From NCBI GenBank assembly GCA_947172415.1, contig OX359200.1, forward strand, positions 4,218,501 through 4,282,500: a DNA stretch of 64,000 bases. Direction: 5' to 3'. Positions 1 to 64,000 of this stretch are shown piece after piece. Below the pieces are notes generated by a model that ran no database searches, was not told the DNA's origin, and saw only the letters and a list, made by a program, of their open reading frames with translations. This DNA is from Chondrosia reniformis. Its lineage: Eukaryota > Porifera > Demospongiae > Chondrillida > Chondrillidae. Positions within the stretch are counted from its first letter, which is position 1. Each line of letters starts with the position of its first letter. The position numbers and the translations under genes are program-made.

Positions 1-75
1 GTTGCTTGCTAATACATTGGATAGGGCGGCCATTTTTTCCCGGCCATTCCTCCTTAGACATTATCTGACAAATCC
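1..75 (+). repeat. Outer end of a dispersed foldback/MITE family
   Basis: The stretch resembles modules at 7467-7545, 20101-20190 and 63240-63330 (same strand) and 9815-9935 (reverse strand). All share a TAATACATTGAATA-like core followed by GGC..GCCAT, a T run, CGGCC and a CCCTACTTAGAGAG-like end. The copy is cut by the window edge. The family is unnamed here; it appears to be the outer part of foldback elements. Confidence 0.55.
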
Positions 76-166
76 AAAAATACAAATTTTAAACTTCACT
101 ACACTGGATATAAAATTGTGGTTTGTATGACCATAAACTACTTAGTTAAACTAAAGGACATAATAG

Positions 167-1769
167 TCAAGTTTGATTTAGTGATGGATATTGCTTGATC
201 AGCTCTTTAATGACATCTTGAGTATTTACTGTAATCTGAATTTTATCAAAAGTTCCTTTGATAACATTGCCATGGTAACGTCTACCTGTCAAGGTAGACA
301 ACATTTGAAAACTTGAATTGGAAATTTGTGCTTGTGGAACAAGTTCAAACATCAGTGCATTATCAGTCAGCCACCAAAGATGAACCAAACCAGCACCATG
401 TACACCTGTGGGAAGAAGACATGCAAATCTACTTTGTTAAATTGACTTTAAGGAATTTGAAAGTATCACTTTGTAACACAATACATAGGTCATGCAAATA
501 GCCAATTTTAGTGACTCATGCTGTATCTTGCAACCACAAGTTTCAACACTTAGATTACAAAACCTACCCATAAGGATATCTACTTCATGGACCATTCTAA
601 TTTGATCACATATAGCATAATCCTCCATGAATACAGAATTGACAGTTGCTCTGGGAAAGCTTTTCTTTAGGTTATCAATTAATTCATCTTGGTTTTTCAG
701 TACCCGCTGAAATGCTGAGAGTTTGTCATTGGTAAAATGAATGTATGGCTTACGTAAAATTACTAACATATTAACCTTTCCATCAGTAGGGATGGGTCTG
801 TAATTATCAACCAAACCACAAGCCGTAAAACCTTAGCTCTAAATTTTGAGAGATACGTGTCTGTTAATCCAGTGCCATTACATTCAAAGCATTTTATAAT
901 TTTATCATTTTTACACCTAAACGGTACCGAGGCAAATCCCCAAGGTACTATAATAATCTCATCGGCACAATGGACCTTGTCTCCATTAGGAATGTCTTCA
1001 ATTGCTCTGGTGTTGCCAAAAATCTTTACTTCCAATTCAGGGAACAAAAAAGGAGTGTTCCACCTGTTCAAACGGAAGATGTAGGAGTCGTCATTTCCTC
1101 CAAATTGTTCAATTGCCACAAAAAGGTTATACCAGCCTAATATCTTAAAGTAGCGTTACCACTGTGAATGAACACCTTTCCTTTAATGTAGACCTCACAT
1201 TTTCCCTTGGGTTGGGCCAATGCAACTCCTTTGACCATTCTCTCCATGTAGCCTCCATGTTCAACATGTTGTGAAAGGTTTCCAAATTTACATTGTGGTG
1301 ATCTGAGATTGGCACTGATATTATCAGGATAGAGCCACATCCCACCATCTGCAAATTCATCCAAATGGTAAGAGCTAGAGGGTTGGAAGCCAGTGTTTCT
1401 CAATGTACATATCCTGATTTTTCCACTGTAGTCGTTGCCAATGCAGTCTATGCGACTGGAAGTATCACTCATGCAGACTCGATAGTGCCGACTGTAAGTA
1501 CGCTCTATAAACGTTTCACAAAAGGTGCCGGGTTTCCAAGTAGATTTAGACTTATTTCCTGACACGCGAAGTCTACTTTTATTCGGATTAAAAGCTGACC
1601 GTCCTTGTGTGGAGTTGAACAAATCAAACTTGCCAGACTGAATCGGCTGATCATCACGATCAGCTTTACTTAGTATGTCATGAGGAATACTTAGGACTCT
1701 TAAAAAGTATATTATTCCAGCTAAAAGTAGCGATACGAAGAAAATCCATCTTCTTCTACTATACATCAT
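167..1769 (-). CDS. GT61-family glycosyltransferase, EOGT/POMGNT2-like type II membrane protein
   Basis: Four-exon model: 1769-1160, 1136-820, 775-568, 405-167 (458 codons with stop). Two adjacent ATGs start the protein; the first is used. A short basic stretch (MMYSRRRW) precedes a hydrophobic signal anchor at about residues 9-26, as in Golgi/ER type II enzymes. The third exon ends in DILMG and joins the fourth to give VHGAGLVHLWWL, the family's HGAGLTH nucleotide-sugar site, followed by ALMFELVP. GT61 enzymes transfer GlcNAc or xylose to secreted or membrane glycoproteins in the ER/Golgi; the acceptor cannot be told from sequence. The third intron (567-406) has clean splice sites. The second is 44 nt (819-776), with a 56-nt alternative (831-776). 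The first needs either a 23-nt GT-AG intron (1159-1137) or a frameshift. EOGT and POMGNT2 are the main alternatives. Confidence 0.8.
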
Positions 1770-2278
1770 TTTTGATCAGTACTGTATACGTATATTAGAG
1801 GGCTCTCCTAAATGCATATGCAAATAGTAACATCCGCCCGACAAAACAACAAATTCTATAGGAAGGCTTTTTGGGACGCCGCAGGCGCCCCTATATTGTT
1901 TTCAATTAACGTAATGGTTTCCTGTCCGTAACCTTGTAAACCGCGTCTGTCTCCAAAATGGCGAACGCTCGGCTGGCTGTCGTTTTCTAGCTTAAATTAA
2001 CTTTTTCCTCCTTAGCGTCGAGGTTGAACCAAGGATTTAGAAACCACCTTTACTAATACTATGTAACAGCTTGCGCAAAAACGTTTTCTACGAGATATGG
2101 CCTTGAAAAATTGACGGCATACAAGAGTTGACCGGAATTCGTTAACCGGACATCTAATAAGAACCAGCAAGTAGTACGAGTTTACATGGGGGCGCCTGGC
2201 ACCCCACGAGTTATTTATACTCAAACTAGACTTGTTTTAGAAAACATCTTTAACTAGAGATCGATAAAGGAGAGACTT
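1770..2278. other. Head-to-head intergenic region
   Basis: This lies between the glycosyltransferase start and a possible plus-strand exon. It is less AT-rich than its surroundings around 1860-2200 and may hold promoters for both directions. No coding sequence with family resemblance was recognised on either strand. Confidence 0.35.
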
Positions 2279-2411
2279 ATGGAAAGTATCAATACGGACA
2301 GTGAACAGATACTTGATCTTGAAAGAGGAACATGTGTGACCACAGAAGAAAGCACTGGCATTGTTGCTCTTGAATTTATACATCATCTATATGCTCACGT
2401 CTATATAACTG
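2279..2411 (+). other. Possible first exon of the Kunitz-TIL fragment
   Basis: An ATG at 2279 opens 44 codons and runs to G|GTAATG at 2411, leaving phase 1. That phase matches the Kunitz exon at 2947. The peptide (MESINTDSEQILDL...) has no signal-peptide-like hydrophobic run, which argues against a secreted protein. The link rests only on phase agreement and position. Confidence 0.25.
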
Positions 2412-2946
2412 GTAATGTATACATATAAAATGCAATAGAATTGCTTCTGTAACTCTCTAATTACTTTATTGACCAAACTGTCAAACTAATGCTAATATGG
2501 AATATGGATTCGTTTTTTAAGTCCCCAAATTACTTACAAGATACAGTAGATTGTAGATGCATAGTTTAAGTATAAAGAGTAAAACAAGGTCACTTTCACA
2601 CTCCAGCCAAGATTACCCGCAAGCTGCAGTAGTGATATTTCTTGGTATGATTATACACTTAGGAAAATAGTACATTCAGTTGAGGCTGTTTACAAGATAG
2701 ACTGACTGAAGTGAATGGACATAGCTTAAAGGCCCACTGTCATAAAAAGTGACATTTTAAAGTTGATAAGTATTTCCTCATTACTTACATAAGTGGTAGT
2801 ATGATGAGGAAAAGGTGTTGTAGTTACAGTATGTACGTATATACATATAGTGGGGAAAGCACAGAGTGTATATGATTATTTGTTCTTTCTTGGCCTATGA
2901 ATGTGCACATATGTAAGCTACCTATGTATATGTATAGTGGCCACAG

Positions 2947-3470
2947 AGACCCCCGATAGATGCACTCTACCAGCTGAAAGTGGCCTCTGTAAGGCTGCTT
3001 TTCGACGTTTTTATTTCAACTCTGACTCTGGTCTGTGTGAACAGGAGGATGTGGAGGGAATGACAATAACTTTGAGACTATTGAGCAGTGCCAGCAAACT
3101 TGTAAGTATAGGACTGTTCTGTTTTGCCAAAGCACGAATAATTGAAGTCGTTGGCAATATTTGCAATTCAGGCTCCTAGAAAATGATGAATGAATTCGAA
3201 GATAAATGATTTAAAAAATGTATAAAATATATTCCAGTTGATATATTTTTGATAGTTAAATTTGTATCGAAGTTCTCTAAAACACTATAGGTCCTACTGC
3301 ATGCTCAGTGCATGGTCAGCACTACTTTGATATAGAGGACGGAGAGTATGTCCCCTGCATTGGTACATGCACTGAGCCACAGGTTGCGAGTGGCTGTGAA
3401 TGTCCAGTTGGAACTCTATTTGATGAAAAGACAAGGGCTTGTGTTCTTCCAACACAATGTCCACAAAAAT
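2947..3470 (+). pseudogene. Broken Kunitz-TIL gene fragment, paralogue of the mosaic inhibitor genes
   Basis: Two exons are readable: Kunitz at 2947-3101 and TIL at 3291-3470, both phase 1-1 like those of the two large mosaic genes. The Kunitz exon reads [20 protein letters not shown] with Lys after the second Cys (trypsin-type P1). It then shifts frame after LCEQ; the other frame continues [19 protein letters not shown]. Compared with intact copies, about 10 nt that would encode FIYG are missing. Restoring 10 nt gives 165 nt, the normal exon size. The TIL exon (GQHYFDIEDGEYVPCIGTC, then SGCECPVGTLFDE) lacks the segment between two conserved cysteines. No convincing terminal exon follows. The locus looks like a decaying duplicate; an assembly error is the alternative. 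Confidence 0.7.
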
Positions 3471-5699
3471 GTAAGTTACTATGTGAAACTACTGTACTTA
3501 TTTTGTAGTCTATTAAATATGATAAAAAGTGTACAGTATGTACAGAAGTATAGCTAGCTGATTTATAGGCAGAATATACACACAAGTGCAGATGTTTGTT
3601 TAATAGAATTCTCTTATAAACTTGATGTACGTATGACCTCAAGCTTAGAGTTAATACATGCATCTAATTGAATCAAAAATATAGCAGTACTCTTTTGGTA
3701 AAATGACCCTGTTTTACGTATGTATGGATTATTCCCTTAAAACTGACAACAAATAGATTTTTTACCTATTCAACTCCCTAACCATTGTGATTTTACTAAC
3801 TGAAAGGTTTTGAAGCTGTGAATATATAACAGCTCCAAGCTCCTCACCTCAATTATCCTTTCACACCATTTTTGATCTTGACCACTACGCATGTGCAGCT
3901 CCATGTGTAAGAGCATTGTAATAGAATTCATATTCATCACATAACTCTTCAACCTTACTCAGGATCTCACATTGTATCGTGGTACCGTCGGGTATAATAT
4001 TTGTATATACCACAAAACCGATTACCCATTATACCGTGCAAATTTTTATAGTAGCTGTGCGGTTTCCACAAACGTGCTGTACCACTGGTGTTTTACAGTG
4101 TATCACTGTATAAATCACAGCTGTAAATAATTGAAAACTACAAAACTTAAAGTTAAACTACATTTAGCTTAGGTAACACAGAGTTGTTGTTGCTGGCTAT
4201 ATTGATAAAAGTAGAACGCAAAAGTCTAATGAAATAAGAATTAGAGTGGAACAAGCAAAGGCCGTCCTTCTGAAGTACCATTCCTATGTATCTTTATAAT
4301 TACCTTGTAAAGCATGTAATACCTAGCTATAGAGATGAAGTGTTGTTAGATTAAATACGTATTTTCCCTGAATGAAGTTTTTTATGTTCCTATATATCTT
4401 TTTATTGTACAGTCTTCTGGAGTCAAGTTACAGTACTCTAAACAGTCTGCTGAGTCAGGAGTGTGGCATAGGTCTTATTAGTGTGATGCTGACACCTTCT
4501 GTACCAAACCAGACTCATAGTGGGCGTGGTCCTCGGGGGCTTCTGTTTGCTCTGTCTTTGTCTGCTCTGTGGATCCTTTGCTGCTGGGAGAGATGAAGAA
4601 GACATACATACCAGAAGAAAATAATTGGTATGCTTTATGGCACTCTGATGAAAGCACAGTAGGAAGTCATTTATCGATTAAGACCAGAGGATGTTTGGAT
4701 ACTGAAATTTTGATAATTTAAATGTGTTTATTGCTAAAGCAATGTACAGTGTATATATAATATATGTATGTAACATGGCTGATTTGTTTATTGAAAAGAT
4801 TGTGGTTGCGCAAATCAGGCAACAGGATCATTTAACGAAATAGACGTCTCAACCACAAACGCCTTTATCAGCTGCTAGCTCAACAACAATCTTTTTCATT
4901 GTCAGACCCAACAATTAGCTACAATACTGTACAATTTGCATTGTTGTCAGTTGAAGTCTGCTGCAGCAATCACTGTTTTTGTCTGTTTCTGATTCATGGG
5001 TTACTTCTTTACTGGCTGTAAGAGAAATCTGTTAGCTAATACAATGGTCCCCATAGTAATTGTGCAATGATATGTATTTTTTGGTTGTTCGACATAATTA
5101 AAGTTTAGATAACCGACTTCCTACTGTATTAACTTGTATGTATTATGGAATATTCAAGCAAGATTGTCAAAGAGGTACATATTTTTTATTCCTTCCAGCT
5201 GGTTTATCAACTTTGGATAAGTTCTCGCACTCTTTCTATGCAACGTAAGTTACTGCTGGTGATTGCATGTACGTATGTCTTCTAGGTGTATATATAAAAC
5301 AATTAAGCTGCAAACTCTTTTATTATAATTACCCGGTAGCTTCAATTTAATAAAATTGGATTTATCTCATAGAAGACCAAAATAACGACAGCGACATTAT
5401 ATTTAATGATATTAAAAGAAAACCGCAGTTTTGACTATTTTGCCATGACGTTTTTAAAAGACCTGTACTGAACATATTGCTACAGCACAAAAATGTCCCT
5501 TTTTGCATGGACGGTCACATATATACAGTGCAAGTTACTAAGGTAATCATATATACATATATACATGGTTACGAACAGGAAGCTATATATATATATACGT
5601 TAACATAATTTCTGAAAACAATATAGGATCATCAATTGCTAAGTATACAATAGTATGTCTGTGCAGTATGATGACCAAGATTAGTATTAACATAACAGA
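3471..5699. other. Intergenic stretch, no supported gene
   Basis: The stretch is AT-rich. A short reading frame at 4372-4596 (+) ends in a hydrophobic segment (GLLFALSLSALWILCCW) but has no family resemblance, and its phase does not join the upstream TIL exon cleanly. A weak hammerhead-like motif lies at 4843-4871 (-), between imperfect inverted repeats near 4793-4808 and 4881-4897. Confidence 0.4.
4843..4871 (-). ncRNA. Weak hammerhead-like motif
   Basis: The minus strand reads CTGATAA, then about 14 nt that pair poorly, then GAGACGTC. The layout resembles the stronger hammerhead motifs in this window, but the core is altered and helix II is poor. Imperfect inverted repeats flank it, as at the 40820 copy. 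Probably a decayed retroelement-derived motif. Confidence 0.25.
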
Positions 5700-6960
5700 A
5701 TGACTATAAATGGAGGAAAGTGAGATGATGACAACCTGCAGCTGCGCATGCGCATGCATTACTAAGGCTTGTCAAAATGAGCATGCCACATTGACATAAT
5801 TTAGGTAAAATGTTGTATTTCCTACAGGCACGGGTTAGTAGGTGCATGAGCTGTATCTTTTCTTCATTTTCTGTGTGGGACTGGACAAACTCCAGCAATG
5901 GCTGAACATCTGAGGAGTGAATGTGTCACATCCTCACTTCACTGCTACTACACTCCTTGCACACCCTATCCTCTCTCTTCACCCCCTATATACCACCTGC
6001 CTGTATCCACCTGAAATACTGGTCCCTCTTCGGCTTCATATCTGCACAAGAAGACTCCTCGTCACACTTAGCAATCTTCCTTAACAGCGATAACGTCAGC
6101 TTCTTCTCCAAATCTTTCCTCCATGTGTCTCACACTCTCCAGCATTCCCTTCAACTCCACCTCTGACATGCATGTTCCTCACCTGCTCAGCACCTATATA
6201 TATACCTCCTGCCAACCAAAGTCCCTACAACAACTAAACATCTTCATCCAGCTCCCCTTGCCATATACTTTACTGCCTCAGCTGCCACTAGTACTCTCCT
6301 CTAAAGTCTCCCATCATATGCCTTGACAGCACCTTGAACACCAACCATGCACACCATCAGCAGATCCTCCACTCCTAATAATAGTGACACTCTAGTCTGC
6401 AAGGTTCTAACTCCAAAGAATAAATGGATTGCCCTCAGTTAACAGTGTATCTGCTCCAAAGCCTCTAGAGTCCGAGAGCACCCCAAATCTCAGCTCCATA
6501 TAACATAGAAGTTTCAACAAGAGAACTCATCAGCTTCTTGAATGCCCCAATGCCTTTATCACCCACTTCCATTTTGCACTGCTGAAACCAAGCCCCTATA
6601 TATATAGAGCCTTTTCCCCTGCCACCACTTTGTCTTGTACCATCTGCTTAAGGTCCAAATGCATGCTCATCCACCACACAGCCCAAGTGTTTGTAGCAGC
6701 TCACCATCTATACCATGTATATTTATACCTTATCTCGCTTCTCATCTCATTCTTCTTTCTATTATGCATGATGCCAGACTTCATGCCAACATTAATTAAC
6801 CCCCCACTCCTAACCACTGCACAAGGATGTGAAGAGTCTTTCATAATCTGATGCCAACAAGGAAGTGTCATCTTCAAAGAGGAGATCTGGAATGATGTCA
6901 CTGCCACATTCTACACCACAACTTTTTTCTTCTGGCCACCACTCCATTATATTAAAAGCA
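5700..6960 (-). mobile_element. Decayed LINE reverse-transcriptase fragment
   Basis: Read on the minus strand, 6840-6900 gives DLLFEDDTSLLASDYERL, matching the LLFADDTSLLA reverse-transcriptase catalytic motif with the first Ala replaced by Glu. A following frame gives INVGMKSGIMH, like the segment downstream of that motif in Jockey/CR1-type LINEs. At 5704-5898 the frame LEFVQSHTENEEKIQLMHLL resembles the far C-terminal region of sponge LINE proteins. Stops and frame changes interrupt the copy. The C-rich open frames on the plus strand (5921-6326) are shadows of this element. Confidence 0.6.
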
Positions 6961-7123
6961 AGAAAATGTTAATTTCAATTTTAATGAATTATAAACTTAT
7001 TACTTTTATCATACCTTTTTGATTGAGATTTCTATCAATTCTAATTAAGCTATATATAAGGTCATGCATCCCTTTTGAACTTGTAATTGATGATTACTTG
7101 AAACTTCTTATAGTTATACATAA

Positions 7124-7152
7124 TTGATGAAGACCTATGGGTCGAAACGTTT
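7124..7152 (+). ncRNA. Hammerhead-like core with short helix III
   Basis: TTGATGA is followed by A, a perfect 4-bp helix GACC-TATG-GGTC, then GAAACGTTT. The self-complementary ACGT after GAA would form a minimal helix III, or pair between two copies. C3 of the hammerhead core is T here, so activity is doubtful. Helix I is not obvious. Probably derived from a Penelope-like or retrozyme element. Confidence 0.35.
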
Positions 7153-7466
7153 GATTTTGAAGTGAATTTTTCAGTGTTGTTTATAGTGCTACGTATAAGC
7201 TCAGTAAGAATTCGTATATATATAACCCAGTAAATATTACCATAGCAGTGAATTTAGTTTGCATGTTATCACTAGCTCATTTGAAAAAGTAAAAAGTAAA
7301 AAGGAATTTCAGAATTTGTCCTATATATACTATATAGTTCTGTTTAACCATGTGCACTTTGTGAACGTTGTATATATAAATATACAGCATCAAAACATAT
7401 ATATGTTTTGACAATTAGTGTATATATAAATGCAAACACTTGAATGCAAATGAGAATCCCATCATT

Positions 7467-7545
7467 GTTGATTTATAACTTGTTAATTGATAGTACACTG
7501 AATAGGCCTGCCATGTTTTTTCGGCCAAGATTACTTTAGATGAAG
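7467..7545 (+). repeat. Dispersed foldback/MITE outer module
   Basis: It shares TTGATTTATAACTTGTTAAT, then TACACTGAATA, GGCCTGCCATG, a T run and CGGCCAAGATTACTT with the modules at 1-75, 20101-20190 and 63240-63330. Confidence 0.5.
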
Positions 7546-7577
7546 ATACAGGAGTCTTTATTCCTTATTCTTCTGCT

Positions 7578-7630
7578 CCACTTGGCCAGACAGCTGTTTC
7601 TGGGAATTCCACCCTTTATCAGTGACCCTG
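7578..7630 (-). ncRNA. Type I hammerhead ribozyme-like sequence (diverged core)
   Basis: The minus strand has GGTCA, then CTGATAA, then a helix II hairpin (GGGTGGAATTCCC), then GAAACAGCTGTC, then TGGCC. GGTCA pairs with TGGCC to make helix I. ACAGCTGT is a perfect palindrome that could form helix III within or between molecules, ending at the GTC cleavage triplet. G8 is A here, which should weaken cleavage. The surrounding 150 bp resembles the copies at 30678 and 43466. Confidence 0.5.
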
Positions 7631-7931
7631 AAAATCTTTGTCTTTTTCTTTATCTCAATCTTTTGTAAATCCTTGACTTTCTATATGCTAAATCTAGGGA
7701 TCTTAGTGCCAAAAAGTTAAAAAGGTGTTAGCTAATTAAGACTCATGCAACCTATATAATTTTATTAAAGGTGAATGTATAAGTCAAATTACATATATTT
7801 TATGATTGGGGTTAAATGAATTTTATTAGCTATACATTTTTGTGCAGGCAAAACAGAGTCAGCACATATATTACAAGACACATGTAGGATACATTAATAG
7901 CTATAGATTAACATTATATAGCATGTGATGA

Positions 7932-8246
7932 TACCGTAATTCGGGAAATTTTCGTTGTTAAAATATTTTCGTGGTTGGCTCAAACCACGAAAATTTATCA
8001 CACGAAATATTTTTAACAACGAATAATAACACGTTGTACAGTCTACGTATATGTAAACGCAACACAGCTGAGTGCGGCCAAAATGGCTCTAGCTACTGCG
8101 ATACCTGCAGTGCAAGGACGGTTTACCGGACCCAAAGGGGTGACTTTCGTCCGAAGTACCAGCAGCAACAATCGCTCGTGCAACCCAGACCACGAAAATA
8201 TTTTAACACGAAAATTTTTCCAACGATAATTTCCCAAACTACGGTA
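7932..8246. mobile_element. MITE with about 50-bp terminal inverted repeats
   Basis: The left end starts TACCGTAATTCGGGAAATTT and the right end is its imperfect inverse, ending AACTACGGTA. Inside each end are AT-rich blocks with TTTTCGTGGTT and its complement. The outermost TA may be the target-site duplication. The centre (about 8050-8190) is GC-richer and holds a short frame from ATGGCTCTAGCTACTGCG after GCGGCCAAA, reading MALATAIPAVQGRFTGPKGV. This could be a captured gene fragment. The superfamily is not identified. Confidence 0.7.
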
Positions 8247-9291
8247 TATCATTCGCTATATATAGCCCGCACCTAAGTACCGGTATAAGAATAAGTTACT
8301 GCTCAGGATGGAACTCCTAGGCGGGTGGGAGGTTTCGTTTGAATACCCCTAACCCCTCCTGCGTATGGACCTGTTATATCTAAATCATTTATATGTGTTG
8401 TAAGAGGTTTCCCTTTGATATACGTATATATATTTATTGCAATTGGCTAAACGTTTGGGTGGGAAGTTCCCCCAATCCCCTCACTAGATTGAACCCTATT
8501 AGTGATATATAGTGTAGCAGCCAGTGCAGTGAACTATGGGACACTACATAATGTCCCTCTTTTGCTGTATTGATGAATACAGCTGTATATATACACCCCG
8601 TTACTGGGGTAACCAAAGCTAATTATATCGGTTCCCACAACCGGTGTTTACTGAATTATCAGCAGGATATAACTATGATAAGAGGCCAAAATGCCTATAG
8701 GGGCGGAGTGTATAACTGTCATTTTGCGGTGTATCGATTATTTTAGGTGACATTGTATAACTATTTTGTATCTTTTAAAACTTTGGTTACAGTTGTACTT
8801 GAAGAGAACAATAATATAATAATAGTAACAAAAAGAATAAGATAAGAATAAGAATAAGAATAAGAATAATTTCAATGTGATAACATTTGGCTGAAGATGA
8901 AAAACATGAATCTTTTGTGATAATGTGTGTGTCTAAGAAATGTTTCAATTTTTAAGTATAATGCAACACATGCAGTGCTCTGCCACTGAGCTAACATTGG
9001 CACTGGTATTGGTGTATATTTAGCCCTAGAGGCAATGACAACACCGTGTCTGATGGGCAGCTGGTCTTGTTTGAAGCTGCTTATCTTCTTGAAATTCATT
9101 GGGATTAGAGAGAGGTGCTGCTGTAGAAGAGAATGGGAGAAAAGAGGAACTTATACTTGCTGTTGTAAACATGTAGGTGAGACCATGGCCTAAGTCAGCA
9201 CCTACATACATGTGTCTTGATTATTAGCTTGCTCTGATAAGAGAATCGCCACTAATTAGTAAATGCATGATGACTATTTCTAGCTTGCAGT
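8247..9291. other. Intergenic stretch with simple repeats
   Basis: An (AAGAAT)n microsatellite lies at about 8829-8870. On the minus strand near 8965-9000 the sequence TTAGCTCAGTGGCAGAGCAC matches a tRNA-type internal A box, but no B box follows at the right distance. It may be a decayed tRNA-derived SINE. No protein-coding gene is supported. Confidence 0.4.
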
Positions 9292-9422
9292 TAGAGAGAG
9301 GGGAAACACGAGAGAGGCCTTGCTGTGGCAATTGTAGCTCAGTGGTAGAGCAACTGGTGGTCATAACCAGCTGTCCTGGGTTTGATTCCCAGCAATTGCT
9401 TCTTTCGTGTTTTCCCTCTTTG
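9292..9422 (+). repeat. Extended inverted repeat around a tRNA-like sequence
   Basis: The left flank AGAGGGGAAACACGAGAGAG is the imperfect inverse of the right flank CTTTCGTGTTTTCCCTCTT. The two continue into the tRNA acceptor arms, so the tRNA-like fold caps a longer hairpin. A normal tRNA gene would not need this, so the unit may be a tRNA-derived mobile repeat. Confidence 0.5.
9328..9399 (+). tRNA. tRNA-like gene or tRNA-derived repeat
   Basis: The 72-nt sequence folds as a cloverleaf. The acceptor is GCAATTG/CAATTGC (7 bp, perfect). The D arm is GCTCAGTGGTAGAGC, with a good A box. The T arm is CTGGG-TTTGATT-CCCAG, a good B box. The anticodon stem is CTGGT/ACCAG with loop GGTCATA. In strict numbering the anticodon would be TCA with G at position 33, which is abnormal; CAT is in the loop but shifted by one. 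Two nucleotides (AA) separate the D and anticodon arms. It may be a Met-type tRNA relic, a SINE head or a pseudogene. Confidence 0.5.
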
Positions 9423-9590
9423 TGATGTTTTAGACTGAATACAGATACTTGTGGTTTGATTATCACTTTGATTATTCATTATTAACTCCATGTGATAGAG
9501 AGTGCACATATCATGCAAGGACACTGTTAAAATTATAAAATTATGAGAAACTATCTGCAATTGTATTTGAATTCTAATTATAATAAAGAT

Positions 9591-9632
9591 TTCCACCTTC
9601 ACTAAATGCATTTTTGTGAAGGTGGAAATTGC
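9591..9632. repeat. Short hairpin
   Basis: TTTCCACCTTCAC and GTGAAGGTGGAAA flank about 14 nt. This is a perfect 13-bp inverted repeat, with nothing coding around it. Confidence 0.6.
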
Positions 9633-9810
9633 AACTTGCAAAAATACAATTTATACTTTATACTAATTCCCTCTGCATACCTACAATATGTACATAGCTG
9701 AATATATTAGTATCTACAGCCAGTGAAATCCCAGTTATATAGAAATCCATTTTTTATTGAAAGTTCAAAGCACTCATATGATAACAGTTTAGTGCACTAA
9801 GTTCAAATTA

Positions 9811-9940
9811 TCAGAGAGTACGGTAGTACTCTCTAAGTAGGGAAGGCCGGAAAAAAAATGGATGTCGTATTCAATGTATTACGGGTTAACACCTTATAAG
9901 TAGGCAGCGAATGCGTTTTTACCTCTTTTAAACTCGTAAT
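9811..9940 (-). repeat. Dispersed foldback/MITE outer module, reverse orientation
   Basis: The sequence is the inverse of the module at 63205-63330: AGTAGGGA, GGCCGG, an A run, ATGG, then TATTCAATGTATTACGG, AACACCTTATAA and CGAATGCG...ACCTCTTTTAAAC. A palindrome AGAGAGTACGGTAGTACTCT sits at its edge. The foldback element at 10333-10742 follows, so the two may be one composite element. Confidence 0.55.
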
Positions 9941-10040
9941 GTGTCTTTTTTGTACGATTTCAATTGAGGGAAGCTGTTTTCAAGAGCACGTATAGGCTCC
10001 AAGTTTGTAAAACGGTTTCAGGCCTACTTCCGGTTTTCCT

Positions 10041-10082
10041 CATTTTCTTCTTCTTCTTCTTTTTCTTCTTCTTCTTCCTTTT
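10041..10082 (+). repeat. (TTC)n microsatellite
   Basis: An interrupted run of TTC/TTTTTC units. Confidence 0.8.
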
Positions 10083-10332
10083 ATTTCACGCTAGTGCATT
10101 AACGCGCTTGTAGATAAATACATTTTAGGGGCATATCGTCTAAAAGTTTTAGCAACTAGGGAATAGCACCTTTCTGTCTTCAAACGATTTGTGCAAAGAC
10201 GGTTTTCTGTGGCGTGTAAGAAAATTGGATTCTAGGTCATATCCTCTTTATCTTCGACTACGACGTTATTTCAAAAAAACTTACAGACTAATTTTAATAA
10301 GTATATAACATTACAAAAAAAGAAGGAATACA

Positions 10333-10742
10333 AGTAAATAAAAGCATTTAAAAAATGAAATGAGAAGTAGGGATGGCAGTCCCTGCAACAGTACCTATCA
10401 CATCTAGAAAAAGCAAAGAAACAAGACAATAATCATATAATAAGGCTAACAATACACAAATGGAATATATACTGCCTCAAATTTCAGTGACTTAACAATA
10501 CACATCACTTCCATGTTTGGGCGCACTATCCCTACTTCAGCCATCATGGTGCGCCCAAACATGGAAGTGATGTGTCTTGTTAAGTCACTGAAATTTGAGG
10601 CAGTATATATTCCATTTGTGTATTGTTAGCCTTATTATATGATCATTGTCTTGTTTCTTTGCTTTTTCTAGATGTGATAGGTACTGTTGCAGGGACTGCC
10701 ATCCCTACTTCTCATTTCATTTTTTAAATGTTTTTATTTACT
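10333..10742. mobile_element. Foldback element with about 194-bp inverted arms
   Basis: The left arm 10333-10526 and right arm 10549-10742 are nearly identical inverse copies around a 22-bp spacer. The arm tips near the spacer carry TTTGGGCGCAC / GTGCGCCCAAA. Elements at 58250-58503 and 62353-63163 share the tips (TTTGGGYGCAC, then ACTTAAATTTCAG and ATATGATAAGGCT-like motifs), so this is a family. The arm identity suggests recent activity or correction. No coding capacity is seen. Confidence 0.85.
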
Positions 10743-11074
10743 TTTATATATGTCATAAGCAATTCCCCAGAAAGGCAAAACAAATATATATGGACACATT
10801 CATTGTAAAATGACTACTTATCCAAAAACGCTTACACTAGTTAACTAATGTTTCAGTTAAACTTTTTTCCTGTTCTAAGACCCCCTTACAACACATTACC
10901 AATATTCCAGAAACTACGTTTGAATTGTACTATATTACTATTATTCCATATAACGCAATTCACATACGTACGTAGGTTCTAAATAGGGTATATACGTATA
11001 TAAATTAAGATCATAAGCATGAAATACACAATGGTATTAGATCATTTTTTGATGTAATCATCTTCACATTATAG

Positions 11075-14000
11075 TTACTCACTGAAGGATTGATTTTTCA
11101 TTAATATGCATCCATTTTCACTCCATTTGAACATCCTTTTCAATGATGGAGACATTCTAGATTGCACCTTGTTGGTATTTGTTATGCCACCTAAAAATGT
11201 AACTTTAAAGTTAATGCTTTGAGGTTTAGCTGCTATTCCATCCATGACTGATACAATCATTGCTGTCATTTCCTGAAGTTGGGAAATCTTTCAATAATGT
11301 AAATTGACAAAGAGTTATATATATATATATATAGCACACAGCAGCTGGACATGACACGAGTATGTAACGTGTTATATATATACAGTCGAACCTCGTTAAG
11401 ACAAACATGGTTAATAAGAATTTTCGCCTAATAAGAACATTTCAGTAACTTTTGGTTGGTTCTGTATGTAGTGAATATCAAACTCTACGTTTAAAGCAAA
11501 CCATTTATTTCGAATTTTCGGTTAGTAAGAACAATTTACGCATCATAAAATATATTCCTCGCCTTTTATACCAACTTTACACCTTTTTAAAGATATTTTC
11601 GAGACGAATTGTATCAAAGTAGACTCTATCGCTCCATAAAAAGGTACGGATACAGAAAGAGGTTGAGCGATGTCAGGAACGACGCTCAAAGGCTGCAAAG
11701 TACATGCTACTGAAGTCGTTGTTATCAACAATCTTGAAGAACAAGGACAATTTCTTTCTATTTTACAATTTCTGTTTATAAGAACTTCTGTTAAGAAGAA
11801 CTGATCAATATAGTCGGTCCCTTAAAGTTCATCTTAATGAGGTTCGACTGTATATATATGTTGATTAAAATCACGCACTTCTTAAGTGAAACATCAGCCA
11901 AGTTTCAAAATTTAGGGACAGAGCAGTGGTATGAGGGTGTCGAAGAAGTTATTATTAAGCTGTATATTAACTACCCAAAAGTCTAGGGTGGGCTTAAATC
12001 AATCCCAGGGGTGGCAAATGCCCCCAACCCCTGCCCCCCTCTATGAAGCCCTGGTAATGCCCGGGAGATAAAATTTAATTTACTAATTTATTCATTGAAT
12101 AAGTAAATCTCATCAATTGTCAGTTAATTAATACCCAATTGGCACCAACTACGTACATCGATCCTCATCCAAATATCAATAGATATTCTTAAGTCTCATG
12201 TGTATGTACATATTATATTCTTTATACATATGTGGTTTTCGTTATCACTCCTTATGCTTGATAACCATCAATATGGGACAACATGGTGATTCATACTATC
12301 CGTGCAAATTGTCCTTACCTCATATTGTAGGGATAAAAGAGAGAGCTCGACATCTATTTCTTTCAGATTACATTGCTCATATGCTTCTTTCAGTTTAGTG
12401 ACTCCTTCAGAGTAATCATAGTCATTCTCAATGGAATCAACCTTTTAATTAGAGGGAAATACATTTAAAGGAACAAAAATTAATGAATAACAAACTAATT
12501 TACCAATTCTTTGAAAAAGTTGAGATTTTTTGAGTAAGTGATAATATACCACTACATACAAAACTGAATTTCAGTACATATATATACAAATGCTGTAACA
12601 CAGGACTGCTGCTTCCTCTTCTTCCTCATTGAGCAGTGCTGTTTGACTTTGCTTCAGTTTAATACCACCCAGGGTTTGGAATCAATTATGCTTCAGCCAC
12701 ATGACTGTCTGTAAGTTTAAATTTCATGTGTCCCAAGTACAGTGTCACCCATTTAATAAACCACCGGATAATAGGCCAAACCATTTCTTATGCCATGATT
12801 TTCTGGCACGAACTCATCAGTATGGGGAAGTATACGCTTATTGTGTCAACTGCCAAATCTACCATCCGCCATGTTTTTTGGCTACATTAGTACTTTCAGA
12901 ACGTGTTAGGTAACACTTATTAGGCCAGCGCTTTTTGATTGTTTCAAGCAAAGATGGCTAACAAGCTCAGAACAGACTGGACTGTAACCCAAAAGCAAGA
13001 AATTTGTGCATATAAAGAAGCCAACTAGAAGACTAGCCAGGATGAATCACTGGACATTTTTCACGTAATTGGGAGCTACCTCCTGCCTGAGTTTGCTAGA
13101 AATTTGTGCATATAAAGAAGCCAACCAGAAAACTAGCCAGGATGAAATTACTGGGCATTTTTCACGTAATTGGGAGCTCTAGATCGTCAGAAGATAAAAT
13201 TAACTGTGTAACGTGTAATTAGTTTGGAATTTGATATTAGGCCTAAATTTTCCAAAATGAAATGTGGCCTATTAAGTGGGTGGCACTGTAGTTACATTTT
13301 AAGCGTAAGGTTTCTTTATACGAACATAGAGAAAAGTATATTGCATGACTCTTGGTGATGGTTAACACAACGAATGAAACCAAAAAACTAGGAAATAATA
13401 AAATCAAATAATGGCTCAAATTAAATTTGTATGAAGTCATTTTAAATTTTAAACTGCATCCTAAAACACGATATCACCAACAATAGCTGCCTAAAATACA
13501 TAATCAGGGAGTTGTTTGGACTATTAGTGTGTGACCAAGTGCTTTATATGCAAGTTAAATGTACCTACTATATAGACTATCAAGATAACATTAGATTGCA
13601 GTACCTCACGATCACTAATCTCTGCCACCACCCTAATCTGTTCCAGCCTCTGTGATTGTGCAATACAAAGAAACACATCTACCCACTCATGTACTCTACG
13701 CATCAGGTGCAGTGTACACTTTAGAGACAATGATCCAGGAACCACATCACTGTTACTCCAGTGGTCATGAAATTCTTTATGATCTACACGCATAGAGAGA
13801 AATGACGCAATCATTACTCAAAAGATCCCAGAAAAAGACGAAGACTCCTAGGGTCACTGACAAGCATTTACACACACATGTTGACTAAGATAAAGAAGTT
13901 CTTAATGGTATTATTTTAACAGGTGTCAGCATTCATTGGACTGGACTACTGGATTGTCTATAATTCAAATAAATTTGTATTAAGATGATTACCTTAGTTG

Positions 14001-17000
14001 AACCTTTGTTTAAAATGTTGGCCTGTCAGCAGATGAAAATAACTTAATACTTTTATCTCGCAAAAAGTCACATTGAGGTTATAAAAAAACTTAATTCAGA
14101 AAAACATGTGCCATGGAGTAGGCCAGAGATTCGAGTGCTAATCATGTGCTAATCTTAACACTATTAAGTGTTAATGACTATCAAAGACTTTGTGAAAAAA
14201 ATTACCAAATGTGTAAGATGAAGGAAGAGACTACAAGGGTAATCGATTGATCTTGCTTACCCAAATGACAATGAAAAACAACAACTGGCTCACTATCAAA
14301 TGGATAGGAGGGAAATATGATGGGATTGTATATGACATCAATATTCGATTTTGCCGTTAGTGTAACTTCTTGTCCTATTCTATAGGGGGGCTTCTCTGCA
14401 ACGCTTCGGACTCCCCGGGGGTGCGTTTTTGGTAGTACAGGGGGTCCGCTTTTGGCCCAGAAGGTGTAAGGCTAAAAAGGACCCCTGCCAAAAGTGGGTC
14501 GAGGGGGTGTCTTTTTGCCAAGGAGGGTCGTTTTTAGCCATTCGCGAAGCGTTGGGGTCTGTTTTTGGAGGGGGTGTGAATTTTTCATGACAGACCTTGT
14601 ATAACACTCGCTAGTACACACTTTTCCGTGTTAAGTGGCACACGATTCTCACCTGTATAGGCGTATTATGGCCTGTACTGTACCTAATTGCCTGCAAAGT
14701 TATGACATTATATAAGTGACAAATGCTCCCTGAATGCTGAGACCCCAAAATTTACTCTTAGATATTTTGCTTTTGTGGCTCAACGTAAGTAACCTCAAGA
14801 TGAATTAACCTGAAACTTTTTCTTAAGATACTCAAAGAGATTGAGCCAAAGATGAACCTGTTTAAAGATACCTTCTCAATACTATAATCCTATAGCTTAG
14901 CTAGTTTTGTGACATCCAAACCACTTTCTTGTCTCCATTCTATTTAATAAATTTTGTATTTGGGAAGATAAAGTGTGGTCATCAGTTACACATACATTAC
15001 TGTATCTGTGACTGTTATTACATCATCTTTTTAATTTACAAGGGCTTAATTGCATATCACTATGAATGATATTTACCATACGTATATACTAACTCCTGTG
15101 AGCTCTACAGTGGGAACAAGGTCATAACAGAAATCATTACACTAATTCTCCTCAAACTAACTTTGTGTGTGTACTTACCTGAAGATCTGTCACTGATGAA
15201 TACTTCTGTGGTACTTGTATTGCATAATGCACCAAGTAACAGTGACCTCAGCAAAGGATATTCCGATGATTCATTGAACACAGCAAATCTTTTCAAAGAA
15301 AGCATTCGGTTTAAGTTAGATGTCACATTTTCATACATAGATTGATCAACTTTAACGAATCCCTATAAAGAAATACCATTATAAAACAATTGAAAAGCCT
15401 ATAAACTTATAAGCATATACAGTATATGATACATTAACTACAGCAGGGCAAGAAATGATAGCCAATTACAGACTTTTCACCCAGATACAATTTCAGCATT
15501 ACAGCATGTAGTACTACTTCTGACTAGTGTATGACCAAGTGGTGTCTACAAGTCAAATGTGCACTATAGACTATCAGGGTATGGTAACATTAAATATTTG
15601 TACCTCACTGATCTCTGCAGACACCTTAATTTGTTCCAACCTCTCTGATTGTGCCATACAAAGAAACATATCCACCCACTCGTGTACTGCAAGTCTCAGG
15701 TACAGGGTGCACTTTAGAGATGATGAGACGGGAGCCATATTAGTGTTACCTTGCCAAAGGTTTTGAAAATAATCTGTAAAGCAACAGGTGAAATGATTTA
15801 ATGACGATCAATTTATTCACACAAATCAGTGACTAAGTTAAATTACAATAAATTTTACGCCAAAAAATTTTTAGTTTCTCTAGTCCTGACACAGTTTTAT
15901 ATATATACTACCATAGATATTTGTAATAGGCAGCATGGTATGTATAGGAGTAATTCAACAGGAAATACAGTGTTCACACATATGAATATCATTTAATAGT
16001 TGTCACTGTGGTTACCATGGTAAACTGTAACGATACCAAACTGGGGAGGGATTTATAACAAACAATTAATTGGCACCTTTTTGTCCACTTACTGAAAGAT
16101 CTATTGTCACACATGTACACTTCTGTGGTGCTTGTATTGCATACTGCACCAAGCAACAGTGATGTCAGCAAAGGGCACTTCAATGATTTCATGATCACAG
16201 CAAATCTCTTCAAGGAATGCATTCCTTTTAATGCAGATGATACATTTTCATACAATGCCGGATCAACTTTTTTGTTCCTCTTTAATAAAAAGTTAAATAT
16301 TTATAAATATATAAACACACATATACTCAACATGTGACATAAAATAGGTCAGCTTTTACATAATTGCAGAGTGAATTTCACATTTTATATAAACATAGAT
16401 ATTATGCAGTTTGAATAGCAAAAATTTCTAAATAGCTAGTCACAATTTCTCAACTGAATGCCAGATGCTATACTTAGTGCTACAATTGTAATTTAAAATA
16501 CTTGCTGATCAGGTCTAATTGTTTGATCAGAAGTGAAAAATTTGCCTTTTGAATGAGACATGTTCAATAAGTACACACCTTCACTGATATAGAAATGTCA
16601 AGCTTGATTTGCTTCAAAGTCTTGGATGTAGCAATACAAATTAAAAGAAATAACCACCGCTTTGGAGACATTGACATAGTAAGGTAGCACTTCTGACAGT
16701 TCACAAGACACTCTTTGGGTATAGCAATAGTCAGCACACTTTCTCCTGTATAGTTACAAAAGACAACAATATATATGTATAGCAGCTATAGAGTATGCGC
16801 AATGATGTTATCCTACAATCAACCTACATTATTATATGCAGCTTTGATATTTTGATATTCAATATTTTAGCACTCTAAAAATTCCTTAATTGCTCACTAA
16901 TAATATACACTCCTACAATGTAAGATCTTTAGCTTTCCTTATGGCAATTAGAAATTGTTTCTACTGAATGTGTAAAAGAACATGACAAAAGGGTAATTGC

Positions 17001-20000
17001 ACAGACTCTTGAAAGTATCGCTGTTGTACAGAATTGAAAGAGAACTCTGCATTCATAATATCAAATCGAAACATTATTTATATTTTGTAACATGCAGTAT
17101 CTGTCCACGTTGAAACTACATGCACAAATTGAGGCAGGATTTTGTTTCAAAGGTAAGCACTGGGAAATTTAAGTATTTCAAGCTGGCTTAAATTAAGACA
17201 AAGTCAGCCAAACAGGTGGTATGAATGGGGTAAAATCAGGACATTTTCCATGTTCCTAAAGTACTATATACGTACGTATGTGTGGCTAGGACATATTCAG
17301 AGTTATAACAGAAGATGGATGTTGTTTAAATGACATATATAAGTTTTGAATTGATTCTTCATACCGAACATATATGTTAATAATGTTACTGACCTACCCA
17401 AATTAATATCCAAATCTGCTATCCATCTGTTCTGCAGCATTCCTGACACTACTGATCCAATTTCATGTGAAAAACGGCTCTCAATAACAGTGAATGTTTT
17501 AACTGGTTGATTCATCACAGCATTCTCAAGAGAGTCACAAGAGCTTTCCTTTATATATGGAAAGGAATCATGTGACATGATACTAACTACCACTATATAT
17601 GTATATCATCTTGTAACACTCATGCAAAATATTACAACAAAAAAACTTACATTTCCAAGCACAAAGTCAATAGATGACAAGCAAATTTCCTTTATTGTCT
17701 GATCCTTCCCAATTCCATTTAAAAGGGCAATCAGCTGCTTTGGAGTACATGTAATACCAGCAAGGGTTAACACTTGGCACAATGCAAGACATCTCTCTGG
17801 TACTGTGATATTGTATTCTCCTATACAAAAGAAGGGAATACATTATGTACATATATAGAAAAATTAGTATCTATAAATTAATTAATACACATATTAAGAT
17901 GGAAGTTTATTATATTTAGGCTGTATAAAACTATATTATTCATATTACATTTTTGCTAAAACAATACAAGTGGTACCATACACTTACCATTAAGTGAAAT
18001 TCCATTAATCTCAAGTGCTGCCAAATTCTGTAGTGACAGTATTGTAGGCAATACGAGATGAAAATGAGTGTTTACACTTTTTGGTGACGTAATCTTCAAC
18101 CCTCGAATGCCTTCATGATGTTGGAGTGTGTATTGTAAAACTACAGTCTCATAGGCTGAACTGATATGAAAGGTAAGCTCATCTGAAAGGACTTGTGGGA
18201 GGTAATGTTTTGATAGATTCTCATTGTCAGCTTCAAAGAACGAAAGCATAAAAAGCGCATTCATGTTACCTGATTGGCCATCAACTCCTTGTTTGAAAGA
18301 ATCTGATTGGTTATCACTGGCTTGCAGAAGAGAGAGGAAATCAATGCTCAAAAGCTTTGTAAAGTTACAATAGAACTTCCATACTTCAGCCATTTCAGGT
18401 CTCCCAAGCTGCTCCCTCCAGATCTTCTCTTGTTCAGGTTTAGTCTGTTTTGCTACATGAATAGCTGCTAGAGCCTCTTGGATAGTCTTGTGGAGAAACA
18501 TGTACAGCTGGACAGGAGAGGCTGCATCAAAGTCATCTGCTGATTCAGCAAACAGGAGCTCATAGATACTTCCGCGTTTCACATGCTTCCCCAATTCGCC
18601 TCCAAGGTCTTCTACAGACAAAACTAGCTTCTGCGTTAAACTAAAGTCATAGGATACATGACACAATGGGGAAAACCCTGGTAGCAACTGGTCTGGAATT
18701 TCAAGAATGTTGGCTATTTTCAAATCTTCAGAAGCATGAAGCAACTGCCTCTTTATATACAGCTTGTAGATCCCACCCATAGTACGTGGTAGCCCTTTGT
18801 CCTCTAGGTACTCCTGCACTTTACAGATTATCTTTAGTACCACTGGAAGTCGACACATTCCTTGAACTGAAGGGAGGCTTTGCAATCTTTCTTTCAGTTG
18901 ATCAGACATTTTCTTGTTTGGTACTCTGGTTTTACTGAAGTAGTTGTCAATAAAGATGTTAATCTTTTCTTCTGTAAACCCCAGAATTTCGACATGAACA
19001 CAGTCATGTTCCATTCTAGCTAGTACTTCTGGACAGGTAAAGGGTCGTGTAGTGACAATCAAGTCACACTTATCCAAGTAATGAGAGTTAGGAGAGAGTA
19101 TGTCATCCATGATTTGACTCTTCTTCATCTGCTCAAGTATTTCATCATAGCCATCAAGAATGATAAGGACACCTTTGCCTCTTGAATTCTCCAGGTGTTT
19201 AATAATTGCAGCCTCTCCAAACCGTCTAGCAGAGTTTGGCAAGAAATGTCGGAGTGTCAACTGCTCTTTTTCCTTCAAGCAATGAGACACTTCACGAAGG
19301 TGACACAAGATCACTAGTTGATAGTCATTTGGGAGTGTTCCTGATGAGAGGTCCTTACAGTACTTTCTAGAGAGAGTGGTTTTGCCACAACCTGGAGCTC
19401 CACTGATGACTATTCTTTTTCCAGATTTTTGTTTACCTGGAGAGAGAACATCTTCATATTTGATAGATTGAGACTGTTCATAGAATTTGTCAATTCCTTC
19501 TATTGCAGCATGCAGAAAGTTGGTAACATCTTTCTTTCTCTTTACATGTTCTGAAGACCTTACAACTGCTAGCTCCACAAACATCAGTTCTTTAGTAGTC
19601 ATGTCAGGAGGGACCACTCTGAATTGAGTATGCGTTTCTCTTACCATTTTACCAAACGAAACAAGGAGACTCTAAAAGCAATTAACAGAAAAATTAATTC
19701 TGTAGTGTAACAATATCCTATTATAACATTAAGAATAATACTGATTGCTGAGCGGTGATCGAGTGAAGTAATCATGATGCCAATAATTATTAATGGTCTA
19801 TTAGAGATTTCTCTTATACATATCTATATATATAAAGAGAAGTTCAAAACGTATGTTTGCGAACTCCTTCCGTGTCCGCAGCCACATTGAGACCAAACGT
19901 TCCCAGCACTTGGACCATCTTCCATAGAGTGTCCTAAGGGGGTCCGTGTGCACAAACAGGCTGCAGCCGAGGAGCGCGTGCTGAAAATCCTAACAACGAC

Positions 20001-23000
20001 CGTCTGCCATCTTGGATCTATGAAGAAAGTATACGGTTTCCGTGTACAGTTCGGGCACTGAAGCGTTGGAACAGCTGCTTGTATACTATAAATTGATAAT
20101 ATATTAGGTGTTAATTAATAATACATTTAATAGGACAACCATGTTTTTTCGGCCAACCCTTCTTAGAGAGTACTACTGTACTCTCAGATATATATTTATT
20201 GGTATCTTTGATCTCTAAAAAATATAATGGCAACCAACTTGCCCTTGATTATAAAACCATCAAGACTATATATCCCACAAGGAGGCAGCTATACGTACAT
20301 ATGTATACATATCACTAGTATTGTTTACTTCTGTTTGGAGGCGGCACTCAAAGCTAAGACCTTAAAAATACATATATGTACATATTAATACCTTTTTTAA
20401 TAAAACTGCATATGCTATGATGTGTACTTCATTAATACCAACCATATGGAGAAGGTCTAGAGATTATATAGCAAAGAGATGCTGATAGAATGGGACCTGA
20501 AAATCAACACCACCGAAGAGTGCACCAAACCTATCCTAGCAGTAAATCAAACCAGCATAGCAATGAGGAATTAAGATCTCTCAAATTCTTGAATTCCCTA
20601 CCGGGTAACTCACTGGATGAGTCTTCTAGGAAACAACTGGCTGCTGTAGTGTATAGGACTCTGATTACTGTGTGGAGCCAGTAATTTCTGTATATACACA
20701 ATAATTTTGTGCTGCCTGTACTCACATATACAACTGTGGAACCTGGGACCTTAGGCAGACAGAGAGATTGAGTACTTAGATACTTTATATTGCAGATAGC
20801 TTGACATCTCATCAATTGCAAAGTGTTCTACCCAAACCACCTTGCCAATGCAGAGCCCTAAAATGATACTGGGCAGATTCAATCTTCACAATAGCCAAGA
20901 AAGCCTGATGGAAGCTGTTTGGTCACATCCTCCTGCCTGAGTTTGCTACTACTTTTGCTGTGGTAGGCCTCTGTATCTAGGGTGCCAGTAAGGTAGGTCT
21001 AGAACCATTCTAACTATCTACCTTACTTACATTAACCACACTGTTGCTAGACAATTCCGACACACAGTACCCACTATTATATTAGACCTCTCACTGCCAT
21101 TTTCTGTCATTCCTATACTGACGGCTTGGCACTCTATATTGTCTGTCTTAGTCTATCCACTTTGTGGCAGATTTACAAGGTACTGCAGGTCATCTGAAAC
21201 AGAGGGGTAACCCCTGGAACCAAACTTTCCTTTACTTACTAACAGCAAGACAGGCTCAGCCACTCTGTCTCCGCATAATCCGTCGAAATTGGTTCAAGCA
21301 ATTTTATGGCGGATTAATGAGTTGGTGGATTATACAATATGAAGCCCAGTGGTGTTACTATACACAGACATCTATAAAGCATTTTTAATGGGTTTTAGAA
21401 ATTTTGAAGAATACTTGAAATTTATCTCTCAATTAAGTTTGTCTACCCATATTTCAAATAAATCCATTTATTTTCCCTTACACACAACAAAAGGATATAA
21501 ACCAGATCCTTAATATTACTCATATTAAGGATCTGGTGTATATCCTTGTAAGTACAAGGTATACAGATTGTGAACCCATACGAAAAATTCTGTCTTTCAG
21601 CATTTTTACTAATATTTAATCTAACCTCGTGATTTTATATGTATTAGTTATACCATAACGTGCCCTCGTGACTCGTACGTATAAAACCCATATACACCAA
21701 AGCGCTGTGGTATACTCCATCGCTTCTTATCGTTATTTTGACGGGACTTTCAGGATGGCTCACCTAGCGTCTGGTTAGTTTTGCTTAAACGCTGACGATT
21801 TCATAGAATGCTCTTGCCCTGACTACTCCAACTGTTATAAATGTAAGGAGAATTGTCCACTCCCCAAGAAGAAATGTTTGGCAGGGATATAACAGAATTT
21901 AAGAAGCCGATGGCAGTATATAGCTTCTTCAATTCTGTTATATCCCGGTTACAAAATATATATACAGGCGGTTGCCCCGGCAACAGGGTATATATTAAGA
22001 TTATGGGCCCACAATAGTCTCATAAACCAGACTGCTATATCTCGCTAACTGCATGACATCACTACATGTGATTATGGAGGTATATTAGTGGTCTGGCTAT
22101 GTGAGACCACACAGGCAAGGAAAAAATGAAAGCCTAATTACCAATTAATTAATAGAATAAAGCTTCTAATTACATTCTTTTGAATATTTTTGGGTGTCTA
22201 GGTGATGAAATAGGACCATAAACTTATGCACTACTTGCTACTGTAAGGGTATGATAGCATACCCCTCCCCCCTGATTTGCTGCTGCACAATTTCAAGTAA
22301 CACCGAACTCCTGTGTAAATATTGCTGTCAATATTATTAATGAAGTGGGAACATTAACAATTTTTTAACCAGGGCTATGGAACCTATTTTGTTTAATCGT
22401 TCATTCTGATCTATCACTGACACACATATTGCAATGCTGAGAATATTTTGGATAATTAAAAGCCATTGGTAGCTTTTAGCACAGCCTGTTGGAAAGCTCA
22501 CAAAAGCATAATTTTGCTCTAGAGCTACAGTCTGGATTTCTGTGCAATTATCTGATTGGTTCACAGATATACATATATACGAAGAAAGTCAAACAGGATG
22601 TAAATCATTAGTCACTAACAAGAACTAAAAAAGCTTAATAATAGTATTCATTGATTAGTGGCATTGCATCATTCAAAATCAATCATTGCCAAGAACAACT
22701 GAGATATATTATATCAATCAATATCAATATCATGATTAGAGTGCACCACACCAACAGGTGCTAGGACATTACAAAAGTCCAATGTAGCACTAAAAATGAC
22801 AATAAATATAAATAATATATATAATATAGTTTGTTCACATCACAGGCCAAATCTGGCACACCACATTGCACTGATATAGTTTAAAATAGAATAGTTGGTG
22901 CATGCCATATTATATATATAGCCCATTGACTCGACATCCGCCAGAATATAATTACTCAACCTCAGCTTCACCTCAGCCCTCGTAATAGGCTCGTATTATA

Positions 23001-23595
23001 TTCTGGCTACCATCCTAGCAACTGGGCTATATATAACTTGTACCTTTGCATGTATTTATTAACACCTTCCTATTAGCGAGGGAGAAGTGTGAGGAATTTT
23101 CATTATGGTCAAGTATATTAATGCCTTTTCTACAAAGCGATATTATTGCGTAAGTTTAGGGCCTGATTTCATCAGACTAATTGTACCATGGTACATGGTT
23201 CCTTTACGATAAATGCGCACAATCTATTATGGACATACTTCTGGCTGTTCTGGTAATGACTGATTTGTCACGTTATGGACTCTCAGAGCGCCTTCTAACG
23301 TTTTAGCAGTCTCCTCGTGGATTTCATAGCTCGAAGAAGTATCTTGGAGAACTTGAATGAATCTCCTGACCAACCCTACCGTTCCGCTCTTATACAAGTG
23401 ATCGACAAGTACTTCGTTCGCCTCTTTAGAATTGCTCTTATTTTGAATGGTCTCTTTAAGCGGCATGTCGATAATTTCTTTAGCAAAGAGGTCTTCTCTG
23501 ATATCCTTTGTGCAGAGTTGATTCACCAAGATGGTGTAAACCGACTGAATGGCATCTTGTAATAGAGTCGACGAGGTAGAGGAAGACAGAGCCAT
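11075..23595 (-). CDS. NLR innate immune receptor: CARD-NACHT-LRR
   Basis: Eleven exons: 23595-23239, 19671-17988, 17820-17651, 17548-17398, 16745-16579, 16279-16093, 15773-15604, 15362-15179, 13783-13605, 12441-12319, 11287-11075. All junctions are GT-AG and the phases agree throughout, giving 1194 residues. Exon 1 encodes a CARD-like helical domain, exon 2 a NACHT ATPase and the start of the LRRs, exons 3-9 alternating LRR half-units, and exons 10-11 a tail without recognised domain. NLRs are cytosolic sensors that oligomerise through NACHT and recruit CARD partners. The start is ATGGCTCTG at 23595; codons upstream in frame lack an ATG. Exons 10 and 11 are joined only by phase, so the true 3' end is less sure. 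Introns hold many transposon relics. Confidence 0.85.
11383..11850. mobile_element. Pogo/Tigger-type MITE in an NLR intron
   Basis: The ends CAGTCGAACCTCGTTAAGA and TCTTAATGAGGTTCGACTG are near-perfect inverted repeats flanked by TA on both sides, the Tc1/mariner-pogo target duplication. No transposase frame is readable in its 468 bp. It lies between exons 11 and 10 of the NLR gene. Confidence 0.8.
12740..13288. mobile_element. Pogo-type element fragment with CENP-B-like N-terminus
   Basis: Inverted ends CAGTGTCACCCATTTAATA / TATTAAGTGGGTGGCACTG are flanked by TA. On the plus strand near 12952, MANKLRTDWTVTQKQEICAY matches the CENP-B/Tigger DNA-binding start. A stop follows soon after, and about 95 bp (from AATTTGTGCATATAAAGAAG) is repeated in tandem at about 13010 and 13102. 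The rest of the transposase is missing. The element lies in the intron between NLR exons 9 and 10. Confidence 0.8.
13605..16279 (-). other. Tandemly duplicated LRR exon pairs
   Basis: Exons 6 (16279-16093) and 8 (15362-15179) share KVD..YENV and SLKRFAV, PLL.SLLLGA.CNTSTTEV. Exons 7 (15773-15604) and 9 (13783-13605) share SSLKCTL / SLSLKCTL, then HEWVD.FLC.AQS.RLEQI. The A-B exon pair was therefore duplicated as a unit with phases conserved (0-1, 1-0). Each pair adds LRR-type units, a simple route to new ligand surfaces. Confidence 0.8.
14385..14595 (+). repeat. GC-rich degenerate repeat tract in an NLR intron
   Basis: About five loose copies of GGGGGTNNGTTTTTGG, spaced unevenly, sit in an otherwise AT-rich intron. 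On the other strand the frame is lysine and proline rich without family resemblance. The base composition stands out, so it may be an unrecognised repeat. Confidence 0.45.
17988..19671 (-). other. NACHT exon of the NLR gene
   Basis: This is one long 1684-nt exon. Walker A is GAPGCGKTTLS and Walker B is VLIILDGYDEI, followed by VTTRP (sensor 1) and further helical NACHT-associated regions (FLHKTIQEALAAIHVA, the LH..IQE signature of NLR C-terminal NACHT helices). The exon ends with an LRR (LAALEINGISLNG). All key ATPase residues are present, so nucleotide binding is expected. Confidence 0.9.
19823..20060 (+). repeat. Possible Helitron-like 5' end or unclassified repeat
   Basis: TCTATATATATAAAG is followed by a GC-richer sequence without a frame. 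A similar TCTATATATATAATT start with a TTTG run lies at 51349. Many animal Helitrons start this way, but no 3' hairpin with CTRR end was found. Confidence 0.2.
20101..20190 (+). repeat. Dispersed foldback/MITE outer module
   Basis: GGTGTTAATTAATAATACAT, then AATAGGACAACCATG, a T run, CGGCCAACCCTTCTTAGAGA and the palindrome AGAGTACTACTGTACTCT. It is the same module as at 63240-63330. It lies in the large first intron of the NLR gene. Confidence 0.5.
21480..23035. repeat. Three short hairpins in NLR intron 1
   Basis: Inverted repeats lie at about 21489-21551 (ACCAGATCCTTAATAT arms), 21883-21955 (GGGATATAACAGAATT arms) and 22914-23037 (TATATAGCCCA and CCAGAATATAAT arms). They look like small MITEs or decayed foldbacks. 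None is coding. Confidence 0.5.
22337..22600 (-). pseudogene. Fragment resembling a RecQ-type helicase motif I region
   Basis: The minus strand reads NYAFVSFPTGCAKSYQWLL and then AICVSVIDQNERL. The first part resembles the RecQ-like VFVSLPTGYGKSLCYALL Walker A segment, with the Gly before Lys changed to Ala. The second resembles ICVSPLTALMMDQ. The copy is short, lacks the rest of the helicase and lies antisense to nothing known inside NLR intron 1. Probably a dead retrocopy or transposon-carried piece. Confidence 0.4.
23239..23595 (-). other. CARD-like exon of the NLR gene
   Basis: The exon encodes 119 residues, starting MALSSSTSSTLLQDAI. The leucine-rich helical pattern (VYTILVNQL, FAKEIID, LVDHLYKSG, LVRRFIQVLQ) fits a death-fold domain, best a CARD. 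The donor AA|GTATGT leaves phase 0, matching the acceptor at 19671. A DEATH or DED domain is an alternative reading. Confidence 0.65.
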
Positions 23596-25603
23596 TTCAA
23601 ACAAACAGGCTCAAGGGAACTAGAACGCTCTACCCTCTACATTGCTGATTCTCAGGTGGGCGTGCACAATTAAATCTGCTCACATACCTGCTAGTCTCCT
23701 GCATCACCATAAGAGTGCTGCTGGTGGTCTATCCAGTCCATATGTTGTTACAAACCAGACAGCATGTCTTTCATTAGGTCCGGCTGCTATAACTCCACAC
23801 CGTTTTGTTCTTTGTAATCGTATTATAATCATTAATGGTTTATAAAGTTCTATTTTTTAATCCTCTTAGTTTCTAATCACTTAAGCCATAACATTTCACT
23901 ATACAGTGACACTAACACACATACATGACTCCTTGGTTACAGACCAGCTTATAACTTGCACCCAAGGGCATTAAAAGCTGAAGTCAAGCACTGTTAAAAC
24001 ACAGATGTACTTACTTGGTGGATAAAGTATACCATTCACTAGACCCACCAATGATGGGTGTGTGATAGGTGTACTTTACATACAAATGAGGAGATCTAGA
24101 GGTGCTTCTGTAATGGATGATCATGATGGACCTAGGCCTGTTTATAATGTAGCATGCATGGATACAAGGAGAAACTGTAGGGTACATGCGTATGTAGACA
24201 AAAAACTCCTATGTTCCCTCTATTTATATAAGCTTCCATTTATTGCATATGCATTTGCTGCACTTTAGGGCTTTGTTATTGGCTCTGTATATCCTCAAAA
24301 GCAGATCTCTACCTTTTGCATTGCATCTTCTGCCAAGTATATACACGTGTGTGTGTTCGTATGTGATACATATGTGATACATACGTGTGTATATAGTATA
24401 TCATATGTAAGGTATATAGGAATTCTTTACAATATGTCCAGCATACATATGTAATATCTAATAATTGGGTTGTTTTGCTAATTACACTAAATTAGTTCCA
24501 AATTTGTATATTTAATACCATCGGTTAACATTTACTATAAGTAATCAAATTGTGATTATTAAGTTAAACTATTAGAAAAAGAATTGTTCCTAGATGACAT
24601 CTACTGATCCTGGCTTAATAGAAAAGTTTGAGATTATACTTGATACTAGTCCCCAGCTGGAGAAAGCCTATATAGGTGCACAATGTCTTTGAGTGCATCT
24701 AACCACTCCATTAGAGCAAAAACTATAAGAATTAGAAGAAAGAAATTAACACAAATAGAAACAAAGTTCAAAAGACAAATCATACATAACATTAAAGTAT
24801 AAAATCACTGTAATAATTGCCATGTACATGCAGCTATTTGCTTCATAATTTAATTGTTCCTTTTAATCTAATAGTCCTCATTTCAGTGAGATGTTTCATT
24901 AGGCCGCTCACAAGCAAGTAGCAGTGCTTATATACGTACGTACTGGGGTCTAACCATATCAAAGTGTCATTAGCCACCTTCAATCAATCATAGGAGAATT
25001 GATTAAATCTGATAAGATTATGTAATGACATCAACAGTATAATCGATAACATCCAGATTAAAATATATCCAAGTTTCTATTTTTTAATTAATTTACAAAT
25101 ATGTATGTAACTCATGTACATGTGCAGTTTTGAATGATCATTTTCCTTGTCTAACAGAAAATGTATGGTAATTCTAGTAGCATGAATAATGTGCACATGA
25201 AAAATCTAAGATACCATTTTCCTACATGCTATATGCCTATTCTGTAAAAAGAGCCTAAGGGGAACTAAACCTAAAGAGAGCTTTAGATGAAGATACATGC
25301 ATTATGTAAATGTCTGGTCCTTTTTCTGATTTCTGTGATGTCAACCATGCAGTCAGGACATTCTATGTACGTATGTACTGCTAAATATATGATTGTATAT
25401 CATAAACATGAATAATTAGTGTATAAACTCAAATTCAGTAGAACTTTGCTGGTTTATTGCCTTTAAAATACATTTAGGTGTATACTTTGTATACATGTAC
25501 AGTGAATATTGATCAACAATTGTTATAGCTATATAGTCGTAAACTTACATGTAATATACATACACAATACTAATAAGGTCAACAACTTTGTACACTAACA
25601 TAC
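23596..25603. other. NLR upstream region and unresolved 3' flank of mosaic gene 1
   Basis: About 23600-23850 may hold the NLR promoter. Low-complexity TG/TA runs lie at 24340-24420. Mosaic gene 1 should continue to the left of 25604, because its last readable exon ends in a good donor. No cysteine-rich exon with matching phase was found here. Confidence 0.4.
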
Positions 25604-28513
25604 CAAGAGTTACAGCCATCTGCAGCTGCAAACGTTTCCCCTGGGTTGTACAACTTACCATTGTATTCACACATTTCCTCTAACAGAGAAATTATTATTA
25701 AACATGACATCTTGTTTATAACATGCAGTTATACACTATCTGTGAGTATATCTTAATGTATAGATAGCTAAGGTAACCCTATAGCTATATATGTATTAAT
25801 ATGTTATATAAATAGCTGGTTGATAAACTGTATAAACCAAAACATTATGTGATATGCAAACCTCTAGGGCACACTGCACAACACTCTCCTTTTGGTACGT
25901 AATAATTTCGACACCGTGGTACTGCACAACCAATCATAGCACAAATAACTGTACCATTATCACAATGACTATAAGTAAAGAGAATAAGAAGCATTTATTA
26001 CTATATGTATAAATCATTGGTATACGTACTTCGCTTTATAATTCCTACATACAGTAAATTAGTATCAAATACTAAACCTAAAGAGGACATACAATATGCA
26101 TTTCAAATTGTATATCTTTAGATATATACCCACTTTAGAAGTAATAATATATGTCAAATTACACCAGGTCTACTAAAAGAAGAAGCCATGGAACTAATTA
26201 ATTAAACTGAGATTTTTTTGTAATATGCAATTGGTCTAAATACAAAATAATCACCAATATTATAAATTCTTGCAGTATAATCATATTATCTTATGAGAAC
26301 ATTGCCAGTACGTGCTACAGAACTCTCAGCTTGAGGCTGTTAATTTTTTTGCTGCATACTAAATTTCTAGAATTAACAGCAATCCAGGTTAAAGGAATAT
26401 GTATGTAAGAAACAATTTTTAAATATTATATTCTAGTTCAGCAACATACAAGTATCAAAATAGAATTACAGTCAAAAGATTCAACCTTATTATAACAAAA
26501 GAAATTTTATAGGCCATAAATTATCAGACCTTATATGTTAGGTTTTTATGCGTTTAATACATGATTAATAGATAATTTATAAGGACTTTAAAAGGATTAA
26601 TCGATGTCAGAATATTCTGGTATTTAATAGGGACTTTAAAAGGATTAATTGATGTCAGAATATTCTGGTAGTTGGCTTAAATCATTTGCATGCTTACCAG
26701 AAAGCACATGGATTGGAGCTCAATCCTTCCGTTCCATGTGGAACTACTGTACCATTATCCAGGGTACAGGACTGTGGTAAGCAGAGTTCAGGACGTGTAC
26801 ATATATCAACAACTTCATCTAGTAAGGTCCCTTCAGGACATTCACAGCCACTTCGACATTCTTTTGTACATAATTTCAGAGGCTGCTTACAGGTTCCAAT
26901 ACAGGGAACACACTCTCCTTCACTAACGTTATAGTACTTTTGACCAACAATGGCACACTCTACATCTGTATATGTATTGTACATGTATGTAAAATTAAAA
27001 AGCCTATATTGCAAGTTAAATATATTAATCTAATGTAATTATATATGTAATTAGGGTATATATAGAGACTACACAAATATACATATATACGTAACAAATA
27101 TACATTTGTATCTCAATATATTATATATCTATGCAAATACCTTGAGTCATATTCTGGCTGGGGCATTCCGAAAAATGAATGCATTCACCGCTGTCTGTAT
27201 CAACTACTTCTCCTCCTGGACAGCTACATCCAGGAACACATGCGGTATGGCATGCTATTTCCAAGTAGTTATCACAAGTAAACAAGCATGCAGAAGCACA
27301 TGCAGAGTACACCTGGCCCTTATAGGGACATTTAGCTACATTTGTATAAGAGGCAATACATGCTAGAAGAAAAATAGGTATATACAACTAATGTGCTGCT
27401 TACGTTGGGGACAATCTAAAATTCCAACGCAGGACCTTGTTTCCTCATCCAAAACCAATCCCACTGGACACCCACACCCGCTACGGCACTCTGTGGTGCA
27501 CACAGTAAAAGGTCTTTGGCAGGTTGAATTACAGGGTGTACAGTTTGATCTTCCATCATAGATTACTTGCCCAGCAAATGGGCATTCTTCTATGTATAAA
27601 TACATATTAGAAAAGATAAACTTGTAATTATTAAATGGCTTACTGCAATACCTGGTATAGGACAAATAGGACAACATTTTCCTGGTGGAACAAAGGAGTC
27701 TGGGCAGTCAATAGGTAAGCAATCATAAACTGCACAGGCAATCCGTCCATCAATGCAAGTACTATATTTTCATGGATAGGGAACAAAAGTAGATAAATGT
27801 ACGTATATACTTCCTTCCTATTAATGTACATGGTACAGCCATATTATTTCCTTGTGTAAATTCTTATCAGGTAAAAGAGTTCCTAAATTCATTTCAGCTA
27901 GTGAACAACATATCCGACAACAACACAGACTAGTCTGTTTCCTTCTTATAAATACATTTCCTAAAGGAAGTATAGTCCTATGTACATGTATATATGTAAT
28001 GTCAACACACCACATGTGCACAATAATTATATTAACATGATTCTAATATTACTCTGGCTTAAAAGGCTCAGCTAAGAAAGTCACAGTGATCCCCAGTGGA
28101 TTACAAATGCTATACTATATGTACATACATACATTGTGTTCTGATTATATCCACATGCATGTGCATGAGGATCACATTATAATTAATTTATAACTATACA
28201 TAAATGGTTGAGAATTATATTCTTGTATCTTTATAATCATACACTTACCATGGAGCACATGGATCTGAATTCAAAACAGTGCCATCTTCCACGACAGTAC
28301 CATTTCTAAGCGTACAGTTTCTCCTAGATCTTGGGCAATCACTTATTTCAACACAAGCATTAGCCTCTTCATCTAGAAGAGTACCCTCTGGACATCCACA
28401 GCCACTTTTACATATTCTCTCACAGATCAGAAAGGGTTCTCTACATGTTCCAACACAAGGAAGGCAGTTTCCAAGCCTAGCATTATAAAATTTTTGTCCT
28501 GTGATTAGACACA
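25604..28513 (-). other. Mosaic gene 1, 3' half: exons 9-15
   Basis: Exons: 28513-28249 TIL plus linker ([15 protein letters not shown]...SDPCAPW); 27761-27652 VWC-like ([15 protein letters not shown]); 27589-27404 TIL; 27362-27141 TIL variant ([19 protein letters not shown]); 26965-26698 TIL plus linker; 25968-25862 VWC-like ([13 protein letters not shown]); 25679-25604 VWC-like start ([20 protein letters not shown]). Module borders are phase 1 and linker borders phase 2, as in gene 2. The last exon ends at G|GTATGT, so at least one more exon is expected to the left. Confidence 0.75.
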
Positions 28514-31115
28514 CTAAAATATAAAAAGAGAATGTGTATTATTTCATTTCTTAACTGTTATTCTTCTATATCTATATCTAAGCTTAAATATACATACCTA
28601 TATATAAAAATTAACTGAGCTATATGTGGTTATGTCAACAAAATATTTGGATGTAACCACACAATATACCATCCATATCAGAGGCTTTGCCAACCATTCC
28701 ACCTATTGGCATGCAACACAGCTTTCTATATAAAATTGATAATATGGCTTTTATGTATTTTTAAAAATGTGTTAGGGTCAAAATTTGCAATATGTACATA
28801 CAGTATATCAATTCTACGTATATACTGTACCTTGTTTAGGAATTATTGATAAATGTATAACTAAATAGTGCATATTTCAATTTTATTATATGTAATTTAT
28901 ACCTCTGGGGCAAACTGGACAACACTCTCCAGGGGGTACATAATAGTTATCACAAGACGGTGCTGCACAGTCTCTGATATAACATCTGATTCGTCCATCA
29001 TTACAGGTACTATTATAAGATGAGATTAAAACCTTACTTTAAAATTTTGGACAAGGATCTCTTTGGACAAAATGTATAATGATTTCAGTTACTCACCAAG
29101 ATTCACATGGATGAGTAGAGTAACTTGTACCATCAGGTATAGTTGTACCATTAGCCAGTTTACAGGATTTCGGACAATATATCCGTGTAGATATTATCAA
29201 ACCATTTTGACAACCACTACACATGTATATACAGTATAATAATGGGTATATGCAATATTACATGCACATACTTAAACATTATGTAGATCTAGACAACAAA
29301 TATGAAATCTAAATATGGCAATGGCATATAAAATAAATAGCATAATAATATGTGATTGATCGTTAAATCTTTCACATAGCTCCTCACTAACCAAGCATTA
29401 CATCCATCGGAACACCTCCAGCTTTCTCCACTGGCATAATATTGTCCATCCCAACAATCTTTTAGAGAAAATTTTATGTAAACTTTAAAATTAGGAACAT
29501 TATGGTAGTTCATTGACAAATGCTCACATTGCTGGGGACAATCTTTTGGCACTACACAAGCATTAGCTTTTGTGTCCAAAAATTTATTTTCAGGGCAGCC
29601 ACAACCACTTGAACAAGCAAGACGACAAAGAGTCAGTGGAGAATCGCAAGTACTCTGACAAGGCACACATTCACCATTTCTTATGTCATAATACCTCTGA
29701 CCTTCAGCAGGACATCCTGATTTATATACAAAATAGGATATCCATAAGTGATGTTATTACTTATATATATAGGCACTTCTCATAATATATCAGTGTCAAT
29801 TGATGAATATATATAATTAGCGGAACATCTTTTTAGTTACAAAAAGTATGTAGATTTTACAGTACATTTTGTCTAAATACTTATAAATGGTCGACTTACC
29901 ACACTCTTTTTGGCAATCACCCAATATCATAAAGTTATTTTCATTCCCTCCACATCCTCCATATATAAATTTCTCGCAGCGACCACTTGTAGAATTGTAG
30001 AAGTACCTTGGAAATTTACCTCTGCAGTAACCTACTTCTGGCTCCATTTTACAAATATCTAAAATATATACAGTACTTTTTGGGTCAGTTGTCCAGACCG
30101 GGAATTGCAATTGGTAATTGTAAAAGGTTATCGCTGCATGCATAGTGACATCATTCTAGTGGGAAATTTTGTTCAAATGGTAGCTGTGAATTACTGATTG
30201 CAACGTCCCATCTGGACAACCGACCAACAAGTAATGTATAGCAGCACCTTTCACCATCATCACAATAAATATCACTGCTACATAGTTCAGTACATAAACC
30301 TGGACTTATTGGGTCAACAGGAGGACAAACCACTAATAAAGTAGATGATGCATGTATGACATTTGCATATGCACGAGAGACAATCTTCCCAACACATTTA
30401 AAAATTAACATATTCAGTACCACTAATTCATATATACGTATACATTCAGCTTAACATGATAAACTGTATATACAGTCGACTCCTGATATAACAAACACCA
30501 AAATCCCAGCATAATTGTTCTTTATAAAAGAAGTTCTTTATAACCAAATGTACTTTATTTGTATATAACTATGAAATAATAATACACTATTCTCTACATA
30601 CTATGTCTATACTCTGTTATAAATTAAAAGAATTATAGGGAAGTAAGCCCTTGGGATAAGGATAGTGGAGTCTTGCTCCACTGGGTCTGCAGACTGCTGT
30701 TTCAGGGAATTTTACCCTTCATCAGTGACCCTTGGTATCATTGTCAATCGCCCTAGGCCTATGATATTTAAATGTAGAATACATGCATCATATATATCAC
30801 CATGACATACTATTACGGCAATCACTGGGATCGACACATTCGTTTCTCATCAAATCAGCCACTTCTCCTGCAGGACAAGTGCATCCTATATTTAATCCAC
30901 CGCACACAATATCTGGTTCTCTGCAGGTTCTTGGACAGGCAAAGAAGGACAGATACTGACCATCTATGGTGCACCCTATCAATAAGAAATCAAAAATAAT
31001 GACCAGTGTTTCTATTATTGCATCACTTTGCCTTACAATCGAAAAACATTGGCTCAGCACTTGCAACAGCAATCAGGCTAGCCAGGAACGCGATTGCAGA
31101 ACTATACACGTACAT
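25604..31115 (-). CDS. Mosaic secreted protein 1: TIL/WAP/Kunitz/VWC-like inhibitor
   Basis: Fifteen exons were placed with agreeing phases (2252 nt, about 750 residues); the 3' end is open. Exon 1 (31115-31037) encodes a signal peptide, [20 protein letters not shown]. Module order: TIL, degenerate WAP, Kunitz, TIL, VWC-like (three exons), TIL, VWC-like, TIL, TIL, TIL, VWC-like (two exons). TIL, Kunitz and WAP modules are canonical or remnant serine-protease-inhibitor folds, so a secreted inhibitor or defence role is likely. It lies in the same orientation as mosaic gene 2 (40958-50501) and shares exon types and one duplicated WAP-intron segment with it. It could alternatively be an adhesive or matrix protein. 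Confidence 0.75.
26583..26672 (+). repeat. 48-bp tandem duplication
   Basis: GGACTTTAAAAGGATTAAT and the following GATGTCAGAATATTCTGGTA occur twice with a 48-bp period, directly beside the donor of the exon at 26698. Confidence 0.75.
30195..30760 (-). repeat. Segmental duplication shared with 43142-43560
   Basis: The WAP exon, its acceptor and several hundred bases of upstream intron match between the two mosaic genes (for example ACTAATAAAGTAGATRATG, then CACGAGAGA.AATCTTCCC). Both intron copies then reach a hammerhead-like sequence. In this copy a pogo-type left end (CAGTCGACTCCTGATATAAC from 30473) and AT-rich sequence interrupt the match. The pattern indicates duplication or gene conversion between the paralogues. 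Confidence 0.7.
30678..30735 (-). ncRNA. Type I hammerhead ribozyme, core intact, sense in an intron
   Basis: Read on the minus strand, all conserved parts are present. Helix I 5' strand is CCA-A-GGGT-CA. The core CTGATGA follows. Helix II is AGGG-loop-CCCT. Then GAA, a minimal helix III (AC..GT with a 4-nt loop) and the cleavage triplet GTC follow. The helix I 3' strand is TG-CAG-ACCC-AG-TGG, whose internal bulges sit where type I hammerheads make tertiary contacts. The predicted cut lies between 30692 and 30691. It sits in sense in intron 2 of mosaic gene 1. Such motifs are known in Penelope-like elements and retrozymes; intronic ones occur in vertebrates. Confidence 0.75.
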
Positions 31116-31562
31116 CTTCCTTCAAAAATGAGAAATTTGTCGTATAGTCTAGAATCTGCTGTCTTCCATTTATATATAGTCATCATTGTCTTATTAAGTA
31201 CATACACTTAATCATAGACAGTAAGACTAACCACTACATCATGGTTAGTCTATGGGAAGGAAGTGACAAATTAACAACATGTCATAAGGCAATGATGGAG
31301 AGAAGGAAGTTTGTCCTATAAAATATAATGATTTAACTCTTTGTATATGGGCTACATGCAACTGAGCAGAACATAAAAAGTTAGAAAATAGAATTAAATT
31401 TTGCAAAATAGTAATCATTTTATGTAGAGATATAATCTTTAAATGGAAAAGATTGAGGAAATGATGGTAATTAACAAGTTAAACATTATTTCAAAACTAT
31501 ATAATTCACAAGATAAAATATAAACATTTTAAATAATTTGTTGATCCTCAGTCAGTAAATTT
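31116..31562. other. Intergenic region
   Basis: AT-rich sequence between the start of mosaic gene 1 and the stop of the NmrA-like gene. A short hairpin (GACTAACCA...TGGTTAGTC) lies near 31228. No gene is seen. Confidence 0.4.
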
Positions 31563-32465
31563 CTACATGAAGCAATGTTTGTTCTCAGTAAGCCACTCTT
31601 CAAAAGTTGTGTGCCATCCTGTCAGTTCTTTGGTGATTGTTGAAAATGGCACTGCCTCTTTCCCAGCGGATGCCATGTATTCAAATAATTGAAAGAGGAA
31701 GGGAGGGAAAGAGCTCTTCAGTTGGGTGGATGGGATTGGCACATACTGAATGTCCTTCTCCAGGCATTCAGAAAAGGATGAGGCAAATTCACTCATGCTG
31801 TACAGTCTTGGACCACTGATGTCATAACACTTGCCATGGTGACCTTCACCCCTGCGAGCAAAAAGGGCAGCAGCCACCCTTCCTATATCCCGTGGATCAA
31901 CCGGTGGAATGAACACCTCCGGAAAATATATTGAACTTTTTTCCTTTATGCTGTTTGAAAACAAACTGATAAAGTTCTGATTGAAAAAGCCAGGTCGTAA
32001 AGACGTCCACTTCAAGTCTCTTTCCCTTTCCAACTTCTTCAGCAGCTCTTCAGAGGACAAAAATCGTGAGGCTAAAATTGGAACGGCAACAGGTCGTAAT
32101 ACAGTCCATGAGCCGACATAGACAATGTACTGCACACCCATGTCCACAGCGGAGTTTATCATATTGCTCGTCAACTCAGCGTCCTTCGACATATCATGCC
32201 CGCCATGTGGAGTAACAATCAGAGCGAACTGTGCTCCTTTAAACGCTGAATCCAGGGATTCTTTGTTATTCGCATCCACTCCTACTAGACTTGTAAAATC
32301 TTCTCGGTTTTGATGTCTTTGGACGAATGGAACAGCTTTCTCATGATTGCGAAACGCAGCGCGGACTTTGGTCTTTCCTTTGTATCTGACCAGGAGCTCA
32401 TGCAGACAGGAGGAGCCCGAGTTACTGTTTCCTGTTACAATTGTCACAGTAGGGGTGGCAGCCAT
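31563..32465 (-). CDS. NmrA-like NAD(P)-binding Rossmann protein
   Basis: One uninterrupted frame of 300 residues from ATGGCTGCC to TGA. The N-terminus VTIVTGNSNSGSSCLHELL is a beta-strand and dinucleotide loop like TGxxGxxG, with the second and third Gly positions partly changed (GNSNSGSS). YIVYVGSW and LRPGFFNQNF match the NmrA/atypical-SDR pattern with the sheet strand and the post-active-site LRPGxFM-like motif. A Tyr-x-x-x-Lys pair is not evident, so it may be a redox-sensing or NAD(P)-binding regulator rather than a dehydrogenase. Length (about 300) is normal for the family. It lacks introns, unlike its neighbours, which fits a retrocopy or an intron-poor ancestral gene. It starts head-to-head with the gene at 33932. 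Confidence 0.85.
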   Translation of the reverse strand: MAATPTVTIVTGNSNSGSSCLHELLVRYKGKTKVRAAFRNHEKAVPFVQRHQNREDFTSLVGVDANNKESLDSAFKGAQFALIVTPHGGHDMSKDAELTSNMINSAVDMGVQYIVYVGSWTVLRPVAVPILASRFLSSEELLKKLERERDLKWTSLRPGFFNQNFISLFSNSIKEKSSIYFPEVFIPPVDPRDIGRVAAALFARRGEGHHGKCYDISGPRLYSMSEFASSFSECLEKDIQYVPIPSTQLKSSFPPFLFQLFEYMASAGKEAVPFSTITKELTGWHTTFEEWLTENKHCFM

Positions 32466-33931
32466 TTAACCGGATCAAAAATCCCGGGGGAATTGAAACA
32501 GGGGGAAAATTGAAATCTTGTTACACCGGACCCACTGTAAATAATGTGAGACATTGATTTACTTAGCTGGCATGTCTTCAATGGCTCTTGATAATTAACA
32601 CATGTTCCCACAATAGAAAAGAGTGACAGACAATCACTACTTCATACTTCATAAATGAATAAATCATCAGTATTTGGTTAATATATCATATTATTACATT
32701 AAAACAAATTCCTAGATTTATAAGTGTAAGTTTCAGCCTATTGAGCATTGAATGAGGAACAGAAATTTGTCCTCTTTTCCATATCTGCATCCAGGACTGG
32801 GGAATTTGGGTCATCTGACCCAGCCATTTTAAGGTTTGGATGTTGAATTGTAGAACGACAAATTGCCTGAATATATGATTTCAAGCTAAAAAGTCCTATA
32901 AATGGCTCAAGAATCATGACAAACCAGCATCGTACAAAATAGGTTTCCTATTGTTATGATAAATTTCCCTGTAAATAAACCTCATGCAACACATATGCTG
33001 TTTATTAGTTAGGCAAAGCTCACCTTCACCCCGCAAGTGGAAGGATTGCATTGTTGGAGTGAATCAACTAAACCTAAGTCTAGCTAGTTGTGTATTTCAT
33101 TGTGTTGCATAGTGTGTGCATAGGTGACATGGAGTTGCACAAAAGCAATTACACTTCCCATTAAAATTACAATTACATTAGCGAACCAATAGTATATCTA
33201 TGAACACTTGGTTAGGGGTGCATGTGATCCATATAAGAAGGGTGGCTACTTATTACATATATTAGTATGGTACAATAAATAGTTAAAATGGGGATGTATA
33301 CTGACAACAGAAATTAAAATACAACCTTAACATAAAATTTAAATTTTCAATGGAGATAATCCTAACATAAAATTTAAATTATTATTATTTGAGTCCTTCA
33401 AGTACTATGCACACTATTGGGTCTTGCCCCCATTGTATCCATGTAGCACTGTACATATATACATACATATGGATTTACATGAAAAGGGGAGTTTATTGCA
33501 CATAAGCCTGTGCTGGTCTATCATTGCAAATAATAAACACCACTTGATATTACACCAACCAACAAAGTCTATTTGTGGCAACCAGTGATGACCTCCCAGT
33601 CATTCAAGATGGCAAAAAATCATCAATGAACCACAGACAGCTGTTTTGCCCTCTTTAGGGCTTATCAGTGTGGTATACATTGGTAGCTGAAAATTTGAAA
33701 ATTTGGTTGCCAATGAATAGGATTTTGGTCCCCCAGCAAAGTAGACAATTGTTGGTGTAATAATATCCAATGGATTTTCATGTCCTTCATATACACAACC
33801 AATGAGCTATATACAACATCACATTAAAGTCCTCGGGTGCTTCACATTGGAAGCTTACGGATTGCGCAATGATTTAGGACTCCACCAAAACGGTCATGAT
33901 CGTAAATGGGTAATCATCTAGAAGCGTAAAG
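32466..33931. other. Head-to-head intergenic region with repeats
   Basis: This lies between two divergent starts. A hammerhead-like sequence is at 33624-33682 (-). The stretch 33701-33780 resembles 38606-38700 (GTTGCCAAT, AATAGGA, TTTGGT.CCCCAGC, TTGGTGTAATA), marking a small dispersed repeat. No gene is supported. Confidence 0.45.
33624..33682 (-). ncRNA. Hammerhead-like sequence with strong helix I, diverged core
   Basis: On the minus strand helix I pairs CAATG and ACCACA with TGTGGT and CATTG around a small internal loop. Helix II is GCCCT-AAAG-AGGGC, perfect. The region after helix II is AAAACAGCTGTC, with the palindrome ACAGCTGT for helix III and GTC for cleavage. The core reads CTGATAA and AAAA, so two conserved G positions are A. 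The fold is preserved while the catalytic core is not. Confidence 0.55.
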
Positions 33932-36900
33932 ATGAATATTAATGATGCTTTCCTGGATCAAGTGTCCGATTATATCCCATCGATAGCGGACAAATGGGAC
34001 TTCATCGGTATAAAATTACATGAGAGTGATCTTGTGTGTCAGCTGAGGCAATCGGATGAAGACGATGAGACAAAAATGCTTTTAGTTCTTTCGCGCTGGA
34101 TTGAGTCTGCTCACACAACCACCGATGTACGACAGGCTTTCAAAGAGTTGGTGGATGTTCTAAACTCCCCAGCCGTTAATCTTGGGAGGATTTCCAATGA
34201 TATTGAGGTAATCAACTGTTTTTTTCATAATCCAAATTGATCAATAGCCTTGTATATAACTGATGTTCACATATCAAGACGTGGTATACTACTATGTGGT
34301 ATTTCCAATGTTGACTACATTCGCTATGCTCTATCTGTTATGGTTTCATTCATCATCAATTTTAATTTGTAATCAGGATAGTCCCTTTATCTCAAATTGG
34401 CTGATCTACCAGGGAGTCCTGCAAGTATAATATATATACATAAAATGATAGTTTGTGTATACAATTAGTCAAATAAATAAAATTAGTCAAAATATTGATT
34501 AGACAGACATGATCTTAAATGTTTCTTAAGACGTGAAATGTTGCCAATTTCTTTGATCCATCGTGGTAAGTTATTCCAATCCTTGGCACCTTGAAAGGAA
34601 AATGATCCTCAACCAATCAGTTTTTGGTGCTTCTAAATGGACATCCATCAGTCCCCGAGTCTTGGTGTACCCAAGTGCAGCATTCCTTTTGATTCAGATC
34701 TTGAGATATTTTGGTGCCAGGCCATTAAGACATCTAAATACCAATACCAATATAAACCTTAGCTGTCGCAACTCTAATGATACCCATCGCAGTTGTCTTC
34801 TCAGGGATGCACTTGGTGTCATTCTTGTCTCATCCCATACTTCTGAATCCTTTCTACTTCCTCTGCATACCGAATGGCATTACAACCTTGTGTCTCCTTA
34901 ATGCTGATAGAGCCGAGAAACATTTTCTCCTAATATGATCAACGTGGTTGCACCATGACAAGTCTTTATCAATCACTACGCCTAGACACTTGACTTTGCT
35001 ACTTCTAGGTAGAGTCTGAGCATCATATGTCACATTCACCCCATCTAAATCAACTCTTCTTCTCCTTCTGCTTAATAAGTTTTATTTACATTATATAATC
35101 AAATGTATATGTAGCTAGGCACATAAACAATGTATGTGCTATTATTTGTGTAGCTGAAGGAATTAATCCCTTCAAGATTTCCAACCTCAAACCAAAAAAT
35201 TAGTAAGCAAGAGAAGCTAAAGTTACTACCAGATGAACAAAAGCCTCAGGGGCCAGAGATCTCTGATGGAAGGTCATCTGTTGTCAACACTCATTTGCAA
35301 GGTAATCTGCTGCTCTCCATAATGATTCAAGATCGTAGGTATTCTGTTCAGACTGTACAAGCACAGAAATGATGTCCCCATGCTGACAGCCACCATCAAT
35401 CACTTTACCTTGTAGTACAACTCGAGTATACTTAAGCTTATCATTGTGTCACAGTACTAGTTTTGTATATAGCTGTGCTGTGATTGGCTCATTGTAACCT
35501 GATAGGTTTGAACATCAGTACTTTTGTCAATAACCAGATGTACATATGCATGTCTGTATGTACATGTGGCTGGGAGACTATACATAGATAAATTTACACC
35601 ACCTGTCCATCATGCAATTTTTACCAAGTATTTGACTCTGACATACTTAAAGGCATTGACATGTTCAAAATTGACTTTGAGAATGATTGAAATCTCTTGT
35701 CAGGAAATTGAGTCTTTTGCAGTAGTCAGACGCCTTCAACTTGTGTATAGGTACACCGAACATATAAAGACAGTTCGGTACTCTGGGGAGTAGAATGACC
35801 TGGGAGTGCATGAGTTGACCTTGCCTTACAATGTTTGCCATTTTATATACTAGTTTGAATTCCTTCTAACTCCATTTTTGATGAAATTTTGTCTGATGAC
35901 AAACTTTATAACAGTTCAAATGATATGGCTGTGCATATATATATCATGCTGGTAGACCCTTCTAGAATGATTTCTAAACTATTTTTATTCATTTCTGAAT
36001 CAGGCTTGGCTACTGTATCTAATAAAAGTTCTGAGAATTCAAGCATTTGTTTGCCAATAACATTGCTCAACAGGAAACTTGCCAAAGATCTTCCTGATAT
36101 AGGAACTGTAGCCAAGTTGGGATTTGCTTTCTCTTTCAAGTCTGAAAACCAGGAAAAGATGTATGGGCTCCCAACAGGATTATTTAAACAGGTAGTTATT
36201 GGTTTCCTTGACAGCAGGACACCGACTAGCCAAAAGTGGGTCAATTTTCCAAAACATTCAAATCATTCAACATTGAAGTTGATGGGAAAACACAACAACT
36301 CTACTATCTATCTGACACAGAAAGTGGACTATATTGAGTTGCTGCTGCTAGTCCACGCAAGTACACTCAAGAAAGAGCTCCCAAAGATCTGTTCTGATCT
36401 TAAAGCTGAAATGGAAGAAAGGATCTACCATGCTAATAAGAAAATCTTTGCTGAGGAATTTCTGAAGGATCAACAAGGGGAGCTAGTGATGGATGTTCCA
36501 TGTACCCTCTCAGATTGTCAGACAGATTCCACACAAACAGGACAAGATCCCCATCTTTTGTTCTTTATAACTGCGGAAGCTGGAATGTGCATGAAAACAG
36601 AAAATATGAAAGCACCACTGTCACCAGATGAAACTATTTGGATGACAAGAGAAGCAACAATTCACAAAATGAAGGTTTGTTATGTTGTCTTCATTAGGCA
36701 GGGTTTACACAGAAATTGAATTTATACTAACGTACTGAGTGTTAAACTGTGTAGGCTTAAAAAACAATTATTTAATAGAGGCTATTATGCAATAGGCAAT
36801 GTAAAGATCAACAGTGACTGTCAAAGGTGTTAATGTACATATATACATGTATGCCTTTAATTAAATTCTTCTGCATTTTTTGTAATATTTTGTCCTTGAC

Positions 36901-38101
36901 AAGAGGATGAAGTTGTGATTGAGGAAACAAATATCCCAAAAGAATATGAAGTATACTTCTTATAATGAAAGAGATGTATTAGTAAAACCGAGAGACCCGA
37001 CTGTGCACACCAGAATTTAATATACTCCAGACCTCTCTACAGATAATGATACCTCTACACTACATCATCTGTGATTATGGTAATATTGCCTTTAATACAC
37101 TAGGTGTTAAATAATCATTTCTTTGGCCTTATTTCTCCTGGGACTAAACTTTGATGTGTTTTATGTTCACTTTTGCAGTGCATTAATTATTGACCAAGTG
37201 ATATTTGAATCAACACTGAATAAATGAATCCTCTGTATGCTTTCTATACATGCATTAATACCTTTCACAGTCTCCAACAGGTAAAAGGGTACAGCTGATA
37301 CATATCCTCTATTGTCCTCTATCCTTTAATGCTGTATTACCCAACATCATTGTGGTTTGTGTGTTAATTGCATATTTCAATAATTAGGACAAATACAAAA
37401 AACTTGTTTTGTTTAGTTGCAATAACTACTTTGTTATTTTTATATTTAGTTTGAGATCAGAAAATTGGAAGGTATCCAATACTTGAAATATACAGGTACT
37501 GATATGCTCTTAACTAAATATGCACTTTCGTGTAAATTAATGATATAATAATCTCACTATGGAATTCTCTGGTTACATTACAATTGACCTGATTCAATCA
37601 GGCTTGCTTGCTGTAGGTATTGAGCCACCAAAGCATTCCACACCAAACAACAACAGAGGGAGAGGTGAGCCCTAAGTCTTAAGCTGTTCATGTACTGTAT
37701 AAGTGGCAAGAAATGTGAATTTGCATAAGGTATATCCCTATACATGTATGTAAACTGTGTAGACTTAAAAAACAATTATGCATCTTACATTTTTAGGTTT
37801 CACCAAGGATGTTGGGGATTTTCTACGTACAGATGAATTTCTGGAAAAATTAAGAGAATGTGATATTAGGGGGCTAGTCCCAGATCTACTGAGTAAAGGT
37901 GTGATTGACTTAAATGAGGCCTCTGATATAGGACACAATAAAGGAATGAAGGTGGCAGCTAATAATCTTTATATGATACTACTAAGAGATAAGTGTACAC
38001 TTAAACTTGAAGCATTAATGAACTATCTGTATGCTGACACAACCAAAGGTACTTTCAAGATCCTTGCTGATATGATCTCAGAGTTTCTTAGGACCTTATA
38101 G
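33932..38101 (+). CDS. DEATH - COR-like - CARD adaptor-type protein
   Basis: Seven exons: 33932-34207, 35154-35301, 36004-36674, 36906-36950, 37450-37495, 37617-37664, 37797-38101, giving 512 residues. All junctions are GT-AG with matching phases. Exon 1 (92 codons) is a death-domain-like helical bundle (DKWDFIGIKL, MLLVLSRWIES, AFKELVDVL). Exon 3 contains LPTGLFKQVVIGFLD, TIYLTQKVDYIELLLLV and a late LSPDETIWM, a pattern I associate with the C-terminal half of COR-type regions of ROCO-like proteins; no ROC GTPase was found. Exon 7 reads FLEKLRECDIRGLVPDLLSKG and a helical tail, best a CARD or related death fold. The product could bridge death-domain and CARD partners. The COR label is an inference. 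Exon 3 is open upstream of its acceptor, but that part is intron by phase. Confidence 0.65.
34495..35060 (-). mobile_element. LINE 3' fragment (reverse transcriptase C-terminus)
   Basis: The minus strand gives VKCLGVVIDKDLSWCNHVDH and IRRKCFSALSALRRHK, the post-catalytic region of Jockey/CR1-type LINE proteins, and ends near ISRLKKHLRSCLSN. It inserted into the first intron of the DEATH/CARD gene in the opposite orientation. The 5' part is absent, as in 5'-truncated LINE copies, and the frame is interrupted. Confidence 0.7.
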
Positions 38102-38849
38102 AGATCATTATGAAAACATTGTGTTCACATATACAGAAGTAGCTTGGATTTTTACGTATTAAGTAACTTGTATGGGTGTATCAAAGTAATTTTGAGTACT
38201 TTAATTTGTATAATCCTATACAGTGTGCTATATGGCTCATGCATAATGAACATTTATTAATTTCCATTAAGTACTCTAACAAAAATTCAATGCAAACAAA
38301 ATTAACAGAACACAGAATCTCTGCTGGCCTGGGGCACTTGTTCTTTTTGAGGCTCAGCAGGACTCTTTTCTTCACCAGGGGAAGAGCATTTTAAGTCTGT
38401 AACTGGGGGAGCCACCCGCTTCATCCTTCCCTCTACTTGTCAAAATGCACAGTCAAGGTTGAAACAACATAATAACATTGATACACAAGGTTTTTATTAT
38501 ATGTGTTGGGGTGAAGTGGGGAGCTTGAAATGACATACGTATATGTATGTGTTTGAATAAAGTGAGTTAATCGCACTTGGCCTGTGCAAAGGCTATGATG
38601 ATAAGCAAAAAAGTTGCCAATTTAATAGGACTTTGGTACCCCAGCCAAGATTAGACTTCGGTCACTTGGCTGGTTTGGTGTAATATTTTCCAATGATTAA
38701 TTTTTGCTTATCATGTATGTGTGTTTGTATACAATTTAAATATTAGTTATTCATGATCAAAGCAAAATGTGTGCTGGGAGCCCCTTTATTAAGGCTATTA
38801 TGCAGTTAACCCGGTGTATATAACTGTCACAAAGGGGAGATTGGATGAG

Positions 38850-39095
38850 ATATGAGTATGTAGAAGTGGCATAGCAGCTTAATCATTTACAGCACTTCTA
38901 AGTGGTACATAATCCCAATTATACTTCAGCTATTGTGATATACACCGAAACATATATAAAAGTGATGTGTATGATTACGTTTTAGTATGCCACTTCTACG
39001 TGGTTAGCCTTATCATATGATCACTGTTTTGCTGCAATATAGATGTGTCAGTCACTGTTGTAGGCACTGCCATCTCTATACTTCTAACTTTATTT
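38850..39095. mobile_element. Relic of the foldback element family
   Basis: The arms TAGAAGTGGCATA (about 38858) and TATGCCACTTCTA (about 38987) face each other. The right flank (GGTTAGCCTTATCATATGAT, then CACTG.TTTGCTG) matches the right arm of 10549-10742 and 63050-63163. Confidence 0.55.
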
Positions 39096-40391
39096 TCTGA
39101 ATATTATAACCTTATTTGTCAGAATATAAATACTGTATACAATATTTACTTATTTAATTTTATTGTAAATATGTGCTCTATATATACATTTCAAATATTT
39201 TGATAATTCAAAGAAATATTATAATTGAACTACCCTAATACATATGTCATATACCAGTACATAGAATGGCTATTATTTGGTAGCTGAATTTCTCCACTTA
39301 AGCTTGTAAGCAAAACATTTCCATGCAAATCTTCCACTTTCCTCTAGTTGGTCTGAAGTACAAGCTTGATTATAATGAAATACGTACATATGCGATGTAT
39401 TGAAAATGTGATTACTGGCCTGACATCTTAATTCCTTGAAATCTAGTGACCCATGCAGATATTACAGGAATAATGCATGTATCCTGTAAGACTTTCTGTA
39501 CTTCCAATTATTAAAAAGGTGAGCTTAGTGACAGACAGCCCTTGCTAACTTTGAGTCACTACTGATGGTGTTACTTTTAACAAATGTACCTCCAGCAACA
39601 AACTGAAGAGTAGACCATTGCTGACACATATCCAAATGCTATCTTACTTAAAATCACAAGACTCCTTCAATTAAATAGATTGAGACTTGAGGTGAGAAAG
39701 AAAGGGCGGGCACTAAATAGAATTACACACAATCACACAAACAGGCTGACTCTTCCTTTCTTTGTTCTTGTTGGATCACCATATCATAAATACTTTATAG
39801 AATACAGACGCTATTACTAAGGTGGGTATACGTATATATAGGGATAACTTGTACATTTGGTCAAGCAAAATGACTAAAAGAATATATATGTATATAATTT
39901 AACTGCAGTATATGCTATATGTATATACAGTGACTGTGCATTATGAAAAATCAAATGGAAACTATATTACGTATATGTTTTAACGTATTGCAGAGGAACA
40001 GTACCACTACTCTTAAGTTAAAACCATAAATTTGACTGAATCCACATGCAGATATAGATATATGGCTTCTAGCTAGGCTTAATTATATAGATTTTTATTG
40101 TTCATATAATATTCAATTGTAAATATACCTTGAATACATATATGAGAGTACTAGTATATAATTGTCACAGTTGTTTGGTTAATATAAGGGTATTATGACT
40201 ATATAGGAGATAATCTGCAGAGTCCATGAATCACGCCTTAAGCTTGCAAAAGGCAAATATTCTGAAATTGTTCTATTTTTCAGGAATTTCAGGAACTGTA
40301 GTGAGAGATATACATAAAATGATCAGGTGCAATTGTTGCAATTGTTGTGATTTTTGAACAATCAGAAACACTTCTTCAAACAAAGGATTTA

Positions 40392-40419
40392 GACGTTTCA
40401 AACCTTAGGTCTTCACCAG
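40392..40419 (-). ncRNA. Hammerhead-like core motif
   Basis: The minus strand reads CTGGTGA, A, GACC-TAA-GGTTT, GAAACGTC. The GACC/GGTT helix is kept with a G-U pair, and ACGT plus C gives a short self-complementary helix III. A6 of the core is G, so activity is unlikely. Confidence 0.3.
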
Positions 40420-40797
40420 GAATAAAAAAACATAAAGACCTATGGATTGAATAACTAACTATATACCCCATTGCTACCAGCCACCCAGCAACTCCATGTA
40501 CATTTGTTATGCTTTCATTATTACAATGTGTATTGGTATATAAATCATCCTATATACCACAGATGTATAATCTATTGTAATATGAGCAATTAGGTAATTT
40601 TTCTTTTATTCAAATGTATATTCAATCAATCACCAATTTATATATATTATGTATGAGCATCATCCATATTTCTAACTGTAAATAAGTTTAGTTCCCTATG
40701 TAGTCCTTTTACTGTAGAATAACAGATTATTCATATTAAATTTTATCTTTTGTATTTCCTTCTGTAACGTACCTGTTGTTATAATTATTATGCTACA

Positions 40798-40899
40798 TTT
40801 AATCCAGAGCACATGTTTGCTGATGAAGACCAACGGGTTGAAACGTCCTATTATCAATAATTTTATGTTGCTGTTGCTCAATAAAACCTCTGGATTAAA
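40798..40899 (+). ncRNA. Hammerhead-like core flanked by inverted repeats
   Basis: At 40820-40847 the sequence CTGATGA, A, GACC-AACG-GGTT, GAAACGTC has an unaltered core and a 4-bp helix II. Compared with 7124-7152 the helix keeps pairing (GGTC there, GGTT here). Perfect 12-bp inverted repeats (TTTAATCCAGAG and its complement) lie at 40798-40809 and 40888-40899. Helix I is not clear. The unit looks like the end of a Penelope-like or retrozyme element. Confidence 0.4.
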
Positions 40900-40957
40900 T
40901 CATGATTGCAACAAACAACCCTTATCACTTCATTATGCTACATATATATATAAATAC

Positions 40958-43900
40958 CTGGAGGGGTTTGAATTCCACAAAATATTTCTGTACAACTGAC
41001 AGAACCATTCATGTCACATATGCTACAAATATGTTGAGCAAGTATAATGACATGCACAAACATGCATACATTTAGTAAACAAAACTCAAAAAAGTTAAAC
41101 ATCAACTCATGTATAATCATACACTCTTCATGAGCTGAAGAACTCTATATTAGTCACTTTAACTTACTCCCTATATATACGTATATATAGCTAATTAATG
41201 GTTTTTATGACATGTATATAGTAAATACGTATATCCTGAAAATTGATCGAGTATTTTGTGCTTTCTATTCCAACTTACCAAGTGTTACAACCATCGACTG
41301 CAGGAAATTCATTCCCATGTTTATATTCCTGTCCATTGTAGTTACAGAGACAGCTCCCACAACAGCTGTCAGGTGCAGGAGGAACGCTTGCAGCACCAGG
41401 AGCACAGGACAAGCATGATACAGCCTATATAAGATTTACAAGAGACAGTCAGTCATTGATTAAATTGTAACACATTCACCTAAGTGTAAGCAATTAATAT
41501 TATGAATGTATGGTCTGTGCTTTATAATGAAAGACTCACAGAACAGTTCAGTGGCACTGCAGTAGTACACACATGTCCACATCCATTGGAACAGCACTTT
41601 TCACCCTCAGTACAATTATCATCACTGCTGCACAATTCAGCACAAAGGCCACCTTGACCAGGTCTCACTGGTGGACATACCACTGCATAGAGAGTAAATA
41701 TGAAGGAATAAGGAGTACTAGTTGCAATTATTTTGAGAATAAATTCTTATCGAGTGTCAGCAACATGAATTTACAGGAGGTAGATTGGCAGGCCTTTTGA
41801 CATTTCTCCAGAGATATAAAGTTGTTTGCATTGCCTCTGCAGCCTCCATATATGAATTGTTCACACTGCTTGCTGGTGGTATTGTAAAAATATCTTGGGA
41901 AGTAAGCTCTACAGGGTCCAGAATCTGGTTCCAGTGAACATACTAATAGTATACAAAATTGATACTTTATATACATATAAAGGTATGTTGAAAAAAAAAT
42001 GCAGACACATATACACACGTAAACACTTCTATGGACAAAATAGTCTACCATGCAAGACATCACTCTAATTTATATACTATCAGTATAAGATTGAACAAAT
42101 AATAACAATTATAAAATAATTTGTAGTAGTATATATACGTATATACGTATGTAGGTCTTATTCATATGAAGCATTACAAAATACATTACAAATATACTAG
42201 GAAATTAATAACTTACTAGATGTTGTTGGACAAGCTATTTCAGTACAAGCTACATGACCATCTAAACCACAAGTACTAGGAAAAGAGATCAGTCAAAAGT
42301 GTTTTCGAAGTTATACTGTAAAGGCCTACACTTACCATGTATTACAACCATCATCAGCAGGAAAGGTATCTCCAGGTTTGTATACCTCTCCACTGTAGCT
42401 ACAGTGACAGCTACCACAGCAGCTGTCAGGTGGAGGAGGAATGACTACAGCACCAGGACCACAGGCTAAGCATGAAACTGCCTATATATGTACAAAATTT
42501 AAGGTTAAATAACTTAATTGTAAGTCATTCATATCACAAAGCAGCAATTTTTGAACTTTTTAGTGAATTTGGTACCAGTGTTCTATATCTGTGCGTATGT
42601 ATGTAAATAGGCATTCTGCCATACCTATATAGTCCTTGGCAACTTCAATTATTGATATTAATGTGTATATAATCAAAGGTAGCCTGTGATAACACTCAAG
42701 GAATATGCATGGAGGGGTGAATGTTGACATGGCAATTAAGTCTAGTTGTGTGTAAATGCACATGTGTACATGTATGGTACAGTATATATTTTTATGAGCT
42801 TACAGCACAATTGAGTTTAACTGTAGTGGTACATTCATGTCCACATCCATTGGAACAGCATTTTTCACCATCATCACACTCATCATCGCCACTACATCTC
42901 TCAGCACAAGAACCAACCATTCCAGGTCTTACAGGTGGACAGACAACTATATCCATGTATTATATACATTAAAGAGAACATCTACCTACGTATATATTTA
43001 CAAATACATTTAAGTTCTACATGTATCAGCTAGCTAAGATATAAGTAATTTTGAATATATTTACTATTATACAGTATCTATTATCATACAGTACATAATC
43101 ATTTTAACTCTCTATGAACCTTGCTATACATCCAGACTTACATGGTTTTTCTTTTACAGCAACCCTGCACTGATGTCCACATCCATTAGAACAGCACTTT
43201 TCTCCATCATCGCAATCCTTATCACTGCTACATAGTTCAGCACATAAACCTGGTCTTCTTGGGTCAACAGGAGGACAAACCACTAATAAAGTAGATAATG
43301 TATGACATTTGTATATGCACGAGAGAAAATCTTCCCAACACATTTACATATTCAGTACAACTATTCATACGTACATGTATATTCATCTTAACATGGTAAA
43401 CTATATATAAAAGAATAATATAATACACTATTTTACTACAAGCTAAAGGATACTGGAGTCTTGTTCCATGGGGTCAGACTGCTGTTTTGGGGAATTTTAC
43501 CCTTCATTAGTGTCCCTTGGAGTCATTGTCTATTCTTGATCTTTTGTGAATTATTGGCTCTCTATGTCGAATATAAGGGTCTTATATACACCCTTTTGGT
43601 GCCATAACAGGACACATGTATATATAGGCCATGGTGTAGTACACTGGTACAGCAGTATATAATATTTTGGGGGTGGGGTAATACAGACAGCCTTTATAAG
43701 TACACTAGCTATATACTTTTAGAGCCTGTTGGATAGGAAAGTTTTACAGCTTTAAGTATTTTATCCTTGTTTTATTAATCTATTACATAACTAAAAACAT
43801 TTACCCTGCAGAAAACTAATACCTGACTAGCTGTTAAATAAAGACCCCATAGGATGGGGTATTAAGAATATTACTATCTAAATGGGAGAAATTCAGTACT

Positions 43901-45040
43901 GGATGAATGTTATCACTGACAGTTATTATATATAGAATAATAAATGTCAAACTGACCTAGTAAATGACTACATGCAATATCTAGAAGTAAAGGAATGCTT
44001 GGAAACCATTTAATGCTGTGTAGCAGATCTTCACATCTATGGTTTCTCAGCTTTTCATTTTAATTTGGCAAGCCATCTATTGCACCATATGTATGTAATC
44101 TGTTTTTAATTTCCCTTCAGTAGATTAGGAGCCATAAGGTGATACACATGTATGTTTTGCCATAATATACTTAAGAGCACATTGGATATCGAAGCTAATA
44201 TTGTTAGAACTTGTCATGATAATATAATTCCATGCCCCATATATACAGTATACATTGTATGGACTAAATAAGCACAGCCTGTTAAATTACAGAGATTTGG
44301 TAACTAACTTGTTGGGCAGGCCTTTTTTATGCTCACACATCTGTTAGTCTTATAATCCAATAGGGTACCCTTGGGACATCCGCATCCACTGAGGCATTCG
44401 GCTGTACACTCTGGTTTAGGATTGTAACATGTTGCTTTACAAGGCAGGCACTTATTTACTCCATCATAGAATCTTTGACCTTCACTGGGACAACCTATAT
44501 GTGTACATATGTGTACCTTGCTGAACATATAGCGATTATAAAGTTAACACAACATGATTAAATCTCAGGTTTCATAGTGCATGAAATTTATGTCAAACTC
44601 TTTGAACTGCCATGTTTCAAAAGGTATGAAAGTATATATATATATATATGTATAAACTTGGAAAGGGGGCTGTTAAAAATTTGAAACTTGTGAAATTGAT
44701 CTATTAGTGCATACTTGAGCACCCTTTGAAACCTGGCTGTTCAAGAAGTTTCAAATATAGGTTTTAAGCCATATTAAACCTGAGATTTGATCCTTGCACT
44801 AGTAAAATTGAGTAACATTAATTTTTGATGAACACATTACATGTGGATAAATGTGCAAGTAAAAAATAAATATCACACCTTCATGACATCTCCCATAACA
44901 TGCCAAGTGTGTTATGAAATTGTTGTCATTTCCTCCACATCCACCATAAGTAAACCTCTCACAAAGTCCACTAGTTGAGTTGAAGAAAAATCTTGGGAGT
45001 AAACCCTTACATGGACCAGTCTCTGGTTCTAAGTTGCAAT
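40958..45040 (-). other. Mosaic gene 2 exons 20-29
   Basis: 45040-44879 Kunitz ([13 protein letters not shown], Lys P1); 44494-44309 TIL; 43282-43142 WAP; 42946-42804 WAP; 42481-42336 and 42275-42217 VWC-like; 41942-41775 Kunitz ([13 protein letters not shown], Arg P1); 41682-41540 WAP; 41424-41279 and 41022-40958 VWC-like. This is a rearranged third block with two WAP exons side by side. The intron between TIL and the first WAP (44308-43283) carries the hammerhead-like copy. The last exon ends P|GTATTT in phase 1, as before a Kunitz exon elsewhere. Confidence 0.78.
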
Positions 45041-48000
45041 CTGTACATGGACATAAATAATATATACTTCACATAATACATATAGTAATATTACAGGACT
45101 TATATACAAAAATACAACTGACATTATATATATAAACCATCTCTTTAATTCAATTAATTTATTAGCTAATCAATCTTTAACTACTATTCGTATTAACAAG
45201 CCAAAATGTATATATTTGCAGCTGCTTCAGAAGCACCTATTATAAAAGGCTTACACTTTGGAGTTGGACAATCTCTTTGAGTACACTCAACAGCACCATT
45301 GTACTTACACTCACTACAAAACAGATCAGCAAAACAGTTTGAATAACTTCAAGAGCAATTATAGCTAAATCACCTCTCTTAATGCAACTGTGTGGTTAAC
45401 TAGTAATGAAAGTATATCAAATTTTCAGGTTTGTGTTACAGGGATTCATGTTAAGCCTCTCTATGTATTGTATGGTTTCATGCAGCCATGTGATGCTATA
45501 TTAACCATTTATTAAAACCATCATCAGTAGTAAATGTGTCTCCAGGCTGATATTCCTTTCCATTGTAGTTACAACGACAGCCCACACAGCAGCCATCAGG
45601 TGGGGGAGGAAGCACTGTGGCACCAGGAGCACAGGCTAAGCATAATACTGCCTATAGACATTGAGAGCAGGTTTGATTGATGTCTCAAATAATCACATTA
45701 TATAGTAGACAGCTGTATAATTAGATTTAAAATAAGTTGGCATTGTATTCAATTTGTCAGGAAATACTCTTTAAATTTATTCTTTATGTTGTGAATATAC
45801 AGTACATGTACGTATATTTAATAACTTACAGCACAACTAAGAGGTTCTGCAGTAGTACAAGTGTGGCCACACCCATTGGAACAACACTTTTCATCTTCAT
45901 TACAATCATCATCACTGCTGCATTCCTCAACACAGGTACCAATTAATTCAAAAGATGGCGGACATACCACTAACATTGAACATGTATAATAGAAATCATA
46001 TTTCTTAGTGTTTTACATTTCAACAAAGGAGTTTGTGATATACACTTACATGGAGGTGGCACACAGGCTCTTAGAGTACAAATTACAAGACCATTCTCTG
46101 TGCATGAGCTGAAGCAATATATGAAACAACAATTTTAATATTCATATGCATGCACATTATGTCTATAATAAATAATGATTAAAATGTATTGCTTTATTTC
46201 TTGACTTACGTACCATGAATTACAACCATCAGCAGATGGAAATGCATCTCCAGCCATGTATGACACATTATTGTACTTGCAATCTGAATGATTCAGAAGT
46301 GTAATATTAGATTAAAGACTTTATATTTATACACATATAACTCTAACCTGGACAGCCTGGGCAACATTCTCCTGGTGCTGTTATAGGTAAGTCTTCTCCA
46401 CAATCTGGTATATCACAGAAAATGTCTGCACAAGTGACTCTTCCATTAGTGCAAATACTATAAGGCATTATTGTGTATACATATGACTTATTAACTTGTA
46501 TACAATGTATATGTGTACACTGTATATTTTGTATACTGAAATGCTATCTACATACACACGGATGTGTGTTACATGAAGAGACTGTGGTTTCAAACCACAG
46601 TGTGAGTGGAGTTATATGCTTAAATATTGAATCAAAGAGCCAGAGGGTTTCCTCACTTAGAGAGTACACACATATAAACACATTTTCCTTGCAATAACAT
46701 TATGCAGCTATATATACACTAACAGATATAAGCTCTATAGTGAGTTTTCAAAAGGATGCATACTTATATACTAATAAATAAGGTCTGAATGTACGTAGTT
46801 AATGAAAGATATTTATATGTATACGTAAATTGGAATTTGCATTACCATGTACGGCAGGGGTTTCTATTGAATTCCTCCCCATTTTGGAGTACAGTGCCAT
46901 CCTCCAAAGTACAAGCACCAGTGCACTCTTCAACACTCACACAGGCTTCAGCTACTACATCTAGTACAGTACCTCTAGGACATCCACATCCATGTCGACA
47001 CTGCTTGACACATACAGGATTAGGGTTGGTGCAGGTAGCTTCACAAGGTGCTCCAGTTTTAACTCCATCATAGAACACTTGTCCTTTTATAGGACAGTCT
47101 AGCAAAATGTTTAACAGCTAATAATTAACTTTTAAGTGCAGCAAAGTAAACCACAGAATGTACGCATGTATGTATGCATTACCACAGGCAGCGTGTTACT
47201 TATCAACGCATATGATTACCATATGTAACTTGGTGAGAGAGTATTTCCTTACAATATATGTCATGTAATTCACTCTTGCAACTTATCACCTTCATTGCAT
47301 TTCCTGTAGCACTGGGTCAGTGTTAGAAAGTTGTTTTTGTTTCCGCCACATCCACCATAAACAAATTCTTTACATGAAGCAGTTTCTGGGTCAAAGAAGT
47401 ATCTACGCAGCCTGCCTCTACATGGGCCAGTGTCAGGTACTAGGGTACAGCCTAGCAAAATAATAAAAGTCCATCAAGTGTACTACATACACATGTTAAA
47501 GGGTTTTGGCGGGATGTATATGGGAATAAAATATTCACTAAAATATGAATATATACTAATCATATTGGTTTTGTATTACTACTGTACTAATGTAAGAAAT
47601 TAACCTATCCTTGGTTGACATGCTTTTTCAGTACAAGCAACTGTTCCTTCAATACTGCACTGACTGCACATTAACAAAATAAATTCAAAAATAGTTACAC
47701 ATGAAGAGTGATACACATGGCTTCATGTAATTTTAGTAGGTAAACAGTCTGTGGTATACTGATTTCATTATAGCACACTTATGTGGTATCATATACTTGT
47801 AAAAGGGAATAATGTATTTAATACATATTACATAGCAAATACATATAATACAAATGTATATACATGTACGCAATACATGGCTATACTGTCCTGACCTACC
47901 ATGTATTACAACCATCATCAGCAGGAAAGGTATCTCCAGGTTTGTATTCCTCTCCACTGTAGCTACAGCCACATCTCCCACAGCAGCCATCAGATGGCCG

Positions 48001-50501
48001 AGGAATGGCTACAGCACCAGGAGCACAGGCTAAGCATGAAACTGCCTATAATAGAATAATGCCATAATACACTAATTAAGGCTATCTTTTATGTATATTA
48101 TTATTACACTCATTAATAAAGTCTTATTGATACTTTAGGAAAGGTGCCAGTGTCTAGATCTGTTTGATTGATTGAAAAGCACTTACAGAACAGTTAAGTG
48201 GTATTGCCTTTGTACATTCATGTCCACATCCATTGGAGCAGCACTTCTCGCCATCAGAACAACTGTTATCGTCACTGCACCTCTCAATGCATGTGCCAAA
48301 TGAACCAAGCTCCAAGGGTGGACACACCACTGTGGAAATGCAAAATTTATCATTATGAAGCATGTGACACAACACTTTAGGTCAATGTATCATGTATATA
48401 CAATAACAAATATTACTTGGTGGTGGAAAACAGGCTCTCTCAGTGCAGAAGCCACCTCCTTCTGTACATTGGCTGAGTGTTGCATAAAATAGAAATAAAT
48501 AGATATTAGATATGCTTTAATTGTTAGAAAAATCAGAAACAACCCACCATATATTGCAACCATCAATTGACGGAAATGTGTCACCTTCCATGTAAGCTCT
48601 ATTATTATATTTGCAAACTGTATTATGTGTAAAGATAAGAATAATTCATTCATATATAGAATAATGCTAGCATGGTCTTATATAAAAAGGGAATATTTAC
48701 CTGGGCACTGGCTACAGCAAACTCCTGGAACATTTATTGGTTCATCTTCACCGCAGTCCTGTAAATCACAGGTCAGCTCGTCACAAACAGCTAGTCCATT
48801 ATTACAGGTGCTGTGAATAAAATATATACAATATAATTATATATGTCCTGTTATATAACATATTACAGTTATATATATGTAATATAGTAAATGTAAAATG
48901 CTGTATAATAATACATGTACATATATACCAGGTTCTGCAATTATATATACAAGTTGTGTAGCGGTATACATACCAAACTCTTCAACTGTGTACCGTACAC
49001 CAATCTTATATAGAAGCCTGGCTCAAATAAAAGCCTGGCTAGAATTGAGGCTGAGTCAAAAATGACTGGAATTAATAGAGCCCGGGATTATATTCAGACA
49101 AATACAGTACAAGTTGTGTAGTGGTATACATACCAAACTCTACAAGGATTTCGGTTGTCTATCTCCCCATCTTGAAGGACTGTATCATCTCCTAAAATGC
49201 AAGCACCTGGACAATCACGAGGTTTCACACATGCATTAGCTTCTTCATCCAGTATGGTACTCTTGGTACATCCACATCCACTCCTACACTCTTTGGTACA
49301 CACTGGGTTAGGATTGGCACATGTTGCCTCACAAGGCAGACAGTTATGTACTCCATCATAGAACCTTTGACCTTCACTGGGACATGCTATATATCCGTAT
49401 AAATGTAAAGCTGTTATAACCATTTATTATATTATGTATTTATATGAAAAAGTAAGGATCGTGCATCTGGGGAATAACATATATAACGATACTGTACGTG
49501 TGTGTAGATAGATTGTTTACCTTCACGACATCTCGTATAGCACTGGCTCAAGGTACTAAACCTGTTACCATTTCCTCTACAACCACCATAATAAAATGTA
49601 TCACACAGTTTACTAGTTGAGTTGAAGAAGTACTGCCTTCCATATGCTTCACATGGACCAATGTCTGGGTGCTTCTCACAAACTATAATTTGTATAAGGT
49701 TGTAATGTTGAAAGTTCAATGTATATAAAGCAATTACATGCATAGCTTCTTAAAAGTTTTATGCAAGTTCTTTCTAAAGATGTCCAAAGCATACAGTGAA
49801 ATTTTACATCAATGTACGTCGGTTAGAAATAAGCAACAGTACCATTGGAACACTTCAGTAAATTGACACATTTCCCAGCTTCTTCATCAAAAACTGTATC
49901 GTCTCTACATTTGCAACCAAATCTACAAGGTGATCTACAAACTAATGGCAAGTCGGGCTGGTCACACGTTGGATCACAATTGGAGGCACAAGTTGAAAAA
50001 ACCTGACCTCTCACATTACAGACAGGAGCTAAAATAAAAATTCCAAAGAGAGCAAGTTTTTCTTCACAAATACATTACATACATACATGCTTGGAATGGT
50101 GTATATAGATGCGTGCAGCATGGACTAACTGCAAGCCTTGTAGCACCAGTGTGGCTTTCTAAAGTTGTTAGAATTTCCTCCGCATCCACCATAAATGAAC
50201 TCTTCACACATAGCGCTTGTTGCATTGTAGAAGTATCTCTTGAAGGCACCTCTACAATTGCCGGTGATTGGTGGCAAACTGCAAAAATCGTGCTCTGGAA
50301 AAATATAAATATACATGAAATGTGTAGTAAACGACATACACAACCTAGTTGTATATACTCATTTTGTTCTCCTTTCGCCCATGTATTAATATTATTGCTA
50401 CTACAATACGTACTTGGTGTAACGTCAAACACCGATGCGCCTATAGTAAATGGCCAGGAAGCAGCTGCCAAGCCTATTATCACAAAGAAGGCTTGCTTCA
50501 T
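40958..50501 (-). CDS. Mosaic secreted protein 2: Kunitz/TIL/VWC/WAP multi-domain inhibitor
   Basis: Twenty-nine exons with agreeing phases give 3796 nt, at least 1265 residues; the 3' end is open. Exon 1 (50501-50414) encodes a signal peptide, [16 protein letters not shown]. Modules in order: Kunitz, TIL, Kunitz, TIL, VWC, WAP, VWC-like, Kunitz, TIL, VWC, WAP, VWC-like, Kunitz, TIL, WAP, WAP, VWC-like, Kunitz, WAP, VWC-like. Each is encoded by one to three small exons with mostly phase-1 borders, the textbook pattern for exon shuffling. Four of five Kunitz loops have Arg or Lys at P1 and one has Glu. WAP and Kunitz domains inhibit serine proteases or act as antimicrobials. The protein is probably extracellular. 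The gene may extend further left. Confidence 0.8.
43466..43520 (-). ncRNA. Hammerhead-like copy in the homologous intron of mosaic gene 2
   Basis: The minus strand aligns along its whole length with the intact copy at 30678-30735, including helix II (GGG-loop-CCC), ACAGCAGTC and the outer CCA/TGG pair. The core reads CTAATGA and AAAA, so two conserved positions differ. It lies in sense in the intron before the WAP exon, like its counterpart. Confidence 0.6.
45255..47451 (-). other. Mosaic gene 2 exons 12-19
   Basis: 47451-47290 Kunitz ([13 protein letters not shown], Arg P1); 47098-46846 TIL plus linker; 46457-46348, 46283-46214 and 46108-46050 VWC-like; 45969-45830 WAP; 45651-45506 and 45313-45255 VWC-like. 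The order Kunitz-TIL-VWC-WAP-VWC repeats the block at 49682-47605, so the block was duplicated whole. In the exon at 45651-45506 the usual DGCNTW ending is DGFNKW, so one conserved cysteine is lost and its partner may be free. Confidence 0.8.
47605..50501 (-). other. Mosaic gene 2 exons 1-11
   Basis: 50501-50414 signal peptide; 50294-50130 Kunitz ([13 protein letters not shown], Arg P1); 50028-49843 TIL ([15 protein letters not shown]); 49682-49521 Kunitz ([13 protein letters not shown], Glu P1); 49386-49134 TIL plus linker; 48810-48701, 48617-48548 and 48472-48417 VWC-like; 48329-48187 WAP (eight cysteines, [13 protein letters not shown]); 48045-47900 and 47663-47605 VWC-like ([20 protein letters not shown]). 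The Glu at P1 in the second Kunitz is unusual for trypsin inhibition and may shift specificity or remove it. Confidence 0.8.
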
Positions 50502-50804
50502 TTTCCCTCAGTCGATTCGATAGCGTCTGTAAATAGAGCTGTTGCTGGATTAACTAGCTCTATACCGTTATTGATACAGACACACTAGCTAACTGTAAAA
50601 GTATTTCTTTTATAGTTAGGAAGAGGAGCCATACCTATGCGTATCGCAAAACCACAACAAAATGTATACGGGGTCGTTATGGGGTCAAGGTACACGCATG
50701 TCTGGATCTGTACAAACATCCTTCACTTCCAAGTTATAAGGTCTAGTCACATTAATAAGAACTTAATAAGCTATTGAAATATATATACCGGTGTCACAGT
50801 AAAT

Positions 50805-50985
50805 TCTATCCCCCCTAAATTTTATCCCCCCGGATAAAATATCCTAGGATAAAATATCCCCCCGGGATACTTTATCCTAGGAAAAATTATCCTACCCTAG
50901 GAAATTATAGGAAATTATATCCTACTCTAGGATAGAATATCCTAGGATATTTTATCTGGGGGATGAAATAAACTAGGATAGTTTA
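50805..50985. repeat. Iterated ATCCTAGGAT palindrome tract
   Basis: Units such as GGATAAAATATCCTAGGATA recur, interrupted by CCCCC or GGGGG runs. The tract can fold in many registers. It is not a simple tandem repeat and may be a degenerate MITE. Confidence 0.65.
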
Positions 50986-51368
50986 TCCTAATCATTTTGT
51001 CATATATGAATGTTTATTATTAATAAATAAGTACAAAATACTTAATAAAATACATAATCTGTTATGTCAAATGCATGAGATAAGAAAAAAATACTAAAAT
51101 AATATATGTCATGAAATTATATAATAATAATAACTTAATAAGCTACTGAAATGTGTATACCGGTATATTATATATTATCTTGCAAAAAAGTCAGTTAAAA
51201 AGTCACCTAACATGACATAGTGTTTAATAGATTAAAGATTAGGCGCATCAATATGTACATATATAGTACATTCAATGACTATTTATACAGTACAAGTTAC
51301 AATACACTAAGGTAATCTAATATAAAATAAATAATATATATATTACTATCTATATATATAATTCAGTA

Positions 51369-51398
51369 GAGTTTGTTTGTTTGTTTGTTTGTTTGTTA
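51369..51398 (+). repeat. (GTTT)n microsatellite
   Basis: Seven or so GTTT units, preceded by TCTATATATATAATTC at 51349. Confidence 0.85.
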
Positions 51399-51959
51399 CC
51401 GCTATACTCCGTCGTTTCTGCAGTCTAACTCGCACGGATTATGGAGTATCACTTGGAAAGTGACCTGAAGTATTTCACTTACGAAAAATTCGCCGCTGCG
51501 GAGAAGAGCGTCCAGTCTCAAATTCTCGCAGTAAAAACGCCATGTTTTATCGTAAAGACGCCATTTTTTATCGTTGTTCGTAACCATTACTTCCATGCAG
51601 CGCATTTTAACAGTTGTGCAATTACTTAATTATCCCAAGGATGTGGAAGTCACTTGCATGCGTGGGAGACGTGCGTACAACCTGCCGTAGCGGAGAAGCC
51701 CGCCTAAGGATGTTATATGTATATAATTTGAGTCCGAATTATATGCCCTTCCATTACTGCATGGAACCAGAACTGTAAGTACAATTATGGATATTTTAGT
51801 TCCATTCCACCTTTACAAATATGGTAATTAGATGGAAAGGTCAGGAAATCTGGTTCAAAATGGTATCACTGAGGAACTTAACCCTATAGATGATCATGTT
51901 TCCACTATTGTTTTGGTAAACCACTAACTTTACTACTTCTATATTCTAAACTCTCATGA

Positions 51960-53870
51960 GTCAAAATATATAGGTTTGTAATATCCTGATAATCATCAAG
52001 TTATAAATAAATAGCTACATAGCAATTGGTCTATATATAATCGGATATTCACGAGATAGTAAATTAGAAACAGTTGTATTAAATAAGATCCAAACGTTGC
52101 ACAGATCAGATCGGTGTGATAATGATTATAAGGAAAACATAAGAGTGCATGGTAGCTATATAGGCTTAATTATAGGTCCCCTGGGTTCAAAGTACCCTTA
52201 ATAGCTGGAATGGGAACTGTGAGTAAACACATGCAGTCCATCTGGTGCATGATACACAAAATTCAATTATTTATCAAATGCACAAATGAGAAGGTGATGA
52301 AACCGTAGTCCGGGGTGAGGAACCGCAGGGTGTAGATGGTCATGTTTCCACCATTGTTTTGTATTTCACTAACTGCATTAGCTCTGCCTTCTTAGCTAAT
52401 GAGTCGCCAGAGTGGCGCCTATAATGTGTTACATGTATATAGTGAAACCATATATATCTCTAATATATGTATGTCATATAGAGACCAATATATAACATAA
52501 TATATTTGCCCATGCATGCATATAGTTAAGGTGTAGATAAATGCCAACCAGTGCTGCTTAAGGGGCACAGGGTTATATATACCATAACATCACCACTTAA
52601 GGCACCAGCCGTCCACCCAGGTACATAGCCCGACTGCCTGAATACATTAATCCCTCATCACTTAAGGCTACCAGGCTGCACTTCCCAGTCAATTGCCAAG
52701 TTTGGAGGTGGTGCATTATAATTCATGTGCAATGGGGGATGTAAGGTGATTTAAAGGGTGCATATGAGATGATGTGGTTTATGTAGATGTATACAGTAAA
52801 AGTAATAAGGGAAAGCATTTAATAAGACGGGTATATATTAAATATAATTAAAAATATGGAGAGGGGAGGGAACCATGAAGTTATTCTCCTGGACCAGTTG
52901 AATTCTGTCTTTTCCACATTTTTAATATTATATATAAACCCAATTTTGATGATCCTGCATGCCTCAGTCAATGCCACTACCAGTTTTTCCTCATTTAGTT
53001 TATTATCAAATTTAGGAAACCGTTCTCTTAATTACCTAACCAAAATTCTCCTTTCATTACTAATCTAATTTTTACACCTAATAATAAAGTGGCAGCTATT
53101 TTCCATTTCCTGTAGTACACAGTGCTCTCTATGACTCTTTTAGTACATGGAGTGCTAGCCTATGTATATAGTAGCTATATAGGTTTATCATATCCTGCAG
53201 CTGATAATCATCAAGGGAAGCTAAGCCATCTCTCCTATTTTTAAATTAAACCCTTTCCATTGTATTGATACAACCACAGATATATCTACACCCATTGGAA
53301 GAGAATGGAAGAGAATTATTTACCCACACAATGCATTATAAGTAAATAATTATATAACAATGGGTCTATAATCAGATATTCACAAGATAATAAGATATAG
53401 AAAGAGTTGTATTAATTATACAAATTAAAAAAATAAAGAAAGAAAATACATGAACACCATGCAAGTGTATTATATTTATTGTTTCTATTTACTGTATAAA
53501 CAAGAACCAAACTTAGCACAGATCAGATCAGTGTGATAATGTGATGACAATGAAAACATAAGAGTGCATGGTAGCTATATAGGCTTAATTATAGGTCCCC
53601 TGGGTTCAAAGTACCTTTAATAGCTGGAATGGGAACTGTGAGTAAACACATGCAGTCCATCTGGTACATGATACACAAAATTCAATTTTTTATCAGTTAC
53701 ATGCCCAAATAAGGTAATATGAGAAGGTGAGGAAACCTGTGTCCAGAGTGAGGAACCGCAAAGTGTAGATGGTCATGTTTCCACCATTGTTTTGTATTTC
53801 ACTAACTGCATTACCTCTGCCTTCTTAGCTAATGAGCCGTCAGAGTGGCACCTAAAATTTTAATATGTTA
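51960..53870 (+). repeat. Direct duplication, copies about 51960-52440 and 53165-53870
   Basis: Long shared segments include AAGAGTGCATGGTAGCTATA, then GGTCCCCTGGGTTCAAAGTA, AACACATG.AGTCCATCTGG, and GTAGATGGTCATGTTTCCAC. The copies differ by scattered changes and by an insertion in the second. No coding frame explains the conservation; the unit may be an unclassified transposon or an old segmental duplication. Confidence 0.7.
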
Positions 53871-55920
53871 TGTGTTTATATATATATAGCTTTCACCAGC
53901 AGTGAAATCATGTCTCTAATATATATCCCTACTTAGAGAGACCCTAATGAGAGCTTGCACCAGTACAGTCCTACTTTCATCCTAACTCTCCATCTATCTG
54001 GAATCCAATTACTATATGTCTGTATCTAAGGCTGTGATGCATGGGATTGTGTATACTTACTCCTAGGAAACCCCTTAAGGCCCTAAGCCAAACACATACA
54101 GAAAACAACATCAAAATTATAATAAATTTTTCATTTATATATAACAAAAGTATATACTAGCTCTAGTTCAATATTACAGTATACTGTATATATATATACA
54201 AAACATACAATAAACAGACAAGAATTTACATACATAACTGTTTGACATATAACATGCCTATCACTGTTTAACATCAATTATTTACAATAAAAAGTCATAC
54301 AATTGTCATTATAATACACAGACCAAAAAAGAGAATTACTAATAGATTCTATATTTATACCTTGCTACGTAGATCAGAGGTGAAGTTGATGGTGAGTTAT
54401 AATACGTATAGAGGATTGCCCATTTCTAAGTATTAGATCGAGATTATTATATAAAATGATGCAGGAACGAGTAAGAGAGCTCTAAAAGCCTTGTTGTGTA
54501 AATGTAGGAGGACATCAACCACATGCAATTCCCACTACGTATTTACCAATCTGTACAATATTATGCTAACACTATATTTCCCTTTTTGTTCATGGCCATT
54601 AAGGGGTATCTGTTTCCTCCCGAAGGTTCCATCATGTACAGACTGGAGCCAATCTTCTTATCATAGGAGCCAAATAACACACTAAATCTATTATATGCAA
54701 CAAAAATAGCTCAGAGAGCTGGAGTTTAATGACTACTTGTGACTCACCTAGAATCGTATAAAATAGAACTACAGGTGGCTTCCTAGGAGTATATATGTTT
54801 CGTCACCCCATTACAGCTCCAGAAACTGAAAGTATATATAAGTGATTCCTGTTATAGGTGGGGGATTAATTAGAATCAAAATGGCTATGTTCTGACATAT
54901 ATAGGTTGTTGAAGATGGCTGGCTCTACGTATACAACATCGTTAAACATGTGTTAGAGTGTATGTTCTGAAAAATAAGGTAAAGCTAGATTAAATGGTTT
55001 TGGAGAATTGGAGAAATTGGCAATGTGCATCAATGTATATGTATTGCAATTGGGCTTTTTGAAAAGCGGGAAGTTACCAACAGGTTATGATGGTATACCA
55101 TATACCATCATATAACTTATGAGCTGTTTCAGAAAGATCTGCCACATTTTGAAATGCAGATAGACTTTTATTCGTTGAACCAGAGACATGACTCCAAATA
55201 CAATATATCATAAATTTACGTAATATTGTGATCAAATAAACTGACAACATCAGTGTTACAGTAATATGTTTGTATGAATGAAATACAATTAAAGGAGTTT
55301 CATTGTGTCAATTCTGATCAAACAATGAAAAAGTTTAAAACATAAAAAGTCTACAATTAATATATTCAATTCTTGTTCAGGTATGTCTATCAGTCTGATG
55401 ATAATTGAAATCACTTGTCCAGAGAAATTAATGCTTGGCAGCTTCAGAAATGTACTAATAGGAAATAGATTATATAGGGATGGATGCAGCTAGCCTAGGT
55501 TAATCATTTTTATATTTAAACACTACATAAATACGGTTAGCAATGGAAGGTAAATCTTTATCATCTACATGTGAGTGTCGCCAGTATATAGAAAATGGTA
55601 CCCCAACAGAAATAGACTTTTTCCTGGCAACCGTCTATATGGGCCTTAGAGAACTTCTGTACCGAGTTTGAATGAAATTCTCTTTATGAAGGAGATACGG
55701 TTGATTAAATATTTTGTAACGTATAAATTTTTACTTTATCGCGACATTTTTTCAAAAAATATTAGACAATTTTCTGCAATTTCTACTGGCACTCACACGT
55801 AAGTCACAAGTAAGTAATCAATGATTCCAAAAATGTAATGTCTACCAAAGCACCAAAAGTGTACCTTTTCACATGGTTAGTCGCATACAGTATATCAGTG
55901 CATGTGTACAATGCTTACAT
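53871..55920. other. Intergenic region
   Basis: AT-rich sequence. A short palindrome (TATGATGGTATACCATATACC and neighbours) lies near 55088-55120. I see no gene, RNA or clear transposon here. Confidence 0.4.
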
Positions 55921-58900
55921 CTATCGATGTTCTAAATGCTGTGGCTGCATGATAGCAGACAGTTGGTCAAAAAGTTGACCAGTGGAAGGTCTTTCAGCTG
56001 GGGTTTCTTGCCAACATTCCTTCATTACAGAGTAACTACGTATATATAAAGATTAAAATAGTCCAGAGATGAGGACTACATACGGTATGTACATACAGAA
56101 AATTATGCACATTTCTGTACCTGTTGTCTTACCATTTCAGGATGGAAAACCTGTTCGAAAAGATGTCTTTAACCCTTTCCGCGCCAACTTATTGCGTGGG
56201 CGGCCCTATACCTTATGACTGACTTTTTCGAAGGCCACGTGATGTACGTAAGTGCTACGTGTAAGGTAAGGTTGTTTTTACGACTGAGGAAGTGGATTCT
56301 CGTCAAGTTTAGCCTTTCGAATCAAGTGAAGAGAACGGACCAGGCATTAACCCTAACCCTAACCCTATGCGGTCGCATGCAGAGCCTGGTCAGTTCTCTT
56401 CACTCACACGGTACGTATACGGTTAATTCGTAGGCTTTTTTCGCCACGGAGGGAAGGTTCCTGCCACCTGTGTGCACTAATCGTAAAGTGCAACTGTCTG
56501 ACGACCACTTAACACCTGTTAGAGTTTACTTTGGCCACGCATATGCTAATAATTCGCCGGGAAAGCCTGCCGCCTATCTATGACGATGTATATCGTCAAC
56601 GGTTATCGGCTGCATATAATTATCATGACGATGTATATCGTCAACGGTCATTAAAGGGTTAAGTGAGTTTTTAATATATATGACAACCTATCCCTACATT
56701 TTTCCTTAGTTGTTATTAATAACAATATGATACGAGTGGCGAGAAATTGTTTAATGTTAATTGGGAGAAATTCTATAATGTAAATAGCTACATTTGTCTG
56801 TCGAAGTATAAAGGATATAACCATTGTAATGAAAAAGGTCACATTCTTAAACTGGCTTTTTAAACATTAATATGTAGGTTTGTACAAACAGACATCTTTA
56901 AAATACCTGTTCAATTTCAAAACCAAACTTAATGTTACATTTACCCTTAGAACACTGACTTTTTTGCGATTTTTATAAATATATATGTACGTATTAATAT
57001 AATATTAATGTATACTTATACTTACAGGAAGTCATCTGACTTTTCTGGTTTTATTAGGCGTTCACCCAACATCAGCTTCTCCAATAGTTGTACCTCGATC
57101 CCATCACCCAAGTATGCATATGGTTGCTGGCCAAGGCTGCATATTTCCCAAAGAACAATGCCAAATGACCATCTACAGTTGATGTATAAGGTTTATCAAT
57201 GTAAAGTATATATATATGGTATACATCAGAGTATACATTTAAATGTATATTGATGTATATAAATGAAAGGTTACATTATACAGTGGTTAATAGGAAAAGA
57301 ATTACATATCAGATTCTGATGTAGAGGTTCCCTCCATAAGGGTTTCTGGCGACATCCATTGGACAGGCTTTGATAGACTTCTTGAAAATTCAATCACATT
57401 CCAATGGATACCAAAATAGGTTATCTTCAAATCTCTGTGACTGACAATCATTATGTTTCTAGCTAACAAGTGTCCATGAACAATATCCTTGTCTCTAAGA
57501 AAGGTCTAAAACGTGCACATAATGTAATTTCAACAGATCTAGAAGATGGAACTAAATTATGAATTCAGAAACTCACCAATCCATCAACTATTTGCATTGC
57601 AAGACAATAAATTTTTTCTATTGTCAGTCTCTGTAAAATGTACATAAAGGCCGTGAATTTAAGACATACATGTACAGGTATATATAAATAGTTGGCTTTG
57701 ATGAAATGTGTGGTTTAATATATATATATATATAGTAAATTCCTAAGTTGTTTTTACTTTAGCATTTTGTACATCTTGAAGATAATGCTGAAAATTCTCG
57801 CCATTAACGTTTTCTAAACAGATTCTGAAACTGTAGCTAGTTCTTGGCAGATAGGTGATACGCATTATTGATAAGAAATGATCTGATTCATTCAATATTT
57901 TCATTTTGCTAATCTCCTCTCTTAATTGAAAACTTAAGCTCGTGTGAACAGCTGCTTCATCCTGGACATGAAGGTTCGCTATTGAGGTCATGAATTGTAA
58001 CTCTACACACTACCAAAGAATATAGGAGTCATAATATTGTTCCAGTTACGAAAACATATGTATGTATACATTACACACATTTAACCATATATGTAATTAA
58101 GTTACTCGAAATGATTGGGGTGAGCCTGAGCGAGCCCCACACTTACGTGGTCAACAGTGAATTTCTCTGTGTATATACTAGTAAATATAAACATTTACAA
58201 AAATGATGCTAGAAGTTTATATATAGAACCGGCAGTGTTCACTAGTACATCTGCAAAAAGTATCGAAACTAGACAGTGATTAAATGATAAGGCTAATCAT
58301 ATAATATTGAAGTTGCATATAAACTGAAATTTAAGTAACTTAACCATACACTTCTGTGTTTGGGTGCACCAAGCTGAAGTAGGAATGGTGCACCCAAACA
58401 CAGAAGTGTATAGTTAATTTACTTAAATTTCAATTTATATACAACTTCTATATGATAAGCCTTATCACATAATCACTGTCAAGTTTCAACTGTGCAGAAG
58501 CAAGAGAGCTCAACTTCAGCGACCAGCGACTACTCTTCCTGCAGTTTAAAAAGTTAGCCCAGCCACTAAAGCTTCCGATCCACATCGCTGTACTCCATTT
58601 CAATTGTATTTTACGCTGCCATTCTCTATAACATAGCTTGTTCACTCCTTAACTTCACTCACAATAGATATGAAATCACACCTAAGGGCATTTCACAGCA
58701 ATCAGGTACGTACCATAGAGATACACCTTAAGCTTAACTCTCATTAACACCCAAATTCAGATCATTAGCTAGGCATTCTTTCTGACTTCCCTAATGCTTG
58801 CTGTCCATGCTAAACTGCCTACATTTGCCCAGTCAGACTATAGCTACAGCTACCTTTACTATATACTTTGCATTATGTGGAAATGTCTGACTACACATCT

Positions 58901-61900
58901 AAAGAACAATAGGCTGGGCCCTATGTTCCTCACAAATGACAGGACAGAACAAGACACGTTGCACAAAAGGGCCTGCTCTCGAACTCGCCCCCACAATGCT
59001 CTGCATTCATCTAGTATGTATATATGTACGTATGAGATATGCATGCACTGAAGGTTAGAACCTCATGATCTGTACCACTTTCATTGTCCCTAATGCAACC
59101 CTTTCTAACAGTCCCAAAGGCTCCATAGTGTTGGATAAGTGGTGTGTCCTGTTCAAATTCCACAAGAACATCCTCATCAATAGGCCAAACGATTGCTCCA
59201 TTCAAATTTCCAAGTAGAATACAACTTTCTCTTAATTTCCTGGCCTAAAACAGGGCAAGAAATAATTAATTTTATGTGATAAATACACAAATATAAAACT
59301 AACATGTGATACACCATTCAGGGATCATGCACAGAATTGATGCAAAGTATTGTAAAGATCATTTCAATAATGTAGCTATGTATATTACCACAGAAGCTTG
59401 AAATTAGACAATCTGGTACCTACTTACATATAATCAGGCAATATGGTAAATTAGTTCAAGTTAAAGGCCATGATGAATGTATTAGTGCTACAGATACATA
59501 GAGATTTAAAATCATTAGGCTGTATACATGCTTACCCTGTGATCGCATTGCATCCCTGATCTTAATTTATGGCAGATAATGCCTACAATTAGCAAACAAA
59601 CTATCAGGATAACAAACAATATAAAAGCTGAAACTGATATTCCTGCAATCAACGACACTCTATTATTATCTCCTCCCTCTGGATCCACAGTTTCATTGTC
59701 ATCCTTAACTGCAGGAAGGGGCAATGATATATTGGTATATGTCCATTCTCCTTTGTGAAATGAGTTGTCAGCTCTTACCTGAATCATACATAGGATGGAA
59801 TGCTAAAGTGAAAGTTACTGTACAGCATGCAGCATTTGATTTATCTGACTAGGCTTGAGTATTCCTCTCTCCCCCGTCTCTCTAACTCTCTCTCCCTCCC
59901 CCCTCTCTCTATTCATATATTCTATTTTAAACATCTTTATTTTGACACTATCTACAGATCTATATAGAACTAATAACTTCCACTAACAGGGCTTATTCAA
60001 ATATTACTACCCTATATTCAATATGAAACACTTACCCCTACAGTAAGGTTCAATAGTATTGTGCTATTAGTAATATTCTGCACCTCAAAATTGGCTAACA
60101 CTTGCGAGTCCTTGTGAGTAGTGTTCTAAAGTATCAAAATGAGAGTGAATACTAATCAGAAGTTGCATAATATATGCACATAAAAGAGCATATTATATTA
60201 TATAGACTGTCCAAATAGGGTATATAAAACAGGAACGACTATCTATATACCCTTTTAATGTAGTGTATGTGCTAACATCTATTGAAACGGAATAAGCATC
60301 AATAAGATACAAGGTGGGTACAGTCTATGTACATTAAGGTGACAATCATTCATTTTTCTTAATTGCTTTCTCCTTTTAGTGTCCAAGAGCATATTAAGAC
60401 ATTAGATAGCATCAGCATAATATTTCTACAATCAAACATTTAATTTTGCTCTAGGTCTATACTATTTTACGTAGGTTTTTGGTGATTACAATTAATAAAA
60501 GTATAATAAAACAAGTCTATATACCATGTTATTTTATAGCATCTTTTTATGATGTCAATTATGTTTTGTAAACTTATATATAACTTAAGCTTTTAATGTG
60601 AAAAGGGGGAAAGGGCATGCACAACCTAATAACATTTCTCAGCTACATAATAATGAAAGGAAGTATAGGATATTACAAACCTGATATACAAGTGCTTCTA
60701 AGCCATTTACAACATTGTTAGAGAATATTATGACTTCATAATTCTTTAGCTTGCCATTCAAGTTACCAGGGCTCCAGGAGATGTTCAAGGACACTACGGT
60801 AATGGTATCATTAGCAGTATTATTAAGTATCAGTGTCTCAATACTGCTATCAAGGATGGTCAGGTTGACTACAGGATCAGGATAAAAGTCTAAAAAATGA
60901 GATATAAATGATAATAATATATATATTATTAATGCATTATGTAGCAACACTTTAACAAACAATTAAGAGGGCCATTTATGGTGGAAAAATGAGGAGTTCA
61001 TAGGCAGCTTCGAATATATATATGTATGTATTTAAATTTAGTAGCAACCAATAAAAGGAATGCAACATATAGTTTCCAATACATTATATGATCAATTCCC
61101 TTTACTATATGAACTATCCAACAGTTGAAAACAAAGTGTTGTTCAGCATTGATGTGTGCTTTTACCGTTTGATCGGAGATGGAGACATATTGAGTTTGCT
61201 GTTAGAGCAAAGTAGTTAAGCTGGTAAATAAAATGTAGATTAATAATGTCCAAGTTAACATCCTTGTGAACCGCTTCCACCAGAATCTGTACATTTCAAA
61301 AGGCAAAAATGAAAATGCTCTTGTTTGGGCTGCCCATTGGAGCCTTAAAGGCTGTATATTATATATAAATCATTTATACACTTACAACCTAACCTCATAT
61401 TTGTATGAAAGCTTCTTAGGAGGCTCTGGGTCTAGTTTACCACCCCATTTTGTAACAAACTACAAAAACAACATGAGAGACAAGAAAAGAGTAGTTCAAC
61501 TGATAACTGTCTCTCTCTAATTAATGATCATGAGGTATAGTGTACAGTGTCAGATTTTTAATATATATACTAATGAATATATTATGTATACGAACACATA
61601 TGTACTACTTACTTCTACAGTTGTAGTGGAACTACTATCAAGTTTCAACATTACTACTAAAACGAATTCACTGCAATCAGGGGCAAAATTACAAAAAGGA
61701 CAGCCCATCTCTTCAAGTCGACTACTGCGCCACGATATACCCATATAAGGATAAAGACCTTTAACTGTTGCATTAATTATTGGATAATATCCCCCATTTA
61801 TCCATGAGATGGCTGAACCGGTATCTTCAGGAGTTAACAGAGGGTTCCCTAGAATACAGAATTATAAATATACATTCATACATATTGCATCCTCAAACAT

Positions 61901-62194
61901 ACATAAATATATATATATATATATACATATTATCTAATATATAAGGAGGAATAATACGCATCAAAAATGCACATTTATAATATACGTATGCCCATTTATA
62001 GTATAAATATAATAACTATTGCAACTATATATTGCTTGACTAATATACGTAATACTTCTCTTTTCCCTTTCGATATACATATAACATGTACAGTGAAAAA
62101 TGCATATATAATATATCTTACACAGGTCATCTCTTCTTGTTGAAACATTCCTTTTATAAAGAAGGCTTTCAGAGGTTTCATTAACTAAATACAG
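55921..62194 (-). CDS. Receptor tyrosine pseudokinase with FN3-like ectodomain (3' part)
   Basis: Thirteen exons: 62194-62122, 61848-61613, 61459-61394, 61220-61166, 60889-60681, 60125-60036, 59802-59536, 59244-59062, 58009-57758, 57630-57577, 57505-57306, 57172-57026, 56035-55921. Phases agree; 649 codons with stop are visible, and the 5' end is missing. The ectodomain has fibronectin-type segments (DFYPDPVVNLTI, LNISWSPGNLNGKLKNYEV) and many N-glycosylation sites. The membrane segment is VSLIAGISVSAFILFVILIV. The kinase starts with a glycine-loop relic YGAFGTVRKG and ends CWQETPAERPS. The catalytic residues are replaced: HRD reads HGH, DFG reads YFG and the strand-3 Lys appears to be His. 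WSFGIVLWEI and WMSPETL remain. It may be a decoy or scaffold co-receptor. Confidence 0.85.
56173..56658. mobile_element. piggyBac-type MITE in the last pseudokinase intron
   Basis: TTAA flanks both sides (56169-56172 and 56659-56662). The ends are CCCTTTCCGCG and CATTAAAGGG, short inverted repeats typical of piggyBac. Near the right end GACGATGTATATCGTCAACG is repeated twice, a subterminal repeat. No transposase is present in 486 bp. Confidence 0.75.
56320..56403. repeat. Hairpin with telomere-type repeats in its loop
   Basis: The arms AGTGAAGAGAACGGACCAGG and CCTGGTCAGTTCTCTTCACT face each other inside the piggyBac-type MITE. Between them lie three tandem CCCTAA units and GCGGTCGCATGC. Confidence 0.7.
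57026..58009 (-). other. Pseudokinase core exons
   Basis: 58009-57758 covers the small lobe after the glycine loop: EAAVHTSLSF where AVK is expected, then REEISKMKILNESDHFLSIM for helix C and the next strand. 57630-57577 is the helix E region (YCLAMQIVDGL). 57505-57306 holds VHGHLLARNIMI (catalytic loop) and LKITYFGI (DFG region), then WMSPE. 57172-57026 holds WSFGIVLWEICSLGQQPYAY. The Asn of the catalytic loop is kept while both catalytic Asps and probably the Lys are gone. Confidence 0.85.
58250..58503. mobile_element. Foldback element copy in a pseudokinase intron
   Basis: The left arm 58250-58370 and right arm 58387-58503 are imperfect inverse copies with a 16-bp spacer (tips TGTTTGGGTGCACC / GGTGCACCCAAACA). 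Same family as 10333-10742. It lies between the exons at 59062 and 58009. Confidence 0.75.
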
Positions 62195-62352
62195 CTGCAA
62201 TTGCAGAACATTTAGAACATTAATGTAACAGACGTACCTGCCTATTTAATATATGTATGACTATTGTGTAACTAGTATGAATATGTATAGTATATGATCC
62301 TTAGTGACTAATTGATTGTTTTGCTGAGTGTAAATCTTAGCTTCCAATATTC

Positions 62353-63163
62353 ACTAGCAAATCTGCAAAAAGTAGCGAAACAAGAGATCACGTGACAAGG
62401 ATAACCATACAGAAGTGGCATATATACAGTCAGACCTCAGTAATCAGCACCTCAGATGACCGGTTCCCTCACCATCCGCATCATTTCCTGCTGAAACTAA
62501 TCTGCACAATACATTTTTACCTCTATTAACCGGAAACCTCGCTACCCGCATCCGTTTATGCTTTTTGTATACTGTTGTATACCAATCCGTATAATTTTTC
62601 CTCAGTTAACCGTTGGTTTACACCTTGAGTGAATGCTACGTATGATGGTATCCAAATGCACTTCGAGAAGGACTGAAGTTTCAAGGTCGGCCTTTCCACC
62701 ATTGATGATGTCTGGCACGCTCGTGACGAATGGTTGAAGGTAGAAGACGACAGCAAGGCATGCCGTACCCGAACGCCAAAGAACCAGAGCGTGGAAGATG
62801 CACTATGGCTTTGGTTTTGCCAAGCGCGTACGTCTGGAGCTGCCATCAGCAATCTCATCGCATGCAATACTGCACCCTCACTTATCCAGTTCCCTCACTT
62901 TATCCACAAATTCACCCAGAACGGATGTGTGCGGATAACTGAGGTCTGTCTGTACTGAAATTTAAATGACTTAACCATACACATCACCTCCATGTTTGGG
63001 CGCATCGGGATAACTGCAAGCAGGGATGGTGCACCCAAACATGCAAGTGATGTGTATGGTTAAGTCACTTAAATTTCAGTATATATGCCACTTCTGTATA
63101 TAGTTATCCTTGTCACGTGATCCCTTTCTTGTTTTGCTGTATACGTTTTGCAGATTTGCTAGT
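62353..63163. mobile_element. Foldback element interrupted by a nested pogo-type element
   Basis: The outer arms start CTAGCAAATCTGCAAAA (62355) and end TTTTGCAGATTTGCTAG (63162). Inner arm parts are GACTTAACCATACACATCAC and its inverse around a TTTGGGCGCA tip. The left arm is split at 62426/62953 by another element, so insertion followed foldback formation. Confidence 0.75.
62427..62952 (+). mobile_element. Pogo/Tigger-type element with CENP-B-like transposase relic
   Basis: Ends CAGTCAGACCTCAGTAATC and GATAACTGAGGTCTGTCTG are inverted repeats flanked by TA. At about 62700-62870 the plus strand reads DVWHARDEWLKVEDDS and then SVEDALWLWFCQARTSGAAI, matching the CENP-B/Tc5 helix-turn-helix segment (ALYQWFxQxRxxGxPISG). 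The catalytic domain is missing, so this is a non-autonomous internal-deletion derivative. Confidence 0.8.
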
Positions 63164-63204
63164 TCTTCAAAACAACTTTCCCACAATTGACATCATACAA
63201 AAAT

Positions 63205-63330
63205 TTACATTAGAAGTTTAAAAGAGGTAAAGACGCATTCACTGCCGATTTATAAGGTGTTAATCCGTAATACATTGAATACAGCCGCCATCTTTTTTCG
63301 GGCCATCCCTACTTCTGATACTGCCTGACT
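63205..63330 (+). repeat. Dispersed foldback/MITE outer module
   Basis: AAAAGAGGTAAAGACGCATT, then GATTTATAAGGTGTTAATCC, GTAATACATTGAATA and GCCGCCATC, a T run and CGGGCCATCCCTACTT. The fullest copy of the family also seen at 1, 7467, 9811 and 20101. Confidence 0.55.
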
Positions 63331-63653
63331 AATTTTTTTTGTTTTATATAGTACTCTCCTGTATTATTTTCCCTTGTTAAGTGATATAGTTTAGCTCCTA
63401 TTGGAGATATCATTTCGCAATATTATATAGTTACAATTCGAACATGCAGTTTTTCCAATTCTTCAGATGAATAACTACTGGACTATAAAGAGAGCACTGA
63501 AGAAAGTGTTCCCTGTGTATATATATATACGGTACAAGTCAAAAGTAATTTAGAGTTTTCCGCAAATTCCGTATCTATTTTTACGGAATCTCCGCGTACA
63601 CCCACACTGCTATCCGCAATTACTAGCACTGCCTTCCTCAGTTAATGGCAACA
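63331..63653. other. Upstream flank of the pseudokinase gene, unresolved
   Basis: A minus-strand candidate exon between about 63508 and 63433 has an acceptor and a donor, but the phase (2) does not match the next known exon at 62194 (phase 0). The missing 5' exons of the receptor must lie here, in the repeats, or beyond the window. Confidence 0.3.
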
Positions 63654-63883
63654 TGCAATCAAGAAGTGTTATTATAAACAACAATTGCTTATATAAACAA
63701 GGGGTTGGTTTTGTATAAACAATTAATTATGATAGATAATGTGGGCACCTTTTTCGAAAATAGTCATATATTGCAATCAAGAAGTGTTATTATAAACAAC
63801 AATTGCTTATATAAACAAGGGGTTGGTTTTGTATAAACAATTAATTATGATAGATAATGTGGGCACCTTTTTCGAAAATAGTC
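63654..63883 (+). repeat. Near-perfect 118-bp tandem duplication
   Basis: Two copies (63654-63771 and 63772-63883) starting TGCAATCAAGAAGTGTTATT are identical over about 112 bp. The identity points to a very recent event or an assembly artefact. Confidence 0.9.
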
Positions 63884-64000
63884 TGTAGGGTTGTGTATAT
63901 GGATTCCCTTCGAAGTGGGTATAGCTCGCTCGTCCTCCATTGCCATATATATTCAGATAAAGGCATTATGATCTCTTTACATAAATTTTAGAGCTGCATG

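Follow-up and report, generated by a model that had tools for sequence, protein, structure and literature searches.

The hammerhead-like motif in a likely intron of a sponge protease-inhibitor gene is very probably a decayed relic of the hammerhead carried in the pseudo-LTR (pLTR) of a Penelope-like element (PLE), and most likely one that exerts no selected effect on the gene. The motif lies in a stretch of 64,000 nucleotides of Chondrosia reniformis DNA (contig OX359200.1, positions 4,218,501 to 4,282,500), referred to here as the window. We infer both the history of the relic and its absence of function; the evidence comes from the layout of the motif, from its relatives within the window and across the genome, and from a full-length element that carries the same motif in each of two direct repeats.

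Results

The motif and its host gene

The minus strand at 30735-30678 reads CCAAGGGTCA CTGATGA AGGG TAAAATT CCCT GAA AC AGCA GT C TGCAGACCCAGTGG. These letters were read directly and the core was assigned by pattern match, which gives the following parts.

30678..30735, minus strand: hammerhead-like motif of type I layout, from the letters and the pattern, without an Rfam hammerhead match
30726..30731, minus strand: 5' strand of helix I, GGGTCA, read directly
30719..30725, minus strand: core strand CTGATGA (C3-A9), by core pattern match
30704..30718, minus strand: helix II, AGGG / CCCT, with loop TAAAATT, from the alignment of copies
30692..30703, minus strand: GAA (30703-30701), helix III AC/GT with loop AGCA, and C17 at 30692, by pattern match
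30683..30691, minus strand: 3' strand of helix I, TG-CAG-ACCC, in which CAG is an insertion according to the alignment

Every position of the hammerhead core CUGANGA / GAA / UH is kept in the window copy, and the cut at its GUC site is predicted to fall between 30692 and 30691. Helix III consists of 2 bp, AC/GT, and is thus weak as in PLE pseudo-LTR hammerheads. The loop of this helix is AGCA in the window copy and its paralogue as compared with AGCT or GGCT in most rows of the family alignment described below, and that of the window copy departs from the palindromic ACAGCTGT of subfamily A. In helix I, two bp from the cut site, there is a 3-nt insertion that occurs in the window copy only and is absent in the other 53 alignment rows. 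Position 10.1-11.1 is an A-U pair in the window copy and is unpaired in the other 49 of the 50 distinct rows; T at 11.1 was also seen in a few further copies in the genome-wide listing of core-pattern matches, so the window copy is not unique genome-wide. Together with the full core, the A-U pair might be of some help to catalysis. A previous sequence-only reading had called the motif an intact type I hammerhead. The core, helix II, the GTC site and the bulged helix I are indeed present on the minus strand, but the word intact is at odds with the 3-nt insertion and with the lack of an Rfam match.

The same reading had placed the motif in sense within an intron of the gene, and this was confirmed: it is in sense to the gene in a likely intron, the limits of which were deduced, between a TIL-like exon and a WAP exon.

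30818..30940, minus strand: TIL-like exon, upstream (PF01826, E 0.0033, 18 bits, below the cut-off of 24.5)
30333..30816, minus strand: likely intron holding the relic, its limits deduced from splice-like GT/AG and reading frames, with an alternative donor possible at 30810
30238..30330, minus strand: WAP exon, downstream (PF00095, E 8.1e-06, profile positions 4-31 of 41 only)

A Kunitz exon is found further along, past the WAP exon. The WAP exon at 30330-30238 (minus strand) is without the end of the profile that carries the final cysteines, which are kept in the WAP stretches at 43.2 and 42.9 kb; this exon may be decaying. An inverted repeat of 42 nt with 76% complementarity (window 30078-30119 / 30189-30230) adjoins it.

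Chance, Rfam models and folding

The pattern CTGANGA-N(8-20)-GAAAC-N(0-6)-GTC matched the window twice, once at this motif and once at 40820 in a motif of another family. The mean over 100 shuffles of the window was 0.02 matches and none of the 100 reached 2, while the genome as a whole gave 3,015 matches to the pattern versus 80 to its reversed form. Since both controls yield far fewer matches, the letters of the motif are not due to chance. The second core in the window (40820-40847, plus strand) reads CTGATGAAGACCAACGGGTTGAAACGTC and belongs to another genome-wide family, without helix III loop letters. The pattern of that family has 1,029 places in the genome within 2 mismatches and none when reversed, and helix I is hardly visible at the 40820-40847 copy.

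The sequence-only reading had proposed a covariance-model search with Rfam as a check and had held that the absence of a match would count against the motif. The window copy gave no match to the Rfam hammerhead models at the gathering score, nor, in a search of 401 bases, at E<=10. This outcome is weak as a refutation because the motif of a full-length element in the same genome also fails: neither that element (L084) nor a typical copy of the family (L024) gave an Rfam hammerhead match at E<=10. With the window copy and two relatives all without a hammerhead match, the family cannot be placed by Rfam.

Free folding of the window stretch did not give a hammerhead, and 16 of 200 shuffles folded at least as well. 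Helices I and II of the window copy can form and helix III has its 2 bp, but the free ensemble is better than the hammerhead fold by 10.5 kcal/mol when 10-12 pairs are enforced; the corresponding cost for three other copies is 4.2, 5.4 and 5.5 kcal/mol. A clear RF00163 match likewise prefers a non-hammerhead fold, suggesting that nearest-neighbour energies are a poor guide for hammerheads.

The motif belongs to a large dispersed family

A 34-nt pattern derived from the window motif was found at 1,728 places in the genome within 2 mismatches and at none when reversed. A search with the window stretch returned at least 40 matches including itself (40 scored of 762 candidates), and the other 39 were 79-88% identical to it over the motif part. 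When one relative was used as the query, at least 44 matches were obtained (40 scored of 3,473 candidates). The sequence-only reading had stressed that known intronic hammerheads are few. Their rarity is beside the point, since this genome contains well over a thousand near-copies.

The family was examined in an alignment (A1) of 54 rows, 50 of them distinct, which were hand-chosen, mostly from 75 matches, and all of which contain the motif. To these were added the third copy in the window and copies of subfamily B, and some rows were lengthened at their ends by a few bases; the set omits partial matches, loci that recurred and those members of the C7 cluster that are nearly identical. All 12 core positions tested are kept in 43 of the 54 aligned copies, and the intact core of any one copy therefore says little about selection. 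The minor-letter fraction was 0.022 at core positions versus 0.068 elsewhere (Mann-Whitney p about 0.01), which is not taken as proof because many of the rows were found by similarity to the window stretch.

Pairs of the assumed structure are conserved in 88.0% of the alignment cells as compared with 16.5-52.1% for slid versions of the structure. Covariation within the family was not above that of shuffles: there is 1 pair with two-sided change, a number reached by 322 of 500 shuffles, and 59 of 500 shuffles attained the covariation score. At the base of helix II, 49 of the 50 distinct rows are unpaired, most of them with A against A. Passages in PMC7229834 describe axolotl retrozyme hammerheads, including a form with U.U at this position, as cutting weakly alone and better as dimers. 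From the core-pattern listing, 33 helix II strings were picked by hand, with the commonest string of the window's family left out, and 23 of these 33 form at least 4 pairs. For seven strings from the family of the window motif, 42-189 of 500 letter shuffles reached the observed helix II, as compared with 0-12 of 500 for each of six canonical strings. Because shuffles reach it often, helix II is insufficient by itself to show that the window's family consists of hammerheads. Across the families of the genome, the core is constant and helix II changes complementarily (GTCC/GGAC, GCCC/GGGC, GACC/GGTC, GACCC/GGGTC), and GAAACAGCTGTC is common to the window's family and the RF00163 matches. From these cross-family changes of helix II, the shared GAAACAGCTGTC and the place of the motif in a PLE pLTR, we infer that the window's family is hammerhead-derived.

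Canonical type I hammerheads are also present in this genome, with at least 65 matches to RF00163 at E<=0.001, including L039-L041 and L043. Several of these stand in direct repeats spaced 352-355 bp, and some copies lie nearby on opposite strands; judged by their sequence, these repeats appear to be retrozyme-like elements. A genome that holds such elements, with the same GAAACAGCTGTC, could have supplied the window motif as a fragment of a non-LTR retrozyme, the kind of small circRNA element made of tandem repeats of about 150-450 bp that bear a canonical type I hammerhead. However, the window copy and the aligned family copies map to a PLE unit of 3.5 kb, no direct repeat of at least 20 nt of the motif stretch was found in window 29500-32500, and the window copy has no RF00163 match. 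A retrozyme origin has next to no chance of being correct and was dropped because the RF00163 matches form another sequence family.

A Penelope-like element as the probable source

A 361-nt query from one subfamily yielded 40 scored matches of 1,169 candidates, itself included, all 99-100% identical, and five pairs of these matches lie about 3.5 kb apart. The full-length element L084, which is one of these pairs, has a direct repeat of 1,214 bp that is 100% identical, located at 297-1510 and 3798-5011 with a spacing of 3,501 bp, and each repeat contains the motif, at 1302 and at 4803. A stop-to-stop frame of 997 aa extends over 1568-4561 on the plus strand. Near the N-terminus of this frame, GIY-YIG was detected at E 9e-05 with 23.1 bits (cut-off 22.6) when the N-terminal part was scanned and with 21.9 bits, against the same cut-off of 22.6, when the whole frame was scanned. 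RVT_1 was detected in the C-terminal half at E 5.4e-06 with 26.7 bits, below the cut-off of 29.6, when that part was scanned; scanning of the whole frame did not list it at E<=0.001. With the last 353 aa as the query, at least 117 matches were obtained (115 scored of 1,108 candidates), and the 997-aa frame is uninterrupted in 8. A search of solved structures returned a single match, at E 0.17, which was unrelated.

Because it combines direct-repeat pseudo-LTRs bearing a hammerhead motif with RT and GIY-YIG, L084 is by its sequence features most probably a PLE. The family motif thus resides in a pseudo-LTR that forms a direct repeat, in an element that carries RT and GIY-YIG matches and to which the window copy is related by sequence. 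The near-identical copies and the open 997-aa frames make the element look recently active. The N-terminal GIY-YIG of the L084 frame is reminiscent of the permuted clade of PLEs reportedly described by Craig et al. in 2021. Origins from a SINE, a MITE or an LTR element were early guesses that were abandoned in favor of a PLE once the 997-aa frame was found.

The motif block begins at 4803, about 240 nt past the ORF stop at 4561 and shortly downstream of a TATATAAG box at L084 4738-4745, which is TATA-like as judged by eye. A scan of the pLTR for bacterial-type promoters, which does not cover animal promoters, found nothing. The place of the motif in the full-length element would be as expected of the self-cleaving motifs of PLE pseudo-LTRs. 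These positions bear on another reading, in which the stretch is a decayed coding sequence with an open frame and the hammerhead letters are coincidental. A frame is indeed open across the motif in most of the copies translated, as was first noticed in a set of copies without seven C7-cluster loci, but TGA, TAG or TAA occurs in that frame in some copies. Moreover, the L084 ORF stops at 4561 and the motif block starts at 4803 with the TATA-like box between them, and the core letters GAAACAGCTGTC are common to clear RF00163 matches. As the ORF of the element stops upstream of the motif, the coding reading was dropped, and we consider it very improbable.

Relics of the element in the window

With the PLE as the source, the following pieces of the element were recognized in the window.

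30571..30745, minus strand: decayed 3' fragment of a PLE (pseudo-LTR end) carrying the motif, 3' limit approximate
43465..43607, minus strand: remnant of that same insertion, located in the equivalent intron of a paralogous unit; its core is broken (CTAATGA, AAA)
43764..43912, minus strand: pieces of the reverse-transcriptase ORF of the element, upstream of the 43.5k relic (tblastn E 2.4e-09; blastn 84% over 95 columns, 43912-43818)
7534..7896, minus strand: third copy of the 3' end of the element, 72% over 394 columns, core G8 lost
25197..25297, minus strand: short copy comprising the final 102 nt of the unit, starting 3' of the hammerhead, 99% over 102 columns

When the intron was compared with 51 family copies by blastn, the five best matches ran from 30745 to 30581-30556 at 70-73% identity. 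Against L084, the motif part in the window showed 81% identity over 75 columns (match 30745-30671). A profile search of the window found three copies, at 7642-7574, 30745-30674 and 43530-43464, all on the minus strand. There was also a weak partial match to the profile at 13837-13860, where the comparison with the element gives a piece at 13830-13860. The 99% identity of the piece at 25297-25197 indicates a very recent short insertion.

The relic in the paralogous unit, 12.8 kb away, is 85% identical to the 30.7k copy over 91 columns of the motif part. On the WAP exon side the paralogous unit shows 85% identity over 231 columns with the order unchanged (43.3-43.6 kb). The RT-ORF pieces lie upstream of the 43.5k motif, as expected of a 5'-truncated PLE insertion. 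In this relic the catalytic G5 and G12 are both lost (CTAATGA for CTGATGA; AAA for GAA). With two catalytic bases missing from the copy in the paralogous intron, there is no sign that cleavage is under selection here, and the motif is not conserved in the host intron in the manner of domesticated hammerheads. We propose that a 3' piece of a PLE inserted in an intron of an ancestral multidomain protease-inhibitor gene, that this intron was subsequently multiplied to two or more copies by duplication of the exon or gene, and that both intronic PLE pieces may have been decaying since the duplication.

The sequence-only reading had further proposed that cleavage would affect splicing or isoform choice. 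A working intronic hammerhead that cuts the pre-mRNA in sense is consistent with the complete core, the GUC site, the A10.1-U11.1 pair and the sense orientation in the intron. These features are outweighed by the 3-nt insertion by the cut site, by a hammerhead fold that lies 10.5 kcal/mol above the free ensemble, by the broken core in the paralogous intron, by the absence of an Rfam match and by a helix II base that is unpaired in 49 of the 50 distinct aligned rows of the family. We consider such a ribozyme quite improbable, and the proposed effect on splicing is not supported, given a dispersed PLE-derived family and a paralogous core without G5 and G12. It is possible that the window copy has a slow residual cut. 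As a PLE relic, the copy in the window represents a decayed instance of a kind already described, and it is most likely debris and not a switch of the protease-inhibitor gene.

Origin of the short copies

The ends of the family copies were mapped on L084 as the limits of local alignments and are hence approximate: of 51 sampled copies, 23 have their 5' end within 4759-4773, a single 15-nt stretch about 30 nt after the TATA-like box, and 40 of 53 mapped rows reach 4983 or beyond, near the unit end at 5011. The 5'-end count covers 51 of the 53 rows, with the two long subfamily-B rows L079 and L080 left out, and only the motif-bearing piece of the 43.5k relic was used. The presence of the motif was required of every row, and copies beginning at the cut or 3' of it would therefore escape this sample. 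The simplest explanation of these ends is that many short copies came from RNAs that would have started at the pLTR's own promoter and remained uncut at the hammerhead. An uncut template RNA agrees with the behaviour of the Anolis element PAc, for which passages in PMC11167929 report that insertion in vitro used mainly unprocessed RNA as its substrate and that cleavage needed the protein of the element.

Discussion

With the motif explained as retrotransposon debris, there is one candidate fewer for the control of a gene by an intronic ribozyme. The analysis also points to a recently active PLE that has an N-terminal GIY-YIG and a motif missed by the Rfam models. A genome with about 3,000 matches to the hammerhead core pattern in at least three families is a useful setting, and it offers a system suited to the unsolved role of PLE hammerheads, namely whether the RNA template is cut or uncut and whether protein is needed. 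One proposal that concerns this role is that the motif of the element is an atypical hammerhead, invisible to Rfam, in which an A at the helix II base is unpaired, that it cuts only with the protein of the element, and that the short copies came from uncut RNAs started at the TATA-like promoter of the pLTR itself. We regard this combination as unlikely. If it were true, well over a thousand conditional cut sites would be scattered over the genome, some of them in the sense orientation within introns, and they would act only upon expression of the element.

Hammerhead motifs in the pseudo-LTRs of Penelope-like elements were reportedly described by Cervera and de la Pena in 2014. A literature search on sponge hammerheads gave no report of one among the matches listed, one of which concerned RECK. 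Sections of PMC7761336 and PMC6155905 mention minimal type I hammerheads dispersed by the thousands in animal genomes, some of them in PLE pseudo-LTRs. As such sources portray PLE pseudo-LTR hammerheads, the motif described here resembles them in its type I layout, its weak helix III, its location in the pLTR of an element that has both RT and GIY-YIG, its repetition in tandem pLTRs and its many dispersed copies. It differs from them in that the window copy is a fragment and that the family has a helix III of 2 bp and an unpaired helix II base. GIY-YIG is N-terminal in the L084 element, whereas it is C-terminal in canonical PLEs according to the account in PMC11167929.

Anolis PAc, as presented in parts of PMC11167929, is similar in having a PLE pLTR hammerhead, and the copies sampled here also span the cleavage site, although the presence of this site was a condition for choosing them. 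In PAc the motif overlaps with the start codon, whereas the L084 motif lies about 240 nt past the ORF stop and upstream of the next ORF copy. Cleavage in PAc depended on the protein of that element.

The non-LTR retrozymes of metazoans, in the description found in PMC7229834, share a type I hammerhead and a short helix III with the motif, and retrozyme-like repeats coexist with it in this genome. Retrozymes are portrayed there as tandem units of about 300 bp with canonical hammerheads, unlike the window's family. Finally, the amniote hammerheads of RECK and CTCL, in the portion of PMC6155905 devoted to them, are intronic and are thought to have been domesticated from retroelements. The motif in the window is intronic as well; however, the RECK and CTCL hammerheads are described as highly conserved, whereas the copy in the paralogous intron here is broken.
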